From Thermococcus guaymasensis DSM 11113 (GTDB lineage: Archaea > Methanobacteriota_B > Thermococci > Thermococcales > Thermococcaceae), in the NCBI RefSeq assembly GCF_000816105.1, contig NZ_CP007140.1, positions 956,388-1,020,387 of the forward strand: DNA of 64,000 nucleotides. The letters run 5' to 3'. The notes beneath the pieces are model-generated. The model was not told the DNA's origin. It worked only from the letters and a program-made list of their open reading frames with translations, and did no database searches. The position numbers and the translations under genes are program-made. Within the stretch, counting starts at the first letter, position 1. Each line of letters begins with the position of its first letter. This document shows positions 1-64,000 of this stretch, one piece after another.

Positions 1-211
1 GGAGAAGCAACTCGGGGGGCTCGTCGGGGGCGTAGGTTGTCGCCTTTACATTGACCTCGAACTCTTCGGCCCCTATGACCTTTAGTCCTCTCTCGTTGAT
101 CGCCCTGACCTGCTCCTCTCTCCCTATGAGAAGGACGTCGTTCCCTGCTCTTGCCAGGAGGGCGCCGAGGAGAGAGCCAATGCTTCCGGCGCCAAGCACG
201 TAGACTTTCAT
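1..211 (-). CDS. panE: 2-dehydropantoate 2-reductase, N-terminal part (runs off the window)
   Basis: Only the first 70 codons are present; the gene continues beyond base 1. The start is ATG at 211-209, preceded on the minus strand by a strong GAGGTGAGGA ribosome site. The protein opens with a Rossmann nucleotide-binding strand-turn-helix containing GAGSIGSLLGALLARAG, followed by a charged turn (LIGREEQ), as in ketopantoate reductases of the PanE/ApbA family. These reduce 2-dehydropantoate to pantoate with NAD(P)H in coenzyme A synthesis. The catalytic lysine and C-terminal domain lie outside the window, so another member of the 6-phosphogluconate dehydrogenase-like superfamily is not excluded. 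It lies 4 bases downstream of the membrane protein gene at 216-770 on the same strand, so the two are probably co-transcribed. Confidence 0.8.
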   Translation of the reverse strand, partial: MKVYVLGAGSIGSLLGALLARAGNDVLLIGREEQVRAINERGLKVIGAEEFEVNVKATTYAPDEPPELLL

Positions 212-215
212 TTCC

Positions 216-770
216 TCACCTCAGGAGCTTTCTAAGGTGGTTGAGTGAGTACAGAAGCAAGATGGCCCCTATTCCAAGGGAGATGTTGGGATCCATATCA
301 CTTGTTCCACTGATTGCTATGCCGAGGAAGAAGGCCGATGATGTCACGAGTGCTCCTCCTGAGATGGATCTATCGCTTGAGATCAGTCCAAGAGCACTCA
401 GTATGCCCACGACCTTAAACGAAACGTCCTGAGAGACTATGGAGACATATGCTATCGTCCCACCTACTAACACGTTCAACAGCCGCTCCCAGAATTTTAC
501 AGGTTGCTTTTCAACCCGGAGGGGCGTTTCAAGTATGGCAATTACCATAACGATCAATGCGATGTAGTTGTGGAGCAACACCCATTCAAGAAACGCTAGG
601 GCAAAGAGAGACGCGGCTGCAAAAGGAAAACTCTTGCGCTTGATCCCGGGTAGGAGCATGAGTGCATAGGGGGCGAGATAAATTGCCGAGTTTTGGGGGA
701 TTTTTAGGGCAAGATACGCGGCGAGCACTATTCCAGCTGCAAAGGGAATGAGTTCATGCCTTTTCCCCAT
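216..770 (-). CDS. Hypothetical multi-spanning membrane protein
   Basis: A 184-residue protein made almost entirely of hydrophobic segments. About six membrane helices can be drawn, near residues 7-25, 28-43, 48-80, 100-118, 122-150 and 160-178, with short polar links. The C-terminus is basic (LNHLRKLLR). I do not recognise a family and see no catalytic motif. It lies immediately upstream of panE on the minus strand with a 4-base gap, so the two are probably one transcript. The function of that pairing is unknown. The start ATG at 770-768 fits the hydrophobic N-terminus after MGKRHE. Confidence 0.7.
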   Translation of the reverse strand: MGKRHELIPFAAGIVLAAYLALKIPQNSAIYLAPYALMLLPGIKRKSFPFAAASLFALAFLEWVLLHNYIALIVMVIAILETPLRVEKQPVKFWERLLNVLVGGTIAYVSIVSQDVSFKVVGILSALGLISSDRSISGGALVTSSAFFLGIAISGTSDMDPNISLGIGAILLLYSLNHLRKLLR

Positions 771-818
771 TCTTCCACCGGAAGCCTTTAATGCATACTG
801 TCTTTAAACCCTTTCGTC

Positions 819-1523
819 ATGATGCTCTCTGTTGTTCTCGTCGAACCGGAGGGGCCGGCAAACATAGGCATGGTAGCGCGGACGATGAAGAACTTCGGCT
901 TCTCGCGGTTAGTCCTCGTGAGGCCGAACCTGACCGATGAGAGCTACGACTATGCAGTCCATGCAAAGGACGTTCTCAAGAATGCAATCATCGTGGAAAC
1001 TTTTGAGGAAGCTTTAGAGCTGTTCGACCTGACCGTGGGAACTACCGGGAAACCTGGGGCAAGGTTCATCCCATACCGGGCCCCCATGTATCCCTGGGAG
1101 CTTAGGGAGACCCTTAAGGGCTACACCGGGAGGGTTGGCCTGTTCTTTGGCAGGGAGAGCATAGGCCTTAAGAACGAGGAGCTTGAGAGGCTTGATATCA
1201 CGGTCACAATCCCCACGAGCGAGGATTATCCTGTTATGAACCTCGCCCAGGCAGTTGCAGTTGTTCTCTACGAGCTCTCGAAGGGCAGACCCGAGCCCGC
1301 CGTCAAGGCACTTGAGCCCGCAACCCTGAGAGAAAAGGAGGAGCTCGTCAAAGTATGGGAAAAACTCTTGGAAGCACTCAACTATCCGAAGGACGCCGAG
1401 AGGAGGGAAGTTTTCGTCAAGGTGTTTAGAAAGGCCGTTGGGAAGGCCTTCCTCCACGGGAGGGAAGTCCACACTCTCATCGGCCCACTCAGGAGGGCCG
1501 TTAAGAGGCTGGAGGAATGCTGA
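819..1523 (+). CDS. trmJ: TrmH/SpoU-family RNA 2'-O-methyltransferase, TrmJ-like
   Basis: A 234-residue SPOUT-class methyltransferase. The family's three motifs are visible: EPEGPANIGMVARTMKNFGF near residues 9-28 (motif 1 with the conserved Asn and Arg), LFFGRESIGLKNEEL near residue 110 (motif 2), and VMNLAQAVAVVLYEL near residue 140 (motif 3, the AdoMet-binding knot). The HAKDVL stretch and the alpha-helical C-terminal tail match TrmJ-type enzymes, which methylate the 2'-OH of tRNA position 32. Target specificity is inferred from family only. The start may be 819 or the next ATG at 822. The gene is followed directly (TGAATG) by ogt, indicating one transcript. Confidence 0.85.
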   Translation: MMLSVVLVEPEGPANIGMVARTMKNFGFSRLVLVRPNLTDESYDYAVHAKDVLKNAIIVETFEEALELFDLTVGTTGKPGARFIPYRAPMYPWELRETLKGYTGRVGLFFGRESIGLKNEELERLDITVTIPTSEDYPVMNLAQAVAVVLYELSKGRPEPAVKALEPATLREKEELVKVWEKLLEALNYPKDAERREVFVKVFRKAVGKAFLHGREVHTLIGPLRRAVKRLEEC

Positions 1524-2048
1524 ATGCTCGCCATAGAGAGGTTCCGGGTCGGGAATAGGGACGTCTGGATAGGCGTGATCTTTCATGGGAGAATGCAAGG
1601 CATAAGCTTTGCCTTCACGAGGAGAGAGCTCCTGGAGAGAATCCAGGGCCTTGCCGAGTTCCTGGGGAAGAGAGGGGTGAGCCTCTCCCTAGACGTTCAG
1701 CCGAGCAAATACACCGAACTGATCTACAGAGTCATGGTGGGGGAGCTCGACAACGAGAAAGCCCTGCCCGAGCTCTCCTTTGAGGGTGTAACACCCTTTG
1801 AGAGGAGCGTTTACGAATGGCTCACGAAAAACGTTAAAAGAGGCTACGTTATAACCTATGGTAGCCTTGCGAAAGCCTTGGGGACGTCGCCGAGAGCCAT
1901 TGGCGGGGCTATGAAACGGAACCCATACCCGATAATCGTCCCCTGTCACAGGGTCGTTGCCAGCGACGGTATTGGCTACTACAGCTCTGGAATTGAAAAA
2001 AAGAAGTTCCTGCTCGAACTTGAGGGGGTGAAAAGATGGATAAATTGA
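1524..2048 (+). CDS. ogt: Methylated-DNA--protein-cysteine methyltransferase (O6-alkylguanine repair)
   Basis: A 174-residue suicide repair protein that transfers alkyl groups from O6-alkylguanine to its own cysteine. The active-site motif IVPCHRVV is present with Cys141, and the upstream helix-turn-helix (VITYGSLAKALGTSPRAIGGAMKRNP) carries the Arg finger expected for flipping the damaged base. The N-terminal RNase-H-like domain is degenerate, as is usual. The start codon directly follows the stop of the upstream methyltransferase gene, and the last 13 bases overlap the TPR gene that follows, so the three form a tight operon on the plus strand. Such an enzyme is useful at high growth temperature, where alkylation damage is frequent (inference). 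Confidence 0.93.
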   Translation: MLAIERFRVGNRDVWIGVIFHGRMQGISFAFTRRELLERIQGLAEFLGKRGVSLSLDVQPSKYTELIYRVMVGELDNEKALPELSFEGVTPFERSVYEWLTKNVKRGYVITYGSLAKALGTSPRAIGGAMKRNPYPIIVPCHRVVASDGIGYYSSGIEKKKFLLELEGVKRWIN

Positions 2049-3064
2049 AGGCCTACATAATCGGCTTCCTGATTGCCGTTCTGGCGATAGCTGGCTTCAT
2101 AGTGCACGAATGGGGATGGATTAAACTGCTGCAAGTAATTCTCGCAATAGGATTCGTGGGCTTCACGCTCGCACTGCTCTTCTTCACGGGACTAAGTCTC
2201 TACGCCGAGAGCTGGAAGTATGGAGCTGTCTTGGCCATCCTGACTGCAGTGGCGGGCTACGGCTCCTACCTCGTCCTCACCTGGCAGAAGCTTGAAATAG
2301 TCGGCGGAATCATAGCGTTCTTCGCCCTGCTCTTCGCCCTCGGAATCTGGTACATAAGCGAGCCCGATTTAAGCATAGCGGACCGCTTCAGGAGCGCTGA
2401 GAAGCTCGAAAGGATGGGGAAGTATAAGCAAGCGGCCAGAAAGTACGAGAAGGCCGGAAACTACGAAAAGGCTGCCGAAATGTACCTCAAGCTCGGATGG
2501 CTTGAGAGCGCCGCTTGGGCCTACGAGAAGGCCGGAAAGTACGAGAAAGCGGCTGAGCTTTACGAGGAGCTCTACGAGAAGGAGAAGGACACCTACTACC
2601 TCAAGGAGGCCCACGAGTACTGGAAGAAGGCCGGCAACATGGAGAGGGCAGCGAAGGCCCTTGAGCGCTATGCCGAGGAGGAGCCGTGGTTCTGGGAGGA
2701 CGTTGCGAAGCTCTACGAGGAGCTGGGCAACGAGGAAAAAGCCAGGGAAGCCTGGGAAAAGGCGCTGGAGTACTACCAGAAAGAGGCCGAGGAAGAGGGT
2801 GTCTTCTGGGAGGACGTCGGCAACATAGCGAGGAAGCTCGGAAATGAAGACCTCGCGAGGGAAGCATACCAGAAGTTCCTCGAGTACTGCCTGAAAGAGG
2901 CCGAAGAAGACCCGATGTGGTGGAAGCACGTGGCTGAGGCTTACGAGTACCTCGGCGAGAAAGAGAAGGCAGAAGAGGCTAGGAAAAAGTACGAAGAGTA
3001 CAGGCAGAGGATAATAAAGGCTAACGAAGAGACTTCAAACTTCCCAGAGGAGAATGGGGAGTAG
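2036..3064 (+). CDS. Membrane-anchored TPR-repeat protein
   Basis: A 342-residue protein with about four N-terminal membrane helices (residues 5-25, 30-50, 60-80, 88-106). These are followed by a long soluble alpha-helical region of tetratricopeptide-type repeats rich in KYEKAGNYEKAAEMY-like units (roughly residues 118-330). The repeats have the alternating Ala, Tyr and Gly pattern of TPRs and end in an acidic tail. The soluble part should be cytoplasmic or extracytoplasmic depending on topology, which I cannot fix. TPR domains bind partner proteins; no partner is evident here. The gene overlaps ogt by 13 bases, so it is translationally coupled to a DNA repair gene, but a repair role is not shown. 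Confidence 0.85.
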   Translation: MDKLKAYIIGFLIAVLAIAGFIVHEWGWIKLLQVILAIGFVGFTLALLFFTGLSLYAESWKYGAVLAILTAVAGYGSYLVLTWQKLEIVGGIIAFFALLFALGIWYISEPDLSIADRFRSAEKLERMGKYKQAARKYEKAGNYEKAAEMYLKLGWLESAAWAYEKAGKYEKAAELYEELYEKEKDTYYLKEAHEYWKKAGNMERAAKALERYAEEEPWFWEDVAKLYEELGNEEKAREAWEKALEYYQKEAEEEGVFWEDVGNIARKLGNEDLAREAYQKFLEYCLKEAEEDPMWWKHVAEAYEYLGEKEKAEEARKKYEEYRQRIIKANEETSNFPEENGE

Positions 3065-3071
3065 TTCCAGA

Positions 3072-3242
3072 CTAATACAGCTCCCCAGTTTCCTCCAACT
3101 CCTCGAGTTCCTTCTCCTTTTTCTCCGCGTATCTCTTCATCCAGTCAGAGAAGAACCAGATTACGAGGAGGAGCAGGGCTATTCCCAAAAGGCCGAACAA
3201 AATCTGGGAGTCCGTGGGAACAGTCTGTAGGATGTAGGGCAT
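3072..3242 (-). CDS. Small single-span membrane protein (56 residues)
   Basis: I choose ATG at 3242-3240, because GGTGAG precedes it and a TATA-like TTTTAAAA on the minus strand (about 3292-3300) would start transcription near 3268. A longer reading from 3350 would place the start upstream of its own promoter. The protein has one strongly hydrophobic helix (ILFGLLGIALLLLVIWFFSD, residues 14-33), then a charged coiled tail rich in Glu and Lys ending ETGELY. No family is recognised. It sits between convergent TPR and divergent NAC genes and shares its TATA region with NAC. Confidence 0.6.
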   Translation of the reverse strand: MPYILQTVPTDSQILFGLLGIALLLLVIWFFSDWMKRYAEKKEKELEELEETGELY

Positions 3243-3289
3243 GCTCTCACCGAACGGGATTTCGCGGAGCACCTGAAAAACTTTGCCAA

Positions 3290-3302
3290 CCTTTTTAAAA
3301 TC
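3290..3302. promoter_or_regulatory. Shared near-palindromic TATA box of NAC and the small membrane gene
   Basis: The sequence CTTTTTAAAATC reads as a TATA box on both strands. On the plus strand it lies about 35-40 bases before the NAC start at 3332. On the minus strand it lies about 50 bases before the small membrane protein start at 3242. This is an inference from position and base composition. Confidence 0.5.
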
Positions 3303-3331
3303 GCAGAGAAATTTCCTTTTAGGTGGTTGAG

Positions 3332-3670
3332 ATGATGGGGATGAACCCAAGGCAGATGAAGAAGCTCATGCGCCAGCTCGGCATAAAGATGGAGGAGCTC
3401 AATGGTGTTAAAGAGGTTGTCCTGAGGCTTGAAGGAAAGGAGATTGTTCTCAAAGAGCCCGCTGTGACCGTGATGGTCGTCCAGGGCGAGAAGACTTACC
3501 AGGTTATCCCGAAGAGCGAGGAGGTGAGGGAAGTCCTTGAAATACCTGAGGAAGACATCCAGCTCGTCATGGAGCAGGCTGGAGTTGACAGGGAAACCGC
3601 CCTTAAGGCTTTAAAAGAAACGAAGGGAGACATAGCGGAGGCCATATTAAGGCTGACCGAGGGAGCTTGA
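3332..3670 (+). CDS. nac: Archaeal nascent polypeptide-associated complex protein (alpha-NAC)
   Basis: A 112-residue homodimeric ribosome-associated chaperone that contacts emerging nascent chains. The N-terminal [20 protein letters not shown] helix, the central NAC beta-barrel domain (about residues 30-70) and the C-terminal UBA domain (about residues 73-112, with [20 protein letters not shown]) are all present and full length. The start ATG at 3332 is set by AGGTGG five bases upstream; the GTG at 3323 lies inside that site. The 3' end overlaps the convergent HEAT-repeat gene by 24 bases. Confidence 0.93.
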
Positions 3671-5167
3671 TCCCTCTTTCTTGAGCTTTATTAGGCTATC
3701 TATGAGGTCTATGAGTGAAGCGGTTATATTGTCGTACTTTCCGCCTTCACTTCCGTATATTTCTTTAAGTACGTTCTTCAGCTGAATTAATCCCTCATAG
3801 CTGAAATCCATAAGCCTTTGGGCTTCTCTTGCCATGAAACGGAGGGTCACGCCCCTGCTTTCCGGTCTCCGGAGGAGGTCAGAGACTATGGAGATCATTG
3901 CTTTCTCAAACTCTGGTGTGGGGAGGCGGTGCTGAAGGGCGTATACGAGCTCAAGGGCCCCTTCAATGTCGCTTTCCTTTCCGGACTTCAACAGAACGTC
4001 AAGGAGGGATGTAAAGAACTGGGCAGTTCCAGGATAGAGGGTGTATATCTCTGCCATGGTCTCCGCTGCGGTCTTTCTTGCCCAGGGATTTCTGCTCTTC
4101 AGGAATTCTGCGAGAACGGGTAAAACGGAATATGCATCGGTCGGGGTCAGCTGGGAGGTCACTTTGGAAAGCACCCACAGGGCGTCCATCCTCCTCATGG
4201 GATCCTCTGAGGTGAGCATTTCGAGGATCATTGACATTACTATCGGGTCTATCTTGGCCAGCTCGGCTACGATATCAGCCTTGCCAGCGTCCAGAAGCCT
4301 TTCCACGTCATCTGGCCCGTATTCGCTTATTTCAAGCTTCTTTTTGAGATCCTCCTTGGTGGTTATCTCTTCCTCTTCTTCACCGGTTATCTTCTCAAGC
4401 TTCTCTAAGATGAGACTGGCCTTTGAAGTCAACCGGACATCGTTGCTGAGGTTCTTTATTTTCTTTATAGCCTTGATCTTGGTTCTCTTTGTCAGCATCT
4501 CAGCGCGGGACAGCATTCGGTCAACGGCCAAGAGCGCCCTGTCTTGGATGTAGGGGTCAATGTGATCGAGGAGATCGGTCATGTTGTCAAATATCTCATT
4601 GAACAGTTTTGGGTCTTCGGTCCTGGACGCCATCTCTGCCAGTGCAGTTATCGCCGCACTCTGAACCTGCCTGTCGTCGGAGGATCTTATGAGGGAGAAA
4701 AGCAGCTTGACCAGCTTTCTTGCGAGCCTTATGACTTTTGCCCCTGCCTTTCCAAGCCCTTCCGATGCGTATTCGCTGAGAAGGGGTGCACCCTTTTTGA
4801 TTATATCCATAAGGGCATCGGTCACGAGTTCGTATTGCTCCTCGCTCAGTTCACCTTTCTCTAGGAGGAGGTTGAGAACTTCGATGGCCTTTAGGGAAAC
4901 CCTCTCATTTTTGTCTTTTGTCAGTTCTACTATATCTTCAACAACCCTTGAAGCCTTGTCGGGGGGGAGGGTGTCCCTTTTGACCATTTCCTTTATTACC
5001 TGAAGAGCATTAGTTTTCACGGTGGGGTTTTTATCCTTGAGAAGTTCTTTAACAACTTGGAACGCTTTGTCATATTCTTCAGCGAGAGCAATAACTTCCT
5101 TGATGTTCCAGGAAAGGAGATCTCTCCTTATGCCGTCTTTGTCAATTATTATGCTCTCTCTTCGCAT
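3647..5167 (-). CDS. HEAT-repeat protein
   Basis: A 506-residue all-helical protein. From about residue 25 onward it is built of helix pairs of 35-40 residues with repeating patterns such as [55 protein letters not shown] and [15 protein letters not shown], which is the HEAT/ARM solenoid pattern. There is no signal peptide or membrane segment, so it is presumably cytoplasmic. A more polar, Glu-rich stretch near residues 255-285 may be a hinge between two solenoid halves. Thermococcales hold several such scaffolds of unknown role. It lies 51 bases downstream of pyrK on the same strand, with its own TATA-like TTTAAG in the gap. Confidence 0.8.
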
Positions 5168-5218
5168 TCAAAACCCCAACGTATCTTTCGTTCAACTTGA
5201 ATTTAAGTTTTCCGTCGG

Positions 5219-5920
5219 CTACAGTATCCCTTTGAGCTGGCTGCCATCAAAGATGGGCCCGTCCCTGCATACGAGATACTTTCCGAGGTTGCAGGAACCG
5301 CAGACTCCTATTCCACACTTCATATAACGCTCCGCCGAGATCTGGACGTTTTTATATTCCATGACTTTCAAGACAGCTTTCAGCATCAGTTCTGGACCGC
5401 AGGCATAGACTTCATCGAACTCTTTTTTCCTCTCTGCCAGGACATCTGTGGGAAAACCTTTCCTTCCTGCGGAGCCGTCATCCGTTGTTAGTATTACCTC
5501 GTCCACGTAGTTCTCCACGTCAAGCAGGGCTAACTCGTTCTTTGAGCGGGCTCCGTAAATCAGCGTCATTTCTTCGAACTTATCCCCCCATGCCTTTGCC
5601 AGCGCATATAACGGAGGGATCCCTATTCCCCCGGCGACGAGGGCGATCCTCTTTCCCCTCCTCTCAAAACCTCTCCCGTATGGCCCCCGAATCCAGAGCC
5701 TTTCTCCTTCGCTTAATTCGAAGAGTTTAGATGTGAAAGATCCTACACGCTTGATAACAAGCAGATCCTTCCAAGCCAAGCTGAAGGGCTTCTCCCCCAC
5801 CCCCGGGAGCCAGACCATCACGAACTGCCCAGGTGTAAAGTCGAACCCCTTCGAGAGCCTGAACGCCTTCACGTCTTTCGCGACTTCCCAAGTTTCTTTC
5901 AGCTCAACCACCCTGTACAT
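5219..5920 (-). CDS. pyrK: Dihydroorotate dehydrogenase electron transfer subunit
   Basis: A 233-residue ferredoxin-reductase-like protein that passes electrons from dihydroorotate dehydrogenase to NAD+. It has an N-terminal FAD-binding barrel (residues 1-95, with GQFVMVWLPG and FSLAW), a central nucleotide-binding domain beginning GKRIALVAGGIGIPPLYALA, and a C-terminal [2Fe-2S] motif, CGIGVCGSCN, with a fourth cysteine in LVCRDGP. It overlaps pyrC upstream by 17 bases on the minus strand. The partner catalytic subunit gene pyrD is not next to it but lies at 33.3-34.2 kb. Confidence 0.92.
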   Translation of the reverse strand: MYRVVELKETWEVAKDVKAFRLSKGFDFTPGQFVMVWLPGVGEKPFSLAWKDLLVIKRVGSFTSKLFELSEGERLWIRGPYGRGFERRGKRIALVAGGIGIPPLYALAKAWGDKFEEMTLIYGARSKNELALLDVENYVDEVILTTDDGSAGRKGFPTDVLAERKKEFDEVYACGPELMLKAVLKVMEYKNVQISAERYMKCGIGVCGSCNLGKYLVCRDGPIFDGSQLKGIL

Positions 5921-7127
5921 ATAAGCGAACCCCCTCCGGTTTTCCTATAACTTCATCCTCTTCCATAACCACTTTTCCGCGAAGAACCGTCATAACGACT
6001 TTTCCTTTCAGCTTTCTCCCTTCCCAGGGGCTCCATTTAGCTTTGGTGTAGAACTCTTCCGGCTTGACCTTCCACTCGCGCTTTAGGTCGACGATGGTAA
6101 AGGTGGCGTCGTTTCCGACGGCAAAATCCCTTTCCTTGATTCCGAAGACCCTAACTGGATTGTCGTGCATCTTCTCAACTATATCAAAAATGCTCATTAA
6201 CCTTCTGTTAACAGCATCGAGGAGGAGGGCAACCTCTGTTTCAAGCCCGGGGATTCCTGCGGCCCCAACCTCTTTGTCCTCAAGAGTGTGTGGAGCATGG
6301 TCGCTCGCTATTATTGGGATTCGCGGGAAGTTCTCCCAGAGCACTTTTCTATGTTCCTCGTCTCTCAGGGGAGGATATACTTTGAAGAGTGGGTTCCTCT
6401 CGTAGTCCCTCTTCGTCAGGAACAGGTGGTGGGGTGTGACTTCAAAGCTAACCCAGGGGAGGCTTCTGTTAAGTATTGCTTCTGTTCCCCCTGCTGTAGA
6501 GACGTGGCAGATATTGAGGGGCTTTTTCAACTTTTCTGCCGCGTCCAGTGCCCTGTTTATTGCCCTTACTTCTGCTTCGGGCGGTCTCTCCGGGTTCTCT
6601 TTTATAACTTTGGCGTCTTCCGCGTGAACACTCAAGACACCGGGGGAGCAGGCGTAGTCGCCCTCAAAGTTATCCGAGTAAATACCTCCAGTTGAGGCGC
6701 CCATGAAGCTCTTATAGAAGTCGGCTCTGACTTTTTTTGCTTCTTCGCAATTGCCCTTTATCAGGAAACCGATGGCATAGTCGGCGTAGGCCCTTTTCTG
6801 GAAGAGTTCAAGACGTTTCTGAAAAGTCTTTGAGTCAATCACCGGTGGCTTTGTGTTTGGCATGTCAAAGACCGCTGTAATTCCCCCGTGCAGGGCGGCC
6901 TTTGTGCCGCTCTCAACGGTTTCCTTTCTCTTCTCTTTGAGGTCTCGGAGGTGAACGTGGGTGTCGATGAGGCCGGGTAGAATCAGGTATCGGGAGAGGT
7001 TAATTTTTCGGCCGCCGGGGATTTCATGGGTTGTTATCGCTGATATAATCCCGCCATCAATTCCTACGCTTCCGTGGATGAGTTTTCCGCCGAATACAAA
7101 CTTTCCCTTTAAAACAAGCTCGTGCAT
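5904..7127 (-). CDS. pyrC: Dihydroorotase
   Basis: A 407-residue amidohydrolase catalysing the reversible cyclisation of carbamoyl-aspartate to dihydroorotate in pyrimidine synthesis. Metal site residues are visible: DTHVHLRD near residue 55, the lysine region FYKSFMGASTGG (probable carbamylated lysine), SVHAED, NICHVSTAGG and ASDHAPHT. The substrate loop DMPNTKPP is intact. Length and motifs fit class I dihydroorotases. Its 3' end overlaps pyrK by 17 bases, so the two are co-translated. A TTAAAAAG element on the minus strand near 7155-7165 is a likely TATA box. Confidence 0.93.
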   Translation of the reverse strand: MHELVLKGKFVFGGKLIHGSVGIDGGIISAITTHEIPGGRKINLSRYLILPGLIDTHVHLRDLKEKRKETVESGTKAALHGGITAVFDMPNTKPPVIDSKTFQKRLELFQKRAYADYAIGFLIKGNCEEAKKVRADFYKSFMGASTGGIYSDNFEGDYACSPGVLSVHAEDAKVIKENPERPPEAEVRAINRALDAAEKLKKPLNICHVSTAGGTEAILNRSLPWVSFEVTPHHLFLTKRDYERNPLFKVYPPLRDEEHRKVLWENFPRIPIIASDHAPHTLEDKEVGAAGIPGLETEVALLLDAVNRRLMSIFDIVEKMHDNPVRVFGIKERDFAVGNDATFTIVDLKREWKVKPEEFYTKAKWSPWEGRKLKGKVVMTVLRGKVVMEEDEVIGKPEGVRLYVQGG

Positions 7128-7259
7128 TGAAGCCCGCGCTAAATTGGTTTTGGCCCGCTTAAAAAGTTTTGTGCTGATATCGACCCTTAGCTTGGTTCAT
7201 TTCGGCAATTGCCGCTTAACAGGTTCATCCCTGCCAGTGATAGCTTTCTGCGTATCGTA

Positions 7260-7342
7260 ATACTTAAAAGGTATCAGATGTATAAATTAATGCTGCCATG
7301 CCTAGAGTGGCAGGCCACATAACTGAGAGGAGGCAATGCAAT
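7260..7342 (+). promoter_or_regulatory. Promoter and leader of the anchored binding-protein gene
   Basis: ACTTAAAAGG at about 7262-7271 is a probable TATA box, placing the transcript start near 7292. The leader begins with an inverted repeat, CTGCCA (7293-7298) and TGGCAG (7308-7313), separated by nine bases. It ends in a strong GAGGAGG ribosome site at 7327-7333. The inverted repeat could be an operator or an RNA hairpin; nothing here distinguishes the two. Confidence 0.5.
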
Positions 7343-9820
7343 ATGAGCAGAAAGATTTTTAGTTTGTTTATAATGGGTTTGATGTTGTTTAGCCTGGCAG
7401 TAACGCCGGCAGTGAAGCCAGTTGCCGCTGCGGACGACGATAAGGTTCTGAAGACCGTTATTTATTCATCACAGGGCGCCATCTTCATGGGCGTCTGGAA
7501 CCCAAGCTCCAGCGGTTACAGTGATACGTATTCAAGAAGGATCGCCGATCTAGTCTTTGACAGTGGATTCCCCTACGGTGTTGAGGGTGTTCCAGTTCCC
7601 TACCACTGCCACGTCGTCACCTACCAGCAGGATGTAACCGTCCCCGACGATGCAGTAATATTCAACTCAACAACCGACACTTGGCAGGCTGCCCACGCCG
7701 GTGAGACCGCCAAGACCTACGCCAGGATTGAGTGTGACAGGCCCTACTTCCACGACGGCCACAAGCTCAGCGCCGCCGACGTCATGTACAGCCTCGCTTG
7801 GAGCTGGGAGTGGACCCACCTGGACGGCGATGACGACCCGTACTACGATGAGAGCGAAGCCGACTGGAGCGGCGACTTCATGGACACTATCCTCGGTATC
7901 AAACTCGTTGAGCAGACCGACGACAGAATGGTGTTCGACGTTTACCACAACTACTACTTCCCACCGAGCGAAATAATGACGGCCGCCTACGTTGTCCCAT
8001 TCACGGGAACACCCTGGCAGCTCTGGTATGCTATGAGCGAGCTCGTCGCCCACAATGACAAGTACTCCTGGAGTGAATCCACTGAAACCGTTGAGCAGCT
8101 TGACCAGATTAACCCGAAGCACGCTGAAGCCATAAAGGAGAAGCTCATCGAACTCAAGGACTCTAAACCAATTCCGGACTTCCTCAAGCCGTACATTGAG
8201 GACGAGAACGAGGCTATTGCCGTTTACGATAAGATAATCAACTTCATTGACGAGCACCACCATGCCGTCATCGGCCAGGGTCCATACTACGTTGACGTGT
8301 ACCAGCCCGAGAACCTCTACGTTAGGATCAAGAAGTTCGACAAGTGGCAGGTTCCGGCCTTCGCCGAGGGTAAGTACAAGGTTGACCCCTACTTCGATAC
8401 CATTGAGATTTATGGCCTCCAGAACCAGGACACTGCAATCCTTGAAGTTGCCAAGGGCACTTACGACATCCTCTGGTACCCGTTCCCGGCTTACAGGTTC
8501 ACCGGCCTCAGCCAGGAGCAGAAGAACGCGATTGACCTCTACAAGAGCACCGCTGCCTTTGGTGACCTTGTCTTCAACCCGGTTCACGACCCGGACAACC
8601 CGTACGTGATCACCGTCGGTGATAAGAAGTACTTCAACCCGTTCGCCATTAGGAAGGTCAGGATGGGTATCCAGTACATTATAAGCAGGGCTTACATAAC
8701 CCAGAACATCTTCCAGGGCAGTGCCGGACCGATGTTCACTCCATGGACTTCGAGCGAGACTGGATACCAGTACGTACAGTCAGTGATTGATGCGTTTGGC
8801 CTGTCCGAGCAGCCGGACGTCGAGTACGGAAAGCAGCTTGTCGAGGAGGGTATGCAGGAGGCCGCCGAGGAGCTTGCCAAGATGGGCTACACGCTTGAGA
8901 AGAAGAACGGCCAGTGGTACTTCGAGGGCGAGCCGGTCGAGATCACTGGTCTTGGCCGTGTTGAGGACGAGAGGAAGGACATTGCGATATACGTTGCTCA
9001 TCAGGTTCTCAAAGACCTCGGATTCAAGGTATCCGCTGACATTGTCGACAGGAGAACTGCAAGTAGCATGGTTTATGTCAGTGACCCGAGCTCCTACGAG
9101 TGGAACTTCTACACTGAGGGCTGGGTCTCCTCGAGCAACGTGAAGTTCTCGATAAGCAGGATCATCCAGTACTACTCGAGCATCTGGTACGCTCCGGGCC
9201 TTGTTGGCTGGAAGTGGAGCCCGGAGAACACCGAGAGGGTTACCCTTAAGGAGGTCCTTGAGTTCCTTGGTGATGGCGACATTCAGGCCGGTCTTGACAG
9301 CCTCGGCCTCGACTATTACAACACCGTTGACAAGATCCAGCCGCTCCTCGACTGGACCGCTGATGACTTTGCGCTCGTCATATACACTGGTGAGAACAAG
9401 GGCGTTAAGATGGACAGTGAGGACAAGTACTGGGATTTCAACAGGCTTGGCACGGCCATTGGTATCTATGAGAGCTACAGAGTCTTCCTCTACGAGAACT
9501 GGGAGTTCTATGCTGTGAACAAGAGGGTTAAGATTGACGTCGTTGATCCGGTCGCTGGCCTGGCTTCAGACTGGGCCATCAGGAGTGCTAAGCCCGCTGC
9601 TGGTGAGACCACTACTACGACCTCCTCGACGACAACCACTACTACGACCACTACAACTGGTTCTACCACTACTACGACTTCCTCGACGACAACCACAACG
9701 ACCACGACTGGTTCTACCACCACTACAACCACCACTTCAGAGGGTGGCGGTGGAATCTGCGGTCCAGCAGCCCTGATAGGCCTCGCAATAATCCCACTCC
9801 TCCTCAGGAGGAGGCGCTGA
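7343..9820 (+). CDS. dppA: Extracellular solute-binding protein of an oligopeptide-type ABC transporter, CGP-CTERM anchored
   Basis: An 825-residue binding protein of the SBP_bac_5 (DppA/OppA) family. The start is ATG 7343, nine bases after GAGGAGG; an ATG at 7335 is out of frame. A signal peptide (MSRKIFSLFIMGLMLFSLAV...VAAA) is followed by the two-lobed binding domain, with motifs such as FHDGHKLSAADVMYSLAWSW near residue 130. Near the C-terminus lies a Thr/Ser stalk of about 45 residues, then GGGGICGPAALIGLAIIPLL and four arginines. That is the CGP-CTERM surface-anchoring signal typical of Thermococcaceae. The protein should be displayed outside the membrane and deliver peptides or oligosaccharides to the permeases encoded just downstream. 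Codon use is strongly biased, suggesting high expression. Confidence 0.92.
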   Translation: MSRKIFSLFIMGLMLFSLAVTPAVKPVAAADDDKVLKTVIYSSQGAIFMGVWNPSSSGYSDTYSRRIADLVFDSGFPYGVEGVPVPYHCHVVTYQQDVTVPDDAVIFNSTTDTWQAAHAGETAKTYARIECDRPYFHDGHKLSAADVMYSLAWSWEWTHLDGDDDPYYDESEADWSGDFMDTILGIKLVEQTDDRMVFDVYHNYYFPPSEIMTAAYVVPFTGTPWQLWYAMSELVAHNDKYSWSESTETVEQLDQINPKHAEAIKEKLIELKDSKPIPDFLKPYIEDENEAIAVYDKIINFIDEHHHAVIGQGPYYVDVYQPENLYVRIKKFDKWQVPAFAEGKYKVDPYFDTIEIYGLQNQDTAILEVAKGTYDILWYPFPAYRFTGLSQEQKNAIDLYKSTAAFGDLVFNPVHDPDNPYVITVGDKKYFNPFAIRKVRMGIQYIISRAYITQNIFQGSAGPMFTPWTSSETGYQYVQSVIDAFGLSEQPDVEYGKQLVEEGMQEAAEELAKMGYTLEKKNGQWYFEGEPVEITGLGRVEDERKDIAIYVAHQVLKDLGFKVSADIVDRRTASSMVYVSDPSSYEWNFYTEGWVSSSNVKFSISRIIQYYSSIWYAPGLVGWKWSPENTERVTLKEVLEFLGDGDIQAGLDSLGLDYYNTVDKIQPLLDWTADDFALVIYTGENKGVKMDSEDKYWDFNRLGTAIGIYESYRVFLYENWEFYAVNKRVKIDVVDPVAGLASDWAIRSAKPAAGETTTTTSSTTTTTTTTTTGSTTTTTSSTTTTTTTTGSTTTTTTTSEGGGGICGPAALIGLAIIPLLLRRRR
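9605..9740 (+). repeat. Low-complexity Thr/Ser-coding repeat (stalk)
   Basis: ACC/ACT/ACG/ACA codons are repeated with TCC/TCG insertions. Roughly two and a half copies of a unit of about 55 bases can be seen, each ending ACTGGTTCTACC. The encoded Thr-rich linker is probably an O-glycosylated stalk holding the binding protein off the membrane (inference). Such repeats are prone to expansion and contraction. Confidence 0.8.
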
Positions 9821-10035
9821 ACTTTTCCTTTCTTCTTAATTCTTCAATTCTTCTTTGATGTTCTCTGATGTTTTAGTTTCAACCTGATAGCTTATTATTT
9901 CAGAACCTTTCCTGAAATGTTCAAAACTGTTCATTGATGCATCCATAAAGTATTTAAGGCAAGTTTTACAAAGCGGAAAAAGACAATGACTAAAAATGAG
10001 TCCTGAAGGGCAATAAGTGTGAAGGAGGGAACTCC
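9821..10035 (+). promoter_or_regulatory. Spacer between binding-protein and permease genes, with a second promoter
   Basis: A pyrimidine-rich T-run just after the stop (9829-9860) looks like an archaeal terminator. A palindrome, ATTTCAG (9897-9903) and CTGAAAT (9912-9918) with an eight-base spacer, lies about 30 bases before a TATA-like AAGTATTTAAGG (about 9947-9958). The permease start at 10036 has GGAGG upstream. The binding protein can therefore be expressed separately from the permease-ATPase operon. The palindrome is a candidate operator. Confidence 0.5.
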
Positions 10036-11085
10036 ATGGGGTTTGGTAGATACTTGGTCATCAGACTCCTAAACGCGCTGGTTGTGTTGACTTTAGTTAC
10101 ATTAGTGATGTCCGCCCTTTTTGTTAAGGTTGCTGAGCAAGATCTGGAGAACACCATAATTCAACAGGTAAATGCGGAGTTCCAAGCTCTACAGCAGAAA
10201 GGTAGAATCCCAGATAATCCTGACGAGTGGAGAGCCAATAGGATTCAGTATTGGAGGGAGCAGTACCACCTCGACAAGCCATATTGGTGGAGAGTTCTGT
10301 ATTACTTCAAACGTACTCTGACCTTTAACTTTGGAAACACCAAGACCCCTGTCTTTGGTTCCGAGAGGGATGTTACTGCAATATTGAAGACAGCAATCCC
10401 GCGTACTATTCAGCTCTTCACAACTGCCCAGGTGATAATAATCTTCTTGGGTATCCTCCTTGGTGTAAAAGCGGCTCAAAAGGTTGGAAGCCTCTATGAC
10501 AGGGCCCTTTCAGTCCTTGCGCTGATCATGAGCAGTATCCCAATGTGGTGGTTTGGAATGATTATGTTGTTGATATTCTCATTTAAGCTTGGCTGGTTCC
10601 CCTCCAGGTCAATCCCTGATCCAAACCTCACTGGATGGGCCCACATTGTGGACATATTAAAGCGCATGGTCCTTCCTGTGGCCACAATTGTGATAGTTTC
10701 CTTTGGAGCGTGGGCGTGGGTCATCAGAAACATAATGATAGGTACGATGCAGGAAGACTTCATTATGGCCGCTAGGGCTAAGGGTGTCCCTGAAAGGAAG
10801 GTAATATACGGTCACGCTCTTAGAGCAGCAGCGCCTCCGGTCGTTACCATGATAATCTTCAGTCTACTTGGATCCCTTGGCGGAGCTATAATTACGGAGA
10901 GCGTCTTTACATGGCCAGGAATGGGAAGGGTTTACTGGATAGCTCTTGAAGGCAACGAGACTAACCTCATTATGGGACTGACCTTTGTCAACGTTGTCCT
11001 GTATCTCCTAGGTGTTATCCTTGCGGACGTAACCTATGGATTCCTTGATCCGAGAGTTAAGGTTGGTGCTTCAGAAAACGTCTGA
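10036..11085 (+). CDS. dppB: ABC transporter permease (DppB type)
   Basis: A 349-residue inner-membrane subunit of an oligopeptide-type importer. It has an N-terminal membrane helix (LVIRLLNALVVLTLVTLVMS), an extracytoplasmic segment of about 85 residues, then five helices of the BPD_transp_1 domain. The ATPase-coupling EAA loop is visible as DFIMAARAKGVPERKVIYGHALR near residue 245. The start ATG 10036 follows GGAGG by six bases. It is the first gene of a permease-permease-ATPase-ATPase operon with the binding protein upstream. Confidence 0.92.
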   Translation: MGFGRYLVIRLLNALVVLTLVTLVMSALFVKVAEQDLENTIIQQVNAEFQALQQKGRIPDNPDEWRANRIQYWREQYHLDKPYWWRVLYYFKRTLTFNFGNTKTPVFGSERDVTAILKTAIPRTIQLFTTAQVIIIFLGILLGVKAAQKVGSLYDRALSVLALIMSSIPMWWFGMIMLLIFSFKLGWFPSRSIPDPNLTGWAHIVDILKRMVLPVATIVIVSFGAWAWVIRNIMIGTMQEDFIMAARAKGVPERKVIYGHALRAAAPPVVTMIIFSLLGSLGGAIITESVFTWPGMGRVYWIALEGNETNLIMGLTFVNVVLYLLGVILADVTYGFLDPRVKVGASENV

Positions 11086-11096
11086 GGTGATTGAGG

Positions 11097-12530
11097 ATGC
11101 GCTGGGTGGACTTCAAAGAATCCCTCTCCGAGTTTTGGAGTGAGTTTAGAAGGCAGAAGTCTGGAATGCTAGGGCTGGCTTTACTCATCTTCCTCATATT
11201 TATTGCAGTAGCGGCTCCCGTATTAACGTCCCCAGATATCCCTGATAAATGGCAGAGCTTCTGGGTTGACAATCCAAAAAACGTGCCACCAACGTGGATC
11301 AACGTCTTTTCAAGCGAGGATAAGGCCCCCCACTTTGTAATCCAGGGAGAGGAGCTCCAGAAGCTCGTCACGGTTAATGACTCAGAGTACGTTATTGAGG
11401 TAAAATATGATAATAAGTATGACATTCCTCCCCAAGACATTGTGATAAAGGACGTCGTTGGTAACTCGTCTTCCACGGGGAGAGTTAGAAGAAAGCCGTC
11501 TATAACTGTTATAGTAGAAAGGCCCGATGGTAAGGAATTGACTCTCCTAAAGAATTACAAGTTCTCCGGTGAAGCAGTTATTCAGCTTGGTAGTAATCCA
11601 CAGGTCAGGGATGCTTTAATACAGTGGCTGAAAGAGGAAGGTGTCCCCATCGATCCAACCGAGGAGTTCCAGTTGAAGACTCTTATGGATGCCACAAAGG
11701 TACTCTTCGGAAAGCTTTCAGATGATATTCTCACCAACCCTCAGCCTCTCAAAGGGGAATATAAGTTCAAACTCATCTTTAAAACTCCAGCAGGAACCTC
11801 AGTTTCCTTTGACAACACAAAGATTATATTCACGGGAAGAACCTACGGATGGCTTGGCACTGACTTCAAAGGTAGAGACCTGCTCGCAGGCATTATATGG
11901 GGTTCTAGAGTCTCATTGGTAATTGGTATCTCAGTTGCCGTTGTCAGTGTCCTCATCGGAATATTCTATGGCGTAACCAGTGCGTACCTTGGTGGATGGA
12001 GCGATGAGCTTATGATGAGATTCCAGGAGTTCATGGCCTCAATCCCGAGCCTGCCGATACTCATCCTTATGGGTACGTACTTTGGTGGCCACATAAAGCT
12101 TTGGCAGATAGTGGCACTCTTGGCGCTCTTTGGATGGGTGGGCATAGCAAGGGTTGCCAGAAGTATGGCACTTCAGATCAAAGAACAAACGTACATTGAA
12201 GCGGCAAGGGTCTTGGGTGCCGGCACTGGTAGAATAATCTTCAAGCATATGGTGCCACAGCTCCTCCCGTACGCCTTCGCCCAGATGGCACTCAGTGTCC
12301 CAAGTGCAGTGCTTTCGGAGGCCTCGTTAAGCTACCTGGGCCTTGGTGATCCGACCGCCGTCACCTGGGGACAGATACTCCATGATGCCCAAGTTGCAGG
12401 TGCCGCAGTGAACGGATACTGGTGGTGGGTCATTCCGCCGGGACTTGCAATAGCCCTTGTTGGATTGACGTTCGTGCTTATCGGTACCGCTCTCGACAGA
12501 GTGCTTAACCCGAGATTGAGGAGGCTATGA
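11097..12530 (+). CDS. dppC: ABC transporter permease (DppC type) with a large extracytoplasmic insert
   Basis: 477 residues from ATG 11097 (GAGGTGA six bases upstream; a TTG at 11091 lies closer than is usual). The usual DppC length is about 300. The extra length sits between the first membrane helix (residues 21-41) and the permease domain (from about residue 250). It is a polar region of about 200 residues that should lie outside the cell. The permease domain is intact, with the GRDLLAGIIWGSRVSLVIG entry motif and the EAA loop EQTYIEAARVLGAGTGRIIFKHM. The insert may dock the anchored binding protein (inference). Confidence 0.9.
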   Translation: MRWVDFKESLSEFWSEFRRQKSGMLGLALLIFLIFIAVAAPVLTSPDIPDKWQSFWVDNPKNVPPTWINVFSSEDKAPHFVIQGEELQKLVTVNDSEYVIEVKYDNKYDIPPQDIVIKDVVGNSSSTGRVRRKPSITVIVERPDGKELTLLKNYKFSGEAVIQLGSNPQVRDALIQWLKEEGVPIDPTEEFQLKTLMDATKVLFGKLSDDILTNPQPLKGEYKFKLIFKTPAGTSVSFDNTKIIFTGRTYGWLGTDFKGRDLLAGIIWGSRVSLVIGISVAVVSVLIGIFYGVTSAYLGGWSDELMMRFQEFMASIPSLPILILMGTYFGGHIKLWQIVALLALFGWVGIARVARSMALQIKEQTYIEAARVLGAGTGRIIFKHMVPQLLPYAFAQMALSVPSAVLSEASLSYLGLGDPTAVTWGQILHDAQVAGAAVNGYWWWVIPPGLAIALVGLTFVLIGTALDRVLNPRLRRL

Positions 12531-12540
12531 GGTGGTGGAA

Positions 12541-13500
12541 ATGGCAAAACCTGTCCTCGAAGTTCGTAATCTTAAGATGTACTACTTCACTAACAGGGGA
12601 ATAGTCAGGGCAGTTGACGACATAAGCTTTGATCTAAAGAGGGGAGAAGTCCTGGGACTTGCCGGCGAAAGTGGTTGCGGTAAGTCCTCCCTTGGTTTTA
12701 CTCTTTTGGGCATGCCAACTCCGCCGGGCAAGATAGTGGAGGGTAGCATCAAAATCGATGGCAGGGAGATAGTTGGCCTTCCAGAGGACGTACTCAGGAA
12801 AGAAATTCGCTGGCAGAAGATATCCATGATATTCCAGGGTGCTATGAACGCGCTCAACCCAGTTTACACCGTCGGTTACCAGATGATCGAGCCCTTGATC
12901 TACCACAAGGGCATGGACAAGGAAGAGGCACTTGAAAAGGCTCAGAAATACCTTGAGCTTGTCGGTCTTGACCCGGAGATCGTCTACCGCTATCCCCACG
13001 AGCTCTCTGGTGGTATGAAACAGCGTGTTATCATTGCTACCGCCCTCCTCCTCGAACCGGATGTTGTTATAGCGGATGAGCCGACGACGGCGCTTGACGT
13101 CGTTGTGCAGGCGCAGATCATAAACACAATGAAAAAGCTGAAGAAGGAGCTCGGTCTCTCCATGATATTCATTACCCACGACCTTAGTATCCTTGCTGAG
13201 ATCAGCGACCGCGTTGCCATCATGTACGCGGGTAAGATCGTGGAGATCGGAGACAGCGAGAAGATATACTACGAACCCGCTCACCCGTACACCCAGAAGC
13301 TCCTTGCAGCTATACCGAGGCTACATGAGGATGTTGAAAAGCTCGAGTTCATCCCTGGTCAGCCGCCCAACCTTATCAACCCGCCGAAGGGATGCCGCTT
13401 CCACCCGAGATGCCCATACGCTATGGAAGTTTGTAAAGAGCAGATACCCGAGCTTAAAGAGGTTGATAAGGATCACTACGCTGCATGCTGGCTGCTGTGA
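12541..13500 (+). CDS. dppD: ABC transporter ATP-binding protein (DppD type)
   Basis: A 319-residue ATPase energising the oligopeptide-type importer. It has Walker A GESGCGKSS (about residue 41), Q-loop IFQGAMNAL, signature LSGGMKQR, Walker B VVIADEPTTALD and the switch histidine in FITHD. The C-terminal oligo_HPY region carries a cysteine cluster (CRFHPRCPYAMEVC and a final AACW), as in DppD proteins that may hold an iron-sulfur cluster. The start ATG 12541 is preferred over GTG 12532 because GAGGTGG lies just upstream. It is followed ten bases later by dppF. Confidence 0.93.
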   Translation: MAKPVLEVRNLKMYYFTNRGIVRAVDDISFDLKRGEVLGLAGESGCGKSSLGFTLLGMPTPPGKIVEGSIKIDGREIVGLPEDVLRKEIRWQKISMIFQGAMNALNPVYTVGYQMIEPLIYHKGMDKEEALEKAQKYLELVGLDPEIVYRYPHELSGGMKQRVIIATALLLEPDVVIADEPTTALDVVVQAQIINTMKKLKKELGLSMIFITHDLSILAEISDRVAIMYAGKIVEIGDSEKIYYEPAHPYTQKLLAAIPRLHEDVEKLEFIPGQPPNLINPPKGCRFHPRCPYAMEVCKEQIPELKEVDKDHYAACWLL

Positions 13501-13510
13501 GGTGTGAGAG

Positions 13511-14518
13511 ATGGCCGAGCCAATACTTAAAGTTGAAAACCTTAAGAAGTACTTCCCGATTAAAAGGAGCTTCATAGACACCCTCAAAGGCGCCCCACAG
13601 AGGAAGGTTCATGCCGTTGACGGCATAAGCTTCGAGATATACAAGCAGCAGGTCTTCGCCCTCGTTGGTGAGAGCGGCTGTGGAAAGTCCACCACTGGAA
13701 AGCTCATTGTCAAGCTTCTTGAGCCAACAGAGGGCAGGATATACCTTGAGGGACAGGATGTCACCGAAATCAAAACAAAAGAAGAAGTCCTTGCGTATAG
13801 AAGAAGGGTCCAGATGATATTCCAGGATCCGTTTTCCTCGATGAACCCAAGATTCAAGATATACGATGTATTGGAAGAGCCCCTTCTGATCCACGGAATT
13901 GGTGAAACAAAGGCAGAGAGAGAGGAACTCATTTATAAGGCACTGGAAATGGTTAAGATCGTTCCGCCCGAAGACTACGTGGGTAGGAACCCCCACATGC
14001 TCTCCGGCGGTCAGAGACAGCGTGTCGCCATTGCAAGGGCTCTCATCCTCAACCCGACCTTCATCGTCGCTGACGAGCCGGTTTCAATGCTTGACGTTTC
14101 GATCCGTGCAGAGATCCTTGAGCTGATGAAGGAGCTCAAGGAGAAGATGGGAGTTACCTATCTCTACATCACTCACGACATGTCCACTGCCAGGTACTTC
14201 GCCGACTGGATGGCAGTCATGTATCTGGGCAGGATCGTCGAGATGGGCCCGGTCGAGAAAGTCATCGACAACCCGCTCCACCCGTACACAAGGGCACTGC
14301 TCGCGGCCGTTCCAGAACCAAAACCGGAGCGCAGAAACATCATTAAGGAGCTTCCTATCAAGGGTGAAGTTCCCAACGCCGTCGACATTCCACCCGGATG
14401 TCGTTTCCACCCGAGGTGTATCTACGCCCAGAAGGGCCTTTGTGACACCCAGCACCCGAAGCTCATTGAGTACGAGCACAACCACTGGGCGGAATGCCAT
14501 CTGGTTGGGAAGTACTGA
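13511..14518 (+). CDS. dppF: ABC transporter ATP-binding protein (DppF type)
   Basis: A 335-residue second ATPase of the importer, pairing with the DppD-type subunit. It has Walker A GESGCGKST, Q-loop IFQDPFSSMNPRF, signature LSGGQRQR, Walker B FIVADEPVSMLD and switch YITHD. The C-terminal oligo_HPY segment includes GCRFHPRCIYAQKGLC. The start ATG 13511 has a GAGGTGTGAGAG purine stretch upstream. This is the last gene of the importer operon. It may also serve the ATPase-less transporter at 50.9-54.7 kb (inference). Confidence 0.93.
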   Translation: MAEPILKVENLKKYFPIKRSFIDTLKGAPQRKVHAVDGISFEIYKQQVFALVGESGCGKSTTGKLIVKLLEPTEGRIYLEGQDVTEIKTKEEVLAYRRRVQMIFQDPFSSMNPRFKIYDVLEEPLLIHGIGETKAEREELIYKALEMVKIVPPEDYVGRNPHMLSGGQRQRVAIARALILNPTFIVADEPVSMLDVSIRAEILELMKELKEKMGVTYLYITHDMSTARYFADWMAVMYLGRIVEMGPVEKVIDNPLHPYTRALLAAVPEPKPERRNIIKELPIKGEVPNAVDIPPGCRFHPRCIYAQKGLCDTQHPKLIEYEHNHWAECHLVGKY

Positions 14519-14569
14519 AACCTCTGCCTTTTTATACTCTATTTTCTATGCTTTTCAGGTGGTGACCTT

Positions 14570-15067
14570 ATGGCGAGGTTTAGGGACTGGATAACTTACC
14601 CCCCAATAGCCGTGGGATTGATTCTGCTCATACTGGCACTCGTGATGTCTTTTGCGGCGTCATATAATGTTTCACGGGAGAAAACGTGGGATTATGTTCT
14701 GGGTGAAGGGGAGCATCTCTTGGATGGTGACGGACTGGAAGGCGTTACCGTTCTTGGTAGAGTTCTAGAAGTTAACGCTGAAAATGCGACTATAGTTGTC
14801 ATAACCGAGGATATGAACTACACAATATCAAATAACAGGACTGTGCTGTCCCTCGATTCAGACCCTACGCTTCGTGTGGAGAATGGTAAGGTCATATGTT
14901 CGTATACAGTCAGGTGGCTTGAGTATCCATACTCATACATAAGTTTCCCAGCGTTTATCCTGGCAATTGTGGGCAGTTATTTTGCTTTCAGAGGCTATAT
15001 TAGTTTTCTGGAGTCTCTTAGGGAAAATACAAAGAAGAAACAGGAGGAGAAAAATGAAGAAGCCTGA
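14570..15067 (+). CDS. Hypothetical membrane protein with two spans
   Basis: A 165-residue protein with one membrane helix near residues 10-29 (IAVGLILLILALVMSFA), an extracytoplasmic domain of about 95 residues carrying several NxS/T sites (ENATI, NYTIS, NNRTV), a second helix near residues 125-145, and a Lys/Glu-rich cytoplasmic tail. GGTGGTGACC precedes the start. It follows dppF by 51 bases and might be read from that operon or from its own TATA-like TTTTTATAC at 14527-14536. No family is recognised. Confidence 0.7.
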   Translation: MARFRDWITYPPIAVGLILLILALVMSFAASYNVSREKTWDYVLGEGEHLLDGDGLEGVTVLGRVLEVNAENATIVVITEDMNYTISNNRTVLSLDSDPTLRVENGKVICSYTVRWLEYPYSYISFPAFILAIVGSYFAFRGYISFLESLRENTKKKQEEKNEEA

Positions 15068-15157
15068 TTCTTTGGATGGTGTTTCCCACACTTGTTTGAT
15101 AGAATTTAAGAATCCAGACTGAGAGAAGTTACCGCATGAGGCCTTTGGGGTGAGCAC

Positions 15158-16000
15158 ATGAAGAGGGGCTACCTCCTCGTTTTTCTCGCCGCGTCCATGT
15201 GGGGGACTCTTGGCATCTTTGCCAAGTACCTTGACGGCTTCGGGCTCAGCCCGTTCACTATGGTATTTTACCGCGTCCTTTTTGCCCTGATACTCCTGGG
15301 CATGTACCTTAAGCTCAGGGGCATCGAGCTGTCCATTGAGAAGGAAAGGCTGAAGTTCTACGCCGTTTACGGGTTCTTCAGCATATTCCTGTTTTACACG
15401 CTCTACTTCTACACCGTGACAATCTCTTCAGTCTCCTTCGCCGTCCTGCTCCTCTACACCGCGCCGGTGTATTCGATAGTCCTGGGACGGCTGGTCTTCG
15501 GGGAGCCGATGAGCAGAGAAAAGCTCGTTGCACTGGTCATGGTGATGGTGGGGGTCCTCCTCGTCAACGGCCCTGGGGCTGAGGTCTCTACTAAGGCCCT
15601 CATATTCGGCCTCCTTACCGGACTGACCTACGCCCTCTACGGAGTTCTTGCAAAGCTCGCCGTAAGAAAAGAAGAGCCAGAGAAGGCCCTCTTCTACACC
15701 CTGCTTTTTGGGTTCCTCTTTCTCCTCCCGTTCGCCGACTTTAGAGTTCCGACCGGTGCAGTCCCCTACCTCTTTGCGCTGGCTCTCTTCCCGACGTTCC
15801 TCGGCTACGTCCTCTACAACCACGCACTGAAGGAAGTGGAGGTCAGTAGGGCAAGCATAATCGCAACGATAGAGCCCGTTGTTGCGGTACTCCTCGCATA
15901 CATCCTCTTCGGAGAAAAACTCACCCCTTCCCAGATGCTCGGTGGGGCCCTCATAATTGGGGCCTCTGTGCTGGTTCATATCAAAGAAGAGAAGGGCTGA
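15158..16000 (+). CDS. EamA-family (drug/metabolite) transporter
   Basis: A 280-residue protein with ten predicted membrane helices arranged as two EamA repeats. The first repeat starts YLLVFLAASMWGTLGIFAKY and the second near residue 145 (STKALIFGLLTGLTYALYGV). The conserved motif ASIIATIEPVVAVLLAYI in the second repeat is clear. DMT transporters export or import amino acids and other small metabolites; the substrate cannot be told from sequence. The gene ends six bases before the convergent stop of glnA. Confidence 0.88.
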   Translation: MKRGYLLVFLAASMWGTLGIFAKYLDGFGLSPFTMVFYRVLFALILLGMYLKLRGIELSIEKERLKFYAVYGFFSIFLFYTLYFYTVTISSVSFAVLLLYTAPVYSIVLGRLVFGEPMSREKLVALVMVMVGVLLVNGPGAEVSTKALIFGLLTGLTYALYGVLAKLAVRKEEPEKALFYTLLFGFLFLLPFADFRVPTGAVPYLFALALFPTFLGYVLYNHALKEVEVSRASIIATIEPVVAVLLAYILFGEKLTPSQMLGGALIIGASVLVHIKEEKG

Positions 16001-16005
16001 GGGGC

Positions 16006-17337
16006 TTAAATGTGGAAGTACATCTCAAGCTCCCATTCCGTTACTTTTTTCGTCTCAACGGATAGTCCTTCGCTCGCAAGATAAGTCACATATTCGCTCC
16101 ATTCTTTCTCTTTGTAGGCGATGAAGTTCCTGTACGCCTCGCCAAGGGCGTCCCTCACAACCCTGTCCTTTTTGAGTTCTTTGAGGGCCTCTTCAAGATT
16201 TCCTGGCAGGGTATTGATTCCTGATTCCATCCTTTCCTCTTCGGTCATGTTGTAAACGTTACTCTCGACGTATGCCTCTGGTTCGAGCTTTCTCTTTATT
16301 CCATCAAGTCCTGCCATCAGAACCGCGGCGATTGCCAGGTAGGGGTTGGCGCTCGGGTCTGGGCACCTGTACTCTATCCTAGCCCCGCTGTTCTGGAAGG
16401 CCGGAATCCTGATGAGGGTGCTCCTGTTCCTGTAGCCCCAGCTGATGTAGACTGGGGCCTCGTAACCCGGAACGAGGCGCTTGTAGCTGTTCACGGTCGG
16501 GTTGGTTACGGCGGTGAGGGCCCTTGCGTGCTTCAGTACCCCTGCTATGAAGTGGACTGCCGTCTCGCTCAGCCCATCCTCTCCAACAAAGGCGTTTTCT
16601 CCATCTTTCCAGAGGCTTATGTGGAGGTGCATCCCGTTGCCCGGGAAGCCGTAGAGGGGTTTAGGCATGAACGTCGCGTGAAGGCCTCTCATCTCGGCTA
16701 TGGCCTTGACGATGTACTTGAAGCTCACGATGTTGTCTGCGGTCTTCAGGGCCTCGTCGTAGCGGAAGTCGATTTCGTGCTGGGCCCTCCCGACCTCATG
16801 GTGGAGCGCCTCCGGCACGAGGCCAAACGACGGCATGTAGAGTGCTATCTCTCTCCTGAGCTCCCTAGCCCTGTCGAGCGTTACCAGGTCAAAATACCCG
16901 CCGTTGTCTGGTATGTGGAGCTCCCATGTGCCGTTCTTCTTGAACAGGTAGAACTCTGGCTCTGGCCCGATGTAGGCTTTGAACCCTTCTTTTTCAAGCC
17001 TCTCAAGGGCTATCTTCAGGGCTCCTCTGGGGTCTGCTCCGTAGGGCTTCCCGTCTTTGTATATGTATCCGTAAACCCTTGCTATCCCTTCCCAGGGGAT
17101 TTCTGCATACGTGCCGGGATCCGCCTTGAAGAGGAGGTCGCTGTCCTCTATGCCCTGAAACCCGGGAATCGAGGAGCCATCAAAGGCTATGCCTTCCTCA
17201 ACGGCCTCTTCGTACCTCTCGATGGGAATTTCCAGGCCCTTTGGGACACCGTTTATGTCCACGAATATGAGCTGGAGAAAGCGGGGTTTTGCTTTCTGAA
17301 ACGGAAGAAATCCCATGTCGTTTTTTATTTCGTTCAT
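16006..17337 (-). CDS. glnA: Glutamine synthetase, type I
   Basis: A 443-residue enzyme that makes glutamine from glutamate, ammonia and ATP. The N-terminal beta-grasp (FLQLIFVDINGVPKGLEIP), the metal and substrate motifs FDGSSIPGFQ, EPEFYLF, HEVGRAQHEIDF, NGMHLHISL and the NRST loop (WGYRNRSTLIRIP) are all present. The C-terminal tyrosine-containing adenylylation loop of bacterial I-beta enzymes is absent, fitting the archaeal I-alpha type. AGGTGA lies seven bases before the ATG. A TATA-like element near 17399-17409 on the minus strand and an inverted repeat over the predicted start point suggest transcriptional control. Confidence 0.95.
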   Translation of the reverse strand: MNEIKNDMGFLPFQKAKPRFLQLIFVDINGVPKGLEIPIERYEEAVEEGIAFDGSSIPGFQGIEDSDLLFKADPGTYAEIPWEGIARVYGYIYKDGKPYGADPRGALKIALERLEKEGFKAYIGPEPEFYLFKKNGTWELHIPDNGGYFDLVTLDRARELRREIALYMPSFGLVPEALHHEVGRAQHEIDFRYDEALKTADNIVSFKYIVKAIAEMRGLHATFMPKPLYGFPGNGMHLHISLWKDGENAFVGEDGLSETAVHFIAGVLKHARALTAVTNPTVNSYKRLVPGYEAPVYISWGYRNRSTLIRIPAFQNSGARIEYRCPDPSANPYLAIAAVLMAGLDGIKRKLEPEAYVESNVYNMTEEERMESGINTLPGNLEEALKELKKDRVVRDALGEAYRNFIAYKEKEWSEYVTYLASEGLSVETKKVTEWELEMYFHI

Positions 17338-17361
17338 TTTTATGTCACCTTTAATGTATTT

Positions 17362-17393
17362 TTGTTCATTAGATTGACGTGTTTAGTGAACAA
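17362..17393. promoter_or_regulatory. Inverted repeat at the glnA promoter, candidate operator
   Basis: TTGTTCA at 17362-17368 and TGAACAA at 17387-17393 form a perfect seven-base inverted repeat with an 18-base spacer. On the minus strand it covers the transcript start predicted from the TATA-like AAGTATAGA near 17399-17409, about 40 bases before the glnA ATG. A regulator binding here would block initiation. The regulator is not identified. Confidence 0.5.
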
Positions 17394-17556
17394 TAATCTA
17401 TACTTAACTCTTTTGGATGGATTTTTGTCATGGTGTCAAAAACAGATGAGTGCGGCTGATTTTGAGTTAAAATTGTCAATAATCTTGGGAATGACTCCAA
17501 AAATTGACATTTTAATGTCTCCCAAAGTTTTTCAGGCGTTGGGTGTTTTCATAATC

Positions 17557-17961
17557 ATGCCTACCGCTGAGGAGATACTCCAGAGGGAGATATTCAGGAT
17601 CAATGTCCATCTCCCAAGGAAGAGGGTCCCTCTTTCAGAGCTTTTGGGAACAGATGACCCCAAAATAGCTCTGCGTGATGGAAGCGAGCATCACTTCCGG
17701 AAGGAAGAGCTTAGGTACCTCGCTTCCCTTGTAGGGGAGGACCTTCAGAATCTCAAACTTCCAATAATACTCGAAATAAGCACCCTCAACCGCGGCTACT
17801 TTCGGGTAAGGGGGCGGGTTGAGGTCAGAGTAATTGACGAAATCTTGGGAGAGTACGACCCCCTTAATGAAAGAGGCGAGGCCCTCTATCCAAGATATCT
17901 CCTCCCCAGAATCAGAAGACTACTGCCCACAACAACAACGTATGCATTTATATCGGAGTGA
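17557..17961 (+). CDS. UPF0216/DUF61 family protein
   Basis: A 134-residue protein whose opening (MPTAEEILQREIFRINVHLP) and middle (LRDGSEHHFRKEEL) match the archaeal UPF0216 family. A longer in-frame reading exists upstream, but the family normally begins at this methionine, and the upstream part runs through the glnA promoter. The protein is small and soluble, with a His-His and several Arg residues; no activity is known for the family. The stop overlaps the start of the next gene (TGATG at 17959-17963), so the two are coupled. Confidence 0.75.
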   Translation: MPTAEEILQREIFRINVHLPRKRVPLSELLGTDDPKIALRDGSEHHFRKEELRYLASLVGEDLQNLKLPIILEISTLNRGYFRVRGRVEVRVIDEILGEYDPLNERGEALYPRYLLPRIRRLLPTTTTYAFISE

Positions 17962-18263
17962 TGGACATGAAGGAAGACAATAAAATCCTCAGGGACTACT
18001 ATTTTTTCACAATTCCCCAGGTATCTGTTTTTGCTGGGGCAGTTCTGGGTATCCTCTTTGTCCTGAGGATTGATATTCACATGGCGCTTGGGATATTTGC
18101 GTTTCTCTATGGCCTCATGCTTTTGGGGGTACACGGGGTCGTTTTTCAGCACTTTCGCTCCAACAGAATATATCGCCTTGGTCTCATTTTCTCGCTTATT
18201 CTCACTGCTGGGGGCCTCTTTCTGCTTTACACCTGCATTTCGGATTTCTGGGGATCTTTCTAA
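17961..18263 (+). CDS. Small membrane protein with three predicted helices
   Basis: 100 residues from ATG 17961, with an alternative ATG six bases on. Three hydrophobic segments are visible (TIPQVSVFAGAVLGILFVL, ALGIFAFLYGLMLLGVHGVV and LGLIFSLILTAGGLFLLYTC) joined by short basic loops. I do not recognise a family. It starts at the stop of the DUF61 gene, so the pair shares a transcript. A TATA-like ATATTTTTAAG follows its stop and belongs to the next gene. Confidence 0.65.
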   Translation: MDMKEDNKILRDYYFFTIPQVSVFAGAVLGILFVLRIDIHMALGIFAFLYGLMLLGVHGVVFQHFRSNRIYRLGLIFSLILTAGGLFLLYTCISDFWGSF

Positions 18264-18326
18264 GTTCTCGAAATATTTTTAAGTTTGAAAAACCTTATCA
18301 TGTCAGTCTTTGGGGTGGTGATAACT

Positions 18327-20009
18327 ATGCGTTCGTTCGGGTTTTTGACTTTGATCCTGGTGGTCACGGCACTTTTCTCTATCCCTCAAGTTTCGGCTAG
18401 TGATAATCTCCTCCTAACTACGAGAGACGTAGTAACAGTCCTCTCAGGCGAGCAGCTTGTAGATTCAATCGAGGTTATCAACGAAGCCCCACTCAATTTT
18501 ACAGTTGTAGTTTATACTGGATACACCGTTGAGGGTCTCTCTGATACTCTGATGAACTTCACACCTGGCTACACATTTTTTAGAAACTGGAGGGCAGGAG
18601 AATCTCAGACGTTTTCCTTCAACGTCTCCGTTTCATCAAACGTTACTCCCGGCTTTTACACACTTGTTCTCCGTTTCAGAGGAATGGCCGAAGACGGTTC
18701 TCTCCACGATTTGATTCTTAGAGTACCCCTCCGTGTCAGTGATAATCCTGTAGTTTTGAAGTCCCTCGACCTTTCCGTCCTCCAGAGACCGTCTTCGCCC
18801 TCTCCCAATCCCTTTAACGGTGAGACCCTTGTTCTTAGGGCTGTTATAAGTAACATAGGAAACACGCCAACAGGTTTCGTTTATTGGGTGAACGTTACGT
18901 CTCTCGCTACTGGCGACGTCGTTTATTCCACCCATGGCAACTCTGTGATCTCCCCCGGTGAAGTCAAGATTGAAGCGAGAATACCAGTTGGCTGGGATTG
19001 GGAGCCGGGTGAGTACAACGTGAGCTTTTTCGTGTCTTCTCTGCGGGGTAGTGAGTCTCTCTGGCGTATTGTCCATGTTTCTACGGGTGTTAATTACATC
19101 AACGTGTCTATGAGCAGGGAGTCCGTCCCCTTGGGTGGAGACATCAAGGCTTATATCACAGTCCTCTCAGAAAGAAAACTTGATACGAATCTCACTGTTA
19201 GTGTTTGGTCTGAAGAGACCCTTCTAATGTCCAGAACCCTCCCTGTAAGTCTCCAGCCAGGCACGCAGGTTCTAGAGCTTGGATTTCCCACTAATGTGAG
19301 CGGGGAACTTAGATTTGTTATGAAGCTTAACTACGGTGAGATATTGCTGGCTCAGGCTAATGGGACATATCGGGTCTTGGGATATCCGGTCATTGAGAGC
19401 ATAAAGCAAGAATTTAACGGAAGCATACTCAGGTTGAACATTATCCTTACTAACCCAAACGATGTTCCGATGAAAGCGAGGCTTATTTATAACATGTCTT
19501 CAGCGGAGGTTCTCCTTTACTCGGACTCCAAAGACATGTTGCTTAAGCCCGGTACCACTGTAAAGACATTTGAGTTCCAACTACCATGGAACTCGACAGT
19601 GGAATACAGCTTTGTTCTAGTTGGTGAAGGAAAGACGTTCGACACTGAATCCGGCGTTGTGAATGTACCCCCCAAACCCGTTTCAACCGAGTCGACATCA
19701 TCCTTATCAACCACCAGCTCAGCTTCGGGCGAGGAGGGGTATGGATCCAGGGAGTATCTCATTATCCTCTCGATCGTGGTCATTGTGGCGATTCTGCTGG
19801 TGGGTATTATCCTGGGGTCTAAAGAAGAAAAGGGCTACGTTAGCCCATGGGAGAGAGCCAGAAAGCCCAGGACAAGACCAAAGCCAAAACGCCGCTCTCC
19901 CCTTGGCAGGTTCAAGAGGCCAAAGCTTCCAAAGTTCATTGAGAACAGGGAGCTCCCAAGACGCTTTAAGAGAAAGCCTGTGACCAAAGTTAAAAAGAAG
20001 AAGTCTTGA
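18327..20009 (+). CDS. Surface protein with repeated beta-sandwich domains and a basic cytoplasmic tail
   Basis: 560 residues from ATG 18327 (GGTGGTGA seven bases upstream). A signal peptide (MRSFGFLTLILVVTALFSIP...VSA) is followed by about 430 extracytoplasmic residues with many NxS/T sites and beta-rich, CARDB/COG1470-like patterns (for example LVLRAVISNIGNTPTGFVYW and ITVLSERKLDTNLTVSVWS). A Ser/Thr linker leads to one membrane helix (YLIILSIVVIVAILLVGIIL, about residue 490). A very basic tail of about 50 residues follows (KPRTRPKPKRRSPLGRFKRP). The tail could bind nucleic acid or acidic lipids. The function is unknown. It ends 42 bases before RNase P RNA. Confidence 0.75.
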   Translation: MRSFGFLTLILVVTALFSIPQVSASDNLLLTTRDVVTVLSGEQLVDSIEVINEAPLNFTVVVYTGYTVEGLSDTLMNFTPGYTFFRNWRAGESQTFSFNVSVSSNVTPGFYTLVLRFRGMAEDGSLHDLILRVPLRVSDNPVVLKSLDLSVLQRPSSPSPNPFNGETLVLRAVISNIGNTPTGFVYWVNVTSLATGDVVYSTHGNSVISPGEVKIEARIPVGWDWEPGEYNVSFFVSSLRGSESLWRIVHVSTGVNYINVSMSRESVPLGGDIKAYITVLSERKLDTNLTVSVWSEETLLMSRTLPVSLQPGTQVLELGFPTNVSGELRFVMKLNYGEILLAQANGTYRVLGYPVIESIKQEFNGSILRLNIILTNPNDVPMKARLIYNMSSAEVLLYSDSKDMLLKPGTTVKTFEFQLPWNSTVEYSFVLVGEGKTFDTESGVVNVPPKPVSTESTSSLSTTSSASGEEGYGSREYLIILSIVVIVAILLVGIILGSKEEKGYVSPWERARKPRTRPKPKRRSPLGRFKRPKLPKFIENRELPRRFKRKPVTKVKKKKS

Positions 20010-20019
20010 CATACCAAAC

Positions 20020-20031
20020 CTTTTTATTCCT
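20020..20031 (+). promoter_or_regulatory. TATA box of the RNase P RNA gene
   Basis: CCTTTTTATTCC lies about 25-30 bases before the first paired base of the RNA at 20052, the normal archaeal spacing. Confidence 0.6.
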
Positions 20032-20051
20032 CCTTCTCCAAATACCCTCTT

Positions 20052-20375
20052 GGCGAGGGGGTCGGGGGCTCTCGGGGTGCTCCCGAGGAAGTTCCGCCCA
20101 CCGCACCGGGGCCGCGGTGCCGCAAGGCACCTCCCGAGAGGGAGGGCAACGGCGCAGAAACGACACGGCCCCCGGGGGATGTGGATGACGCGTGCGAAGG
20201 GCCCGGCGACGGGCACCGAGTTAACCCGCAGACAATCCCGGGGGATGCGGTGAAACGGCCGTCCCGCGGGGTGCAAGGCCGAGGGAGGGGCGATGAGTTC
20301 CCGGTGTGAGCCCCGTGGTAGGCCGCTCAGTCGAATGCCCCCTTGATACAGAAGGCGGGCTACGACCCCCTCGCC
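20052..20375 (+). ncRNA. rnpB: RNase P RNA
   Basis: The catalytic RNA of RNase P, which trims tRNA 5' ends. The ends are set by the P1 stem: GGCGAGGGGGTCG at 20052-20064 pairs perfectly with CGACCCCCTCGCC at 20363-20375. Universal core elements are recognisable: GAGGAAGTTCCGCCCACC near 20085-20103 (CR-I region), GAAACGGCC, and the 3' core with AGTCGAATGCCCCC and ACAGAAGGCGGGCTAC before the P1 3' strand. The length of about 324 bases suits type A archaeal RNA. It is very GC-rich, as expected of a hyperthermophile RNA. The last 16 bases overlap the 3' end of priS on the opposite strand. Confidence 0.95.
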
Positions 20376-21385
20376 CACTCTTCGTACGCTTCCTTCACTT
20401 CCTCCTTCCTGAACTCAGGAACCGCATCCCTGAATGGATCGAAGCGCTCAAGCTTTTTTTCGTCGTCACCAATGTATGTAGCAATCATTCCTACCTTGGA
20501 GTGGAGACTTGAAGGTACCCTTAAAATCCTCTTGAGGTCAATTGTGACTTTTCCATCGAAGTACGCCCTTGAGAACGTTGTTGATAGCGAAAACAGCCTC
20601 ATAAGACTCTTGTATCCAATCCCCTGTGGAAACGCTGTGAGGAGTGCGTTTCGCACAAAGCCTTCGTAGATTTCATCTCTCTTTTCAATAATGCTCTCGG
20701 CTTGTCTCTTGCCGATTCCAGCGTTGAGCAGGTGGTTGAGGTTTATCCTCTTGAGAAAATACCCAAACCTAAGGCGAAACACTCTGAAGTAGCCCGCGGA
20801 GAGCATGATTTTCCGTGACTGGATGTCCTCAAACGTTATCTCCTCTGCGGCACTTACATAAGCAAGGATCTTTTCTCTCGCCTTTGCGTCGAGGTCGAGG
20901 GCCCATTCATCGAGAACCCTTATGTGGTATCCCCTCCCGGAGTAGACAACGTGTATTTCCTCAAAACCAAAGTCTTCCTTCAGAACAGTGAGCGTGTCTC
21001 TGGCGAGCTCCTTGGCGTCTTCGAGACAGAGGGGACACACCTGGCCGCTGGGGTGCCTCTCAAGGCACCTTCTCAGGGGGAGATCCTTGGCATCTATATC
21101 AAAAACGAGCTCCGCTCCGAGCCAGCCCTCCATCTCTGCCGGCTTTTCGTAGAGGGCAACGCTTGAAAACACGGCATAGGGTGCCGTGGTCTTTATGTAG
21201 TCTTCAAGATCCCTCACGTCGCTGAACTCGTTCTTCCTGTCACTCGGGCCTTCACCGGTGTGATCGAAGCCGAACTCTCTGTTTTCTAGGGTTTCAACTA
21301 TAAAGTCCGGTATCCGGTCAGCACTCCATTCCTTCTGGTAATAGAGCTTTCTCTCTTCCGGTGTGACCTCTCTGAACAGGCTCAT
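20360..21385 (-). CDS. priS: DNA primase small catalytic subunit PriS
   Basis: A 341-residue archaeo-eukaryotic primase that synthesises RNA/DNA primers. The catalytic acidic motif ELVFDIDAKD (about residues 91-100) is present, followed by the zinc motif region CLERHPSGQVCPLC. A further motif, HVVYSGRGYHIRVLD, carries the conserved Ser, Gly and His of the nucleotide site. It overlaps priL upstream by four bases (ATGA), so the heterodimer subunits are co-translated. Its last codons (WARGS and stop) are read from the antisense of the RNase P RNA P1 stem, so those residues and the RNA stem constrain each other. Confidence 0.95.
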   Translation of the reverse strand: MSLFREVTPEERKLYYQKEWSADRIPDFIVETLENREFGFDHTGEGPSDRKNEFSDVRDLEDYIKTTAPYAVFSSVALYEKPAEMEGWLGAELVFDIDAKDLPLRRCLERHPSGQVCPLCLEDAKELARDTLTVLKEDFGFEEIHVVYSGRGYHIRVLDEWALDLDAKAREKILAYVSAAEEITFEDIQSRKIMLSAGYFRVFRLRFGYFLKRINLNHLLNAGIGKRQAESIIEKRDEIYEGFVRNALLTAFPQGIGYKSLMRLFSLSTTFSRAYFDGKVTIDLKRILRVPSSLHSKVGMIATYIGDDEKKLERFDPFRDAVPEFRKEEVKEAYEEWARGS

Positions 21386-22554
21386 TCGCCACCCTCCCCG
21401 CGCTCAAGATAAAGCCTTCTGAGATAGTACGTCAGGGGGTTCTTGATCCCCCTGCAGAACCTATCCGGTCTGCAGAGGTCTGGTGCGTTTGCCCTTATCT
21501 TGTCGCAGTTTGGTGGGAAGTACCAAGTTGAGTTTCCGCTGTCTTCAAGGCTGGGCTTGTCCGTAAACCCGAAGCCGAGGTGGTACCAGATGTTCTTTAT
21601 CTCGTTTGGCTGGTCTTCGAAGAGCGGCGGCCTGCAGCGGTTTCCGGCCTCAATGATGAGGGGAAGTATCTCCCGCTCGATGATGCTCAGATCCTCAACG
21701 CAGTCCTTAATACGAACGTCCCTCCGTGGGGGATTGGGACAGATGCGGGCGTAGCTCAGGAAGCTCGTGAGTAGAACTGTTATTGCGTAGTTTCTCATTC
21801 CGCTGCCGACGCCTTCAAGGGCCTTCTTGACGCAGGGCGGAAAGAGGTCTGGCCTGAGGGGCTGTGCACCCACTGATCCCATGGCCTCTATCCGCTCCTT
21901 GAACTTCTCTCTCGCGACCTCTGATAGCTTCTCTCTTAGGGCGGAGTAGAATTCTGGCAGTTCGTCCCTGACGTCGTAGAGCATGTTAACCGCCCGCTCA
22001 AGGTTTCTTTCAAATGCCTTCTTCCAGAGGTTTAGAAGGTCGCCCCGACGCAGATAAGCCCAGCTGTTCCTTATATAAACGTCCTTCAGGCTGCCCTCCC
22101 AGAGCAGTATAAAGTGTCTCAGCCACATTTTGTACTCTATTCTGAGCTTTCTTCTGTCTTCCTCGCTTAGCTCCTTGTGCCTGCTCTTTTCGAGGATCAG
22201 GCGATCCTTCTCCGGGATCTCCCCTTCGCTGATCCTCTTGACATGGAGTGATGTTTCCTCAAGGTTTTCGGCGTTTCTTAACTTGGCCAGATATATCTCG
22301 GCGTTCTTGTCCCGCACGAGCTCCATTTCAAAACCATAGGGAGAAAGCGCAAGGGCCCCGAGGAGTGCGTAGAATGTCATTAAGTCCCGCCACTCCTCTG
22401 CGTTCAAAACTTCCTCTGGTGGCTCCCCATCCCAGGTAACTCTTTCAAGAACTTCATCTATCCCGATGTACCCGGGAATCCTCTCCAGGAAAGCCTCGAT
22501 CCCGCCGAAGTCTTCAATGATTTTACGGGCCTTTTTCCCGAACGGGTCTAGCAT
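21382..22554 (-). CDS. priL: DNA primase large subunit PriL
   Basis: 390 residues from ATG 22554 (AGGTG upstream); a start at 22566 would add four residues with no better site. The protein opens MLDPFGKKARKIIEDFGGIE and is mostly alpha-helical. The C-terminal domain carries the cysteines expected for the PriL [4Fe-4S] cluster, in FPPCVKKAL, YARICPNPPRRD, NRCRPPLFED and PPNCDKIRANAPDLCRPDRFC. It regulates primer length and hands the primer to polymerase together with PriS. It starts 105 bases from the divergent regulator gene at 22660. Confidence 0.93.
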   Translation of the reverse strand: MLDPFGKKARKIIEDFGGIEAFLERIPGYIGIDEVLERVTWDGEPPEEVLNAEEWRDLMTFYALLGALALSPYGFEMELVRDKNAEIYLAKLRNAENLEETSLHVKRISEGEIPEKDRLILEKSRHKELSEEDRRKLRIEYKMWLRHFILLWEGSLKDVYIRNSWAYLRRGDLLNLWKKAFERNLERAVNMLYDVRDELPEFYSALREKLSEVAREKFKERIEAMGSVGAQPLRPDLFPPCVKKALEGVGSGMRNYAITVLLTSFLSYARICPNPPRRDVRIKDCVEDLSIIEREILPLIIEAGNRCRPPLFEDQPNEIKNIWYHLGFGFTDKPSLEDSGNSTWYFPPNCDKIRANAPDLCRPDRFCRGIKNPLTYYLRRLYLERGEGGE

Positions 22555-22659
22555 CGTAAGCGGCACCTTGAGTAATGTCGGGAATATTGTGATAAAACCC
22601 TTTCGGGGAAAAACTTAAATATCCATTTCTACCCATCTTTGAGTAAGAGGTGGACAAAA

Positions 22660-23256
22660 ATGATGCTAATACTAGAGGAGTACTTCAAGAACTACCCCGC
22701 GAGGCGAAAGGTCGTTGAGTTCCTCTTCGAGAACGGCCTTTCGGTTAAAAACGGCAGGATATACCTTAGAAACGTGGAGATCCCCATAAGCGAGCTTGCC
22801 AGGGTAATCGGCGTGAACAGGAAGATCATCTACCACACAATTGAATACATCGAGAAGACTCCCGCTTTGAGGCTCATATTTGAGAGGCTGAACCCTCTCC
22901 CAAGTTTAATTGATGTCGCTCCTCTGATGGGCTGGGAGGTTCTTGAGATAGAGCTGGAGAAAGACAAATACATGGAGGGCTTTCACAGGGTTCTGAAGCT
23001 CCTCCACGAGCACAAAGTTCCAGTGATGGAAGTTTTCAGCAGGAACCTCCGGGAGGAGCCCAGCAAGCTTTACATAGTCATAGACGGAACCCTACCGGTA
23101 GAAGCCTTTGTCAAAATTAAGGAGATCGAGGGCTTTAAGAGGCTGATAATAAGAACACCCGAAAAGGATAAGACGAAGTTCGTGTGTGAGTACTGTGAGG
23201 TGAAGTTCTGTCCCAAGAGGGTGCTCTTGGAACGCCTCTCTAACCTACAACCTTGA
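22660..23256 (+). CDS. ACT-domain regulator of amino acid metabolism (COG2150 type)
   Basis: 198 residues. The first 80 residues form a helix-turn-helix region ([26 protein letters not shown]). A duplicated ACT-like alpha/beta region follows (about residues 85-175, with [20 protein letters not shown] and [21 protein letters not shown]). It ends in a short cysteine cluster, [12 protein letters not shown], likely a metal site. ACT domains usually sense amino acids, so this is probably a DNA-binding regulator responding to one, though its targets are unknown. GAGGTGG precedes ATG 22660. A TATA-like AACTTAAATATCC lies near 22611-22623. Confidence 0.8.
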
Positions 23257-23515
23257 AGCCCTCAAGGCCTTCTGGCTTTTCCCACTTTACCTCCACTCTC
23301 GTCACCCTCGCTAGGGGCGGCCCTTGGTGGGCCCACCCTATCAGTGCCTCGACCCTTTCTTCATCGCCTTCTATGACCGCTTCGACGCTGCCGTCCGGCA
23401 GGTTCCTCACCCAGCCGGAGACCCCGAGCTTCCTCGCTTCCCTCTGCATGCTCCAGCGGAATCCTACTCCTTGAACCCGCCCGTATATCCTTAGGTGTGC
23501 CCTGACCTTGCCCAT
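23240..23515 (-). CDS. acyP: Acylphosphatase
   Basis: A 91-residue enzyme hydrolysing acyl phosphates. The signature [20 protein letters not shown] carries the catalytic Arg of the phosphate cradle, and the downstream [20 protein letters not shown] motif carries the catalytic Asn. It is full length for the family. It converges on the ACT regulator gene with a 17-base overlap. The divergent cutA starts 70 bases beyond its start. Confidence 0.95.
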
Positions 23516-23584
23516 ACACCATCCCGTTTCAATTTCCCCACAATGAATTTAAGCTTTATTGGCCCAGTATATAAGGGATGTCAG

Positions 23585-23899
23585 ATGGAGGCGATATTCG
23601 TTTACACGACCTTCCCGGACTGGGAGAGCGCTAAGAAAGTCGTCAGGGAGCTCCTTGAGAGGAAGCTGGTAGTCTGTGCCAACATGAGGGAGCACGAGGC
23701 GATGTACTGGTGGGAAGGGAAAATCGAGGAGGGCAAGGAAATCGGGGTCATCCTCAAGACAGAGGTCAGCAAGTGGAAGGACCTCAGGGAGGCGCTGAAG
23801 GAGCTCCACCCGTATACGGTTCCCGTAATAGCCAGGATTGACCTCGACAAGCTCAACAGGGAGTACTCAGAGTGGATGGCGAAGGTGCTGTTTGGATGA
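23585..23899 (+). CDS. cutA: CutA1 divalent-ion tolerance protein
   Basis: A 104-residue trimeric ferredoxin-like-fold protein. It begins [20 protein letters not shown] and contains the conserved [12 protein letters not shown] and [11 protein letters not shown] segments of CutA1. The family binds divalent metals, but its exact role in archaea is unsettled. The start ATG 23585 fits known family starts; an ATG at 23578 is out of frame. The TATA-like TTTAAGCTTTATT lies near 23548-23560. Its stop overlaps the start of the DUF99 gene (ATGA). Confidence 0.93.
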
Positions 23900-24483
23900 T
23901 CAGGAAGGTTAAACCCGAAATCCGCGTCGTTGGGTTTGACGACGGGACCTTCTCCTTTTCTTCCAAGCTCGAAAGGGAGAAGACAATCCTCTTTGGCGTC
24001 GTCATGAAGGGCTCCAAAGAAGTCGTTGGTGCAGTATCGAGGTGGATAACCGTTGACGGCACCGATGCTACTGAGAAGCTTATCGATGCCGTCGTCAATT
24101 CCCGCTTCAAGGACTTGAGGGTGATTCTCCTGAAGGGAATAACCTACGGCGGCTTCAACGTGGTCGACCTTGAGGCTCTCCACTGCGAGACGGGCCTGCC
24201 GGTTATTGTCGTCGTAAGGAAGAGGCCAGACCTGAAGGCGATGGAGCTCGCGCTGAGGAAACACTTCCCCGACTGGGAGGAGCGGGTTGAACTTCTCAGA
24301 AAGGCCCCGCCGCTCCTTGAGATGATTCCAGGTAAGCTTTACGTCCAGGCCGTCGGGCTGGAGCCCGAGACCGCGTTTGAGGTCGTCAAGACAACGACGA
24401 GGACGGGCTTAATCCCCGAGCCCCTCAGGCTTGCGCACATCGTGGCGAGTGCAGTCATGGCGGGCGAGAGCACGAGGGAGTAG
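23896..24483 (+). CDS. UPF0215/DUF99 family protein
   Basis: 195 residues from ATG 23896, overlapping the cutA stop. The motifs [13 protein letters not shown] and [16 protein letters not shown] match DUF99, an archaeal family related in fold to endonuclease V (RNase H-like); the conserved Asp residues fit a metal-dependent nuclease core. Whether the protein cleaves DNA is not established. It is followed by the candidate C/D sRNA and convergent with the stress protein gene. Confidence 0.82.
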
Positions 24484-24515
24484 CTTTATAAGGCCGAAAA
24501 AATAGGAAGAAACGA

Positions 24516-24573
24516 CCGATGATGGCAACAGGGTAGCTACCGAAGTGATGAGGAAGCCGTTCCAGTCTGAGGT
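24516..24573 (+). ncRNA. Probable C/D box sRNA (2'-O-methylation guide)
   Basis: The four boxes are in order and correctly spaced: box C ATGATGG at 24519-24525, box D' CCGA at 24540-24543, box C' GTGATGA at 24545-24551, and box D CTGA at 24567-24570. The two guide stretches are 14-15 bases each. A TATA-like CTTTATAAGG at 24484-24493 would start transcription near 24512. The D' box is imperfect. The overall length of about 58 bases is typical. Targets (normally rRNA or tRNA) were not assigned. It occupies the whole gap between two convergent genes. Confidence 0.65.
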
Positions 24574-25409
24574 CACTCGCACGGGACGAGGAGGACGGGA
24601 GCTTTTGAGTCCCTCATGACCCTCTCCGCAGTGCTTCCGAGTATCAGGTCCTTGAGGACACTGCGTCCCTTCTTGCCGATGACTATGAGGGTTGCCCTTT
24701 TGGCTAGAGAGGTTCCTATTATCGCCTGGCTTGCGGCTCCCACCAGGACTTCGCGTTCGAACTCGGCTTTGACTCCTTTGGCAGTCTTTTCAAGATTCTC
24801 CTTGGCGATCTCAATGTTGTGCTCAAGCTCCTCTATTTTTCCGTAATCGACCGAGTGAAGGAGGATTCCTTTCTCTATGAGCTCCTCAAACTTCCTGACG
24901 GTCTTGACTATCTTAATGGAGCACTTGGAGAAGTCGAGCGCCACGAGGGGCCTCCTGAAAATCTCGGAGCAGTCCACCGCCAGCTCGTAGGAGTCGTCCT
25001 TTTTGACGTACTTGAGCAACAGGACGGGCTTCTTCGTCGCCCTCGTGAGGTTCGAGGCGGTGCTCCCAAGGAACATCTGCCTCCATACGTTCTCGCCGAC
25101 GCTCGGGGTCACGACGAGATCCACTCCCGCCTCTTCGCTGGCCTCGGCTATCTCCAGAGAAGGAATTCCCACTCTCACCTCTGCCTTGGCGTTGATTCCC
25201 TTCTCCCTGAGCTCCTTTGCGAGCTCTTCGAGCTTCTCGCGGTAGATTTCCTCAAGCTCAAATGCCTCAAGCTCTGCAACGGTCAGGTCTATGACGTGGA
25301 GGAGGTAGAGCTCCTTGGCCCCTATCTCAAATAGCTTGGGGATGCACGTCCTCAGCGCGTGGAGAGATACATCCGAAAAGTCGGTTGGATACAGAATTCT
25401 CTCAAACAT
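24573..25409 (-). CDS. Universal stress protein with two UspA domains
   Basis: 278 residues from ATG 25409 (GGTGA upstream). Two UspA-type domains are present: residues 1-138 (MFERILYPTDFSDVSLHAL) and 150-278 (PLVALDFSKCSIKIVKTV). The second ends with the ATP-binding loop pattern VIGKKGRSVLKDLILGSTAERVMR, which fits Gx2Gx9G(S/T). The first domain has GSTASNLTRATKKPVLLLKY, a partial version. The protein is probably ATP-binding and cytoplasmic. Its stop abuts the C/D sRNA. Confidence 0.88.
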   Translation of the reverse strand: MFERILYPTDFSDVSLHALRTCIPKLFEIGAKELYLLHVIDLTVAELEAFELEEIYREKLEELAKELREKGINAKAEVRVGIPSLEIAEASEEAGVDLVVTPSVGENVWRQMFLGSTASNLTRATKKPVLLLKYVKKDDSYELAVDCSEIFRRPLVALDFSKCSIKIVKTVRKFEELIEKGILLHSVDYGKIEELEHNIEIAKENLEKTAKGVKAEFEREVLVGAASQAIIGTSLAKRATLIVIGKKGRSVLKDLILGSTAERVMRDSKAPVLLVPCE

Positions 25410-25513
25410 TTTGGTCACCCAAGTATAAATATGTCCTTCAATGTTTATTATCGTTGCGATGGGCCATTGGAAAGCGTTATAACGTTCAAGTCCAAGTTTG
25501 AGCGGTGATTGCT

Positions 25514-26710
25514 ATGGTCAAGAGGGTTCACCTTTTCGACTGGCATAAGGAGCATGCCAAGAAGGTTGAAGAGTTTGCAGGCTGGGAGATGCCTATCTGG
25601 TATTCGAGCATAAAGGAGGAGCACCTCGCCGTCAGGAACGGCGTCGGAATATTCGACGTCTCCCACATGGGAGAGATTATCTTCCGCGGTAAGGACGCCC
25701 TTGAGTTCCTCCAGTACGTCACGACTAACGATATCTCAAAGCCGCCCGCGATAAGCGGAACGTACACGCTCGTCCTCAACGAGAGGGGCGCTGTAAAGGA
25801 CGAGACCCTCGTCTTCAACATGGGAAACGACACCTACATGATGGTCTGCGACAGCGACGCCTTCGAGAAGCTCGATGCCTGGTTCAACGCCATAAAGCGT
25901 GGAATCGAGAAGTTCGGCGACATAGACCTTGAGATTGAGAACAAGACCTACGACATGGCCATGTTCTCGATACAGGGTCCCAAGGCAAGGGACCTCGCGA
26001 AGGAGCTCTTTGGCATAGACATCAACGACCTCTGGTGGTTCCAGGCAAAGGAAGTTGAACTCGACGGAATCAAGATGCTCCTCTCGAGGAGCGGCTACAC
26101 CGGTGAGAACGGCTTTGAGGTATACTTCGAGGACGCCAACCCCTACCACCCCGACCCGGAGAAGAGGGGCGAGCCCGAAAAGGCCCTGCACGTCTGGGAG
26201 ACGATTCTGGAGGCCGGCGAGGAGTACGGCATAAAGCCCGCGGGACTCGGAGCGAGGGACACCCTCAGGCTTGAGGCCGGCTACACCCTATACGGAAACG
26301 AGACCAAGGAGCTCCAGCTCCTCAGCACCGACATCGACGAGGTCACCCCGCTCCAGGCCAACCTCGACTTCGCCATATTCTGGGACAAGGAGTTCATAGG
26401 CAAGGAGGCACTCCTCAAGCAGAGGGAGCGCGGCCTCGGCAGGAAGATGGTGCACTTCAAGATGGTTGACAAGGGAATCCCGAGAGGAGGCTATAAGGTT
26501 CTGGCCAACGGTGAGGTCATCGGTGAGGTCACCAGCGGAACGCTCTCACCGCTCCTTGGAATCGGCATCGGAATAGCCTTCGTGAAGGAAGAGTACGCCA
26601 AGCCGGGCCTCGAAATTGAGGTCGAGATTAGGGGCAAGCCCAAGAAGGCTGTAACTGTAACTCCGCCCTTCTATGACCCCAAGAAGTACGGTGCCTTTAG
26701 GGAGGAGTGA
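25514..26710 (+). CDS. gcvT: Glycine cleavage system T protein (aminomethyltransferase)
   Basis: A 398-residue enzyme that transfers the methylene group of glycine to tetrahydrofolate (tetrahydropterin in archaea) and releases ammonia. It starts at ATG 25514, after GGTGATT. Motifs: [11 protein letters not shown] and [11 protein letters not shown] near the N-terminus, [27 protein letters not shown], and [18 protein letters not shown] with the conserved Asp/Arg pair. The other glycine cleavage genes are not in the window. Codon use is strongly biased to C/G endings, as in highly expressed genes. Confidence 0.95.
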
Positions 26711-26727
26711 GCTTTTCTCTCTTTTCT

Positions 26728-27552
26728 TTATCGTTTTCCAAAGATTATGCCGCCTATTATCATTACCAGCCCCATAAGCGTTGAGGGTTCTATTCTCTCC
26801 CCAACTACCGTGGAAATGAAGAAGAGACTGAGGAAGGGAACAAGGTAAGCGAGGTTTGAAGCGAAGGCAACGTCGCTTTCAATCGCCCGGTACCAGAGGA
26901 GGTAGGTAGCACCCATCTCAAAAAGGCCGACGTAGATCGCTCCGGCGAGGCCTTCTATGTGAGGGATGGAAAACTCGGATGAGAGCAGCACTAAGGGGAT
27001 AGAGTACAGGATAGCGAAGGCAAAGTTCCAGAACATCTTTTCCTCCAGCTTCCTGCTATCTCGGACGTTCAGGAGCCAATAGGTGGCCCAAATAAGGGCA
27101 CTACCGAGGCCAAGGGCATCGCCGAGCGGGTTCGAGAAGCTGAAGGCACGGAGGTTCCCTTTAGTTGCTACAACAAGTGCACCTGAAAATCCAAGCAGAA
27201 GGCCAGCAAGAGTTCTCCCCCTGGGCTTTTCCCCAAGGAGAGGAACGGAAAGGAGAACGAGGACGAGGGGCCAGGTGTAGTTCAGGGCTTGGGCCTCCTG
27301 AGCGGGAAGAAGGTCATAGGCCGAAAAGAGGACTGCGTAGTAAAGAAGGAGGACGAGACCAAGGTATGCGGAGCGCAGGTTTTCGCGGGAGAGCCTAAAC
27401 TCCCTTAAATACAGGAGCCCGTAGAAAGCAAGAGATGTTGTAAATGCCCAGAAGAGCAGTTGAAACTGGTCCATATACCGGAGGGAGATCTTGAAAGCCG
27501 ATGCTACCGTTGACCACAGCAGAATGGCGGCTACTGCATGCTTCTTGGACAT
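26728..27552 (-). CDS. EamA-family (drug/metabolite) transporter
   Basis: A 274-residue protein with about ten membrane helices in two EamA repeats: the first from AVAAILLWSTVASAFKISLR, the second from SNPLGDALGLGSALIWATYW. The second repeat ends with the typical SNLAYLVPFLSLFFISTVVGE helix. It converges with gcvT with a 17-base gap. The substrate is unknown. It is not a close paralogue of the transporter at 15.2 kb. Confidence 0.87.
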   Translation of the reverse strand: MSKKHAVAAILLWSTVASAFKISLRYMDQFQLLFWAFTTSLAFYGLLYLREFRLSRENLRSAYLGLVLLLYYAVLFSAYDLLPAQEAQALNYTWPLVLVLLSVPLLGEKPRGRTLAGLLLGFSGALVVATKGNLRAFSFSNPLGDALGLGSALIWATYWLLNVRDSRKLEEKMFWNFAFAILYSIPLVLLSSEFSIPHIEGLAGAIYVGLFEMGATYLLWYRAIESDVAFASNLAYLVPFLSLFFISTVVGERIEPSTLMGLVMIIGGIIFGKR

Positions 27553-27675
27553 GGAGAGGGTGATGATTTGGAGGTAATAAAGGTTTTCGCTTGGGTTCCT
27601 GAAGGTTCCACCAGAATCGCTGACGTGAGTTGGTACTCTGTCTGTATGATACGACAGAAGCTTTGAGAAGATATA

Positions 27676-27753
27676 TGGTGCGGTGGCCGGGATTTGAACC
27701 CGGGTTACCGGCTTGGGAGGCCGGTGTCCTAGACCAGGCTAGACTACCACCGC
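27676..27753 (-). tRNA. tRNA-Gly (anticodon CCC)
   Basis: On the minus strand the acceptor stem GCGGTGG (27753-27747) pairs with CCACCGC (27686-27680), followed by discriminator A and an encoded CCA (27678-27676). The anticodon stem CCGGC/GCCGG encloses loop CTCCCAA, giving anticodon CCC for GGG codons. The TTCAAATC T-loop is standard. It lies 12 bases downstream of tRNA-Phe and is probably processed from the same transcript. Confidence 0.95.
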
Positions 27754-27765
27754 ACTGAGAGAAAG

Positions 27766-27842
27766 TGGTGGGGCGAGGGGGATTTGAACCCCCGACACCC
27801 GGATCTTCAGTCCGGCGCTCTCCCAGGCTGAGCTACCGCCCC
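27766..27842 (-). tRNA. tRNA-Phe (anticodon GAA)
   Basis: The acceptor stem GGGGCGG (27842-27836) pairs with TCGCCCC (27776-27770), with one G-U pair, followed by discriminator A and an encoded CCA (27768-27766). The anticodon stem CCGGA/TCCGG encloses loop CTGAAGA, giving anticodon GAA. The minus-strand TATA box TTTATAAATC at 27871-27880 sits at the right distance for a start near 27850, serving both tRNAs. Confidence 0.96.
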
Positions 27843-28078
27843 ACGCCCAAAGATAAGGGAAAGGAAGAGATTTATAAATCTTGCGGTTAGCATGCCTTCT
27901 TAACTTGACACATATTGTAACTGAGAAGTTGTAAAGAGTGTTATACAATTAAGACTGAGATTAAAATTTAGTATCTAAATTCTAGATCTTGACATTTAAA
28001 AGAAGTTATCTTCAGTATTATGGCAAAAAGCTTATAAACTTTAATGAGATAAAATAAATTGCAACAACTCCTGAGGTG
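27843..28078 (+). promoter_or_regulatory. AT-rich promoter region of the accessory ABC block
   Basis: The region is markedly more AT-rich than its surroundings. It holds a perfect palindrome, AATTTAG-TAT-CTAAATT, at 27965-27981, about 50 bases before a probable TATA box, GCTTATAAACTTT, at 28030-28042. A start near 28065 would give a short leader with CTGAGGTG just before the first ATG. The minus-strand tRNA promoter occupies its left edge (27870-27880). The palindrome is a candidate operator. Confidence 0.5.
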
Positions 28079-28084
28079 ATGGCA

Positions 28085-28626
28085 ATGAAAAAATATTGGG
28101 GGTGATATTAGTAGTCCTAATAGTGGCAATGGGATTCTCAGCGACTCCAGCTAGTGCCAGAACCTTAGAAGTTGTGGCATTTGACAAGGCAAAGATAGCC
28201 GTTGAAAATGTGCAGTCAATGAGCGTCTCTGTTGGTGGAGGATACGGGGGAGTGAGTGTAGAAGTCTCGGCTACTTTCAGCTCTGATCATGGATTTGCCT
28301 TTGGTGCAGCCTTAGCTGGAATTTATGACTTGCATCTTCATAAGTATGTTTCCTTTGGAAGGGACTTTGACTATGCTGAGAAGGACTATGATACCTGGGG
28401 GCCTATTGATATAACCAGAATATCCTATGACGAAAAAATTAAGTGGACTAAAGGCATTGAGCTAAAGGGAGATCCTTATGGAGCGATATATGTTTCCACG
28501 GGATTTTATTTAAAAGTTACTAAAGTAGTCGAGAGGACATGGCCACTTAGTGACTACACGAAAGTTGTGTATGAGGACTCACATGAACTCGTTGGACTTG
28601 CATTTGGAAAAACCATCGCCACATAA
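28085..28626 (+). CDS. Predicted secreted protein, start region frameshifted by one base
   Basis: The best ribosome site (GAGGTG at 28073-28078) points to ATG 28079 or 28085, but that frame stops at 28109-28111. The long frame begins only at TTG 28096. If the run of six A after ATG 28085 had seven, the product would start MKKILGVILVVLIVAMGFSA, a textbook signal peptide cleaved near ASA-RT. So either a base was lost, a sequencing error hit the A-run, ribosomes or polymerase slip, or the weak TTG is used. The mature part (about 155 residues) is glycine- and aromatic-rich without cysteine. No family is recognised. It heads the five-gene block. Confidence 0.6.
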
Positions 28627-28639
28627 CGGGGGCTCGGAA

Positions 28640-29515
28640 ATGAGGAAGTCTCCCATCTTTTTATTCCTAATTATTTTGCTTGCTTCCCTCATGGAGGCAC
28701 CCAATAACTACTCAGTGACTGATCCGCTACCCCAGAATCTCTCCCCCATATACAACATCAGCACGACCCTCCTCTACTGGAACGGGACGGGGTACCTGCC
28801 GGTTATAACACCTGGCACGGGGGACGTCATCCTCGCAAGTGTTGGGTACAAGGCGCTGATTACCAATGTCGCAGTCTTGAACGAGAATGAGAAGGAGTGC
28901 ACGATCCGAGTGGATTACATTATAACAAAAGTTCACGGAGTGGACGTGCCAATAAACAAGACACTCTCCAAAACTTTTGTTGTTGATCTAAAAACAAACT
29001 CCTTCGTCCTGAACGGCACGACGGCGTTTTTCCCATTCTACGTATGCAACGATAACCTCAAGTACACATACCACTTCAACGATAGGATAAACGTGAAAAA
29101 ATCTGCTGATGTCATGGAATGGAAGAACGTGACCTACGGGGGAAACGTTGCCAGCGTGGAGTTCGGGCCTATCTACTCCGCGGTCGGAAAGGAGGTGATT
29201 GGGTACCTCTGTTCGGCCGCGGATTTAGAGGAGAAAAAGTGCATCAAGTTTGATCCGTATCCCGAACCTATATTGGACGTTGATTTCTCTTCGCACTACA
29301 TGGTCGGTATTTACGGCACGTTCCCCGGCGACCCCCTCGGGATTTTAAACGGGCCAATAGAACTGGTCGGGAACGTTGTTAAATCTGAGAGAACAGCAAA
29401 GCTCTTAGGTGCTAAACCCGCAACCCAGGGGGATGGTCCGAGCCAGGAATACGCAGTGGTGGGTATAATCTTGCTAACTGTCGGTGTGATCGCAGTGTGG
29501 AGGGCAAGGAAATGA
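28640..29515 (+). CDS. Type I membrane-anchored extracellular protein
   Basis: 291 residues from ATG 28640. It has an N-terminal signal-like helix (SPIFLFLIILLASLMEAP), about 230 extracytoplasmic residues with several NxS/T sites and four cysteines (in KECTI, YVCND, YLCSA and KKCIKF), and a C-terminal membrane helix (EYAVVGIILLTVGVIAVW) ending in basic residues. It overlaps the next gene by four bases (ATGA). The two-ended anchoring suggests an accessory subunit of the ABC machinery encoded downstream. No family is recognised. Confidence 0.7.
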   Translation: MRKSPIFLFLIILLASLMEAPNNYSVTDPLPQNLSPIYNISTTLLYWNGTGYLPVITPGTGDVILASVGYKALITNVAVLNENEKECTIRVDYIITKVHGVDVPINKTLSKTFVVDLKTNSFVLNGTTAFFPFYVCNDNLKYTYHFNDRINVKKSADVMEWKNVTYGGNVASVEFGPIYSAVGKEVIGYLCSAADLEEKKCIKFDPYPEPILDVDFSSHYMVGIYGTFPGDPLGILNGPIELVGNVVKSERTAKLLGAKPATQGDGPSQEYAVVGIILLTVGVIAVWRARK

Positions 29516-30294
29516 GGTGGCTCGGAAAGAGGCTGACTTCAGACCCTGGAACCATCCTGCTCGTCGTACTCTCGCCCGCGCTGGCTTACTATGGGATGTG
29601 GAGAAAGGCCAGTTCTTACTGGCCTGCGGGGCTTAACTCCCACGAAAAACTTGTCCCCTGTGGGAATACCACTCTTCCGAGAGATGTCCTCTCCCATGCC
29701 AACGAGTTCTTTTCCAAGCTCTCCAGCCTGCAGGGGGCTGCTTTTTCTGAGACCCTTCACTGGGGGCTTTTTGCTGTGTTTTTCCTCTCTGGGGCTTTCG
29801 TCGCTTACTCCTTTGGGAGGGCCCTCTCGACGGGCGATGTGATCAATGTAATACCCCTTCTCGGCTCAAAGGGGAGGACTTTTATTGAGTACTTCAAGGT
29901 TTCTCTGCTCTACGCCCTGTTCCTCTCGGGAACTTTGGCCTTCTCATCTGGGCTTATATTTGAGACGTATTCATTTAGTGTTGAGCCCAAGCTCGTGATA
30001 TCTGTGTTCTTGGCGTTTTTTGGTTCTGCTCTGTGGGGGATTTCCCTCGCCTTACTCACCCTGTCCCTGCTCAGGGAGCACGCGTCGGCGCTCCTCTCGT
30101 TGATTGGAGTGGTACTGCTAGCATCTTCGGGGGGCAATACAGGAGCAGTTCTGATGCCCTATGACCAGGTGTTCCTTTGGGTCTTTTCGGGGTTCAGGAC
30201 ATCCCCCAGTAAGTATGCCGTGCTAGGAGTCGTCCTCTCCGTGCTGAGTCTTGTGGCGGCATACCTCATATTTGAAAGGAGGGATATCGGATGA
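29512..30294 (+). CDS. ABC-2 type transporter permease (probable)
   Basis: A 260-residue multi-span protein with about six membrane helices and a large first external loop with a cysteine (KLVPCGNTTLPRD). Its layout (helix, large loop, five helices) and its genetic link to an ATPase gene suggest an ABC-2 permease, but there is no diagnostic motif. The start overlaps the previous stop (ATGA) and the stop overlaps the next start (ATGA), so translation is coupled along the block. Confidence 0.65.
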   Translation: MRWLGKRLTSDPGTILLVVLSPALAYYGMWRKASSYWPAGLNSHEKLVPCGNTTLPRDVLSHANEFFSKLSSLQGAAFSETLHWGLFAVFFLSGAFVAYSFGRALSTGDVINVIPLLGSKGRTFIEYFKVSLLYALFLSGTLAFSSGLIFETYSFSVEPKLVISVFLAFFGSALWGISLALLTLSLLREHASALLSLIGVVLLASSGGNTGAVLMPYDQVFLWVFSGFRTSPSKYAVLGVVLSVLSLVAAYLIFERRDIG

Positions 30295-30713
30295 AAATCA
30301 CGATTTTCAGGATGATGCTCATTTCATGCCTGCTCCTCTCTCTTGTCGCGGTAATTACTTACAGCCAGGCCATGGAACCGTCAGAGGCAAGTTGGGAGGG
30401 TGAGAACCTCCGCCTCCCAGGAACCTGCAGGCTGATAATGCACCCGGTACCGCTGAAGACCCTTGGAGATTATGTAGTGGACGCCACTAACGGCTCGACA
30501 ATAATAACCCCCGAGGGAGTGGAGGAGGCTCCGGAGGAGCTCCACCTTAAGGTAAGGGGAGTTTACTTTTACTATCTCGGCCCCGTGAACCAGAGCGTCG
30601 TCCTCAGGCTTACCCCAAAGCCGGAAACCGGCCGCGTTGTTACATACTTAGGCCTGACCTTTTTGGGAGGTGTTGGCGTTGCGTTCGCTTTTAGAGTGCT
30701 CGGGTTTGAGTAA
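30291..30713 (+). CDS. Small double-anchored membrane protein
   Basis: 140 residues with an N-terminal hydrophobic segment (MMLISCLLLSLVAVITYSQA), an extracytoplasmic domain of about 80 residues, and a C-terminal membrane helix (VVTYLGLTFLGGVGVAFAF). The architecture is a reduced version of the 28640 gene product. It overlaps the permease gene upstream and the ATPase gene downstream. No family is recognised. Confidence 0.65.
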   Translation: MKITIFRMMLISCLLLSLVAVITYSQAMEPSEASWEGENLRLPGTCRLIMHPVPLKTLGDYVVDATNGSTIITPEGVEEAPEELHLKVRGVYFYYLGPVNQSVVLRLTPKPETGRVVTYLGLTFLGGVGVAFAFRVLGFE

Positions 30714-31494
30714 AACGTACGGGCGCGGAAAAAGTGCCGTGAGGGCACTTGACAACGTCAGCTTCACGCTCACAGAGGGCATTTCGTACATTCTCGGGCC
30801 CAACGGAAGCGGTAAGAGCACGCTGATAAAGATACTCGCGGGCCTAATACGGCCGGACTCAGGAGAAGTAAGGATCAAGGGGCTGCCGCTTGGAGAGTAT
30901 CCGCCCAAACAAATTGGGTTTGCGTTTGAGAAGCCGGTTCTCCATCCAAGGCTGGTAGTTGGTGAACACATACGGGACGTCGCAACGTACAGGGGAGAAG
31001 ACAACAGCGAGGACTTAATCCAGATATTTGGGTTGGACTGGGTTAAAAACAAGAGGTTCGGGGAGCTTTCAATGGGTTACAAGCGCCGTTTCCTGGTTGC
31101 CCTCGCTTTCGCCGGGCTTCCTGACGTTGTGTTCCTTGATGAGCCCTTCAGCAACGTTGACATCGTGGCAAAGATGGAAATAATGGAGGGAATAAAAACC
31201 CTGCAGAGGGAGAAGGGGACTGATGTTGTTATAGTCTCCCACGTCTTTGATAACATACCCAAAATCGACTCCATGGTGGTGCTCTACGGGGGCAAGGTCA
31301 TTGCGAACCTCATTGGAGATGAGATAAGGCTCCTCAGAAAAGTCCGGTTCATCTTTCCGGATGAAGTTGTTGAAAATGACCTTAAGCGGGCCGTCCAGCT
31401 GATACAGGCAGGAAAAGAGCCCAAAGCGGTTGAGTGCGTTGGTGTTGAAGAGGGAATAATGGAACTGCTAAAAAGGAGCTCTGAGGAGGCCTAA
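30679..31494 (+). CDS. ABC transporter ATP-binding protein
   Basis: About 271 residues. No ATG fits the start; GGGAGGTG at 30665-30672 favours TTG 30679 (TTG 30673 and GTG 30670 are alternatives), inside the end of the previous gene. It has Walker A GPNGSGKST, Q-loop around IGFAFEKPVLHP, a degenerate signature (ELSMGYKRRF), Walker B VVFLDEPFSNVD and switch VIVSHV. The class resembles exporter ATPases of the CcmA/NatA type, with a C-terminal regulatory region. It should energise the adjacent permease. Confidence 0.87.
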   Translation: MRSLLECSGLSKTYGRGKSAVRALDNVSFTLTEGISYILGPNGSGKSTLIKILAGLIRPDSGEVRIKGLPLGEYPPKQIGFAFEKPVLHPRLVVGEHIRDVATYRGEDNSEDLIQIFGLDWVKNKRFGELSMGYKRRFLVALAFAGLPDVVFLDEPFSNVDIVAKMEIMEGIKTLQREKGTDVVIVSHVFDNIPKIDSMVVLYGGKVIANLIGDEIRLLRKVRFIFPDEVVENDLKRAVQLIQAGKEPKAVECVGVEEGIMELLKRSSEEA

Positions 31495-31495
31495 A

Positions 31496-31538
31496 GCCTC
31501 GGCTCAACCGTGTAAATTGTCCTGTCCTCCCGGGTGGT
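31496..31538 (-). pseudogene. 3' relic of a queC gene
   Basis: On the minus strand this reads R-E-D-R-T-I-Y-T-V-E-P-R-L-stop, matching the last residues of the intact QueC ([12 protein letters not shown]) encoded at 31897-32616. The DNA is about 75 percent identical over 26 compared bases. No QueC-like sequence continues upstream of it. It begins two bases past the stop of the ABC ATPase gene. A recombination that brought in or moved the accessory block probably left it behind. Confidence 0.6.
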
Positions 31539-31583
31539 GGGATGAAGACGCTACCCCTCACTGGGAAATTCGGATTTCAGGGC

Positions 31584-31832
31584 TCACTTTCTGAAAAGAA
31601 CCTTCAACTCACTTTTATACATTCCCCAGTTCAGCCCGAGGTGGACTATTATCAGCGCGTTCATCAGCGGCCCTAAAACATTCCTGATCCTGAAGAGCTG
31701 ATTCTTATTCATGCCAAGGAACGGATGGCCGGTTTTGGTCGTGTAGAACACTCCTACCGTGACGAACAGAACACCGAGGAATACCACAAGCAGAACCGTT
31801 GAGAGGATGGCCCGTGCCTTCACAATGTTCAT
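31584..31832 (-). CDS. Small two-helix membrane protein (DUF4405-like)
   Basis: 82 residues with two membrane helices (ILSTVLLVVFLGVLFVTVGV and VLGPLMNALIIVHLGLNWGM) and conserved-looking histidines at GHPF and IVHLGLNW. The second motif resembles the heme-binding type helices of DUF4405 proteins, but this copy is short and heme binding is speculative. The GGGGTGA ribosome site directly precedes ATG 31832. It lies between the queC relic and the intact queC, on their strand. Confidence 0.6.
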   Translation of the reverse strand: MNIVKARAILSTVLLVVFLGVLFVTVGVFYTTKTGHPFLGMNKNQLFRIRNVLGPLMNALIIVHLGLNWGMYKSELKVLFRK

Positions 31833-31896
31833 TTTTTCACCCCTTAGGGATATACTTCACCTCTATAAAAACGTTTGGAAAGAACAAAAACGCCCT

Positions 31897-32612
31897 TCAA
31901 ATCTTCGGCTCGACGGCGTAAACGGTTCTGTCTTCCCCGATGCCTTCGATAAGACCGCGGTGTCTCCTGACGCAGCTCTCGCACTCGCCACAGTGTATAG
32001 GCTTCCCGTCATCGGTGAAGCCCTTCGGCATGTAGCAGGAGTTTGAGTACTCATACTTTGCCCCCAGCTCCTTCAAAAGCCTCGCTATGCCCTTCTTGTC
32101 GAGGTCTATAAGGGGAGCGACCACCTTAACCCCGGCCATAGTCCCGTATTTCAGAGCCTCGTTCATCTTTTCGACAAACTCGGGCGTGTTGTCCGGGAAG
32201 GTTGTCCCTTCCTCTGCGTTAAAGCCCACCACTATGTCTCCACCACCGAGGGCGTCGAGGAGCGAGGCGGCAACGCTTATCAGGACAAGGTTTCTCGCCG
32301 GAACCCAAACGCTCTTTGCAGTTTCCTGGGTAACGTTCTCGTCCTCAAGCTCCTCCGCGCTCACCCTTGGGGTTTCCCCGCCAACGAGGGTCGTCCCCCT
32401 CAGCTTTGAAAACTCCTCAAGGAAGTCCAGCTTCACAATCTTAAGCGGGACGTTCAGCTCCTTCGAGAAGAACTCCGCGACCCTGTTCATAACCTTCTCT
32501 TCGTTGCTCCCGTAGTTAGCGGTGAGCATTATGACCTCGTCGTAGTTCTTTTTCGCCCAGTAGAGGCAGGCAGTTGAATCGAGCCCGCCGGAGAACAAAA
32601 CTACGGCGCGCT

Positions 32613-32616
<4 letters not shown>
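31897..32616 (-). CDS. queC: 7-cyano-7-deazaguanine synthase
   Basis: A 239-residue ATP-dependent enzyme that converts 7-carboxy-7-deazaguanine to preQ0, the precursor of archaeosine at tRNA position 15. The PP-loop [13 protein letters not shown] lies at residues 9-21. The zinc-binding cluster [14 protein letters not shown] lies near residue 215, after an upstream cysteine (NSCYMPKG). It is full length. Its start overlaps the end of the vapC-like gene by four bases (ATGA). Confidence 0.95.
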
Positions 32617-33253
<637 letters not shown>

Positions 33254-33267
33254 TCACCATAGTATAG

Positions 33268-33308
33268 TAGGAGTTTCTCCTATAAAGCCCTTTTGGTAGA
33301 AAGGGCTT
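33268..33308 (-). promoter_or_regulatory. vapBC promoter with palindromic operator
   Basis: TAGGAG-TTT-CTCCTA at 33268-33282 is a perfect palindrome that abuts and overlaps the minus-strand TATA box, CTTTATA at about 33281-33288. A second inverted repeat, AAGCCCTTT (33285-33293) and AAAGGGCTT (33300-33308) with a six-base loop, lies just upstream and could be either a second operator or the terminator of pyrD. The arrangement fits autoregulation by the VapB/VapC complex. Confidence 0.55.
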
Positions 33309-33327
33309 GGGAAAACAGAATAAAACC

Positions 33328-34230
33328 TCACTCAAGGGCGAGGCCAACTATCTCCCTCATGCTCGAAAAGCCCTCGCTTTCGAGGTAAGTCCTGATGCCC
33401 TCGTTGATCTCCCTGAAGACTTTCCAGCCCCGAAGTGAGACGACAGTTCCAATCTGGAGCGCCGAAGCTCCAGCCAAGAGGAACTCCACCGCGTCCTGCC
33501 AGGTGGTTATGCCCCCTATCCCTATGACAGGAATGTCAAGAGTCCTCGCGAGGTCGTAGACTGCCCTCAAAGCCACCGGCTTCACGCCGGGCCCCGAGTA
33601 GCCTCCAACCTGGTTGCTCAGGATTGGCTTCCTCGCGTAGACGTCTATGGCTATGGCCTTCAGCGTGTTTATCGCCGAGACCGCATCGGCTCCGGCCTTC
33701 TCAGCCGCTAGGCCAAGCTTCGTTATGTCGTCTATGTTAGGCGTCAGCTTTGCGATCACCGGCTTATCGGTGGCGTCTTTGACCGCTTTTACAACCTCGT
33801 AGACGTTCTCAGGTTTCTGGCCTATCTCCATGCCGTAGCCCTTCGCGTGGGGACAGCTGAGGTTCAGCTCGAAGGCATCTGCCACGTCGCTCAGTTTTTC
33901 CGCTAAAAAGGCGAACTCCTCAGGCGTTCCGCCGAAGATTGAGACTATCAGCGGAAAGTCAAAGGTGTAGCCCTCTACCATCTCAAGGAAGCCCTTCCAG
34001 CCAGGGTTGGGAAGGCCCATCGCGTTTATTAGGCCGTAGGGAAGTTCAACTATGGTAGGGTTGTCGTAGCCTTTCCTTGGCTCAATTCCGATTGACTTGG
34101 TAACGACTCCACCTGCCTCTTCCTCGTGCGCCCTTATCCACTGCTCCGGAACCTTGTCGTTGATTCCCGAGGCGAGAATTAGGGGGTTCTCGAAGCGTAT
34201 CCCGAAGAGCTCGACTTCAAGGCTTACCAT
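33328..34230 (-). CDS. pyrD: Dihydroorotate dehydrogenase, catalytic subunit (type 1B)
   Basis: 300 residues from ATG 34230 (GGGGTG five bases upstream); a longer reading to 34374 runs into the neighbouring gene and lacks family similarity. FMN-barrel motifs are NPLILASGINDKVPE, LNLSCPHAKGYG with the active-site Cys, PVIAKLTPNIDDI with the FMN Lys, and IPVIGIGGITTWQDA. It oxidises dihydroorotate to orotate using PyrK as electron partner. Here it stands apart from pyrK (5.2 kb). Confidence 0.94.
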   Translation of the reverse strand: MVSLEVELFGIRFENPLILASGINDKVPEQWIRAHEEEAGGVVTKSIGIEPRKGYDNPTIVELPYGLINAMGLPNPGWKGFLEMVEGYTFDFPLIVSIFGGTPEEFAFLAEKLSDVADAFELNLSCPHAKGYGMEIGQKPENVYEVVKAVKDATDKPVIAKLTPNIDDITKLGLAAEKAGADAVSAINTLKAIAIDVYARKPILSNQVGGYSGPGVKPVALRAVYDLARTLDIPVIGIGGITTWQDAVEFLLAGASALQIGTVVSLRGWKVFREINEGIRTYLESEGFSSMREIVGLALE

Positions 34231-34264
34231 CTTGACACCCCAAAGGCAAAAAGTGAAAGGGGAT

Positions 34265-35263
34265 TTAAGGCTTTTTGATAGTTTCAAGCATCTCTTCGCC
34301 GTAGTGGAAGACCCCCGGAAAACCTCCGGTGTGGATGAAGAGCACGCTTTCGCCGAGCTTACCCTTCTCCGCAAGATCTATGAGGCCGTAGAAGGCCTTT
34401 CCCGTGTAGACTGGGTCGAGAATTATCCCCTCGCTTGTTCCGACGAATCTTATGAGCTCCGCGACTTCTTTCACTATCTTTCCGTAGGCGCCGAAGCCGT
34501 AGTCGTAGATTCTTGGCTCCGGGACATCAATACTGAGGCCCATAAGCCCAGCCGCCTCAAGCGCGAGGTTCTTCACCCGCTCGTTAAGCTCCTCGACGAA
34601 GCCTCCGACGTCTATACCGATGACCTGCCACGGAGCGTCGATAATGGTTGAACCGAGGAGTAGACCTGCCAGCGTCCCGCCGCTCCCAACGGCGTCAACA
34701 ACGGAGTCAAACTCGACGCCAAGCTGCCTCATCTGAGAGTATATTTCGCCGGCGGCCCTTACGTAGCCGAGCGTCCCTACGGGGGAAGCGCCTCCCGCAG
34801 GAATAAGATACGGCTTCTTACCCTCATTCCTCAATTCTTCTGCAACCCTCTGGGCTATCGGCCAGAGTTCACTTGTCCTCTCAACGTCGTAGACCCTCGT
34901 TTCTATCCCCATAAGCTTGTCGAGGAGGTAGTTGCCCTTGAGCCTTTCCTTTCCGTAGAGGACTAGGACGGCGTCAAGGCCGAGGCTTTTCGCGGCGAGG
35001 GCTGTAACGAAGGCGTGGTTTGAGTGGACAGCACCGGTGGTTATGACCGTGTCGTACCCTTTGGCCATGGCATCGCCCAGCAAAAACTCAAGCTTTCTCA
35101 CCTTGTTTCCACCTATTCCAAAGCCGGTCAAATCGTCGCGCTTGGCATAGACATCGACGCCGAGCTTCCTGCTGACGCGCGGGAGGTACTGAATTGGCGT
35201 CTCCCACCTTACAAGCTCAACCCTTGGGAACCTACCGAGAAGGGATCCTATCTTGGGGTGCAT
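34265..35263 (-). CDS. Pyridoxal-phosphate enzyme of the D-cysteine desulfhydrase / ACC deaminase family
   Basis: 332 residues from ATG 35263 (GGTGG five bases upstream). The PLP lysine is in GFGIGGNKVRKLEFLLGDA (about residue 55), the SNHAFVTALAAKSLGL motif follows, and the phosphate-binding region is VVDAVGSGGTLAGLLLGS. The C-terminal region LDPVYTGKAFYGLIDLA and FIHTGGFPGVF are typical. Members degrade D-cysteine to pyruvate, sulfide and ammonia or deaminate ACC; which reaction applies cannot be told from these motifs alone. It begins about 43 bases after the SRP RNA 3' end on the same strand. Confidence 0.9.
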   Translation of the reverse strand: MHPKIGSLLGRFPRVELVRWETPIQYLPRVSRKLGVDVYAKRDDLTGFGIGGNKVRKLEFLLGDAMAKGYDTVITTGAVHSNHAFVTALAAKSLGLDAVLVLYGKERLKGNYLLDKLMGIETRVYDVERTSELWPIAQRVAEELRNEGKKPYLIPAGGASPVGTLGYVRAAGEIYSQMRQLGVEFDSVVDAVGSGGTLAGLLLGSTIIDAPWQVIGIDVGGFVEELNERVKNLALEAAGLMGLSIDVPEPRIYDYGFGAYGKIVKEVAELIRFVGTSEGIILDPVYTGKAFYGLIDLAEKGKLGESVLFIHTGGFPGVFHYGEEMLETIKKP

Positions 35264-35305
35264 AGGAACCACCGTTAAGATTTGCGTAGAACCGTTCAAA
35301 AGTTT

Positions 35306-35611
35306 AGTGGCGGCGGGCGTGCCCGGGGGTGGGAACCCTCCGCCGCCCCCACCCCCGCTACCCCGGGAGCGCCGAACGTCCCGCCTACCGCTGCTCCCTT
35401 CCGGGCCTGGCGGGGTTCGGCGGGCAAAGGGCGTTAGCCCGGCCCTCCAGCCGGACCTCGCCCACCGCCGGCCCCCCGGGACGAGGGATCACCGTTGTGC
35501 CCCGGCTTCCGGGGACGGCCTTGGGAACCGCCCCCCGGGCTTCGGCCCCGGCATATCGACGGTTTCCGGTTACAGGGGACGCCGAACCCCCCGGCCTAGC
35601 CCGCCGCCAGC
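35306..35611 (-). ncRNA. ffs: Signal recognition particle (7S) RNA
   Basis: On the minus strand, GGCGGCGGGC at the 5' end (35608-35599) pairs with GCCCGCCGCC at the 3' end (35318-35309), forming the closing stem typical of archaeal 7S RNA. The S-domain helix 8 sequence CCAGGCCCGGAAGGGAGCAG, with the universally conserved GGAAGGGAGCAG loop, is at about 35387-35406. The length of about 305 bases is normal. The minus-strand TATA box GCTTTATATA (35640-35631) predicts a start near 35610. Confidence 0.96.
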
Positions 35612-35630
35612 TACATTATCCACTGTCCAA

Positions 35631-35640
35631 TATATAAAGC
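35631..35640 (-). promoter_or_regulatory. TATA box of the SRP RNA gene
   Basis: GCTTTATATA on the minus strand lies 20-30 bases before the predicted 5' end of the 7S RNA at about 35610. Confidence 0.7.
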
Positions 35641-35706
35641 TTTGGTAGGCTGGATATCGAAAACCTCTTATAAGTTTTAAGATGTTGTAGTAATGCGGGT
35701 GGTATT

Positions 35707-37149
35707 ATGAAGAGGGTGTCACCGTTCATAATTGCACTTCTCCTCTCCTTGCTGGCTCTCCCGATGGTTAATGCCGAGAGTGGTTCCGGATGGGTGAAGA
35801 GCTACGGTGGCGAATATGGGGACATTGCCAATGCGGTCGTCGTTGCTCCAAACGGAGACCTTATCATTGCTGGGGGCACTGATAGCTTCGGTGCCGGCTC
35901 TTCTGACGTTTGGGTTCTTCGGCTTGGTAGTGATGGAAACGTGAAGTGGAGCAGGACTTATGGTGGACTGATGTATGATCACGCTAACGCTGTTACCGTT
36001 GCCCCCAACGGAGACATTGTTCTTGCGGGAGATACTGCAAGCTTCGGTGCTGGCAGCCATGATGTTTGGGTTCTCAGGCTTGATAGAGGGGGCAACGTAA
36101 AGTGGCAGAAGACCTACGGTGGCCCCGGCTGGGAGGAGGCCAAAGCCGTCCTCATTGCGCCAAACGGGGACATAATCGTGGCGGGTTACATGGACGGTGA
36201 CATTTGGGTTTCTAGACTTGATGCGAACGGCAATATCAAGTGGCAAAAGACCTATGGGGGAAATGATGAAGAGGAGGCCTATGCGATTGCTCTGGCTCAG
36301 AACGGGGACATCATCGTAGTTGGCTATACCTACAGCTTTGGCGCAGGTGCTCCCTTCTATTCCAATGTCTGGGTTCTCCGCTTGGATGAAAACGGTAGTG
36401 TAAGGTGGCAGAAAACTTACGGCGGGTTCAGAGATGATAGGGCCTATGCAGTTGCGGTTACCAAGAACGAGGACATCGTTGTGGCTGGCTACACAAGAAG
36501 TTTTGGTTCTGGCAGGGAGGATGTTTGGGTTTTGCGGCTGGATAGTGATGGAAACGTTAAGTGGCAGAAAACCTACGGCGGAGATAACAATGAGAGAGCT
36601 TATAGGGCTGTGATTGAAAAGGGTGGGGATATCCTCATTGCAGGTGGTACTAAAAGCTTTGGTTCTGGCAGTTATGACGCTTGGGTTCTCAGGCTTGATA
36701 GAGGGGGCAACGTAAAATGGCAGAAGACTTTCGGGGGGTCTGGCAGTGATTGGGCCTATGCTGTTTCCATCGCACCCGAGGGAGGCGTTACTGTCGCGGG
36801 CTGGACAATGAGCTTCGGCGCCGGTCGTGGTGACGCGTGGATCCTCAAGCTTCCTATGGGAGGGAGTGGCTTTTCGTGGTTTAAGTCGAGTTTCGGATTC
36901 TCTAGCAAAGATTCAAACGCTCGGGTAAGGGATAGCAATGCTCAAGTCGAAACTTCCAGTGCTCTGGAAAGTGTCCCAAACATCGAAGTCAGAAACTCCA
37001 AAGCTGAAGTTTTAAGCGAAGGGATAACGGTGAAAACACAATATCCCTCTGATGAAAGAATTCTGACAATTTTGGTGCTCAGCTTTGGTGTTGTAGCGGG
37101 GGCAACTCTTTATAGGGCTCGGAAGAGAAAGGGCTCCAGCCAGGGCTAA
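35707..37149 (+). CDS. Surface protein with a predicted seven-bladed beta-propeller
   Basis: 480 residues. A signal peptide (VSPFIIALLLSLLALPMVNA) is followed by seven repeats of about 50 residues, each following the plan KTYGG-AVAVAPNGDIIVAG-SFGAG-DVWVLRLD-GNVKW (residues about 26-395). The third repeat lacks the SFGAG part. A linker with paired heptad-like SNARV/SNAQV motifs leads to a C-terminal membrane helix (ILTILVLSFGVVAGATLYRA) and a basic end. Repeats of this kind form beta-propellers; the ligand is unknown. A TATA-like CTTATAAGTTTTAAG lies near 35670-35684. Confidence 0.82.
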   Translation: MKRVSPFIIALLLSLLALPMVNAESGSGWVKSYGGEYGDIANAVVVAPNGDLIIAGGTDSFGAGSSDVWVLRLGSDGNVKWSRTYGGLMYDHANAVTVAPNGDIVLAGDTASFGAGSHDVWVLRLDRGGNVKWQKTYGGPGWEEAKAVLIAPNGDIIVAGYMDGDIWVSRLDANGNIKWQKTYGGNDEEEAYAIALAQNGDIIVVGYTYSFGAGAPFYSNVWVLRLDENGSVRWQKTYGGFRDDRAYAVAVTKNEDIVVAGYTRSFGSGREDVWVLRLDSDGNVKWQKTYGGDNNERAYRAVIEKGGDILIAGGTKSFGSGSYDAWVLRLDRGGNVKWQKTFGGSGSDWAYAVSIAPEGGVTVAGWTMSFGAGRGDAWILKLPMGGSGFSWFKSSFGFSSKDSNARVRDSNAQVETSSALESVPNIEVRNSKAEVLSEGITVKTQYPSDERILTILVLSFGVVAGATLYRARKRKGSSQG

Positions 37150-37199
37150 ACGCTTTGTGGGCCTACAATGGGGGCCGTTGGACTCAGGTGGTAAGCTGA

Positions 37200-37988
<789 letters not shown>

Positions 37989-38000
37989 ATCTTCGCAATC

Positions 38001-38026
38001 CTTTATATTTTGTCCGACTATTGTCC
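38001..38026 (+). promoter_or_regulatory. Promoter and direct repeats before the RHH antitoxin gene
   Basis: The TATA-like CTTTATATTTT (38001-38011) is followed by TTGTCC at 38010-38015 and again at 38021-38026. The 11-base spacing is one helical turn, as expected for cooperative ribbon-helix-helix binding. This is a candidate autoregulatory site. Confidence 0.45.
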
Positions 38027-38038
38027 TACGGTGATTGA

Positions 38039-38280
38039 ATGTCCACAACCGAGAAGGTTTCGGTCCGCTTTCCTCAGGGTCTAATGCGGGAAATCGATGA
38101 GCTCGTGGAGAGTGGCGAGTTCTCAAGCCGGAGCGAACTCATCAAAGAAGCCGTGAGGTTCTTCCTGCTCCACTACGAATCCCCTGAAGAGCTGTGGGAG
38201 ACATACAAGCTCCTCGCGAGGGAGCGGAGGATTCCGCCGGAGGAGGAAATCGAAAAGCTCCTTGAGGAAGTGGACAGGGA

Positions 38281-38305
<25 letters not shown>
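38039..38305 (+). CDS. Ribbon-helix-helix (CopG-type) antitoxin
   Basis: An 88-residue protein. The N-terminal RHH fold is clear (KVSVRFPQGLMREIDELVESGEFSSRSELIKEAVRFFL), and the C-terminal half is charged and helical (PPEEEIEKLLEEVDREWK), suited to binding a toxin. It starts at ATG 38039, eight bases after a GGTGATT ribosome site, and overlaps the PIN-toxin gene by 25 bases. Confidence 0.88.
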
Positions 38306-38842
<537 letters not shown>

Positions 38843-38900
38843 ACCTAAGGTTAAGGCCAACTTTTTATACCTCCTTGCCTTTTTTTCTCTGGTGGTGCTC

Positions 38901-40220
38901 ATGAAAATAGTGGTTATCGGTTCTGGTACAGCAGGGAGCAACTTTGCCCTGTTTATGAGGAAGCTCGACAGAAAGGCCGAGATAACGGTCATTGGAAAAG
39001 AGCCGACGATGCAGTACTCTCCCTGCGCCCTGCCACATGTCATCAGCGGAACGATAGAAAAGCCCGAGGACGTCATCGTTTTCCCAAACGAGTTTTATGA
39101 GAAGCAGAAGATTACCCTAATGCTCAACACCGAGGCTAAGGCCATAGACCGCGAGAGGAAGGTTGTCATAACAGACAAGGGCGAAGTCCCCTACGACAAG
39201 CTCGTTCTTGCCGTTGGTTCAAGGGCCTTCATTCCGCCGATAAAGGGTGTCGAGAACGAGGGCGTCTTCACCCTCAAGAGCCTCAATGACGTGAGGAGGA
39301 TTAAGGCTTACATAGCCGAGAGGAAGCCGAAGAAGGCAGTCGTCATCGGCGCCGGCCTGATAGGCCTTGAGGGGGCTGAAGCTTTTGCCAAACTTGGCAT
39401 GGAAGTCCTGGTCGTCGAGCTGATGGAGAGGCTCATGCCGACGATGCTCGACAGGGACACCGCCAAGCTCGTCCAGGAGGAGATGGAAAAGCACGGCGTC
39501 TCCTTCCGCTTTGGAGTCGGCGTCAGCGAGATAATCGGCAGTCCGGTTAGAGCCGTCAAAATCGGCGACGAAGAGGTTGAGGCCGATCTCGTCCTCGTCG
39601 CCACGGGTGTGAGGGCAAACGTTGATCTCGCCAAGAACGCGGGCCTTGAAGTAAACCGCGGCATAGTGGTGAACGAACACCTGCAGACGAGCGACCCGGA
39701 CATCTACGCGATAGGCGACTGTGCGGAGGTAATTGACGCAGTAACCGGCGAGAGGACGCTCAGCCAGCTCGGAACAACGGCGGTGAGAATGGCGAAGGTA
39801 GCGGCGGAGCACATAGCTGGAAAGGACGCCTCCTTCAGGCCGGTCTTCAACACAGCCATAACCGAGCTCTTCGGCCTTGAGATAGGCACCTTCGGCATAA
39901 CCGAAGAGCGCGCGAAGAGGGCTGGCATTGAAATAGTGGTCGGCAAGTTCAAAGGCTCCACCAAGCCGGAGTACTATCCTGGCGGAAAACCGATAACAGT
40001 CAAGGTCATCTTCAGGAAGTCCGACAGAAAGCTCGTCGGTGCCCAGATCGTCGGTGGAGAAAGGGTTTGGGGCAGGGTAATGACGCTGTCAGCGCTTGCC
40101 CAGAAAGGAGCTACCGTTGAGGACGTCGTCTACCTTGAGACCGCCTACGCCCCGCCGGTGAGTCCAACGATAGACCCGATAAGCGTGGCCGCTGAGATGG
40201 CCCTCAGGAGGTTCCGCTGA
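38901..40220 (+). CDS. CoA-disulfide reductase / NAD(P)H oxidoreductase
   Basis: 439 residues from ATG 38901 (GGTGGT upstream; TATA-like CTTTTTATACC at 38862-38872). It has an N-terminal FAD site (KIVVIGSGTAGSNFALFM), an active-site cysteine in YSPCALPHVI (about residue 43), an NAD(P)H site (KAVVIGAGLIGLEGAEAFA), an FAD C-motif (IYAIGDCAEV) and the dimerisation domain. In Thermococcales the family reduces CoA disulfide and also polysulfide or elemental sulfur with NAD(P)H, a role tied to sulfur metabolism. Confidence 0.92.
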   Translation: MKIVVIGSGTAGSNFALFMRKLDRKAEITVIGKEPTMQYSPCALPHVISGTIEKPEDVIVFPNEFYEKQKITLMLNTEAKAIDRERKVVITDKGEVPYDKLVLAVGSRAFIPPIKGVENEGVFTLKSLNDVRRIKAYIAERKPKKAVVIGAGLIGLEGAEAFAKLGMEVLVVELMERLMPTMLDRDTAKLVQEEMEKHGVSFRFGVGVSEIIGSPVRAVKIGDEEVEADLVLVATGVRANVDLAKNAGLEVNRGIVVNEHLQTSDPDIYAIGDCAEVIDAVTGERTLSQLGTTAVRMAKVAAEHIAGKDASFRPVFNTAITELFGLEIGTFGITEERAKRAGIEIVVGKFKGSTKPEYYPGGKPITVKVIFRKSDRKLVGAQIVGGERVWGRVMTLSALAQKGATVEDVVYLETAYAPPVSPTIDPISVAAEMALRRFR

Positions 40221-40301
40221 GTGGGTTTCGAGAATAGTCCTCCTCATCGTGGAGACAATGCTACCGTGAGGTTTTTTTATCTTTTTCCTGCATTTTTATC
40301 C

Positions 40302-40841
40302 ATGCCCTCAAGAACCAAGGTCAGCAAGCTCATGGCCTATATCCTACGCCACTCACCGGAGGAGTTTGGGCTTAGACCGGACGTTGAGGGCTTCGTCCCG
40401 CTGGATGAACTCGTAAAGGTCCTTCGGGCGGTTTATCCCGACGTCACTGAGGAGTTCGTACGTGAGATAGTGGCTCACGATGCAAAGGGTCGTTACGAGA
40501 TTAGAGGCAACAAAATCCGCGCCCGCTACGGCCACAGCTTTCCGGTGAGCCTGAACCACGAGGAGGACACGGAATCGAGGGTTCTCTACCACGGCACGCC
40601 GAGGAGAAACCTAGCAAGGATTATGCGTGAGGGGCTCAGGCCGATGAGGAGACAGTTCGTCCACCTGAGCACGAGCAGGAGCGAAGCCATCGAAACAGGC
40701 AGGAGGCACGGGAGGAACGTTGTTCTTCTAATCATCGATGCGGAATGCCTGAGGAAGAAGGGACTGAGGGTTTACAGGGCAGGGAAGAACGTGAGGATTG
40801 TTGAGAGAGTCCCGCCCGAGTGCATCACCCTGGCAGTCTGA
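40302..40841 (+). CDS. kptA: RNA 2'-phosphotransferase (Tpt1/KptA)
   Basis: 179 residues from ATG 40302; the upstream frame to 40221 contains the TATA-like TTTTTTATCTTTT and is rejected. Motifs of the family: [20 protein letters not shown] with catalytic Arg and His, [53 protein letters not shown]. It transfers a 2'-phosphate from RNA to NAD+. Its role in archaea, which do not splice tRNA by the yeast ligation route, is unclear. The 3' end overlaps the MFS gene end by 17 bases. Confidence 0.93.
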
Positions 40842-41316
40842 GGGCCAAAACGAATGCCAGCCCAAGGGGAATAAGCGTGCTCATGAAGTTCAGCTGGAAG
40901 CTTATTCCCGAAAGGTATCCACCGATAAGTGGGCCAACCACCCAGCCAAGGCTCATCATGGCGTTGAGGAGACCCATTCCCTGGGCCCTCTCGCTTATCC
41001 CGACGTTTTGAGCGACGTAGGTGGACGTTGAGTTTATAGTGAGTATCCACTTGACGCCGGAAAGGAAGGCAACGCCAAACACGAGCCAGACATTTCTAAC
41101 GAGCGCGTAGAGCAGGAACGCCAGACCGTAGCCGGCTATAGCGAGGAGATAGAACCTCTTGGCCCCGTATCGGTCTATCATCTTTCCGAGGAAGTAGCCG
41201 GTCAGAGCTGCGGCGAGGCTCTCGATACCGAAAATCACTCCCACACTCCACTCGCCGAAGACCTCCTCAAAGTAGACCGAGGAGACGCCGTAGAACTGCC
41301 CGCTCGCCACCATTAC

Positions 41317-42780
41317 ATTTTTCTTTTGAAAGCCTCGCCGTTCACGGCGGGGATGCAGTAAACAACCCAACCAATCTTTGAGCAGGAAAGCAACACTTTT
41401 TTAAAGCCTAAAAACCCTACCATACCTTGAAATGAAGCGAACAGTAACAGTAAAACTCCAGCCCTCCAAAGAGCAGGAGAAAACACTCTTCAAGTTAGCC
41501 GATGCAGGAGCCAAAGTCTGGAACCGAGTAAACTACCTGAGAAGGCAACAATTCTTCCAAGACCAAATCGTGGACTTTAATTCAACAGAGAAAACCGTTT
41601 ACGAGGAGTTTAAACGGGAAATTGGCTCTGCAACCGTTCAACAAATAGCGAGAAAGAATGCTGAAGCCTGGAGAAGCTTCTTCTCCCTCCTTCGGAAAAA
41701 GCGGAATGGTGAACTACCAGACTGGCTTAAGCCAAAGCCACCAAACTATCTCAAAGAAGGCTGGCAGAGAAAACCCTTAATCCTCCTCCGAAACGACCAG
41801 TACAAGATTGAAGGTAACAAACTAATTCTAAAAGGCCTTGGAAAATTCAAACGTTTAGAAGTTCAATTCAAGGGGAGAATACACTTGAGGGGCAGGCAAG
41901 GCAGGTTAGAAATCACTTATGACCCCGTTAAACGAAAATGGTATGCTCACGTGAGTTTCACGGTGGAGGAGAAGTTTGAGGGTGGAGAATGGGTGAGCAT
42001 TCCAAGGCAACCTAAAGGAAGCCTTTCGGCGGGTATTGACTTGGGAGTGAATAATCTCATGGCCGTTTATGTGGAAAACGGGGAAAGCTTCCTCGTGAAC
42101 GGGAGACCGCTGAAGAGCATTGATTTTTACTGGAGGAGAAAAATTGCCGATTACCAGTCAAAACTTAACAAGAGTGGAGCTAAAACGAGCAGGAAACTCA
42201 GGAGAATGCACGAGAAGGCCAAACTTCAGGCGAAACACTACATTAACACTGCCGTAAGAGGAACGGTTAAGAAGCTCTACGATTTGGGAGTTTCAAGAAT
42301 TGTGGTTGGCTACCCAAAGGGAATTGCCAGAAACTCAGATAAGGGTAAAAAGCAGAATTTCCTCCTCTCCCACGTTTGGCGGTTTAATTACGTGATTAAA
42401 CGCTTGACGGAAGTTGCGGAAGAGTATGGTATTCGAGTCGTGGTTGTGAATGAGGCTTTCACTTCCAAGCTTTGCCCCGTTTGCGGGAAGCCTCATGAAG
42501 GGGCTCGCTTTGTTCGTGGATTGTTTAAGTGTCCCGTGACGGGGCTTGTTTTTAACGCAGACTTAGTTGGTGCTTTCAACATTTTGAAGAAGGTTGTGGG
42601 AACCATAACCCCGAACTTGGGCGGTTTGTTTGCCCAGGGGAGGGGTAATGGGGGGAAGACCCTCCCGGAGGGGTTCGAAGACCCGCTTTTCAGCGGGTTT
42701 GAATGGAACCCCTCGAACCTCCCTGCCACTGGCGAGGGGTTAACTCGTTGGAACCCTCGCCTTAGCTGGGAGGAGGTCAG
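41317..42780 (+). mobile_element. tnpB-only IS200/IS605-type element (1464 bp)
   Basis: The left boundary follows TTAC (41313-41316) and the right boundary is GGAGGAGGTCAG at 42769-42780. The left end carries a hairpin with arms CCTCGCCG and CGGCGGGG and loop TTCA (41333-41352). The right end carries an imperfect hairpin with CCTCGCC (42755-42761), loop TTAGCT and GGGAGG. There is no terminal inverted repeat or target duplication. Removing exactly these bases restores the MFS frame. No tnpA is present, so mobility needs a TnpA supplied elsewhere. Confidence 0.9.
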
Positions 42781-42799
42781 GAGGAGAACCGTCACGTAG
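41432..42799 (+). CDS. tnpB: TnpB RNA-guided nuclease (IS605 OrfB family)
   Basis: 455 residues. The RuvC catalytic residues are intact: Asp203 in AGIDLGVNNL, Glu341 in VVNEAFTSK and Asp377 in NADLVGAFN. The zinc-binding region has C348-P-V-C351, but the second pair is reduced to Cys367, with Thr at 370 (KCPVTG). N-terminal helical and wedge-like regions (RTVTVKLQPSKEQEKTLFKL) are normal. TnpB proteins cut DNA guided by an RNA from the element's right end. The frame runs past the element, so codon 450 spans the junction and residues 451-455 are encoded by the disrupted MFS gene. Confidence 0.93.
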   Translation: MKRTVTVKLQPSKEQEKTLFKLADAGAKVWNRVNYLRRQQFFQDQIVDFNSTEKTVYEEFKREIGSATVQQIARKNAEAWRSFFSLLRKKRNGELPDWLKPKPPNYLKEGWQRKPLILLRNDQYKIEGNKLILKGLGKFKRLEVQFKGRIHLRGRQGRLEITYDPVKRKWYAHVSFTVEEKFEGGEWVSIPRQPKGSLSAGIDLGVNNLMAVYVENGESFLVNGRPLKSIDFYWRRKIADYQSKLNKSGAKTSRKLRRMHEKAKLQAKHYINTAVRGTVKKLYDLGVSRIVVGYPKGIARNSDKGKKQNFLLSHVWRFNYVIKRLTEVAEEYGIRVVVVNEAFTSKLCPVCGKPHEGARFVRGLFKCPVTGLVFNADLVGAFNILKKVVGTITPNLGGLFAQGRGNGGKTLPEGFEDPLFSGFEWNPSNLPATGEGLTRWNPRLSWEEVRRRTVT

Positions 42800-42800
42800 A
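42640..42800 (+). ncRNA. Predicted right-end (omega) guide RNA of TnpB
   Basis: In characterised TnpB elements the guide RNA covers the 3' end of tnpB and the right end, and its guide is the flanking DNA just outside. Here that would be the scaffold up to 42780 and a guide from 42781 (GAGGAGAACCGTCACGTAGA). The scaffold region has strong stems, such as GACCC/GGGTT around GCTTTTCAGC (42689-42710) and the right-end hairpin. The limits are inferred, not seen. Confidence 0.45.
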
Positions 42801-43625
42801 ACAGTCCCAGGTGCCCGCGCATGAGCTTCTTGAAAGCTGAACTCTTGACAGTCGCTCTCCAGCTTTCTCTCCCTTCCTGAACAAGGATCATTCCGAGGAT
42901 GGAGCGTTTTCCGGTTGAGCGTTCACGGATCATGAGCACTATCCCCGCAGGAATGAAGAGTAGGATGCCAGAAATTATGAAGAGCTTCCTGATGCCGACG
43001 TACTTGACTATGACCGAGCCGAGGAAATTGCCTACCATATAGCCAGCGTTCTCGATGGAGTTGAAGAGACCAAACATCGAGCCTGCTCTCGTTGAGAGCT
43101 CGGAGACGAGGGCTGAGTGTGCCGGGGTCATCGCCGATCCAAACGTTCCCTGGAGCGTTCTAAGGATTAAGACGCCTGTTGCGGAGCCAACGAATGCCAT
43201 GGCAGTATAAAACACGCCTGTTGAAGCAAGACCGAAAGCTATGAATCCCCTTCTGTTGCCGGTTGAGTCAGAGAGCCAGCCAAATGGATACTGGAAGACC
43301 GTTGATGTGAGGTTAAAGGCAACGCTCAGGAGACCTACCATGAACATGCTCGCGCCAAGAAGGCTCATATAGACACCCAGGTAGGGAAACGCCATTCCAA
43401 AGGCCATATTGGCTATGAACATGGCTACTGCTAGGATGATGATATTCTTTCGCTTAACCCGGAGCTTTTTTAGTTTTCCCGCCTTCTCCCGGCGTCCTTG
43501 GAGGATCGTTTGTTCCCTCTTCATGGCTGCCTTATGAACAACTTAATGATGATTATAAATTTTCTTTCCCTTATAGCATTGTTTACTGTTAGGACTCTGG
43601 AGGTCCCCAGACAATTACCTACGAA

Positions 43626-43703
43626 TCATGTAGAATGAGAGTGGAGGCCGGCAACCCGGCCTATCCTCTTCCGAATGCACTCCGCGAGGAGTTTGGCTCT
43701 CAT
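43626..43703 (-). CDS. Possible 25-residue peptide gene after bpsA
   Basis: An ATG overlaps the bpsA stop (ATGA at 43703-43700) and opens a 25-codon frame starting MRAKLLAECIRKRIGR, ending at TGA 43628-43626. The overlap suggests coupled translation. The region also forms a hairpin, GGCCGG-CAAC-CCGGCC (43645-43660), which may instead be a terminator structure. Length gives little coding evidence, so this is tentative. Confidence 0.25.
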   Translation of the reverse strand: MRAKLLAECIRKRIGRVAGLHSHST

Positions 43704-44758
43704 GTTGTCGAGGCTTCCTCGTCATTGTAGAGCTCATCGCCAACCGTAATCCTGTCCTCGAAGCCCTTTGAACCCTCAAGCGTCTGAATCCTGAACATGT
43801 AACTCTTGTACCAGTTGTAAGAGGGCTTGACCTTAACCGGGAGGAGCTTCCAGGCGCGGGTCTCCTCCTCGTAGCCCCAGTTGACGTACTCGTTGAAGTT
43901 CCTTATGATGTCGGTTATGACGACGCCGAACTCGTTGAGGAGCAGTCTCTGAATTTCCCTCCACTTGTTGAGCGAGCTCTCCCTCCTCGTTATGCCGAAG
44001 TAGCCGGCGCAGCCCGGCCCCTTGAGCGTCGCTATTCCCCTGCCAACGAATGCCCTTATGGCATCGACGGTCTCGGGCGGGTCGGTGATGAATGTGTCGA
44101 ATTTGTGGAGCGCGTAGTCCGGGAGCGGCTCCCTCAAATCGAAGGTGAACATCTCGATGTTCTCGTAGCCGAGCTCGTCGGCGGTCTTCTCGATGAACTT
44201 CACGAGGCGCTCGTCGATGTCGAGGACCGCTATTCTCTTCGGAAGGCCGCTGAGCATGAGGGCTATGCTGGTGAGGTCGTCGTCGCCCAGGACGAAGACC
44301 TCCTTGTTCTCAAGGTCGCCCCTCGTGTGCATGAGCGCAACCCTTGCCACGGTGGTCTCCGGGGTAACGTAGGCCTGGTCAAAGTCGTGCTTAGGCTGCG
44401 GCCTGTCCTTGACGATCTCCTTGAACTGCTCAAGGAGGTCGCTGAACGCTGAAAGCTCGACGGTCTTGCCCTCGCAGTGGGAGCAGGTGTAGTCCCTTCT
44501 AGGCCCGATTCCATACTTCTCTACCAGCCTCTTTCCGCTCTCGGTAAGGACGACGTTCGGGCCGTCAAAGGCGACATAACCAAGCTCGTGGAGGGCGGTA
44601 ATGACCGCAACTACAAGCGGGAGCGGCTCCTCGCTGAGGTCAACGATGCGCCAGACGTCTCCGCTCGCCTGAATCGCCGAAAGGACGTTCTCTATTGTCC
44701 TCTCGTAAACGGGGATGCTCGTCTTCTCCTTAACCCTCTCCACTATCTCCCTCATCAT
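43700..44758 (-). CDS. bpsA: N4-bis(aminopropyl)spermidine synthase (branched polyamines)
   Basis: A 352-residue enzyme that adds two aminopropyl groups to spermidine, making branched polyamines that hyperthermophiles use at high temperature. It has an N-terminal winged-helix region (residues 1-85), a CSHCEGK zinc-like motif, then a methyltransferase-like fold with VFVLGDDDLTSIALML and the catalytic-loop motif DTFITDPPETVDAIRAF. It ends with the acidic flexible tail (DELYNDEEASTT) seen in BpsA. Starts at 44758 or 44755 are both possible. Confidence 0.95.
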   Translation of the reverse strand: MMREIVERVKEKTSIPVYERTIENVLSAIQASGDVWRIVDLSEEPLPLVVAVITALHELGYVAFDGPNVVLTESGKRLVEKYGIGPRRDYTCSHCEGKTVELSAFSDLLEQFKEIVKDRPQPKHDFDQAYVTPETTVARVALMHTRGDLENKEVFVLGDDDLTSIALMLSGLPKRIAVLDIDERLVKFIEKTADELGYENIEMFTFDLREPLPDYALHKFDTFITDPPETVDAIRAFVGRGIATLKGPGCAGYFGITRRESSLNKWREIQRLLLNEFGVVITDIIRNFNEYVNWGYEEETRAWKLLPVKVKPSYNWYKSYMFRIQTLEGSKGFEDRITVGDELYNDEEASTT

Positions 44759-44869
44759 GAATCCCTCCAGAAGGATTTTTTTTGTTCGTGAACGGGGTTA
44801 GGGTGGGTCTTTTTTAAGGTTTTCCCAGAAGTGGCAAATTTAATAAACCACCACTCTTACGCGCCTTCG

Positions 44870-45610
44870 ATGATCAGTCTCGTTGGAGATGACTTCGTCA
44901 AGCGCTATCGTCTTGAGTACAACCTTGATGCCCTCGAACTGGTTAGGAAAGAGATCGGAGAGAAAGCCTACTCCCGCCTGAAGGCCTTGATAGATTATCG
45001 TCTCCATGGAAAGGAATTCGACCGCTCGCCGATAGACGTTAAGATAGCCCTCGCTTTCTCCGGCGGTTCGGACAGCACGGCATCGCTGAAAATTCTCCGC
45101 TGGGCGGGCTTCGATGTTGTTCCGGTTATGGCGAAGCTCCCCCAGATGAATGAAAATATCATCGAGAAAGCTAGGGGCTATGGCGCGGTTCTTGTAGAAA
45201 TCCCTGGCTATCTTGAGGCGATAACCGAGCAGATGAACAAAGGCGCCCCGATATGCGGCCGCTGTCATGCGATGGTCATGAAGGCCGTTGAAGACTACGC
45301 GAGGAAGAACGGAATAAAAATAGTCGCAAGCGGTGACCTGCTGAGCTCCGGGCTAATTTCAATCTACAAAAAAGACGACCTTGTAGTCCTGAACTTCCCC
45401 GCCTTCCTCGCCCTTGATAAAGCTGAGATAATCGAGCTAATCGGAGGGAAGTACGACCTCAAGTTCGGCTGTCCCCTCCTGTGGGAGACGTTCAGGAAGG
45501 CACCGGGCGTCAAGCGCTTTGCGATACAGCGCGTCCTCCGCGAGCTCCGGGCCAGAGTAATAACCCCAGAAATAGCGGGGGCTCTGATATTCGATATCCT
45601 CTCCAAATGA
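44870..45610 (+). CDS. PP-loop superfamily ATPase
   Basis: 246 residues from ATG 44870; the TATA-like AAATTTAATAAACC (44835-44848) predicts an almost leaderless start there. The PP-loop is ALAFSGGSDSTASLKIL (about residue 60), followed by a cysteine pair, PICGRCHAMVM, and a further cysteine, FGCPLLWETF. These proteins adenylate a substrate, often in tRNA or cofactor thiolation or amidation. The substrate is unknown; this one resembles COG1365-type proteins. It is divergent from bpsA. Confidence 0.82.
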   Translation: MISLVGDDFVKRYRLEYNLDALELVRKEIGEKAYSRLKALIDYRLHGKEFDRSPIDVKIALAFSGGSDSTASLKILRWAGFDVVPVMAKLPQMNENIIEKARGYGAVLVEIPGYLEAITEQMNKGAPICGRCHAMVMKAVEDYARKNGIKIVASGDLLSSGLISIYKKDDLVVLNFPAFLALDKAEIIELIGGKYDLKFGCPLLWETFRKAPGVKRFAIQRVLRELRARVITPEIAGALIFDILSK

Positions 45611-45672
45611 TTACCCACTTCTGGCCCAAAAGGTTTAAATTTGTCGTCTTAGACTTCATCCAGGTGGTGATT

Positions 45673-46203
45673 ATGGTAACGAAAGAGGAAGTTGAAAACG
45701 CTGTCAAGAAAATAGTTGACGAGAAGTTCGTAAAATCCATCGAGGTTGATGAAAAGGGCAACGTTACGGTCACCCTCGCGAAGGACACTCCTAACATCGA
45801 CGACGTTCTGATAAAGCTCCATTCAGAGCTCGGAAAGCTTGAGGGTGTTGGCACCATAACGATAAATCGTGAGAGGGAGATAAAGGCCGGGGAGAACGTC
45901 GAACTGAACGAAGAACTGGTCCTTGAGAAGCTCAAAGAGGTTTTAGACCCAGAAATCGGTATTGACGTCGTCAACCTCGGCCTCATATACGAGGTAAAGG
46001 TAAGGCCCGACAGGACGGTTTACGTCAAGATGACTATGACAACCCCCGGCTGTCCGCTCACCATGTGGATTCTCCGCGCTGTTGAGGACAAAATACTTGA
46101 GATTCCGGGCGTTAGAGACGCTGAGATAGAGCTGACCTTCGACCCGCCGTGGACGCCCGACAGAATAAGCCCAGAGTACAAGAAAAAGCTGGGTCTTTAC
46201 TGA
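45673..46203 (+). CDS. DUF59/MIP18-type iron-sulfur cluster assembly factor
   Basis: 176 residues from ATG 45673 (GGTGGTGATT upstream; TATA-like GGTTTAAATTTG at 45630-45641). The C-terminal DUF59 domain (residues about 78-170) is clear: VLDPEIGIDVVNLGLIYEV and MTMTTPGCPLTMWI, with the conserved Cys. The first 75 residues form a separate small alpha/beta domain, making the protein longer than typical single-domain members. A role in iron-sulfur cluster assembly is inferred from the family. Confidence 0.87.
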   Translation: MVTKEEVENAVKKIVDEKFVKSIEVDEKGNVTVTLAKDTPNIDDVLIKLHSELGKLEGVGTITINREREIKAGENVELNEELVLEKLKEVLDPEIGIDVVNLGLIYEVKVRPDRTVYVKMTMTTPGCPLTMWILRAVEDKILEIPGVRDAEIELTFDPPWTPDRISPEYKKKLGLY

Positions 46204-46283
46204 CCCATCCTGTCTCTTTATATCCATCCCTGCTTTCTTATACTCCTCTTTCCACAGATTATTGTTTTAAACCGCCGGTTTAG

Positions 46284-46526
<243 letters not shown>

Positions 46527-46613
46527 AGGCCTCTCTTTTTCTCTTCATTGTCAAGCTAGCTTTTCTGAAGTTTCTAAAAGTTTTGAAAAGACAAATAAAA
46601 ACAGAAAAGGAGC

Positions 46614-47786
46614 TCACTCCAGGCTTAGCCCAAACTTCTTCGCCTGCTCGAGCACGTACTCCCTTATCTCCTGTGCCTTCGGCAGCTCCGCCACTATCTC
46701 ACCGTTCTTGATGAGCGGCTTTAGGAGGGGCTCAACTTTGGCACCGCAGACCGGGCACTTCTCAAGCTTTTTGCTGGCCGGGACGCGGTGGTAGTGGCCG
46801 TTCTCACAGCGGTAGACCTGCTTCCTTCCGCTGAGTTTGCCGCGCTTGGTTATGGGCTTCCCTTCGACCTCAACTACGTCAAGCGAGAAGTCAACGGGCT
46901 TCGCCGATGCTATGGAGCCACCGACGCCGAAGGCATCTGCAACATCAACTATCTCCCTTATCTTCTCCTCATCAAGGCCGCCGCTCACGAATATCTTAAC
47001 GTGCTCGTAGCCCCTCAGGTCGAGCTCCCAGCGGACCTCCTCGATTATCTTTCTGAAGTTGCCCCTCCTTGAGCTGGGAGTGTCGAGCCTCACCGCCGCA
47101 AGCCTCTCTCCAAGTGCTTCAGCCGCCATGAGTGCCTCGAACTTCTCGTCGCAGAGCGTGTCAACCAAAGCCGTCCTTGGGACTTCGGGCTCAACCACTT
47201 CGTCGAAGTACTTCCATGCCTTCACCTGGTCGCCGACGGTGAGAATCAGCGCGTGGGGCATCGTCCCGACGGGCTTCTCCCCGATCATCTCAGCACCCAG
47301 GACACCTGAGACGCCGTCGCAGCCGCCTATGAAAGCCGCTCTATCAATCATCGGCGCTATCGCGGGATGCATGTGCCTTATGCCGAAGGAGTAGACCGGT
47401 TTGAAGTTGGCGGCAATCTTCGTCCTGAGCGCGGCGGTGGCTATTCCGCTCGCCTGGCTGAGCATTCCCAGCAAAGCGGTCTCGTAGATTCCAAACTCTT
47501 CATAGTAGCCCTCTATCTGGAGCACCGGCTCGTAGGGGTGGAATATCGTGCCTTCCCTCATCGCGTAGACGTTCACGGGCAGGCCCTCAAGGAGCTTCGC
47601 TACCTCCTCGATTCCTGCCAAGACCCCCCACTTCCAGCCGTTTGGTAGAGATGTGGTGGTCACATCGGCGAAGACCCTCTTGTGGATGCCCTTCTCGACG
47701 AGTATCTTCTTTGTCCTGATGAAGTAAACGTCAGTGGTCTTTCCGGCTTTGATATCCTCCTCATGGGCGATGTAGAAGTCCCTCAT
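46614..47786 (-). CDS. pncB: Nicotinate phosphoribosyltransferase
   Basis: 390 residues from ATG 47786 (AGGTGGTTGAG upstream); a longer frame to 47888 overlaps the divergent flavodoxin gene and is rejected. It makes nicotinate mononucleotide in NAD salvage. Motifs: DVYFIRTKKIL, TSLPNGWKWGVLAG, SFGIRHMHPA, VRLDTPSSRRGNF and VSGGLDEEKI, then GVGGSIASAKPVDFSLD (the phosphate site). A C-terminal zinc-ribbon-like region (YRCENGHYHRV and KCPVCGAK) is an addition found in archaeal members. Confidence 0.93.
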   Translation of the reverse strand: MRDFYIAHEEDIKAGKTTDVYFIRTKKILVEKGIHKRVFADVTTTSLPNGWKWGVLAGIEEVAKLLEGLPVNVYAMREGTIFHPYEPVLQIEGYYEEFGIYETALLGMLSQASGIATAALRTKIAANFKPVYSFGIRHMHPAIAPMIDRAAFIGGCDGVSGVLGAEMIGEKPVGTMPHALILTVGDQVKAWKYFDEVVEPEVPRTALVDTLCDEKFEALMAAEALGERLAAVRLDTPSSRRGNFRKIIEEVRWELDLRGYEHVKIFVSGGLDEEKIREIVDVADAFGVGGSIASAKPVDFSLDVVEVEGKPITKRGKLSGRKQVYRCENGHYHRVPASKKLEKCPVCGAKVEPLLKPLIKNGEIVAELPKAQEIREYVLEQAKKFGLSLE

Positions 47787-47878
47787 CTCAACCACCTGGG
47801 TTAAACTTCTCGATGGTTGATTTAAGGGTTTCTTGAAAACCCATATAAGCTCTACCCTGTAACTGATTGTGGGAGAAG

Positions 47879-48334
47879 ATGAAAGCATGTGTTATCTACG
47901 CAACGAGAAGGGGCTCGACCAAGAGGGTCGCCGAGGTTATTGCCGAGGAACTTAAGAGGATGAACGTTGAAGTGAGACTCATGGACGTCAACGAAAATCC
48001 CCCGGTGGAGGACTGCGACCTTCTAATCTTGGGAGCACCTGTTTACTATGAGAGGCCCCTCCCCGAAATTAGGCGATTCATTGAGTTCCACAATGGCCTG
48101 AGGGGAAAGAAGGTTGCCCTCTTCATACTCTGTATAGCCGAAAAATTTGGAAACGCTGGAAGGTGTTATACTGAGAGAAGATATCTTCGCCTGATGGTTG
48201 AGCCGATTGCAGGCGAGGTAGTGGCTCAAAAGGTATTTGAAGGCTGGATTTTCAAGGAAAATCCCAAAACAATTGAAGAGGCCAGGGACTGGGCGAGGAG
48301 ATTATTCAGGTTGTTGAGGAGGGAAAAGACTTGA
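47879..48334 (+). CDS. Flavodoxin-like protein
   Basis: 151 residues from ATG 47879. It starts with the FMN phosphate loop (KACVIYATRRGSTKRVAEVI), then DLLILGAPVYYERPLPEIRRF, the second flavin-contact region, and two cysteines (ILCIAEKFGN and GRCYTERRY). It resembles flavodoxins of the protoporphyrinogen-oxidase-like (HemG) type more than electron-carrying long-chain ones. It is divergent from pncB. Confidence 0.82.
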   Translation: MKACVIYATRRGSTKRVAEVIAEELKRMNVEVRLMDVNENPPVEDCDLLILGAPVYYERPLPEIRRFIEFHNGLRGKKVALFILCIAEKFGNAGRCYTERRYLRLMVEPIAGEVVAQKVFEGWIFKENPKTIEEARDWARRLFRLLRREKT

Positions 48335-48343
48335 GCACTCGGA

Positions 48344-49240
48344 CTAAAGTTTGAAGGGAAGCTCAGCGCTCTCCCCCTTCTCTATTTTGTGGAGTTCCCT
48401 CCGGTAAGCTTCAAGTGGCCTGTCCTCGACCTTCAAAAAGCCAGCGAAGGTCTTCGGCCTCTTCTCCAGCTCCTCGAAGAACCTCGGATAGTTCCTGTCC
48501 CTCACGATGTGGTGGTCGAGTACTACCTCTGCGTTCGTCTCACGGATTATCTCGTTGAGGTTTTTTATTCCCGTTTCCCAGCTGCCCTCGGCGCGTCTCC
48601 CGAGGTAGGTTGGCGGCCCGCCTGTGATGAGCAAATCCGGGTTCTTCTCGATTATCCACTCTACAGCTTTCCTGTTGAGGAGCTGGATGTCGCTGGCGTG
48701 GATTAAGCGGGAGCCGTCGTCTATAAGAACCATCACCACGAAGCCGAGCCTTGAGCCCTCGCTCCCGTGAGGAACGGCTGGCGAGAACTCCAGCGTAACC
48801 CCGCTGAGGTCAAAGCTCCTCCCGTCGGCGAACTCGATCTTTTTCGCTATCGGCTCAGCGTTCTTCAGGAAGGCCCAGGCCCTCTTCCTCTGGCTGAAGT
48901 TGATGTTTTTCTTGGGATGCTTGGTGAAAATCAGCTTCCCTTTGTAGATTTCCCTCGCGTACTCCTCGCTGGAGCTCTCGTAAAGGCCCTCGAAGAACGG
49001 CGTGTGGTGGTCGTAGTGGTAGTGGGAAATCGTTACGATATCGGCTTTCCTCGCGTAGGCCTGCACTTTCTTTCTCATCTTCTGCAGGGCCTCAAGCTCG
49101 ATTTTCGCAGGTGGGAGGCCGTAGCGCTTCGGCCCGAGGGCGACACCAGGGTCTATGATGATTTTTATTCCCGATGCTTCAACGAAGACCGCTAAGCTCC
49201 TCACACCGAGGCTTTCCGAGGCGAGCGGGATTACACGCAT
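48344..49240 (-). CDS. UPF0282-family metallo-beta-lactamase-fold hydrolase
   Basis: 298 residues. The metal-binding motif is SHYHYDHHTPFFEG (about residues 72-85), with further ligand candidates in VPHGSEGSRLG, IHASDIQ and VVLDHHIVRD. It begins MRVIPLASESLGVRSLAVFV, typical of archaeal UPF0282 proteins. A hydrolase role is inferred from the fold; the substrate is unknown. Its start lies eight bases after the kinase gene stop, so it may be the last gene of the transporter-kinase operon. Confidence 0.85.
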   Translation of the reverse strand: MRVIPLASESLGVRSLAVFVEASGIKIIIDPGVALGPKRYGLPPAKIELEALQKMRKKVQAYARKADIVTISHYHYDHHTPFFEGLYESSSEEYAREIYKGKLIFTKHPKKNINFSQRKRAWAFLKNAEPIAKKIEFADGRSFDLSGVTLEFSPAVPHGSEGSRLGFVVMVLIDDGSRLIHASDIQLLNRKAVEWIIEKNPDLLITGGPPTYLGRRAEGSWETGIKNLNEIIRETNAEVVLDHHIVRDRNYPRFFEELEKRPKTFAGFLKVEDRPLEAYRRELHKIEKGESAELPFKL

Positions 49241-49248
49241 GGTTTTGG

Positions 49249-50244
49249 TTAAGGGGGTTCTTCTTTAAAAGCTATCCCATGTGTGCTCTGGTCTCTATCG
49301 AAGTGGTATTCCATCCCTTTATGGTCATTATCTCTTTCCTCCAGATACTTTAGAGCGACGAGGGCCGCTGCCTTTGCTTCAGGCATTAGGGGCTCTCTGA
49401 GCTCAATTTTCTCCCCGAACTCCTCTTCGAGCTTTCTTATCAATAAAGACCCCAGCAAATCCTTGGAACCGAAGTAGAATCCCCCTGTTATTGCTAGCTT
49501 GTCCCTTACGCTTGAAAAGCCGAGTCTTCTCACCGCTGCTCTGTAGGCGAGAACTATTTCCTCAACAGCCTCTTCTATTATCTCCATCGCAGTCTCGTCT
49601 TTTTCCCTCGCCGCTTTCACGACGTAGGGGGCAAAACCGCCCAAGAGGGTTTTTGGATTTTTTGAGGAGTACACCCTGCTTATTATCTCATCCGGAGTGT
49701 TGGTTCTAAAGTACTCAAGCATATACTCCCTTAACTTTGTGTTCCTTTCACGTCCATCGTAGGCCCTGAGGGCGGCTCTAATTCCCTCTTTCCCAACCCA
49801 ATATCCGCTCCCTTCGTCTCCCACGAGGTGGCCCCAGCCACCAACCCTGACGCTTTTGCCCTCCTCGTTGACTCCATAAGCAATCGAACCCGTGCCGGAG
49901 ATGAAGACGACGCCAGGATTGAAAAGGAAGCACGCCACATGGGCTATTTCATAATCCCCTCTCACGATTATCTCCGTTCCGGGAAGGAGTTCTCTAACGA
50001 TGCTCTCCAAGACGTTGCTCATCCCTCCTAGTGTTCCCGCAGCGGAAACACAGGTCACTTTGACCGAGCCCTGGAAGTTACTGATAGCCTCTGAGACTGC
50101 ATTCCTTATTGAATTCCTCACGACTTCCATCGGCGAGGCGTTTGGATTGGACGGCCCTCCAAACCCTTCTCCGATCACTTTTCCGTTCTTCTCAACCAGC
50201 ACCGCGCGCGTCTTTGTTCCCCCGCAGTCGAGGCCGAGGATCAT
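49249..50244 (-). CDS. N-acetylglucosamine/glucosamine kinase-like ATPase (BadF/NAGK family)
   Basis: A 331-residue sugar-kinase fold protein. It has phosphate-1 motif LGLDCGGTKTRAVLVEKNGK, SNPNASP, adenosine and connect motifs FISGTGSIAYGV, the sugar-binding segment VGGWGHLVGDEGSGYWVG, and the C-terminal AITGGFYFGSKD. It is closest in pattern to eukaryote-type NAGK and archaeal glucosamine kinases. It probably phosphorylates an amino sugar brought in by the adjacent transporter. The stop of the upstream gene (TGA 50252-50250) lies just before its ATG. Confidence 0.85.
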   Translation of the reverse strand: MILGLDCGGTKTRAVLVEKNGKVIGEGFGGPSNPNASPMEVVRNSIRNAVSEAISNFQGSVKVTCVSAAGTLGGMSNVLESIVRELLPGTEIIVRGDYEIAHVACFLFNPGVVFISGTGSIAYGVNEEGKSVRVGGWGHLVGDEGSGYWVGKEGIRAALRAYDGRERNTKLREYMLEYFRTNTPDEIISRVYSSKNPKTLLGGFAPYVVKAAREKDETAMEIIEEAVEEIVLAYRAAVRRLGFSSVRDKLAITGGFYFGSKDLLGSLLIRKLEEEFGEKIELREPLMPEAKAAALVALKYLEERDNDHKGMEYHFDRDQSTHGIAFKEEPP

Positions 50245-50249
50245 TCAAC

Positions 50250-50957
50250 TCACCTCCTGCCCCCCATGTGCCATGAGACCACGAGACCGGAGACTCCGAC
50301 TTGGGCAAGGAGAAGAACTTGGGAAAACACCCCAAAAGTTATCTTTCCGAAGGATAAGGTGACTGTAAAGAGCGGGGGCAGTGTAAAGCTTATCAACAGA
50401 AGGTAATGGAGGTATTTGCCCCTCAGCATAGAAACCGCTGCCCCCGCGTTCATCAGGCCCAGTAGGATACCCATGCTCCTCCAGGTTTTCATCTTCGTCG
50501 TGGCGCTGAGTCCCCTGAGGACGTCTGGGGGAAGGGGAAGTTTAAACCCCTCGTAGGCTGCCATGAGACTTATCAATAGAAATACCGACACAAAGAGAAG
50601 GGAGATAATGTTTAACCTTTTCTCGTCCATTGGGTTGGTTAGGGCAACGCTTACGATGACAATCACTAAGTACAGAACGCCAATTGCCCACCACGGGATG
50701 GAAACTGCCCTAAGGTATATAGCAGGTGGTCTGAGGATAATCAGCACGCCAAGTGAAGTCGCTGATATGACCCCTGTAAGTGCGGAGTAGCCCCATCTTA
50801 TGAGGAAGAACAAGAGCAGGCTTATTATGGCCTCGACAAGGATGAAAGCCCCGATGGTCACATCTTTTTTAACGTATACCGGAAACATGTCGAGGAAGAT
50901 TATAGAGATCGCCAACGACACGAGGAGTGAAAGTGCCTCAAGCCGTGAGATCTTCAT
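50250..50957 (-). CDS. Membrane protein of the amino-sugar transport operon
   Basis: 235 residues with about eight hydrophobic helices and no polar domain. AGGAGGTGA precedes ATG 50957. It sits in the same operon between the second permease and the kinase, with gaps of about five bases. No family is recognised. It has no Walker motifs, so it is not the missing ATPase. It might be a modulator of the transporter or a separate carrier. Confidence 0.68.
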   Translation of the reverse strand: MKISRLEALSLLVSLAISIIFLDMFPVYVKKDVTIGAFILVEAIISLLLFFLIRWGYSALTGVISATSLGVLIILRPPAIYLRAVSIPWWAIGVLYLVIVIVSVALTNPMDEKRLNIISLLFVSVFLLISLMAAYEGFKLPLPPDVLRGLSATTKMKTWRSMGILLGLMNAGAAVSMLRGKYLHYLLLISFTLPPLFTVTLSFGKITFGVFSQVLLLAQVGVSGLVVSWHMGGRR

Positions 50958-50961
50958 TAAA

Positions 50962-51855
50962 TCACCTCCTTCTGAGCTTCGGGTTGAGGTAGTCCTGAAG
51001 GGCCTCTCCGAGGCACACGAAGGCTATCACCGCCAGTGCTATCATCACACCGGGAACGACAATCCACTGCCACATGCCTTTCATCACTATCATCATCATG
51101 TTCTTGTTGGCCGTGTACATGACGTAACCCCAGTCAGGGTTGTGTGGATCGCCGAGACCGAGGAAGGTCAGCGACGCCACGGTGACGATAAAGCCTGCTA
51201 CCTGAATCGTAGCCCTAGCGAAGAGGAGGGGTATCGTATTGGGAAGTATGTGCCTGAAGATTATTCTCTTCTTGCTGGCCCCCAAGGTGATCGCCGCCTC
51301 AACGTAGGTTCTGTTCTTTAGCTGAAGCGTTTGAGCCCTCACCATTCTTGCGGTTGAGGGCCATGATATAAGGGCTATCACGATGATAGTGTACCATATG
51401 TTCCAGACGTTAGAGAAGAGTGCCGCTATGACTATCAGGAGAAGCAAACTGGGAAGCATCATTATGGAGTCCGATACGAAGACAAGGATTTCATCGACGA
51501 TGTCCCCGTAATAACCGGCAACGGTGCCGACGAGAGCCCCTATCGTTACAGTCAGCAGGGCGGCGATGAAACCAACTGCCAGTGAGATCCTCGTTCCGTA
51601 GACTATCTGGGCCCAGATGTCCTTTCCTTCTTGGTCTATACCGCATGGATGATCCCACGATGCTGGAACAAAGGTTTCATCCGATGTCCAATCTGGAGTG
51701 TATTTCGTAAAAAGACCTGGGAAGAAGGCCATAATGAGAAGGAATGCGAGTATTATTACCCCGACCTTACCCATTTTGTGGTGCCAAACGTAACGGGAAA
51801 CCTCCTTGAGAGACTCCCATTTCTCTCCAAGCTTTTCCTTAAGCGTTCTTGCCAT
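50962..51855 (-). CDS. ABC transporter permease (DppC type)
   Basis: 297 residues from ATG 51855 (AGGAGGGG upstream). It has an N-terminal cytoplasmic stretch, a first helix (VGVIILAFLLIMAFFPGLF), then the permease domain from GTRISLAVGFIAALLTVTIG, with the EAA loop TYVEAAITLGASKKRIIFRH. The length is standard, without the 200-residue insert of the other DppC-type protein at 11.1 kb. It pairs with the DppB-type permease encoded just upstream. Confidence 0.92.
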   Translation of the reverse strand: MARTLKEKLGEKWESLKEVSRYVWHHKMGKVGVIILAFLLIMAFFPGLFTKYTPDWTSDETFVPASWDHPCGIDQEGKDIWAQIVYGTRISLAVGFIAALLTVTIGALVGTVAGYYGDIVDEILVFVSDSIMMLPSLLLLIVIAALFSNVWNIWYTIIVIALISWPSTARMVRAQTLQLKNRTYVEAAITLGASKKRIIFRHILPNTIPLLFARATIQVAGFIVTVASLTFLGLGDPHNPDWGYVMYTANKNMMMIVMKGMWQWIVVPGVMIALAVIAFVCLGEALQDYLNPKLRRR

Positions 51856-51856
51856 T

Positions 51857-52837
51857 TTATCCCCTCCTGATCCTTGGGTCAAGGTAAGCATAGGTTATCT
51901 CGGCTATCGTGATGGCGAGTATTACGGCAACCGCTATTATGTAGAACGAGGCCAGAACCACAGGGTAATCCTTGTTCCAGATGGCGGTATATATCAGCGT
52001 TCCCATGCCGGGGTAGTTGAAGACTGTTTCAGTAACGACGGCTCCGCCGAAGAGGAAGCCGAGGTCTATTGCCATCATTGTGATTACGGGGGGCATTATA
52101 CTCCTGAGAACGTATCTCTCAATTATGTAGTCTTCCCGTAGGCCCATAGCACGAAATGAAACAACGTAGTCGCTGGTGTATTCCTCAGATACCATGTTCC
52201 TTATCGTGAGGAGGTACGAGACAGCGTAGATCTTGGAGAGGGCTATGATGGGGAGTAGGCTGTGCCACAGCCAGTCTATCATGTGGTGGAACACGTTATT
52301 GGGGTGAAGCTCGGATGAGGTTAGAAACGGGAAGAGGCCGAGCTTAAATGCGAAAACATAGAGCAGAACCATTCCAAGCCAGAACACGGGGAGAGACCTT
52401 ATCCCGAGGGTTATCCAGATGATGACAGATTCCTTGAGCGTGCCCCTGTTCCGGGCGCAGTACAGACCCAAAATCATTCCGAGCATCGCACCAAAAAAGT
52501 ACGCGGCGGTAACAAGACTAAGGGTGTAGGGTAAGCGAACCGATATCAGATCAATTATGGGCTTGTTGTAAACGGGTGATTTCATCTTAAAGAGTGAAAA
52601 CGTGATCATACCATAGAGCATCTTGGCGGCCCCAACGAGGAAGCTGTCCCTGTAACCCCACTCCTTTAGGAGGTTCTCATACTGGGCTTGGGTTATCTTG
52701 CCTTGATAGAGGTACTGGTCGAACGGCGTTCCCGGGGCGAGCCTTAGGAGGATATATATGATAAGGATGACGAAGATGAGGGTAAGAAGCCTGTGAACGA
52801 TTTTAGTGAGCACGTACGAGACTATTCCCCTTGCCAT
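51857..52837 (-). CDS. ABC transporter permease (DppB type)
   Basis: 326 residues. The N-terminal helix (LTLIFVILIIYILLRLAPG) ends in the typical RLAPGTPFDQYL, and the permease domain carries the EAA loop SDYVVSFRAMGLREDYIIER and GGAVVTETVFNYPGMG. ATG 52837 follows GGGGATCACC. It is one base from the downstream permease gene and 39 bases after the binding-protein gene. Confidence 0.92.
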   Translation of the reverse strand: MARGIVSYVLTKIVHRLLTLIFVILIIYILLRLAPGTPFDQYLYQGKITQAQYENLLKEWGYRDSFLVGAAKMLYGMITFSLFKMKSPVYNKPIIDLISVRLPYTLSLVTAAYFFGAMLGMILGLYCARNRGTLKESVIIWITLGIRSLPVFWLGMVLLYVFAFKLGLFPFLTSSELHPNNVFHHMIDWLWHSLLPIIALSKIYAVSYLLTIRNMVSEEYTSDYVVSFRAMGLREDYIIERYVLRSIMPPVITMMAIDLGFLFGGAVVTETVFNYPGMGTLIYTAIWNKDYPVVLASFYIIAVAVILAITIAEITYAYLDPRIRRG

Positions 52838-52876
52838 GGTGATCCCCCTCAGAAACTATAAAAAGAAAGGAAAGAA

Positions 52877-54652
52877 TCACTTTCTCCTCTTCAACAGTGG
52901 AAGCACCGCAAGGAGCACCAGTGCCGCCGGTCCACAAAGGCCTTTCTCACCTTTGCTGGTGGTTGAGGTCGATGATGAGGGGGTCTTTGAGGATGACGTT
53001 GTTGTGGAGGATTTTTCTGATGAAGTTGTGGTCGTTGGCTTCTCCGGGTTTCCAAGGAGCGACCAGTAGCCAAGCGTTAGGAACCTCGGGTTCGGTGCCC
53101 AGTCCTTGTAGCGGTCAACCCTGTAGGGCGTTGCTACTATCGGGTGGTAGAGGGCTATGAAGACGACGTTGTTCGCGAGCATCTCTTCGAGCTTGTGGGC
53201 CAGAGCAGGGTCACCGGTTCTCTGGAACTCCTCGAAGGTTTCGTCGTAGGTCTTGTCGGAGAATCCTACCCTGTTACCCGGGTTATCGCTGGTGAACCAG
53301 ACAAGGTCGGTCGGCTTGTTCGGGACGAAACCGACTATCGCCATGTCCCATGAACCTGCTCCCCACTTGTCCCAGTAGTCGCCGGCCTTGTCAACCTCGA
53401 CCTTGATGCCGACTGCCTTGAGGTAGTTCGCTATCTCGTCACCTATCGCATCCCTGAAGAACGAATCTCCGGGAGCCCTCGTGAGGAGGTATATCTTGAA
53501 GGGCTTTCCATCGGGTGTTTCCCTGTAGCCATCGCCGTTGACGTCTTTGAAGCCGAGCTCATCGAGTATCTCCTTGGCCTTGTCCGGATCGTAGGGGTAC
53601 AGATTCTCCTTGGGCATGTACTTGCAGTACTCGCCGAAGAACGGGCCAAGGAAGCCCATGCTTCCCGCTTTCGCTCCATCAGTTCCGTAGTACTTCTGGA
53701 CTATCTTCTCAACCGGTAGTGCGTAGGCTATTGCCTTCCTGAACTCGAGGTTGTTGTAGGGCCACTTATTAAAGTTAAAGGCCAAGAGGTGGGTTGATTT
53801 CGATGGTGCCCGGTATATCTTGACGTTTGGATCGCCGGATACCATCTTCTCGAACTCCTCGAGGTACTTTCCGAAGAAGTAGAAGTAACCCGCGTCGAGC
53901 TCGCCGTTTGCAACCATCATGGCGAACTGATTCTTGTCGGTCAGAATCTTGAAGGTGACACCCTCCACTTCAGGCTTCCCTAGGTAGTAGTCCTCAAAGG
54001 CTTGAAGCTTGACGTACTCATCGGGTTTAACTTCAACGACTTTGAAGGGACCACATCCTATCAGCTGCTCGGGCTTCTCGAGGGAAGCGGTTGGATCCGG
54101 AATTACGCTCTTATCCTCCCATACGTGCTTCGGGACTATGTAGAGCGTTGTGAAGGCCATCTCGAGGAACTTGTCGGCAGCTGCGGACTGGTTGTAAACC
54201 AGCTGGACGGTGTACTTGTCAACTACTTTGACTTCCTGAAGGCCGTTGATAATAAGTGTGTCGGGGTTCACGAACTTTGAGGGGTCGCTTTTGAACAGCT
54301 CAATGGTGAATTTAACATCCTCAGCAGTTACCTCCTTGCCGTCATGCCACTTGGCACCCTTCCTGAGGTAGAACGTCAGAACTTTGTTGTCTCCTTCCTT
54401 TTTGAACTCCCACTTCCCCGCGAGCGCGCCAGTAACCTCCGTGCCGCTCTTGTCCCATCTTATGAGGGGCTCGTAGACCTTGTTAAGGATAACGTTACCG
54501 TACACAGTGCTCGAGGTCAGCGGATTAAGCGTTTTCCATTTACCAACTGCGAGGACGAGCTCGGTTCCCTGTGATGCACTGACCCGTGGCACTGCCCAAA
54601 TGCTGCTCAAAAACAAAATCGCCAGTATTAGCGAAAGCCACTTTCTGCCCAT
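52877..54652 (-). CDS. Extracellular solute-binding protein (SBP_bac_5), CGP-CTERM anchored
   Basis: 591 residues from ATG 54652 (GGAGGTG five bases upstream). A signal peptide (KWLSLILAILFLSSIWAVPR...SA) is followed by the DppA-like binding domain, with AKWHDGKEVTAEDVKFTIEL near residue 95 and the FRKAIAYALPVEKI helix. A Thr/Ser/Lys linker follows, then GEKGLCGPAALVLLAVLPLL and basic residues, the CGP-CTERM anchor. Within this family some members bind oligosaccharides; the kinase, SIS and NagA neighbours suggest an amino-sugar-containing ligand. A TATA-like CTTATATATATTAAGG lies near 54690-54705 on the minus strand. Confidence 0.92.
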   Translation of the reverse strand: MGRKWLSLILAILFLSSIWAVPRVSASQGTELVLAVGKWKTLNPLTSSTVYGNVILNKVYEPLIRWDKSGTEVTGALAGKWEFKKEGDNKVLTFYLRKGAKWHDGKEVTAEDVKFTIELFKSDPSKFVNPDTLIINGLQEVKVVDKYTVQLVYNQSAAADKFLEMAFTTLYIVPKHVWEDKSVIPDPTASLEKPEQLIGCGPFKVVEVKPDEYVKLQAFEDYYLGKPEVEGVTFKILTDKNQFAMMVANGELDAGYFYFFGKYLEEFEKMVSGDPNVKIYRAPSKSTHLLAFNFNKWPYNNLEFRKAIAYALPVEKIVQKYYGTDGAKAGSMGFLGPFFGEYCKYMPKENLYPYDPDKAKEILDELGFKDVNGDGYRETPDGKPFKIYLLTRAPGDSFFRDAIGDEIANYLKAVGIKVEVDKAGDYWDKWGAGSWDMAIVGFVPNKPTDLVWFTSDNPGNRVGFSDKTYDETFEEFQRTGDPALAHKLEEMLANNVVFIALYHPIVATPYRVDRYKDWAPNPRFLTLGYWSLLGNPEKPTTTTSSEKSSTTTSSSKTPSSSTSTTSKGEKGLCGPAALVLLAVLPLLKRRK

Positions 54653-54772
54653 AGGCACACCTCCTAGCATTCTCGTTTATTAGTGTGCCCTTAATATATA
54701 TAAGATTTTTTGTCCCTTCGAAGTTTTTTATTAGTAAAAAAGGGAATATTGATAAAAGATTTTGATCTATGT
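54653..54772 (-). promoter_or_regulatory. Promoter region of the second binding-protein operon
   Basis: A very AT-rich spacer with TATA run CTTATATATATTAAGG near 54690-54705 on the minus strand and T-rich stretches upstream that may terminate the preceding SIS gene. No clear palindromic operator was seen. Confidence 0.5.
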
Positions 54773-55792
54773 TTAAAATCTTTCCACGACTTTGACGAGC
54801 CCTTCTGGGAAATCGGGGTTCAAACCGCTCAGAACGGCGAGATAGTAGGCGATTATTTGTATCGGCACTACGAAGGGAATCACGGCTAGCTCTTCGCTTC
54901 CGTCCCATGGAATCCTTACGCAGTTCTCGAAAATCCCCGAGTTCGTGAAAACCAGCGGGTCTGCATTCCTCGATGCTAAGTCATTGACCAGTCTTTTGAG
55001 CGCATCGGTTGAATCCCCTTTCGGTGCAATGAGAATTGGTTGGAGTCCTTTTACCCCCCTCAGCAACGCTACCGGCCCATGCCTAAACTCGAGTGCCGGA
55101 AAAACTTCGTTGGGAAGGCCTAGGGTTTCCCTGAACTTAAGGGCCCCCTCCAGTGCGACCACGTAGCCTGAGCCCGAGCCGAGGTGAACAAAGACCCTCT
55201 TGGAAACCAACCTCTCCGCTATCGGGCGATACTCGTCCTCCTGAGCGAGGATTTTTTTAACGGTTGGTTTTATGGCCTCCAGTTCCTTGAGTTTATCTTC
55301 CCTCTCCAGCAGTTTAACCGCTATCCCCTGGAGGACAAAAGTTATTGATGAAAACGACTTTGTGGCGGGTATGTTTGGCTCCTCCCCGCTTGGTATGACA
55401 ATTGTTTCGTCCGAGATTTCTTCTATCTTCGAGTTTTCGTTGCATGTTACCCCAATTATTGTTGCACTCTTCTTCTTGGCAACCTTTATTGCTTCAATGA
55501 CTTCTCCTGTCTTGCCTGACCTTGATGATGCCACCACGAGTGCGTCCTTTGCGAGCTCCCTGTAGTGGAGCATGAACTCCGAGGCTGGAAAGGCGTGGCT
55601 CTCAACCCTTGATCCCTTGAGGAGAACGTGGTTGCCCGCTAGGGAGGAGAAGTACGAGCTGCCGCACCCGATGAATATAATCCTCCGAAAGCCTTTCTCT
55701 GGTGGATTCCATTCTTTGAGGGCTTTAAGGGCTGAGTCCAAGACCTCTGGCGTCCCTCTAATCGATCGTATCATCTTGAACTCCATTGGCAT
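54773..55792 (-). CDS. SIS-domain sugar isomerase, probable glucosamine-6-phosphate deaminase
   Basis: 339 residues from ATG 55792, placed six bases after GGGAGG (ATG 55798 abuts the ribosome site). Two SIS domains: the first with IIFIGCGSSYFSSLAG and VVASSRSGKTGEVIEAI, the second with VFVHLGSGSGYVVALEGAL and EVFPALEFRHGPVALL. This is the architecture of archaeal GlmD-type deaminases and of GlmS isomerase halves lacking glutaminase. It would convert glucosamine-6-phosphate to fructose-6-phosphate and ammonia, feeding glycolysis after the kinase and NagA steps. Confidence 0.85.
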   Translation of the reverse strand: MPMEFKMIRSIRGTPEVLDSALKALKEWNPPEKGFRRIIFIGCGSSYFSSLAGNHVLLKGSRVESHAFPASEFMLHYRELAKDALVVASSRSGKTGEVIEAIKVAKKKSATIIGVTCNENSKIEEISDETIVIPSGEEPNIPATKSFSSITFVLQGIAVKLLEREDKLKELEAIKPTVKKILAQEDEYRPIAERLVSKRVFVHLGSGSGYVVALEGALKFRETLGLPNEVFPALEFRHGPVALLRGVKGLQPILIAPKGDSTDALKRLVNDLASRNADPLVFTNSGIFENCVRIPWDGSEELAVIPFVVPIQIIAYYLAVLSGLNPDFPEGLVKVVERF

Positions 55793-55947
55793 CCCCATTC
55801 CTCCCTAGGCCATTCTGGATTATAAGCGTTTCTAAATTTGTTGAGCATAAGAGCAAATTTTAAGAGCAACCATGAACATCTTTAATAAACAGGCAGTTTT
55901 TCGAAAACTTTTAAAACATTCAAGGCCAATATACGCGGGGGAACACC
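55793..55947. promoter_or_regulatory. Divergent promoter region between the SIS and glycosidase-like genes
   Basis: The minus-strand TATA-like CGCTTATAATCC lies near 55818-55829, and the plus-strand TATA-like ACTTTTAAAAC near 55908-55918. A direct repeat, TAAGAGCAA, occurs at 55848-55856 and 55861-55869, 13 bases apart, centrally between the two promoters. It is a candidate regulator site for both operons. Confidence 0.45.
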
Positions 55948-57159
55948 ATGTACAGGGGTATCTGGCTTCATCCTTGGGACTTCACCAAAGATGCCATCGA
56001 GAGAATGGCCAAAATCGGCTTTAACCACGTCAGCATGGCCGTCAGGTACTTCGAGGAGAGACAGGACTGGCCCGGGCCCAACTTAATATTTCAAAATCCC
56101 GAAAGAAGGACCTACACATCCGAGGAAAACGCCGTTTACTGGGACGCTGATGAAGGTAGATACTCTCACCTTCCTCCTTATCTAAGGCCTGAAACATCGA
56201 CGGAGGCAAAGGGAGACATCGTGGAGAGGTTTGTAAATGCCTGCAAAGAGAACTCCTTAAAGAGCGTTCTCTGGTTTCCAACGCTGAGATGGGAGAAGGC
56301 TGTAAGAGCTAACGTAGGGGTTGGCATGAAGGACATCTACGGTTCTCACCCTGCCTACAAGCGGATGTTCCTATGCCCCTCCAATCCACTCGTGAGGGAA
56401 GCTCTTGAACTAATGGTCGAGGAACTCTCGGAAAGGTACGACTTCGACGAGTTTGAGTTCGACTTCATCAGATATCCGGAGGTGCCTTCAACACACGGCA
56501 CGCCTCTTTTAAGTCTGGCGCTCTCCCCGTGCTTCTGCAGGTACTGCCGGGAGAGGGCCAGGGATTACGGGGTTGACCTCGAAGAAGTTAGGAGGGAGCT
56601 CAAGGAGGTCGTGGAGTGGCACGTTGACTACCTCTCGAACACACCTTACTGCACCGACGGGGACTATCTGCAGGCAGTTTACAGCGAGCTTGCGAGGTTT
56701 CTCCTTGAGGATGACCTCGTTAGGAAGTGGATTAAGTTCAGGGCGGAGGTGATAGCCGACCTACTGAGAGACCTCTCCAAGATAGTCAGGAGAAACAATC
56801 CGAGGGCGAAGGTAACCGCCGACCTGTATCCTCCATCGGGCTCATGGCTCCTCGGACAGGATTACAAAACGATTTCCAAAATCGTGGACGGGGTTAAGGT
56901 TATGATATACACGAAGCCCTTCGGGAAGTCGGTGTGCAGGGTTCCCTACGAGTCGAGGCTCGCGAGAAAGCTTCTTGGTAAAAAGCTCCTCGTCATAGGG
57001 CTCGCCTCCTGGCCGCCCATGACCTCGGAGGACATCGAAAGGGAGTTCAGGCTCGTCCTTTCTTCTCCCGCCGATGGCGTCGGTTTCTATTCTTACGGGT
57101 GGACGCCCGATGGGAACCTTCTTACGATTGAAAGACTCTTCAGGGAGGTGGGAACGTGA
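55948..57159 (+). CDS. Glycoside-hydrolase-like (GHL10-type) TIM-barrel protein
   Basis: A 403-residue protein beginning MYRGIWLHPWDF, with TIM-barrel spacing. The motif FDEFEFDFIRYPEVP (about residue 170) resembles the DGIHFDYIRYP strand of GHL10/DUF187 proteins, and it contains acidic residues suited to catalysis. A cysteine cluster, CFCRYC (about residues 192-197), is unusual in such enzymes. There is no signal peptide, so it would act inside the cell on an imported saccharide (inference). It overlaps the next gene by four bases (GTGA). Confidence 0.75.
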   Translation: MYRGIWLHPWDFTKDAIERMAKIGFNHVSMAVRYFEERQDWPGPNLIFQNPERRTYTSEENAVYWDADEGRYSHLPPYLRPETSTEAKGDIVERFVNACKENSLKSVLWFPTLRWEKAVRANVGVGMKDIYGSHPAYKRMFLCPSNPLVREALELMVEELSERYDFDEFEFDFIRYPEVPSTHGTPLLSLALSPCFCRYCRERARDYGVDLEEVRRELKEVVEWHVDYLSNTPYCTDGDYLQAVYSELARFLLEDDLVRKWIKFRAEVIADLLRDLSKIVRRNNPRAKVTADLYPPSGSWLLGQDYKTISKIVDGVKVMIYTKPFGKSVCRVPYESRLARKLLGKKLLVIGLASWPPMTSEDIEREFRLVLSSPADGVGFYSYGWTPDGNLLTIERLFREVGT

Positions 57160-57953
57160 AGTTCGGTATCAACTGCTGGAGTTTTCCAAAGACCCTGGCC
57201 GTTGAGGAGGCCGTAGAGGCCGCCGGCAGGATTGGTTACGAGGGCTATGAAGTTGGTCTCTCGATTGAGGATTTCGAAGCCTTCGGAAAGCCCGAGTTCA
57301 AGGAGAAGTTCAGGAGGATAAAGGAGGTTGCCGAGAGCTGTAACATAGAGATACCGAGCGTTGCAACGGGCCTCTTCTGGAGGTTCAACCCGCTGACGGA
57401 CCAGGAGAAGGCGTTGAGGGTCGTCGAGGCGGAGTGTGAAGCCGCTTCGGAGCTCGGCGCAAAGGTCATCCTCGTCGTGCCAGGGAGCGGAGTCCCGGAG
57501 CTTTCCTACGAGGAGCACTTCAAAAGGGCCTCTGAGTTCGGAAGGAAGGCCTCTGAGATAGCCGAGGACTATGGAATAAAAATCGGCCTTGAAAACGTCT
57601 GGAACAGGGTCTTCGCTGGGCCCCTCGAGTTCAAGAGACTGCTGGATGAGATAGACAGGGACAACGTTGGGGCCTACTTTGACGCTGGCAACACATTGCC
57701 CCACTCGCTCCCGGAGCACTGGATAGACGTTTTAGGGGACAAGATCTTCCAGGTTCACGTTAAGGACTTCAACCTCGTGGAGCTCAAGTTTGGAATCCCG
57801 CTGAGCGGTAGCGTCAACTGGAAGGCCGTCAGGGAGGCCCTAGAAAGGATTGGCTACGATGGTTACATCCTGCCGGAGGTTCCGCCCTACCTCGGCGACC
57901 CGCTCAAAGCGGCTGAAGATTCTCTGACGTCCCTGAGAAAGATATTCGGGTGA
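57156..57953 (+). CDS. Sugar phosphate isomerase/epimerase (xylose isomerase-like TIM barrel)
   Basis: 265 residues from GTG 57156, with GGGAGGTGG upstream. AP-endonuclease-2-like barrel motifs: KFGINCWSFPKTLAVEEAV, GYEGYEVGLSIEDFEAF, IKIGLENVWN (metal Glu), VGAYFDAGNTLP (metal Asp), FQVHVKDFN (metal His) and YILPEVPPYL (metal Glu). It probably isomerises or epimerises a sugar or inosose derivative. It is coupled to the oxidoreductase gene that follows, a common pairing in oxidative sugar pathways. Confidence 0.87.
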   Translation: MKFGINCWSFPKTLAVEEAVEAAGRIGYEGYEVGLSIEDFEAFGKPEFKEKFRRIKEVAESCNIEIPSVATGLFWRFNPLTDQEKALRVVEAECEAASELGAKVILVVPGSGVPELSYEEHFKRASEFGRKASEIAEDYGIKIGLENVWNRVFAGPLEFKRLLDEIDRDNVGAYFDAGNTLPHSLPEHWIDVLGDKIFQVHVKDFNLVELKFGIPLSGSVNWKAVREALERIGYDGYILPEVPPYLGDPLKAAEDSLTSLRKIFG

Positions 57954-57958
57954 TGGGT

Positions 57959-58918
57959 ATGAGGATAGCCCTCATCGGAGCTGGCAATATGGGGAGTCTC
58001 CACCTCAAGGTCATGAAAATGGCAGGGGTGGAGATAGCCGGAGTCTGCGACGTTAAGGACGAGATCCTAAGGAAAGTGAAGGAGGAATACGGCGTTCCCG
58101 TTTACAAGGACTATCGGGAGATGCTCGAAAAGGAGAGCCCAGACGGGGTTATAATCGCAACCCCACCACACCTCCACAGGGAGCAGGCGATATACGCCCT
58201 CAAGAAGGGCTACCACGTCCTCCTCGAGAAGCCGATGGGTGCCAACCTTCAGGACGCGAGGGCGATATACAGACGCGCGAAGGGCACGAACAGGCTAATG
58301 GTGGCGTTCAGCCTTCGCTTCCACGGGCTCTTCATGAAGGTCAAGGACTACCTTGAGAAGGACCTTGGAGATATTCTCTTCCAGTGGCACGTAGCTCTCG
58401 GCAGGACGCCGGTCAACGAGTGGATAAAGGACTCTCGGAAGAGCGGGGGAATGATAAACGAGAACGCCGTTCACGTCGTGTACTACTTCCTCTGGTACGC
58501 GGGCGACATAAAGAAGGTCTACGGAAGGTGCTGGACCCTTGAGGAAGATGCAACGATTGAGGACAATGCCGCGGTTACATTCGTCCACAAGAACGGTGCC
58601 GTCTCAACGCTCATGCAGACTTGGACTGCCCAGCACCGCTGGAGGAAGTGGGGACTCCAGGCGACAAACGGCACCGTGACGGTTGACGGCTACCTCGGCG
58701 GGAACTACAAGATATCAACGAGGGAGATGAAGGTTCTTGAGGAGGGAAACTTCAACGAGGATGTCGAGCTCATGTACCTCAGGCAGCTCAAACACTTCCT
58801 TCACTGCATAGAGACGGGAGAAAAGCCGGTCGTCAACGAGGAGGACGGTCTGAAGGTTCACAGGGCTGTTCAGGCCCTCTATCGCTCGTCCCACCTCGAC
58901 AGGATGGTTCCTCTGTGA
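57959..58918 (+). CDS. Gfo/Idh/MocA-family oxidoreductase
   Basis: 319 residues from ATG 57959; ATG 57953 overlaps the ribosome site. The N-terminal NAD(P) fold is RIALIGAGNMGSLHLKVMK. The conserved EKP motif is VLLEKPMGANLQDA (about residue 95), and the substrate domain includes SLRFHGLFMKVKDYL and ENAVHVVYYFLWYAGD, with the catalytic His. It would oxidise or reduce a sugar hydroxyl. It is the third gene of the plus-strand operon starting at 55948. Confidence 0.9.
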   Translation: MRIALIGAGNMGSLHLKVMKMAGVEIAGVCDVKDEILRKVKEEYGVPVYKDYREMLEKESPDGVIIATPPHLHREQAIYALKKGYHVLLEKPMGANLQDARAIYRRAKGTNRLMVAFSLRFHGLFMKVKDYLEKDLGDILFQWHVALGRTPVNEWIKDSRKSGGMINENAVHVVYYFLWYAGDIKKVYGRCWTLEEDATIEDNAAVTFVHKNGAVSTLMQTWTAQHRWRKWGLQATNGTVTVDGYLGGNYKISTREMKVLEEGNFNEDVELMYLRQLKHFLHCIETGEKPVVNEEDGLKVHRAVQALYRSSHLDRMVPL

Positions 58919-59018
58919 GGCTTTTCTCTCTTACAAAATCTTTTTATACAATTTCATGAACAAATCGATAAAAACCAGAGACATCTAATGGCACTGGAAA
59001 GCTAGGGGGTGAAAAAAT

Positions 59019-59555
59019 TTGCCAGACTCGAAGGAGGCTAAGTACAAGAAGGAGCTCGAGTTCTACCGGGACATTTTGAAGGACTACCTCGATGAGGTTG
59101 ACCTCCTCATCTGGCTGGCCCTTCGGGACAACGGCAGAATATCCGACACCGAACTGGCCAAGATAGCCAATGTCTCCGTGCCAACGGCCAGAAGGAGGAG
59201 GATGGCCCTCGAAGAGAAGGGCATAATCCGCGTGAGAGGTTTTCTGGTTTTTGATAAACTCAAGCTCTCATCGGCTGACGTGCTTGTAAAGTTCAAGCCA
59301 TGCCTTTCCAAGGAGGCAATCAAGGACTTCATAGTTAGGGCCCTCGAGGAGCCACGGATATACGAGATGAGCGAGTACATCGGGGAGTACGACATCCTCC
59401 TCAGGTTCTTTGAAAAGGACTACAGAACCCTCAAGGAGAAGATAGAGGAGTTCCTCACCGAGAACGGGAGCATAGTGGAACGCTATACCATACTCGCCAA
59501 CATATACACGCCCAAGGTATTCTCAGAGCTCGTCGATGAGAACAGGGAAGATTAA
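59019..59555 (+). CDS. Lrp/AsnC-type transcription regulator
   Basis: 178 residues from TTG 59019, seven bases after GGGGGTGA. An N-terminal helical stretch is followed by a winged helix-turn-helix (GRISDTELAKIANVSVPTARRRRMALEEKGIIRVRGF) and a C-terminal alpha/beta domain of the RAM type (YEMSEYIGEYDILLRFFEKDYRTLKEKI). It probably controls the surrounding sugar locus in response to a small ligand. The TATA-like CTTTTTATACAA lies near 58940-58951. Its stop converges on nagA with a nine-base gap. Confidence 0.85.
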   Translation: MPDSKEAKYKKELEFYRDILKDYLDEVDLLIWLALRDNGRISDTELAKIANVSVPTARRRRMALEEKGIIRVRGFLVFDKLKLSSADVLVKFKPCLSKEAIKDFIVRALEEPRIYEMSEYIGEYDILLRFFEKDYRTLKEKIEEFLTENGSIVERYTILANIYTPKVFSELVDENRED

Positions 59556-59564
59556 AAAGAGGGA

Positions 59565-60710
59565 TCATCTTTCAAAAACTTTCCTTCCAGCGACGTAGGT
59601 TTCCTCGACCTCAAGTTTTTCGTTTAGAACGACAAAGTCTGCCCTGCTTCCCGGCCTGATGAGGCCGATATCCTTCCTGTCCAGGGCCTTGGCCGGCGTA
59701 GAAGTTGCCATGATTAGGGCATCTCTCAGGGGTATACCAATCTCCACGAGGTTTCTGATTGCCCTGTCCAATGTTAGGGTACTGCCCGCGAGGGTTCCGT
59801 CCTCAAGGCGGCAGATGCCGTCATTCACAACCACCTTCAAACCACCGAGCTCGTACCGCCCATCGGGCAGGCCTGCGGCGCTTATCGCATCCGTTATGAG
59901 GACTATCCTTTCCGGTCCCGCGAGCCTGTAAACGAGCCTTATCGCCGTTGGCGAGACGTGTATGAGGTCGCATATGAGTTCAAGGTAAACGTCCTCGCTC
60001 TCAAGGCATGCACCTACTGTTCCGGGCTCCCTGTGGTGAAAGCCCCTCATGGCGTTGAAGAGGTGGGTCGCCTTTCTGGCACCGGCCAGTATTCCCCTCT
60101 TCGTTTCCTCGTAGGTTGCCCTGGTGTGTCCTATCTGAACCATTACCCCCAGCTCGGTAACCCGTTCTATGAACTCCAGGGCGCCTTCGACCTCTGGAGC
60201 AACCGTTATCTCCCTTATGTTCCCCTCTGAAGCCTTCCAGTACTCAAGGAACTCGTCGAAGTCGGGCTTCCTTATGAAGGCCGGGTTCTGGGCGCCTTTG
60301 GCCTCAACGTTTATGTAGGGGCCCTCCAGGTGTAGGCCGAGTATTCTCGCCCCCCTGAGCTCTCTCTCCTGGGCTCTCATCGCCTCGGCAACGGCCCTGC
60401 TGGCCCTCAGCAGTTCCTCGTGGGATGCCGTTACAGTCGTCGGGATGAAAGACGTTACGCCGTACCTAACTAGGCTCTCGCTCATCCTGAGGAGGTTCTC
60501 CACCGTTCCGTCGTTGGTGTCGTAGCCGCAGCAGCCGTGGATGTGGGTGTCAACGAAACCCGGGGCTAATATTTTCCCCTCGAGGTCGATTCCGTCATCG
60601 GCCTTTCCCTCGTAGACCTTCTTCACCCTGCTGTTCTCGATGACGACCGTTGCGGGTCCAACGATGTCGAAGGGCGTGTAAAGCTTCGCGTTCGTCAGGA
60701 CTACTCTCAT
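59565..60710 (-). CDS. nagA: N-acetylglucosamine-6-phosphate deacetylase
   Basis: 381 residues from ATG 60710 (GGTGGTG upstream). Metal and substrate motifs of the amidohydrolase are APGFVDTHIHGCCGYDTND, LGLHLEGPYINVEAKGAQNP (metal Glu), QIGHTRATYEETKRGI (His), ATHLFNAMRGFHHREPG (His) and IVLITDAISAAGLPDG (catalytic Asp). It releases acetate from GlcNAc-6-phosphate. It is the last gene of a minus-strand operon M14 - acetyltransferase - SIS - nagA. T. kodakarensis is known to deacetylate chitin sugars before phosphorylation, so a NagA would indicate another route. Confidence 0.93.
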   Translation of the reverse strand: MRVVLTNAKLYTPFDIVGPATVVIENSRVKKVYEGKADDGIDLEGKILAPGFVDTHIHGCCGYDTNDGTVENLLRMSESLVRYGVTSFIPTTVTASHEELLRASRAVAEAMRAQERELRGARILGLHLEGPYINVEAKGAQNPAFIRKPDFDEFLEYWKASEGNIREITVAPEVEGALEFIERVTELGVMVQIGHTRATYEETKRGILAGARKATHLFNAMRGFHHREPGTVGACLESEDVYLELICDLIHVSPTAIRLVYRLAGPERIVLITDAISAAGLPDGRYELGGLKVVVNDGICRLEDGTLAGSTLTLDRAIRNLVEIGIPLRDALIMATSTPAKALDRKDIGLIRPGSRADFVVLNEKLEVEETYVAGRKVFER

Positions 60711-60720
60711 CGCCACCACC

Positions 60721-61458
60721 TCACAGGAGCTTTATCCTACCCCTATATTTCTCAAAAAGCTTGGAGTTGTGTTCTTTAGCCTCGGGGAGGTGGGCGCTCA
60801 GCCAGATCGGCGGTGTTACTCCCTCACTCACGAGTCCCTGAACAGCCAGGGAAACCATTGAGTTCGCTATGAAGCAGTTCGCTATAGTCGAAACTGGAGC
60901 GATCTTCATCGGAAAGCCCTCAACTTCGAGGACCGCGTCTCCCCTGGGCACTTTGTTGTCTATGGGGATGTCAACGACCTCAAAGAGCCTCTTCCCGTAG
61001 GTGTTCCTCGGCTGGAGCGTTCTGGAGTAGCTCACCGAGGTTATCGCCACTGTCCTAGCGCCGAGCTCCTTCGAGAGGACCGCCGCTTCCACCGGGAACT
61101 GGTTGACACCTGAGGTCGAGACGACGATAACGAAGTCCCCTTCTCTGACTCCAGCGGTTTTCAGGAGAACCTCGGCATAGCCCTTGATGTCCTCCATCGC
61201 GGTCGACTTCTCGGCCCCGTGGGAGACGTTGATGTCTGTGTCGAGGATCGGATTGACTGGGCCCAGCCCACCGGCCCTGTAGAAGAGCTCCTCGCCGAGC
61301 ATCGCCGAGTGTCCTGCGCCGACGACGTGGACGATTCCCTCGCTCTTTAAGGTCTCCTTGAGCAGTTCGGCGGCCCTTTCGATGTTCTCTTTCTCCTCCT
61401 TCTTTATCCTCTCCAAAATCTCGACGACGGCGGAGTAGTATTTCTCAATCATCTCCAT
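60721..61458 (-). CDS. UPF0309-type SIS-domain protein
   Basis: 245 residues from ATG 61458 (AGGTGGTG upstream). The single SIS domain shows IVHVVGAGHSAMLGEELFYRAGGL and DFVIVVSTSGVNQFPVEAAVL. The segment GGLGPVNPILD is typical of the UPF0309 family, often found beside nagA and sugar transport genes in bacteria. It probably binds or isomerises a phosphorylated amino sugar. Its start overlaps the acetyltransferase stop by one base. Confidence 0.85.
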   Translation of the reverse strand: MEMIEKYYSAVVEILERIKKEEKENIERAAELLKETLKSEGIVHVVGAGHSAMLGEELFYRAGGLGPVNPILDTDINVSHGAEKSTAMEDIKGYAEVLLKTAGVREGDFVIVVSTSGVNQFPVEAAVLSKELGARTVAITSVSYSRTLQPRNTYGKRLFEVVDIPIDNKVPRGDAVLEVEGFPMKIAPVSTIANCFIANSMVSLAVQGLVSEGVTPPIWLSAHLPEAKEHNSKLFEKYRGRIKLL

Positions 61459-62393
61459 CACCACCTGTCGGAGTAGAAGATGTATGGTTTCTCCATAGAG
61501 GGAAGCTCGCCTTTCAGAGGTTTGAACATGTAGGTCTCGGGCTCCTTAAACGTCTCGACACCCAAGAGCTTCAGGTCGTCCTCCGGTGCGAATATCTTGA
61601 GGCTCTTGGCCTTCAAAATGGACGCCGAAGCATGGAGCAGTGAGTAGACTGTCTCCAAGTCATCGAAGATGATCTCCCTGATAATCCCCTGCCCGGGTAG
61701 CGCTCCCCTCATCACGAGGGCGTAGCCCCTGATTTTTCCATCATCGAAAACGAGCGCTTCCCTCTCTTCCGAATAGAAGAAGGTGTGCCAGAAAGTTTTT
61801 CTGATGAACTTTTCGGTGAAGTACTCAACGTCCCTTCTGACGATGCCGTCGAGCTCCTCGGTTCTTCTCTCGTACAGCTTCAGCATTTCTTCGGCGTCCC
61901 CTTCTGTTGCGTATCTAACGCTCTCTGCCCTTGGCAGGTTCTTCAACTCATCGTGAATCATTACCCCGTAGTGGGTGAAGTAGACATCTCTAAACCCCAA
62001 CTTCCTGTAGAGGGCGTGGGCAATCTCCCCGTATCCAGCGAGAAGTGCCGAGAGTTCATATCCCCTCTCACGGGAATCTATGAGGGCGTGCTCCAAGAGC
62101 CTCTTGGCAAGCCCTCTCCCCCTGAACTCCGGGCTCGTGCACACGTTCGCTATCCCTGCTGTTTTGAAAAATTCTCCCCTGACCTTGATTTCTCTGTCAA
62201 TGACATGAACCATGGCCGCGAGCTTCCCACCTTCAACGCAGAGGTACGTGCCGTCAAGACTGACCCCCGGGTCGCTCTTCAGCCATTCGCGGAACTTCTC
62301 CTCATTGAGCCCCCAGTTCCTGTACGTCCTGAAGCACTCGTTCATAAGCTTCACTATCTCTGGTATGTCCTCCTCCCCCGCGGTTCGTATCAT
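61458..62393 (-). CDS. GNAT-family acetyltransferase (two-domain, Eis-like)
   Basis: 311 residues. The N-terminal GNAT domain (residues 1-145) has the acetyl-CoA loop TSPEFRGRGLAKRLLEHAL and a later motif, HALYRKLGFRDVYF. The second half carries another degenerate GNAT-like region (YALVMRGALPGQGIIREII), giving an Eis-like length. The acceptor is unknown; the setting suggests an amino sugar or peptide amine. It is four bases downstream of the M14 gene. Confidence 0.82.
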   Translation of the reverse strand: MIRTAGEEDIPEIVKLMNECFRTYRNWGLNEEKFREWLKSDPGVSLDGTYLCVEGGKLAAMVHVIDREIKVRGEFFKTAGIANVCTSPEFRGRGLAKRLLEHALIDSRERGYELSALLAGYGEIAHALYRKLGFRDVYFTHYGVMIHDELKNLPRAESVRYATEGDAEEMLKLYERRTEELDGIVRRDVEYFTEKFIRKTFWHTFFYSEEREALVFDDGKIRGYALVMRGALPGQGIIREIIFDDLETVYSLLHASASILKAKSLKIFAPEDDLKLLGVETFKEPETYMFKPLKGELPSMEKPYIFYSDRW

Positions 62394-62397
62394 GCTC

Positions 62398-63561
62398 TCA
62401 CCTTACCGCTTTTATCTCGACGTCGAAGAACTTGTCGAGGGTGTGTGGCCCCTTCCGCCTCTTTCTTAGCTCCTCGTTGTACCAGTGCTCCCTGTCGAGG
62501 AGGAGGATTGCCATTCTGCTTCTCCGCTGGGGCATCTTCACTATGATCTCGTCCCTTCTCTCCTCGAACTCTATGCCGTGCAATGACAGAACTTCCTTTG
62601 CCTTTTCGAGTTCTCTCCCAGCGATGTGGAATTCCCTGTATTCGCGTCCCACCTTTTTTTCTTCCTTTTTCCACTCGTTCTTCATCTCGATGAACTTCTC
62701 CGGGTTCTCCTCCATGAACTCTATAGCCGTGAGAATTGCGTTGAGGTGGATGCTAACCCTGTCGGGGAGGAGGTAGTTCCCGAGTGCCGTGCCCCAGCTC
62801 TCGACGAGAACTTTGGCCGAGCCCTCGAAGGGCACGTGGGAGCCGAGAACGTTGTTCGGGACTATTGGGAACTCGTGGGCCTCCGCCATGAAGTGTCTCA
62901 TCTTAGGCTTCCATGGGAGAGACCTCGCTATCTCCTTGGCGACCTTCTCCGAGACGAGCCTTATTGCCTCGTTGACCCAGTTGTAGGGTGTATCCGTGAG
63001 CGTCGAGAGGAAGCCCTCCGTTTCGTCGGCCCACTTCGGGGGGCAACCACCCTTCGCGTAGAACTCGTGGAGGTCGAGGACGAGGTGCGGGTCAACCTCG
63101 TTGATGACCCTGTGAATCGCCCTCGTCTCCGGCTGGCTCAGCCGCATCCAGTCCCTGTTCAGGTCAACGCCGTTCGCGTTTCTCCTAGCCTCCTCCCAGA
63201 CGTGGCTCCAGTGGGGCTCAAAGCCCTTCTTCTTGAAGAGCTCGTAGTTCAGCTGAAAGCCGTCTGGGTTCGCCAGGGGGATTAAGTGAACCTCAACGTT
63301 TTTCAGTCCCTCAAAGTTGTAGCCGAGGGGGTACCTCTCCTTGAGGAGGTCTAGGAGCACAAGGGAGGCGTTCACCGGTGCGGGCTCGGTGCCATGGATC
63401 CCGGCAACTATGAGGAGCCTGACCTTCCCTTTTCCCATCTTCACGTGGTAGACGTTCCTTCCCGAGGCACTTTTTCCGGCAACTTCGTACTTCCGGCCGG
63501 AGGTTTCGACGGCCCGTGAGACTTCCTCATAGGGAATGAGTCTGAAAAGCGGGTTCGTCAT
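62398..63561 (-). CDS. M14-family zinc carboxypeptidase-like hydrolase
   Basis: 387 residues from ATG 63561 (GGTGAG upstream). Zinc ligands are His and Glu in LIVAGIHGTEPAPVNASLV and a second His in HLVLDLHEFYAKGG. NANGVDLNRDWMRL carries the substrate-carboxylate Asn-Arg pair of M14 enzymes. No signal peptide is present, so it acts in the cytoplasm. The likely role is removing a peptide or acyl-amide part from an imported conjugate (inference). It heads a four-gene operon and is divergent from the ceramidase-like gene. Confidence 0.85.
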   Translation of the reverse strand: MTNPLFRLIPYEEVSRAVETSGRKYEVAGKSASGRNVYHVKMGKGKVRLLIVAGIHGTEPAPVNASLVLLDLLKERYPLGYNFEGLKNVEVHLIPLANPDGFQLNYELFKKKGFEPHWSHVWEEARRNANGVDLNRDWMRLSQPETRAIHRVINEVDPHLVLDLHEFYAKGGCPPKWADETEGFLSTLTDTPYNWVNEAIRLVSEKVAKEIARSLPWKPKMRHFMAEAHEFPIVPNNVLGSHVPFEGSAKVLVESWGTALGNYLLPDRVSIHLNAILTAIEFMEENPEKFIEMKNEWKKEEKKVGREYREFHIAGRELEKAKEVLSLHGIEFEERRDEIIVKMPQRRSRMAILLLDREHWYNEELRKRRKGPHTLDKFFDVEIKAVR

Positions 63562-63670
63562 GGCTCTCACCCGTGATGTTTTTACAGTGTTGGTTTAAAT
63601 TTTAAATCTTATAAAGGTTTATATGCAAACTACTGTAACCTAATCTGAAATTTTATAACGGGTGATTACC
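63562..63670. promoter_or_regulatory. Divergent promoter region of the M14 and ceramidase-like genes
   Basis: The 109-base AT-rich spacer holds TATA-like elements for both directions: TTTAAAATTTAAA near 63594-63606 for the minus strand and GGTTTATATGC near 63617-63627 for the plus strand. GGGTGAT precedes ATG 63671. Close packing suggests common regulation. No certain operator was identified. Confidence 0.5.
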
Positions 63671-64000
63671 ATGCTCGTAGCCTCGGGAAAAGTGGAGATA
63701 ATGCCAGAAAAGCCGATGCCGATGGCCGGCTATGCCCTGAGAAAGGGGAAGAGCGAGGGAACCCTCGATCCACTCTACGCTAGGGCCCTCTACCTCGAGG
63801 AGGAAAGGCCCGCGGTTCTAATATCACTAGACCTCGTCAGGGTGGACAATGAGCTTTACCATGAGATATCAAAGGAAGTCAGCAGGGTCCTCGGTTTGCC
63901 ACGAAAAAACGTCTTCGTCTCAGCCACGCACATCCACTCAGGTCCAGAGGTTTCAACCTCTTTCTGGAACAGCGTTGAACTCGATGACGATGACGTGAAA
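63671..64000 (+). CDS. Neutral ceramidase-like amidase, N-terminal part (runs off the window)
   Basis: The first 110 residues are present. The start MLVASGKVEIMPEKPMPMAG resembles the family start (an early PMAGY motif). The zinc motif SATHIHSGPEVSTSF matches the THTHSGPG site of neutral/alkaline ceramidases. There is no signal peptide, unlike secreted ceramidases, so the protein is probably cytoplasmic. Bacterial relatives occur in sugar utilisation clusters and may cleave N-acyl amides other than ceramides. The C-terminal part and further metal ligands are outside the window. Confidence 0.8.
   Translation, partial: MLVASGKVEIMPEKPMPMAGYALRKGKSEGTLDPLYARALYLEEERPAVLISLDLVRVDNELYHEISKEVSRVLGLPRKNVFVSATHIHSGPEVSTSFWNSVELDDDDVK

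What the first reader, a model, noticed from the sequence alone, without database searches (positions are those of the whole stretch)
31496..31538. Relic of the queC 3' end marks a recombination boundary
The last 13 codons of queC recur on the same strand 400 bp from the intact gene, at about 75 percent DNA identity, two bases past the ABC ATPase stop. A duplicated gene end at the edge of an accessory block is a classic footprint of insertion or of replacement by a divergent homologous segment.
Basis: partly seen in the sequence, partly recalled or inferred. Interest (0 to 1): 0.5.

Follow-up and report, generated by a model that had tools for sequence, protein, structure and literature searches.

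The report
Stranded gene end after gene replacement
A heat-loving archaeon carries the last dozen codons of an older copy of a gene just downstream of its present copy, most likely because a version from another species replaced the old gene and left its tail behind; this is a clear fossil of an ordinary kind of gene exchange.

Summary
Window 31491-31529 (minus strand) reads EDRTIYTVEPRL-stop, a second queC 3' end 406 bp below the intact one, in frame, its stop overlapping the ABC ATPase stop by two bases. It is far beyond chance and is not the end of another gene.

Comparison of 85 queC loci shows why. In the genus queC is followed by tRNA-Phe (56 of 56 loci read), usually after 50-102 bp (39 of 56). 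Some genomes hold an 82-aa gene in this gap (state A); three hold the ABC operon abutting queC (state B). Only the window holds A followed by B, and the relic sits at the join: it is the tail of the queC that belonged to B. The present queC groups with A-state alleles from outside the genome's clade, while DNA on both sides resembles the clade. Best reading: about 1.07 kb of foreign queC + orf82 replaced the native queC, with a homologous crossover at the gene start and a join with little homology inside the old gene's 3' end. A relative (G018) keeps a more decayed tail at the same join. The reverse order of arrival is less likely but not excluded. A clean fossil; the kind of event is known.

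The parts
31491..31529 (-). stranded queC 3' end: 12 codons plus stop (a 13th, CGG for Gly, may be 31530-31532)
31530..31540 (.). join between orf82 3' flank (CCACC, 31536-31540) and queC tail; resolved to a few bases
   Evidence: alignment of 11 loci; tails
31584..31832 (-). orf82, 82 aa, DUF4405; state-A slot content
31897..32616 (-). intact queC (QueC, 7-cyano-7-deazaguanine synthase), foreign allele
   Evidence: family; origin
31536..32602 (.). inferred foreign tract (queC + orf82); upper edge between 32602 and 32643; the last 35 bases of queC within it look native-like
30670..31494 (+). ABC transporter ATPase, last gene of the state-B operon, convergent with queC
30291..30713 (+). 140-aa protein of the state-B operon
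29497..30294 (+). 265-aa protein of the state-B operon, probably the membrane subunit (judged from its residues; no Pfam match)
28550..29515 (+). 321-aa protein of the state-B operon
28096..28626 (+). 176-aa protein of the block; a relative lies in the G028 slot
27870..27887 (-). ACCGCAAGATTTATAAAT box before tRNA-Phe (taken as its promoter; recalled, not tested): right edge of the slot
27766..27842 (-). tRNA-Phe (GAA)
27676..27753 (-). tRNA-Gly (CCC), as in G032

Best explanation
The element is the 3' end of the lineage's former queC. Shown: the slot between queC and tRNA-Phe exists in alternative states (empty, orf82, ABC operon, a few others), and the window joins orf82 to the ABC operon through a leftover queC tail that abuts the ABC ATPase much as intact queC does in the three state-B genomes. 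Shown by tree and by sites: the present queC is foreign to the clade, with a sharp switch near the gene's 5' end. Inferred: the recipient was in state B; a linear piece of DNA with queC + orf82 from an A-state species paired with the recipient at queC's 5' end, crossed over there, and its other end, just before the donor's tRNA-Phe box, was joined to the recipient's queC 12-13 codons before its stop with little homology. The tail, no longer translated, then drifted (V to I and A to T at positions that are V in 53 of 54 and A in 52 of 54 genus queC proteins). It has no function that I can see.
For: In three B genomes the ABC coding match reaches to -4, 0 and +15 of the queC stop (2, 0 and 5 residues short of the protein's end), all three with queC stop TAG like the relic (TAG is 11 of 54 in the genus). 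Relic plus ABC end matches G032 without a break. Relatives of 51% or more of the 265-aa subunit occur in 4 of 94 genomes, in all 4 beside queC. A tree of rpoB + EF-2 + ileS puts G000 in a clade with G019, G032, G018, G062, G021, G024, G043, G065 (99/99), but its queC groups with G018, G051, G035 (99/98); queC of G000 held with the seven native rows is rejected (p-AU 0.002), whereas those seven alone are not (p-AU 0.47, control). Informative sites switch between 32643 and 32602, 0 of 5000 permutations as strong. orf82 DNA is nearest to G035 (92.4%) and G051 (91.6%), then G018 and G033 (90.0%), with G019 at 86.9%. On the other side tRNA-Gly is CCC as in G032 and the downstream genes align with G019 and G032. 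G018 has a queC-tail-like stretch at the same join, score 43 against at most 35 in 2000 shuffles.
Against: The last 35 bases of the present queC look native-like (97-100% to G019, G062, G021 against 86-91% for the A-type alleles, though G032 also has 86%), so the tract is not a simple two-breakpoint mosaic. G019, in the same clade, is itself state A, so A may have been in the lineage already. G018 shares the join but is not the sister of G000 in the three-marker tree, so a second transfer or losses elsewhere are needed. tRNA-Gly CCC at this place has arisen more than once (5 of 54), so it is weak evidence of shared ancestry. The orf82 tree has no starred branch. Gene trees conflict: EF-2 pairs G000 with G018, rpoB with G019/G032. 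The groups for the AU test and the site test were named after a first queC tree had been seen. The 36-base relic cannot name its own closest species. The broad relic search returned G018's queC but not the G018 scar.
Confidence: 0.68

Rival explanations
1. Reverse order: the genome was in state A with the present queC, and the ABC block arrived later from a B-state donor, carrying the donor's queC tail as its left edge and crossing over at the conserved tRNA-Phe/tRNA-Gly genes on the right.
For: The join is the same under both orders; the A side is intact up to the tRNA box; near-identical tRNAs offer a ready crossover; G019, of the same clade, is state A.
Against: Leaves the foreign queC as a separate event. 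The ABC block, tRNA-Gly CCC and the downstream genes all look like G032, of the same clade, as expected of resident DNA.
Confidence: 0.22
2. The 400 bp with orf82 is a small mobile element that inserted into the queC 3' end and rebuilt it, the relic being the displaced end (as with attL/attR).
For: Geometry: state B would be the empty site and the two tails the direct repeats.
Against: The piece encodes only an 82-aa DUF4405 protein, no recombinase. Of the ten other aligned state-A loci only G018 shows a second tail. The foreign part includes the queC body, not just its end.
Confidence: 0.04
3. Local duplication of the present queC's own 3' end.
For: Same strand, short distance.
Against: The relic is less like its own queC (27 of 36) than like 34 of the other 84 tails (28 to 31 of 36), and its sequence runs on into the ABC end as in G032.
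Confidence: 0.03
4. Chance match or the end of an unrelated gene.
For: It is short (39 bases).
Confidence: 0.01

Closest known systems
Homology-facilitated illegitimate recombination (HFIR)
   Same: One end joined by homology, the other without (definition seen in the abstract of PMC3240628).
   Different: Described in that abstract for three naturally competent bacteria and for E. coli; here inferred from an archaeal sequence, with no transformation shown.
Sequential displacement of T6SS effector modules in Vibrio cholerae
   Same: Passages of PMC5361080 propose an HFIR-like insertion that displaces a gene and shifts the old 3' part downstream.
   Different: There the retained part includes immunity genes and arrays build up; here the leftover is a non-coding 39-base tail.
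Xenologous gene displacement / homologous replacement of a core gene (name recalled; listing only)
   Same: A foreign allele of queC stands at the native place.
   Different: As recalled, it need not leave a scar; here the old gene's end remains.

Membership tests
Homology-facilitated illegitimate recombination | one end of the incoming tract joined within homologous DNA | tested here: met
   site switch between 32643 and 32602 at the queC start, 0 of 5000 permutations as strong
Homology-facilitated illegitimate recombination | other end joined with little or no homology | tested here: inconclusive
   join CCACC/ACCCGG between orf82 flank and queC tail; the exact base, and a few bases of microhomology, cannot be fixed because donor and recipient are not known to the base
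Homology-facilitated illegitimate recombination | taken up as linear DNA | not testable with these tools
   needs experiment
Xenologous gene displacement | allele at the native locus has a tree position in conflict with the species tree | tested here: met
   queC against three-marker tree, p-AU 0.002; control without G000 p-AU 0.47
Xenologous gene displacement | former native copy displaced | tested here: met
   only its 3' end remains, abutting the ABC gene as in B genomes; one queC match in each of the 86 genomes that have one. That the lost copy was the native one is inferred
Site-specific integration at a gene end | recombinase gene in the element | tested here: not met
   the 400-bp piece encodes only an 82-aa DUF4405 protein
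Site-specific integration at a gene end | near-identical direct repeats at both ends | tested here: not met
   27 of 36 bases; of the ten other aligned state-A loci only G018 has a second tail

The most novel reading that the evidence does not exclude
The gap between queC and the tRNA-Phe box is a recurrent exchange slot without a recombinase of its own: conserved queC on one side and near-identical tRNA-Phe/tRNA-Gly on the other serve as anchors by which Thermococcus species swap cargo (orf82, the ABC operon, others), dragging queC alleles along; the window shows a swap that went wrong at one anchor.
Probability: 0.35. Interest if true: 0.4.

Novelty: new member of a known kind. Interest (0 to 1): 0.3.

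Why it matters
It is a readable scar: it shows that a tRNA-modification gene was swapped between species, where the swapped tract begins, and how its far end was joined, in hyperthermophilic archaea, where I found no paper on such a join in Thermococcus (open-licence library only). It also marks a variable slot next to two tRNA genes that can be followed across the genus.

Tried and rejected
End of another conserved gene: rejected. Own-gene duplication and att-type insertion: disfavoured. Naming the donor of the relic from 36 bases: inconclusive. Finding ABC-operon remains in the last 59 bases of the G018 scar: nothing above shuffles in 8 comparisons. Against whole B slots the G018 scar scored only at the edge of its shuffles (1, 1, 5 and 12 of 500 as high); the firmer result is the 48-base piece against 54 tails. 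The first three-marker tree used wrong-frame EF-2 pieces for some genomes and was redone (one search replaced). An extended match of the join to CACCGC inside queC was considered as microhomology but would need later deletions; not claimed. The loci (24 contigs) were not analysed further, since the whole genomes served better.

Rows dropped or missing: G045 (queC cut by a contig end) was not fetched, so 85 of 86 queC genomes were compared. G086, G091 and G092 have a three-residue longer tail and their ungapped counts mean nothing. G035 has no rpoB or EF-2 match; G048, G014, G044, G031 and G073 were not given to the EF-2 and ileS searches; these six are not in the 24-genome tree. G051 has no ileS match and G065 a partial one. 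In one search the contig of G035 ends about 1.8 kb below queC. The contents of the four slots that are neither A, B nor empty were not studied further.

Full report
What is there. On the minus strand, 31491-31529 reads EDRTIYTVEPRL-stop; the intact queC (31897-32616) ends [12 protein letters not shown]-stop. The two tails agree at 27 of 36 sense bases. In an ungapped scan of both strands of the window the relic scores 30 of 42 and the next place 25. Its 48-base piece scores 62 against 54 genus queC tails; 2000 dinucleotide shuffles reach 34 at most. The stop TAG overlaps the ABC ATPase stop TAA by two bases. No start codon precedes it in frame after the last stop, so it is not a gene.

Comparison. 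queC was found in 86 of 94 genomes of the family; 85 loci, the window included, were read (G045 was not fetched). In the window's genus all 56 loci read have tRNA-Phe after queC. The gap is 50-102 bp in 39 of 56 (for G040, 102 bp). Eight genomes have 401-477 bp with orf82 (state A); G018 has orf82 plus a scar (504 bp); G029, G032 and G028 have about 3 kb with the ABC operon convergent with queC (state B; the ABC match reaches to -4, 0 and +15 of the queC stop); the window has both (4054 bp); four others (G066, G068, G031, G023) have 276-2401 bp of something else. Relatives of orf82 at 70% or more are in 12 of 94 genomes, in 11 beside queC; in G003 it is on another contig than queC. Relatives of the 265-aa operon protein at 51% or more are in 4 of 94, all beside queC; eight further genomes have only relatives at 21-30%.

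The join. The state-A alignment runs from queC through orf82 to CCACC, after which the nine other A genomes of the genus continue with the tRNA-Phe box (G018 after its scar); the window instead continues ACCCGG and the queC tail. From the tail on, the window is B-like: relic plus ABC end matches G032 at 79% over 70 bases, across the queC stop and into the ABC end (E 1.7e-10). On the far side the block ends at the same tRNA box. So the window holds a full A content and a full B content, and the relic is the tail of the queC that belonged to B.

Which part is foreign. A tree of rpoB + EF-2 + ileS (24 genomes) puts G000 in a nine-genome clade with G019, G032, G018, G062, G021, G024, G043 and G065 (99/99), with G051 outside (G035 was not in that tree, but its partial ileS falls outside too). 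In the queC tree (28 rows), G000 and G018 group with G051 and G035 (99/98). Holding G000 with the seven native rows is rejected (p-AU 0.002; with G018 also held 0.007), while the seven native rows alone are not (p-AU 0.47). The groups were named after a first queC tree had been seen. Of 55 informative sites, 11 of the 13 above 32643 are native-like and 38 of the 42 from 32602 down are A-like; the best break lies between 32643 and 32602 (chi-square 28.2; 5000 permutations reach 18.8 at most). Downstream, tRNA-Gly is CCC as in G032 and three others of 54, and of ten compared genomes only G019 and G032 align through dmt and gcvT (G041, not among the ten, also has both genes). The foreign piece is therefore queC + orf82, about 1.07 kb, between native-like flanks. 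This favours replacement of queC in a B-state recipient over insertion of the ABC block into an A-state one.

Results that do not fit neatly. The last 35 bases of the present queC are closer to G019, G062 and G021 (97-100%) than to the A-type alleles (86-91%). G019 is state A within the native clade. G018 shares the join: its 48-base scar scores 43 against genus tails (2000 shuffles reach 35 at most) and stands at the same place after CCACC, yet G018 is not the sister of G000 by the three markers. Either the joined allele moved between the two lineages, or the event is older and was overwritten in the others. Single-gene trees conflict, which itself points to exchange in the clade. The relic search at E 0.1 returned G018's own queC tail, not the scar.

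Mechanism. One homologous joint and one joint without homology is the pattern called homology-facilitated illegitimate recombination (abstract of PMC3240628); a similar displacement that leaves old 3' parts downstream is proposed for Vibrio T6SS modules (passages of PMC5361080). That this happened by uptake of linear DNA is inference. The tail has drifted since: four of its twelve residues differ from [12 protein letters not shown], two of them at sites that are V in 53 and A in 52 of 54 genus proteins.

Literature. Searches for Thermococcus with illegitimate recombination (5 papers), queC with Thermococcus and tRNA, xenologous gene displacement with archaea, Thermococcales with recombination and tRNA genes, and two Thermococcus species by name listed no paper that, by title and abstract start, describes this locus; of 49 papers with the HFIR phrase ten were listed. 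The library holds open-licence papers only.

Noticed in passing
27676-27753; G000, G032, G029, G019: Two near-identical tRNA-Gly genes (2 differences, one in the anticodon) are swapped: in G000 and G032 CCC is beside queC and TCC near rpoB; in G029 and G019 the reverse. At the queC place CCC is found in 5 of 54 genomes.
   Followed up: partly
L063 (G018), about 365 bp after queC: A decayed queC tail at the same join without the ABC operon, followed by about 59 bases of unknown origin; orf82 there has stops inside the match, by a one-base insertion near its end.
   Followed up: partly
L077 (G032) and L081 (G028): The ABC operon may be decaying: the 265-aa gene matches in two frames in G032, and several genes match in broken pieces in G028.
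   Followed up: no
32613-33247: A PIN-domain protein and a MazE/AbrB-like partner upstream of queC; a vapC match is seen there in some genomes and not in others, and the stretch next to queC varies between relatives.
   Followed up: no
28096-30713: Four proteins of the ABC block have no Pfam or NCBIfam match at E 0.01; relatives of the 265-aa one at 21-30% occur elsewhere in several genomes.
   Followed up: no
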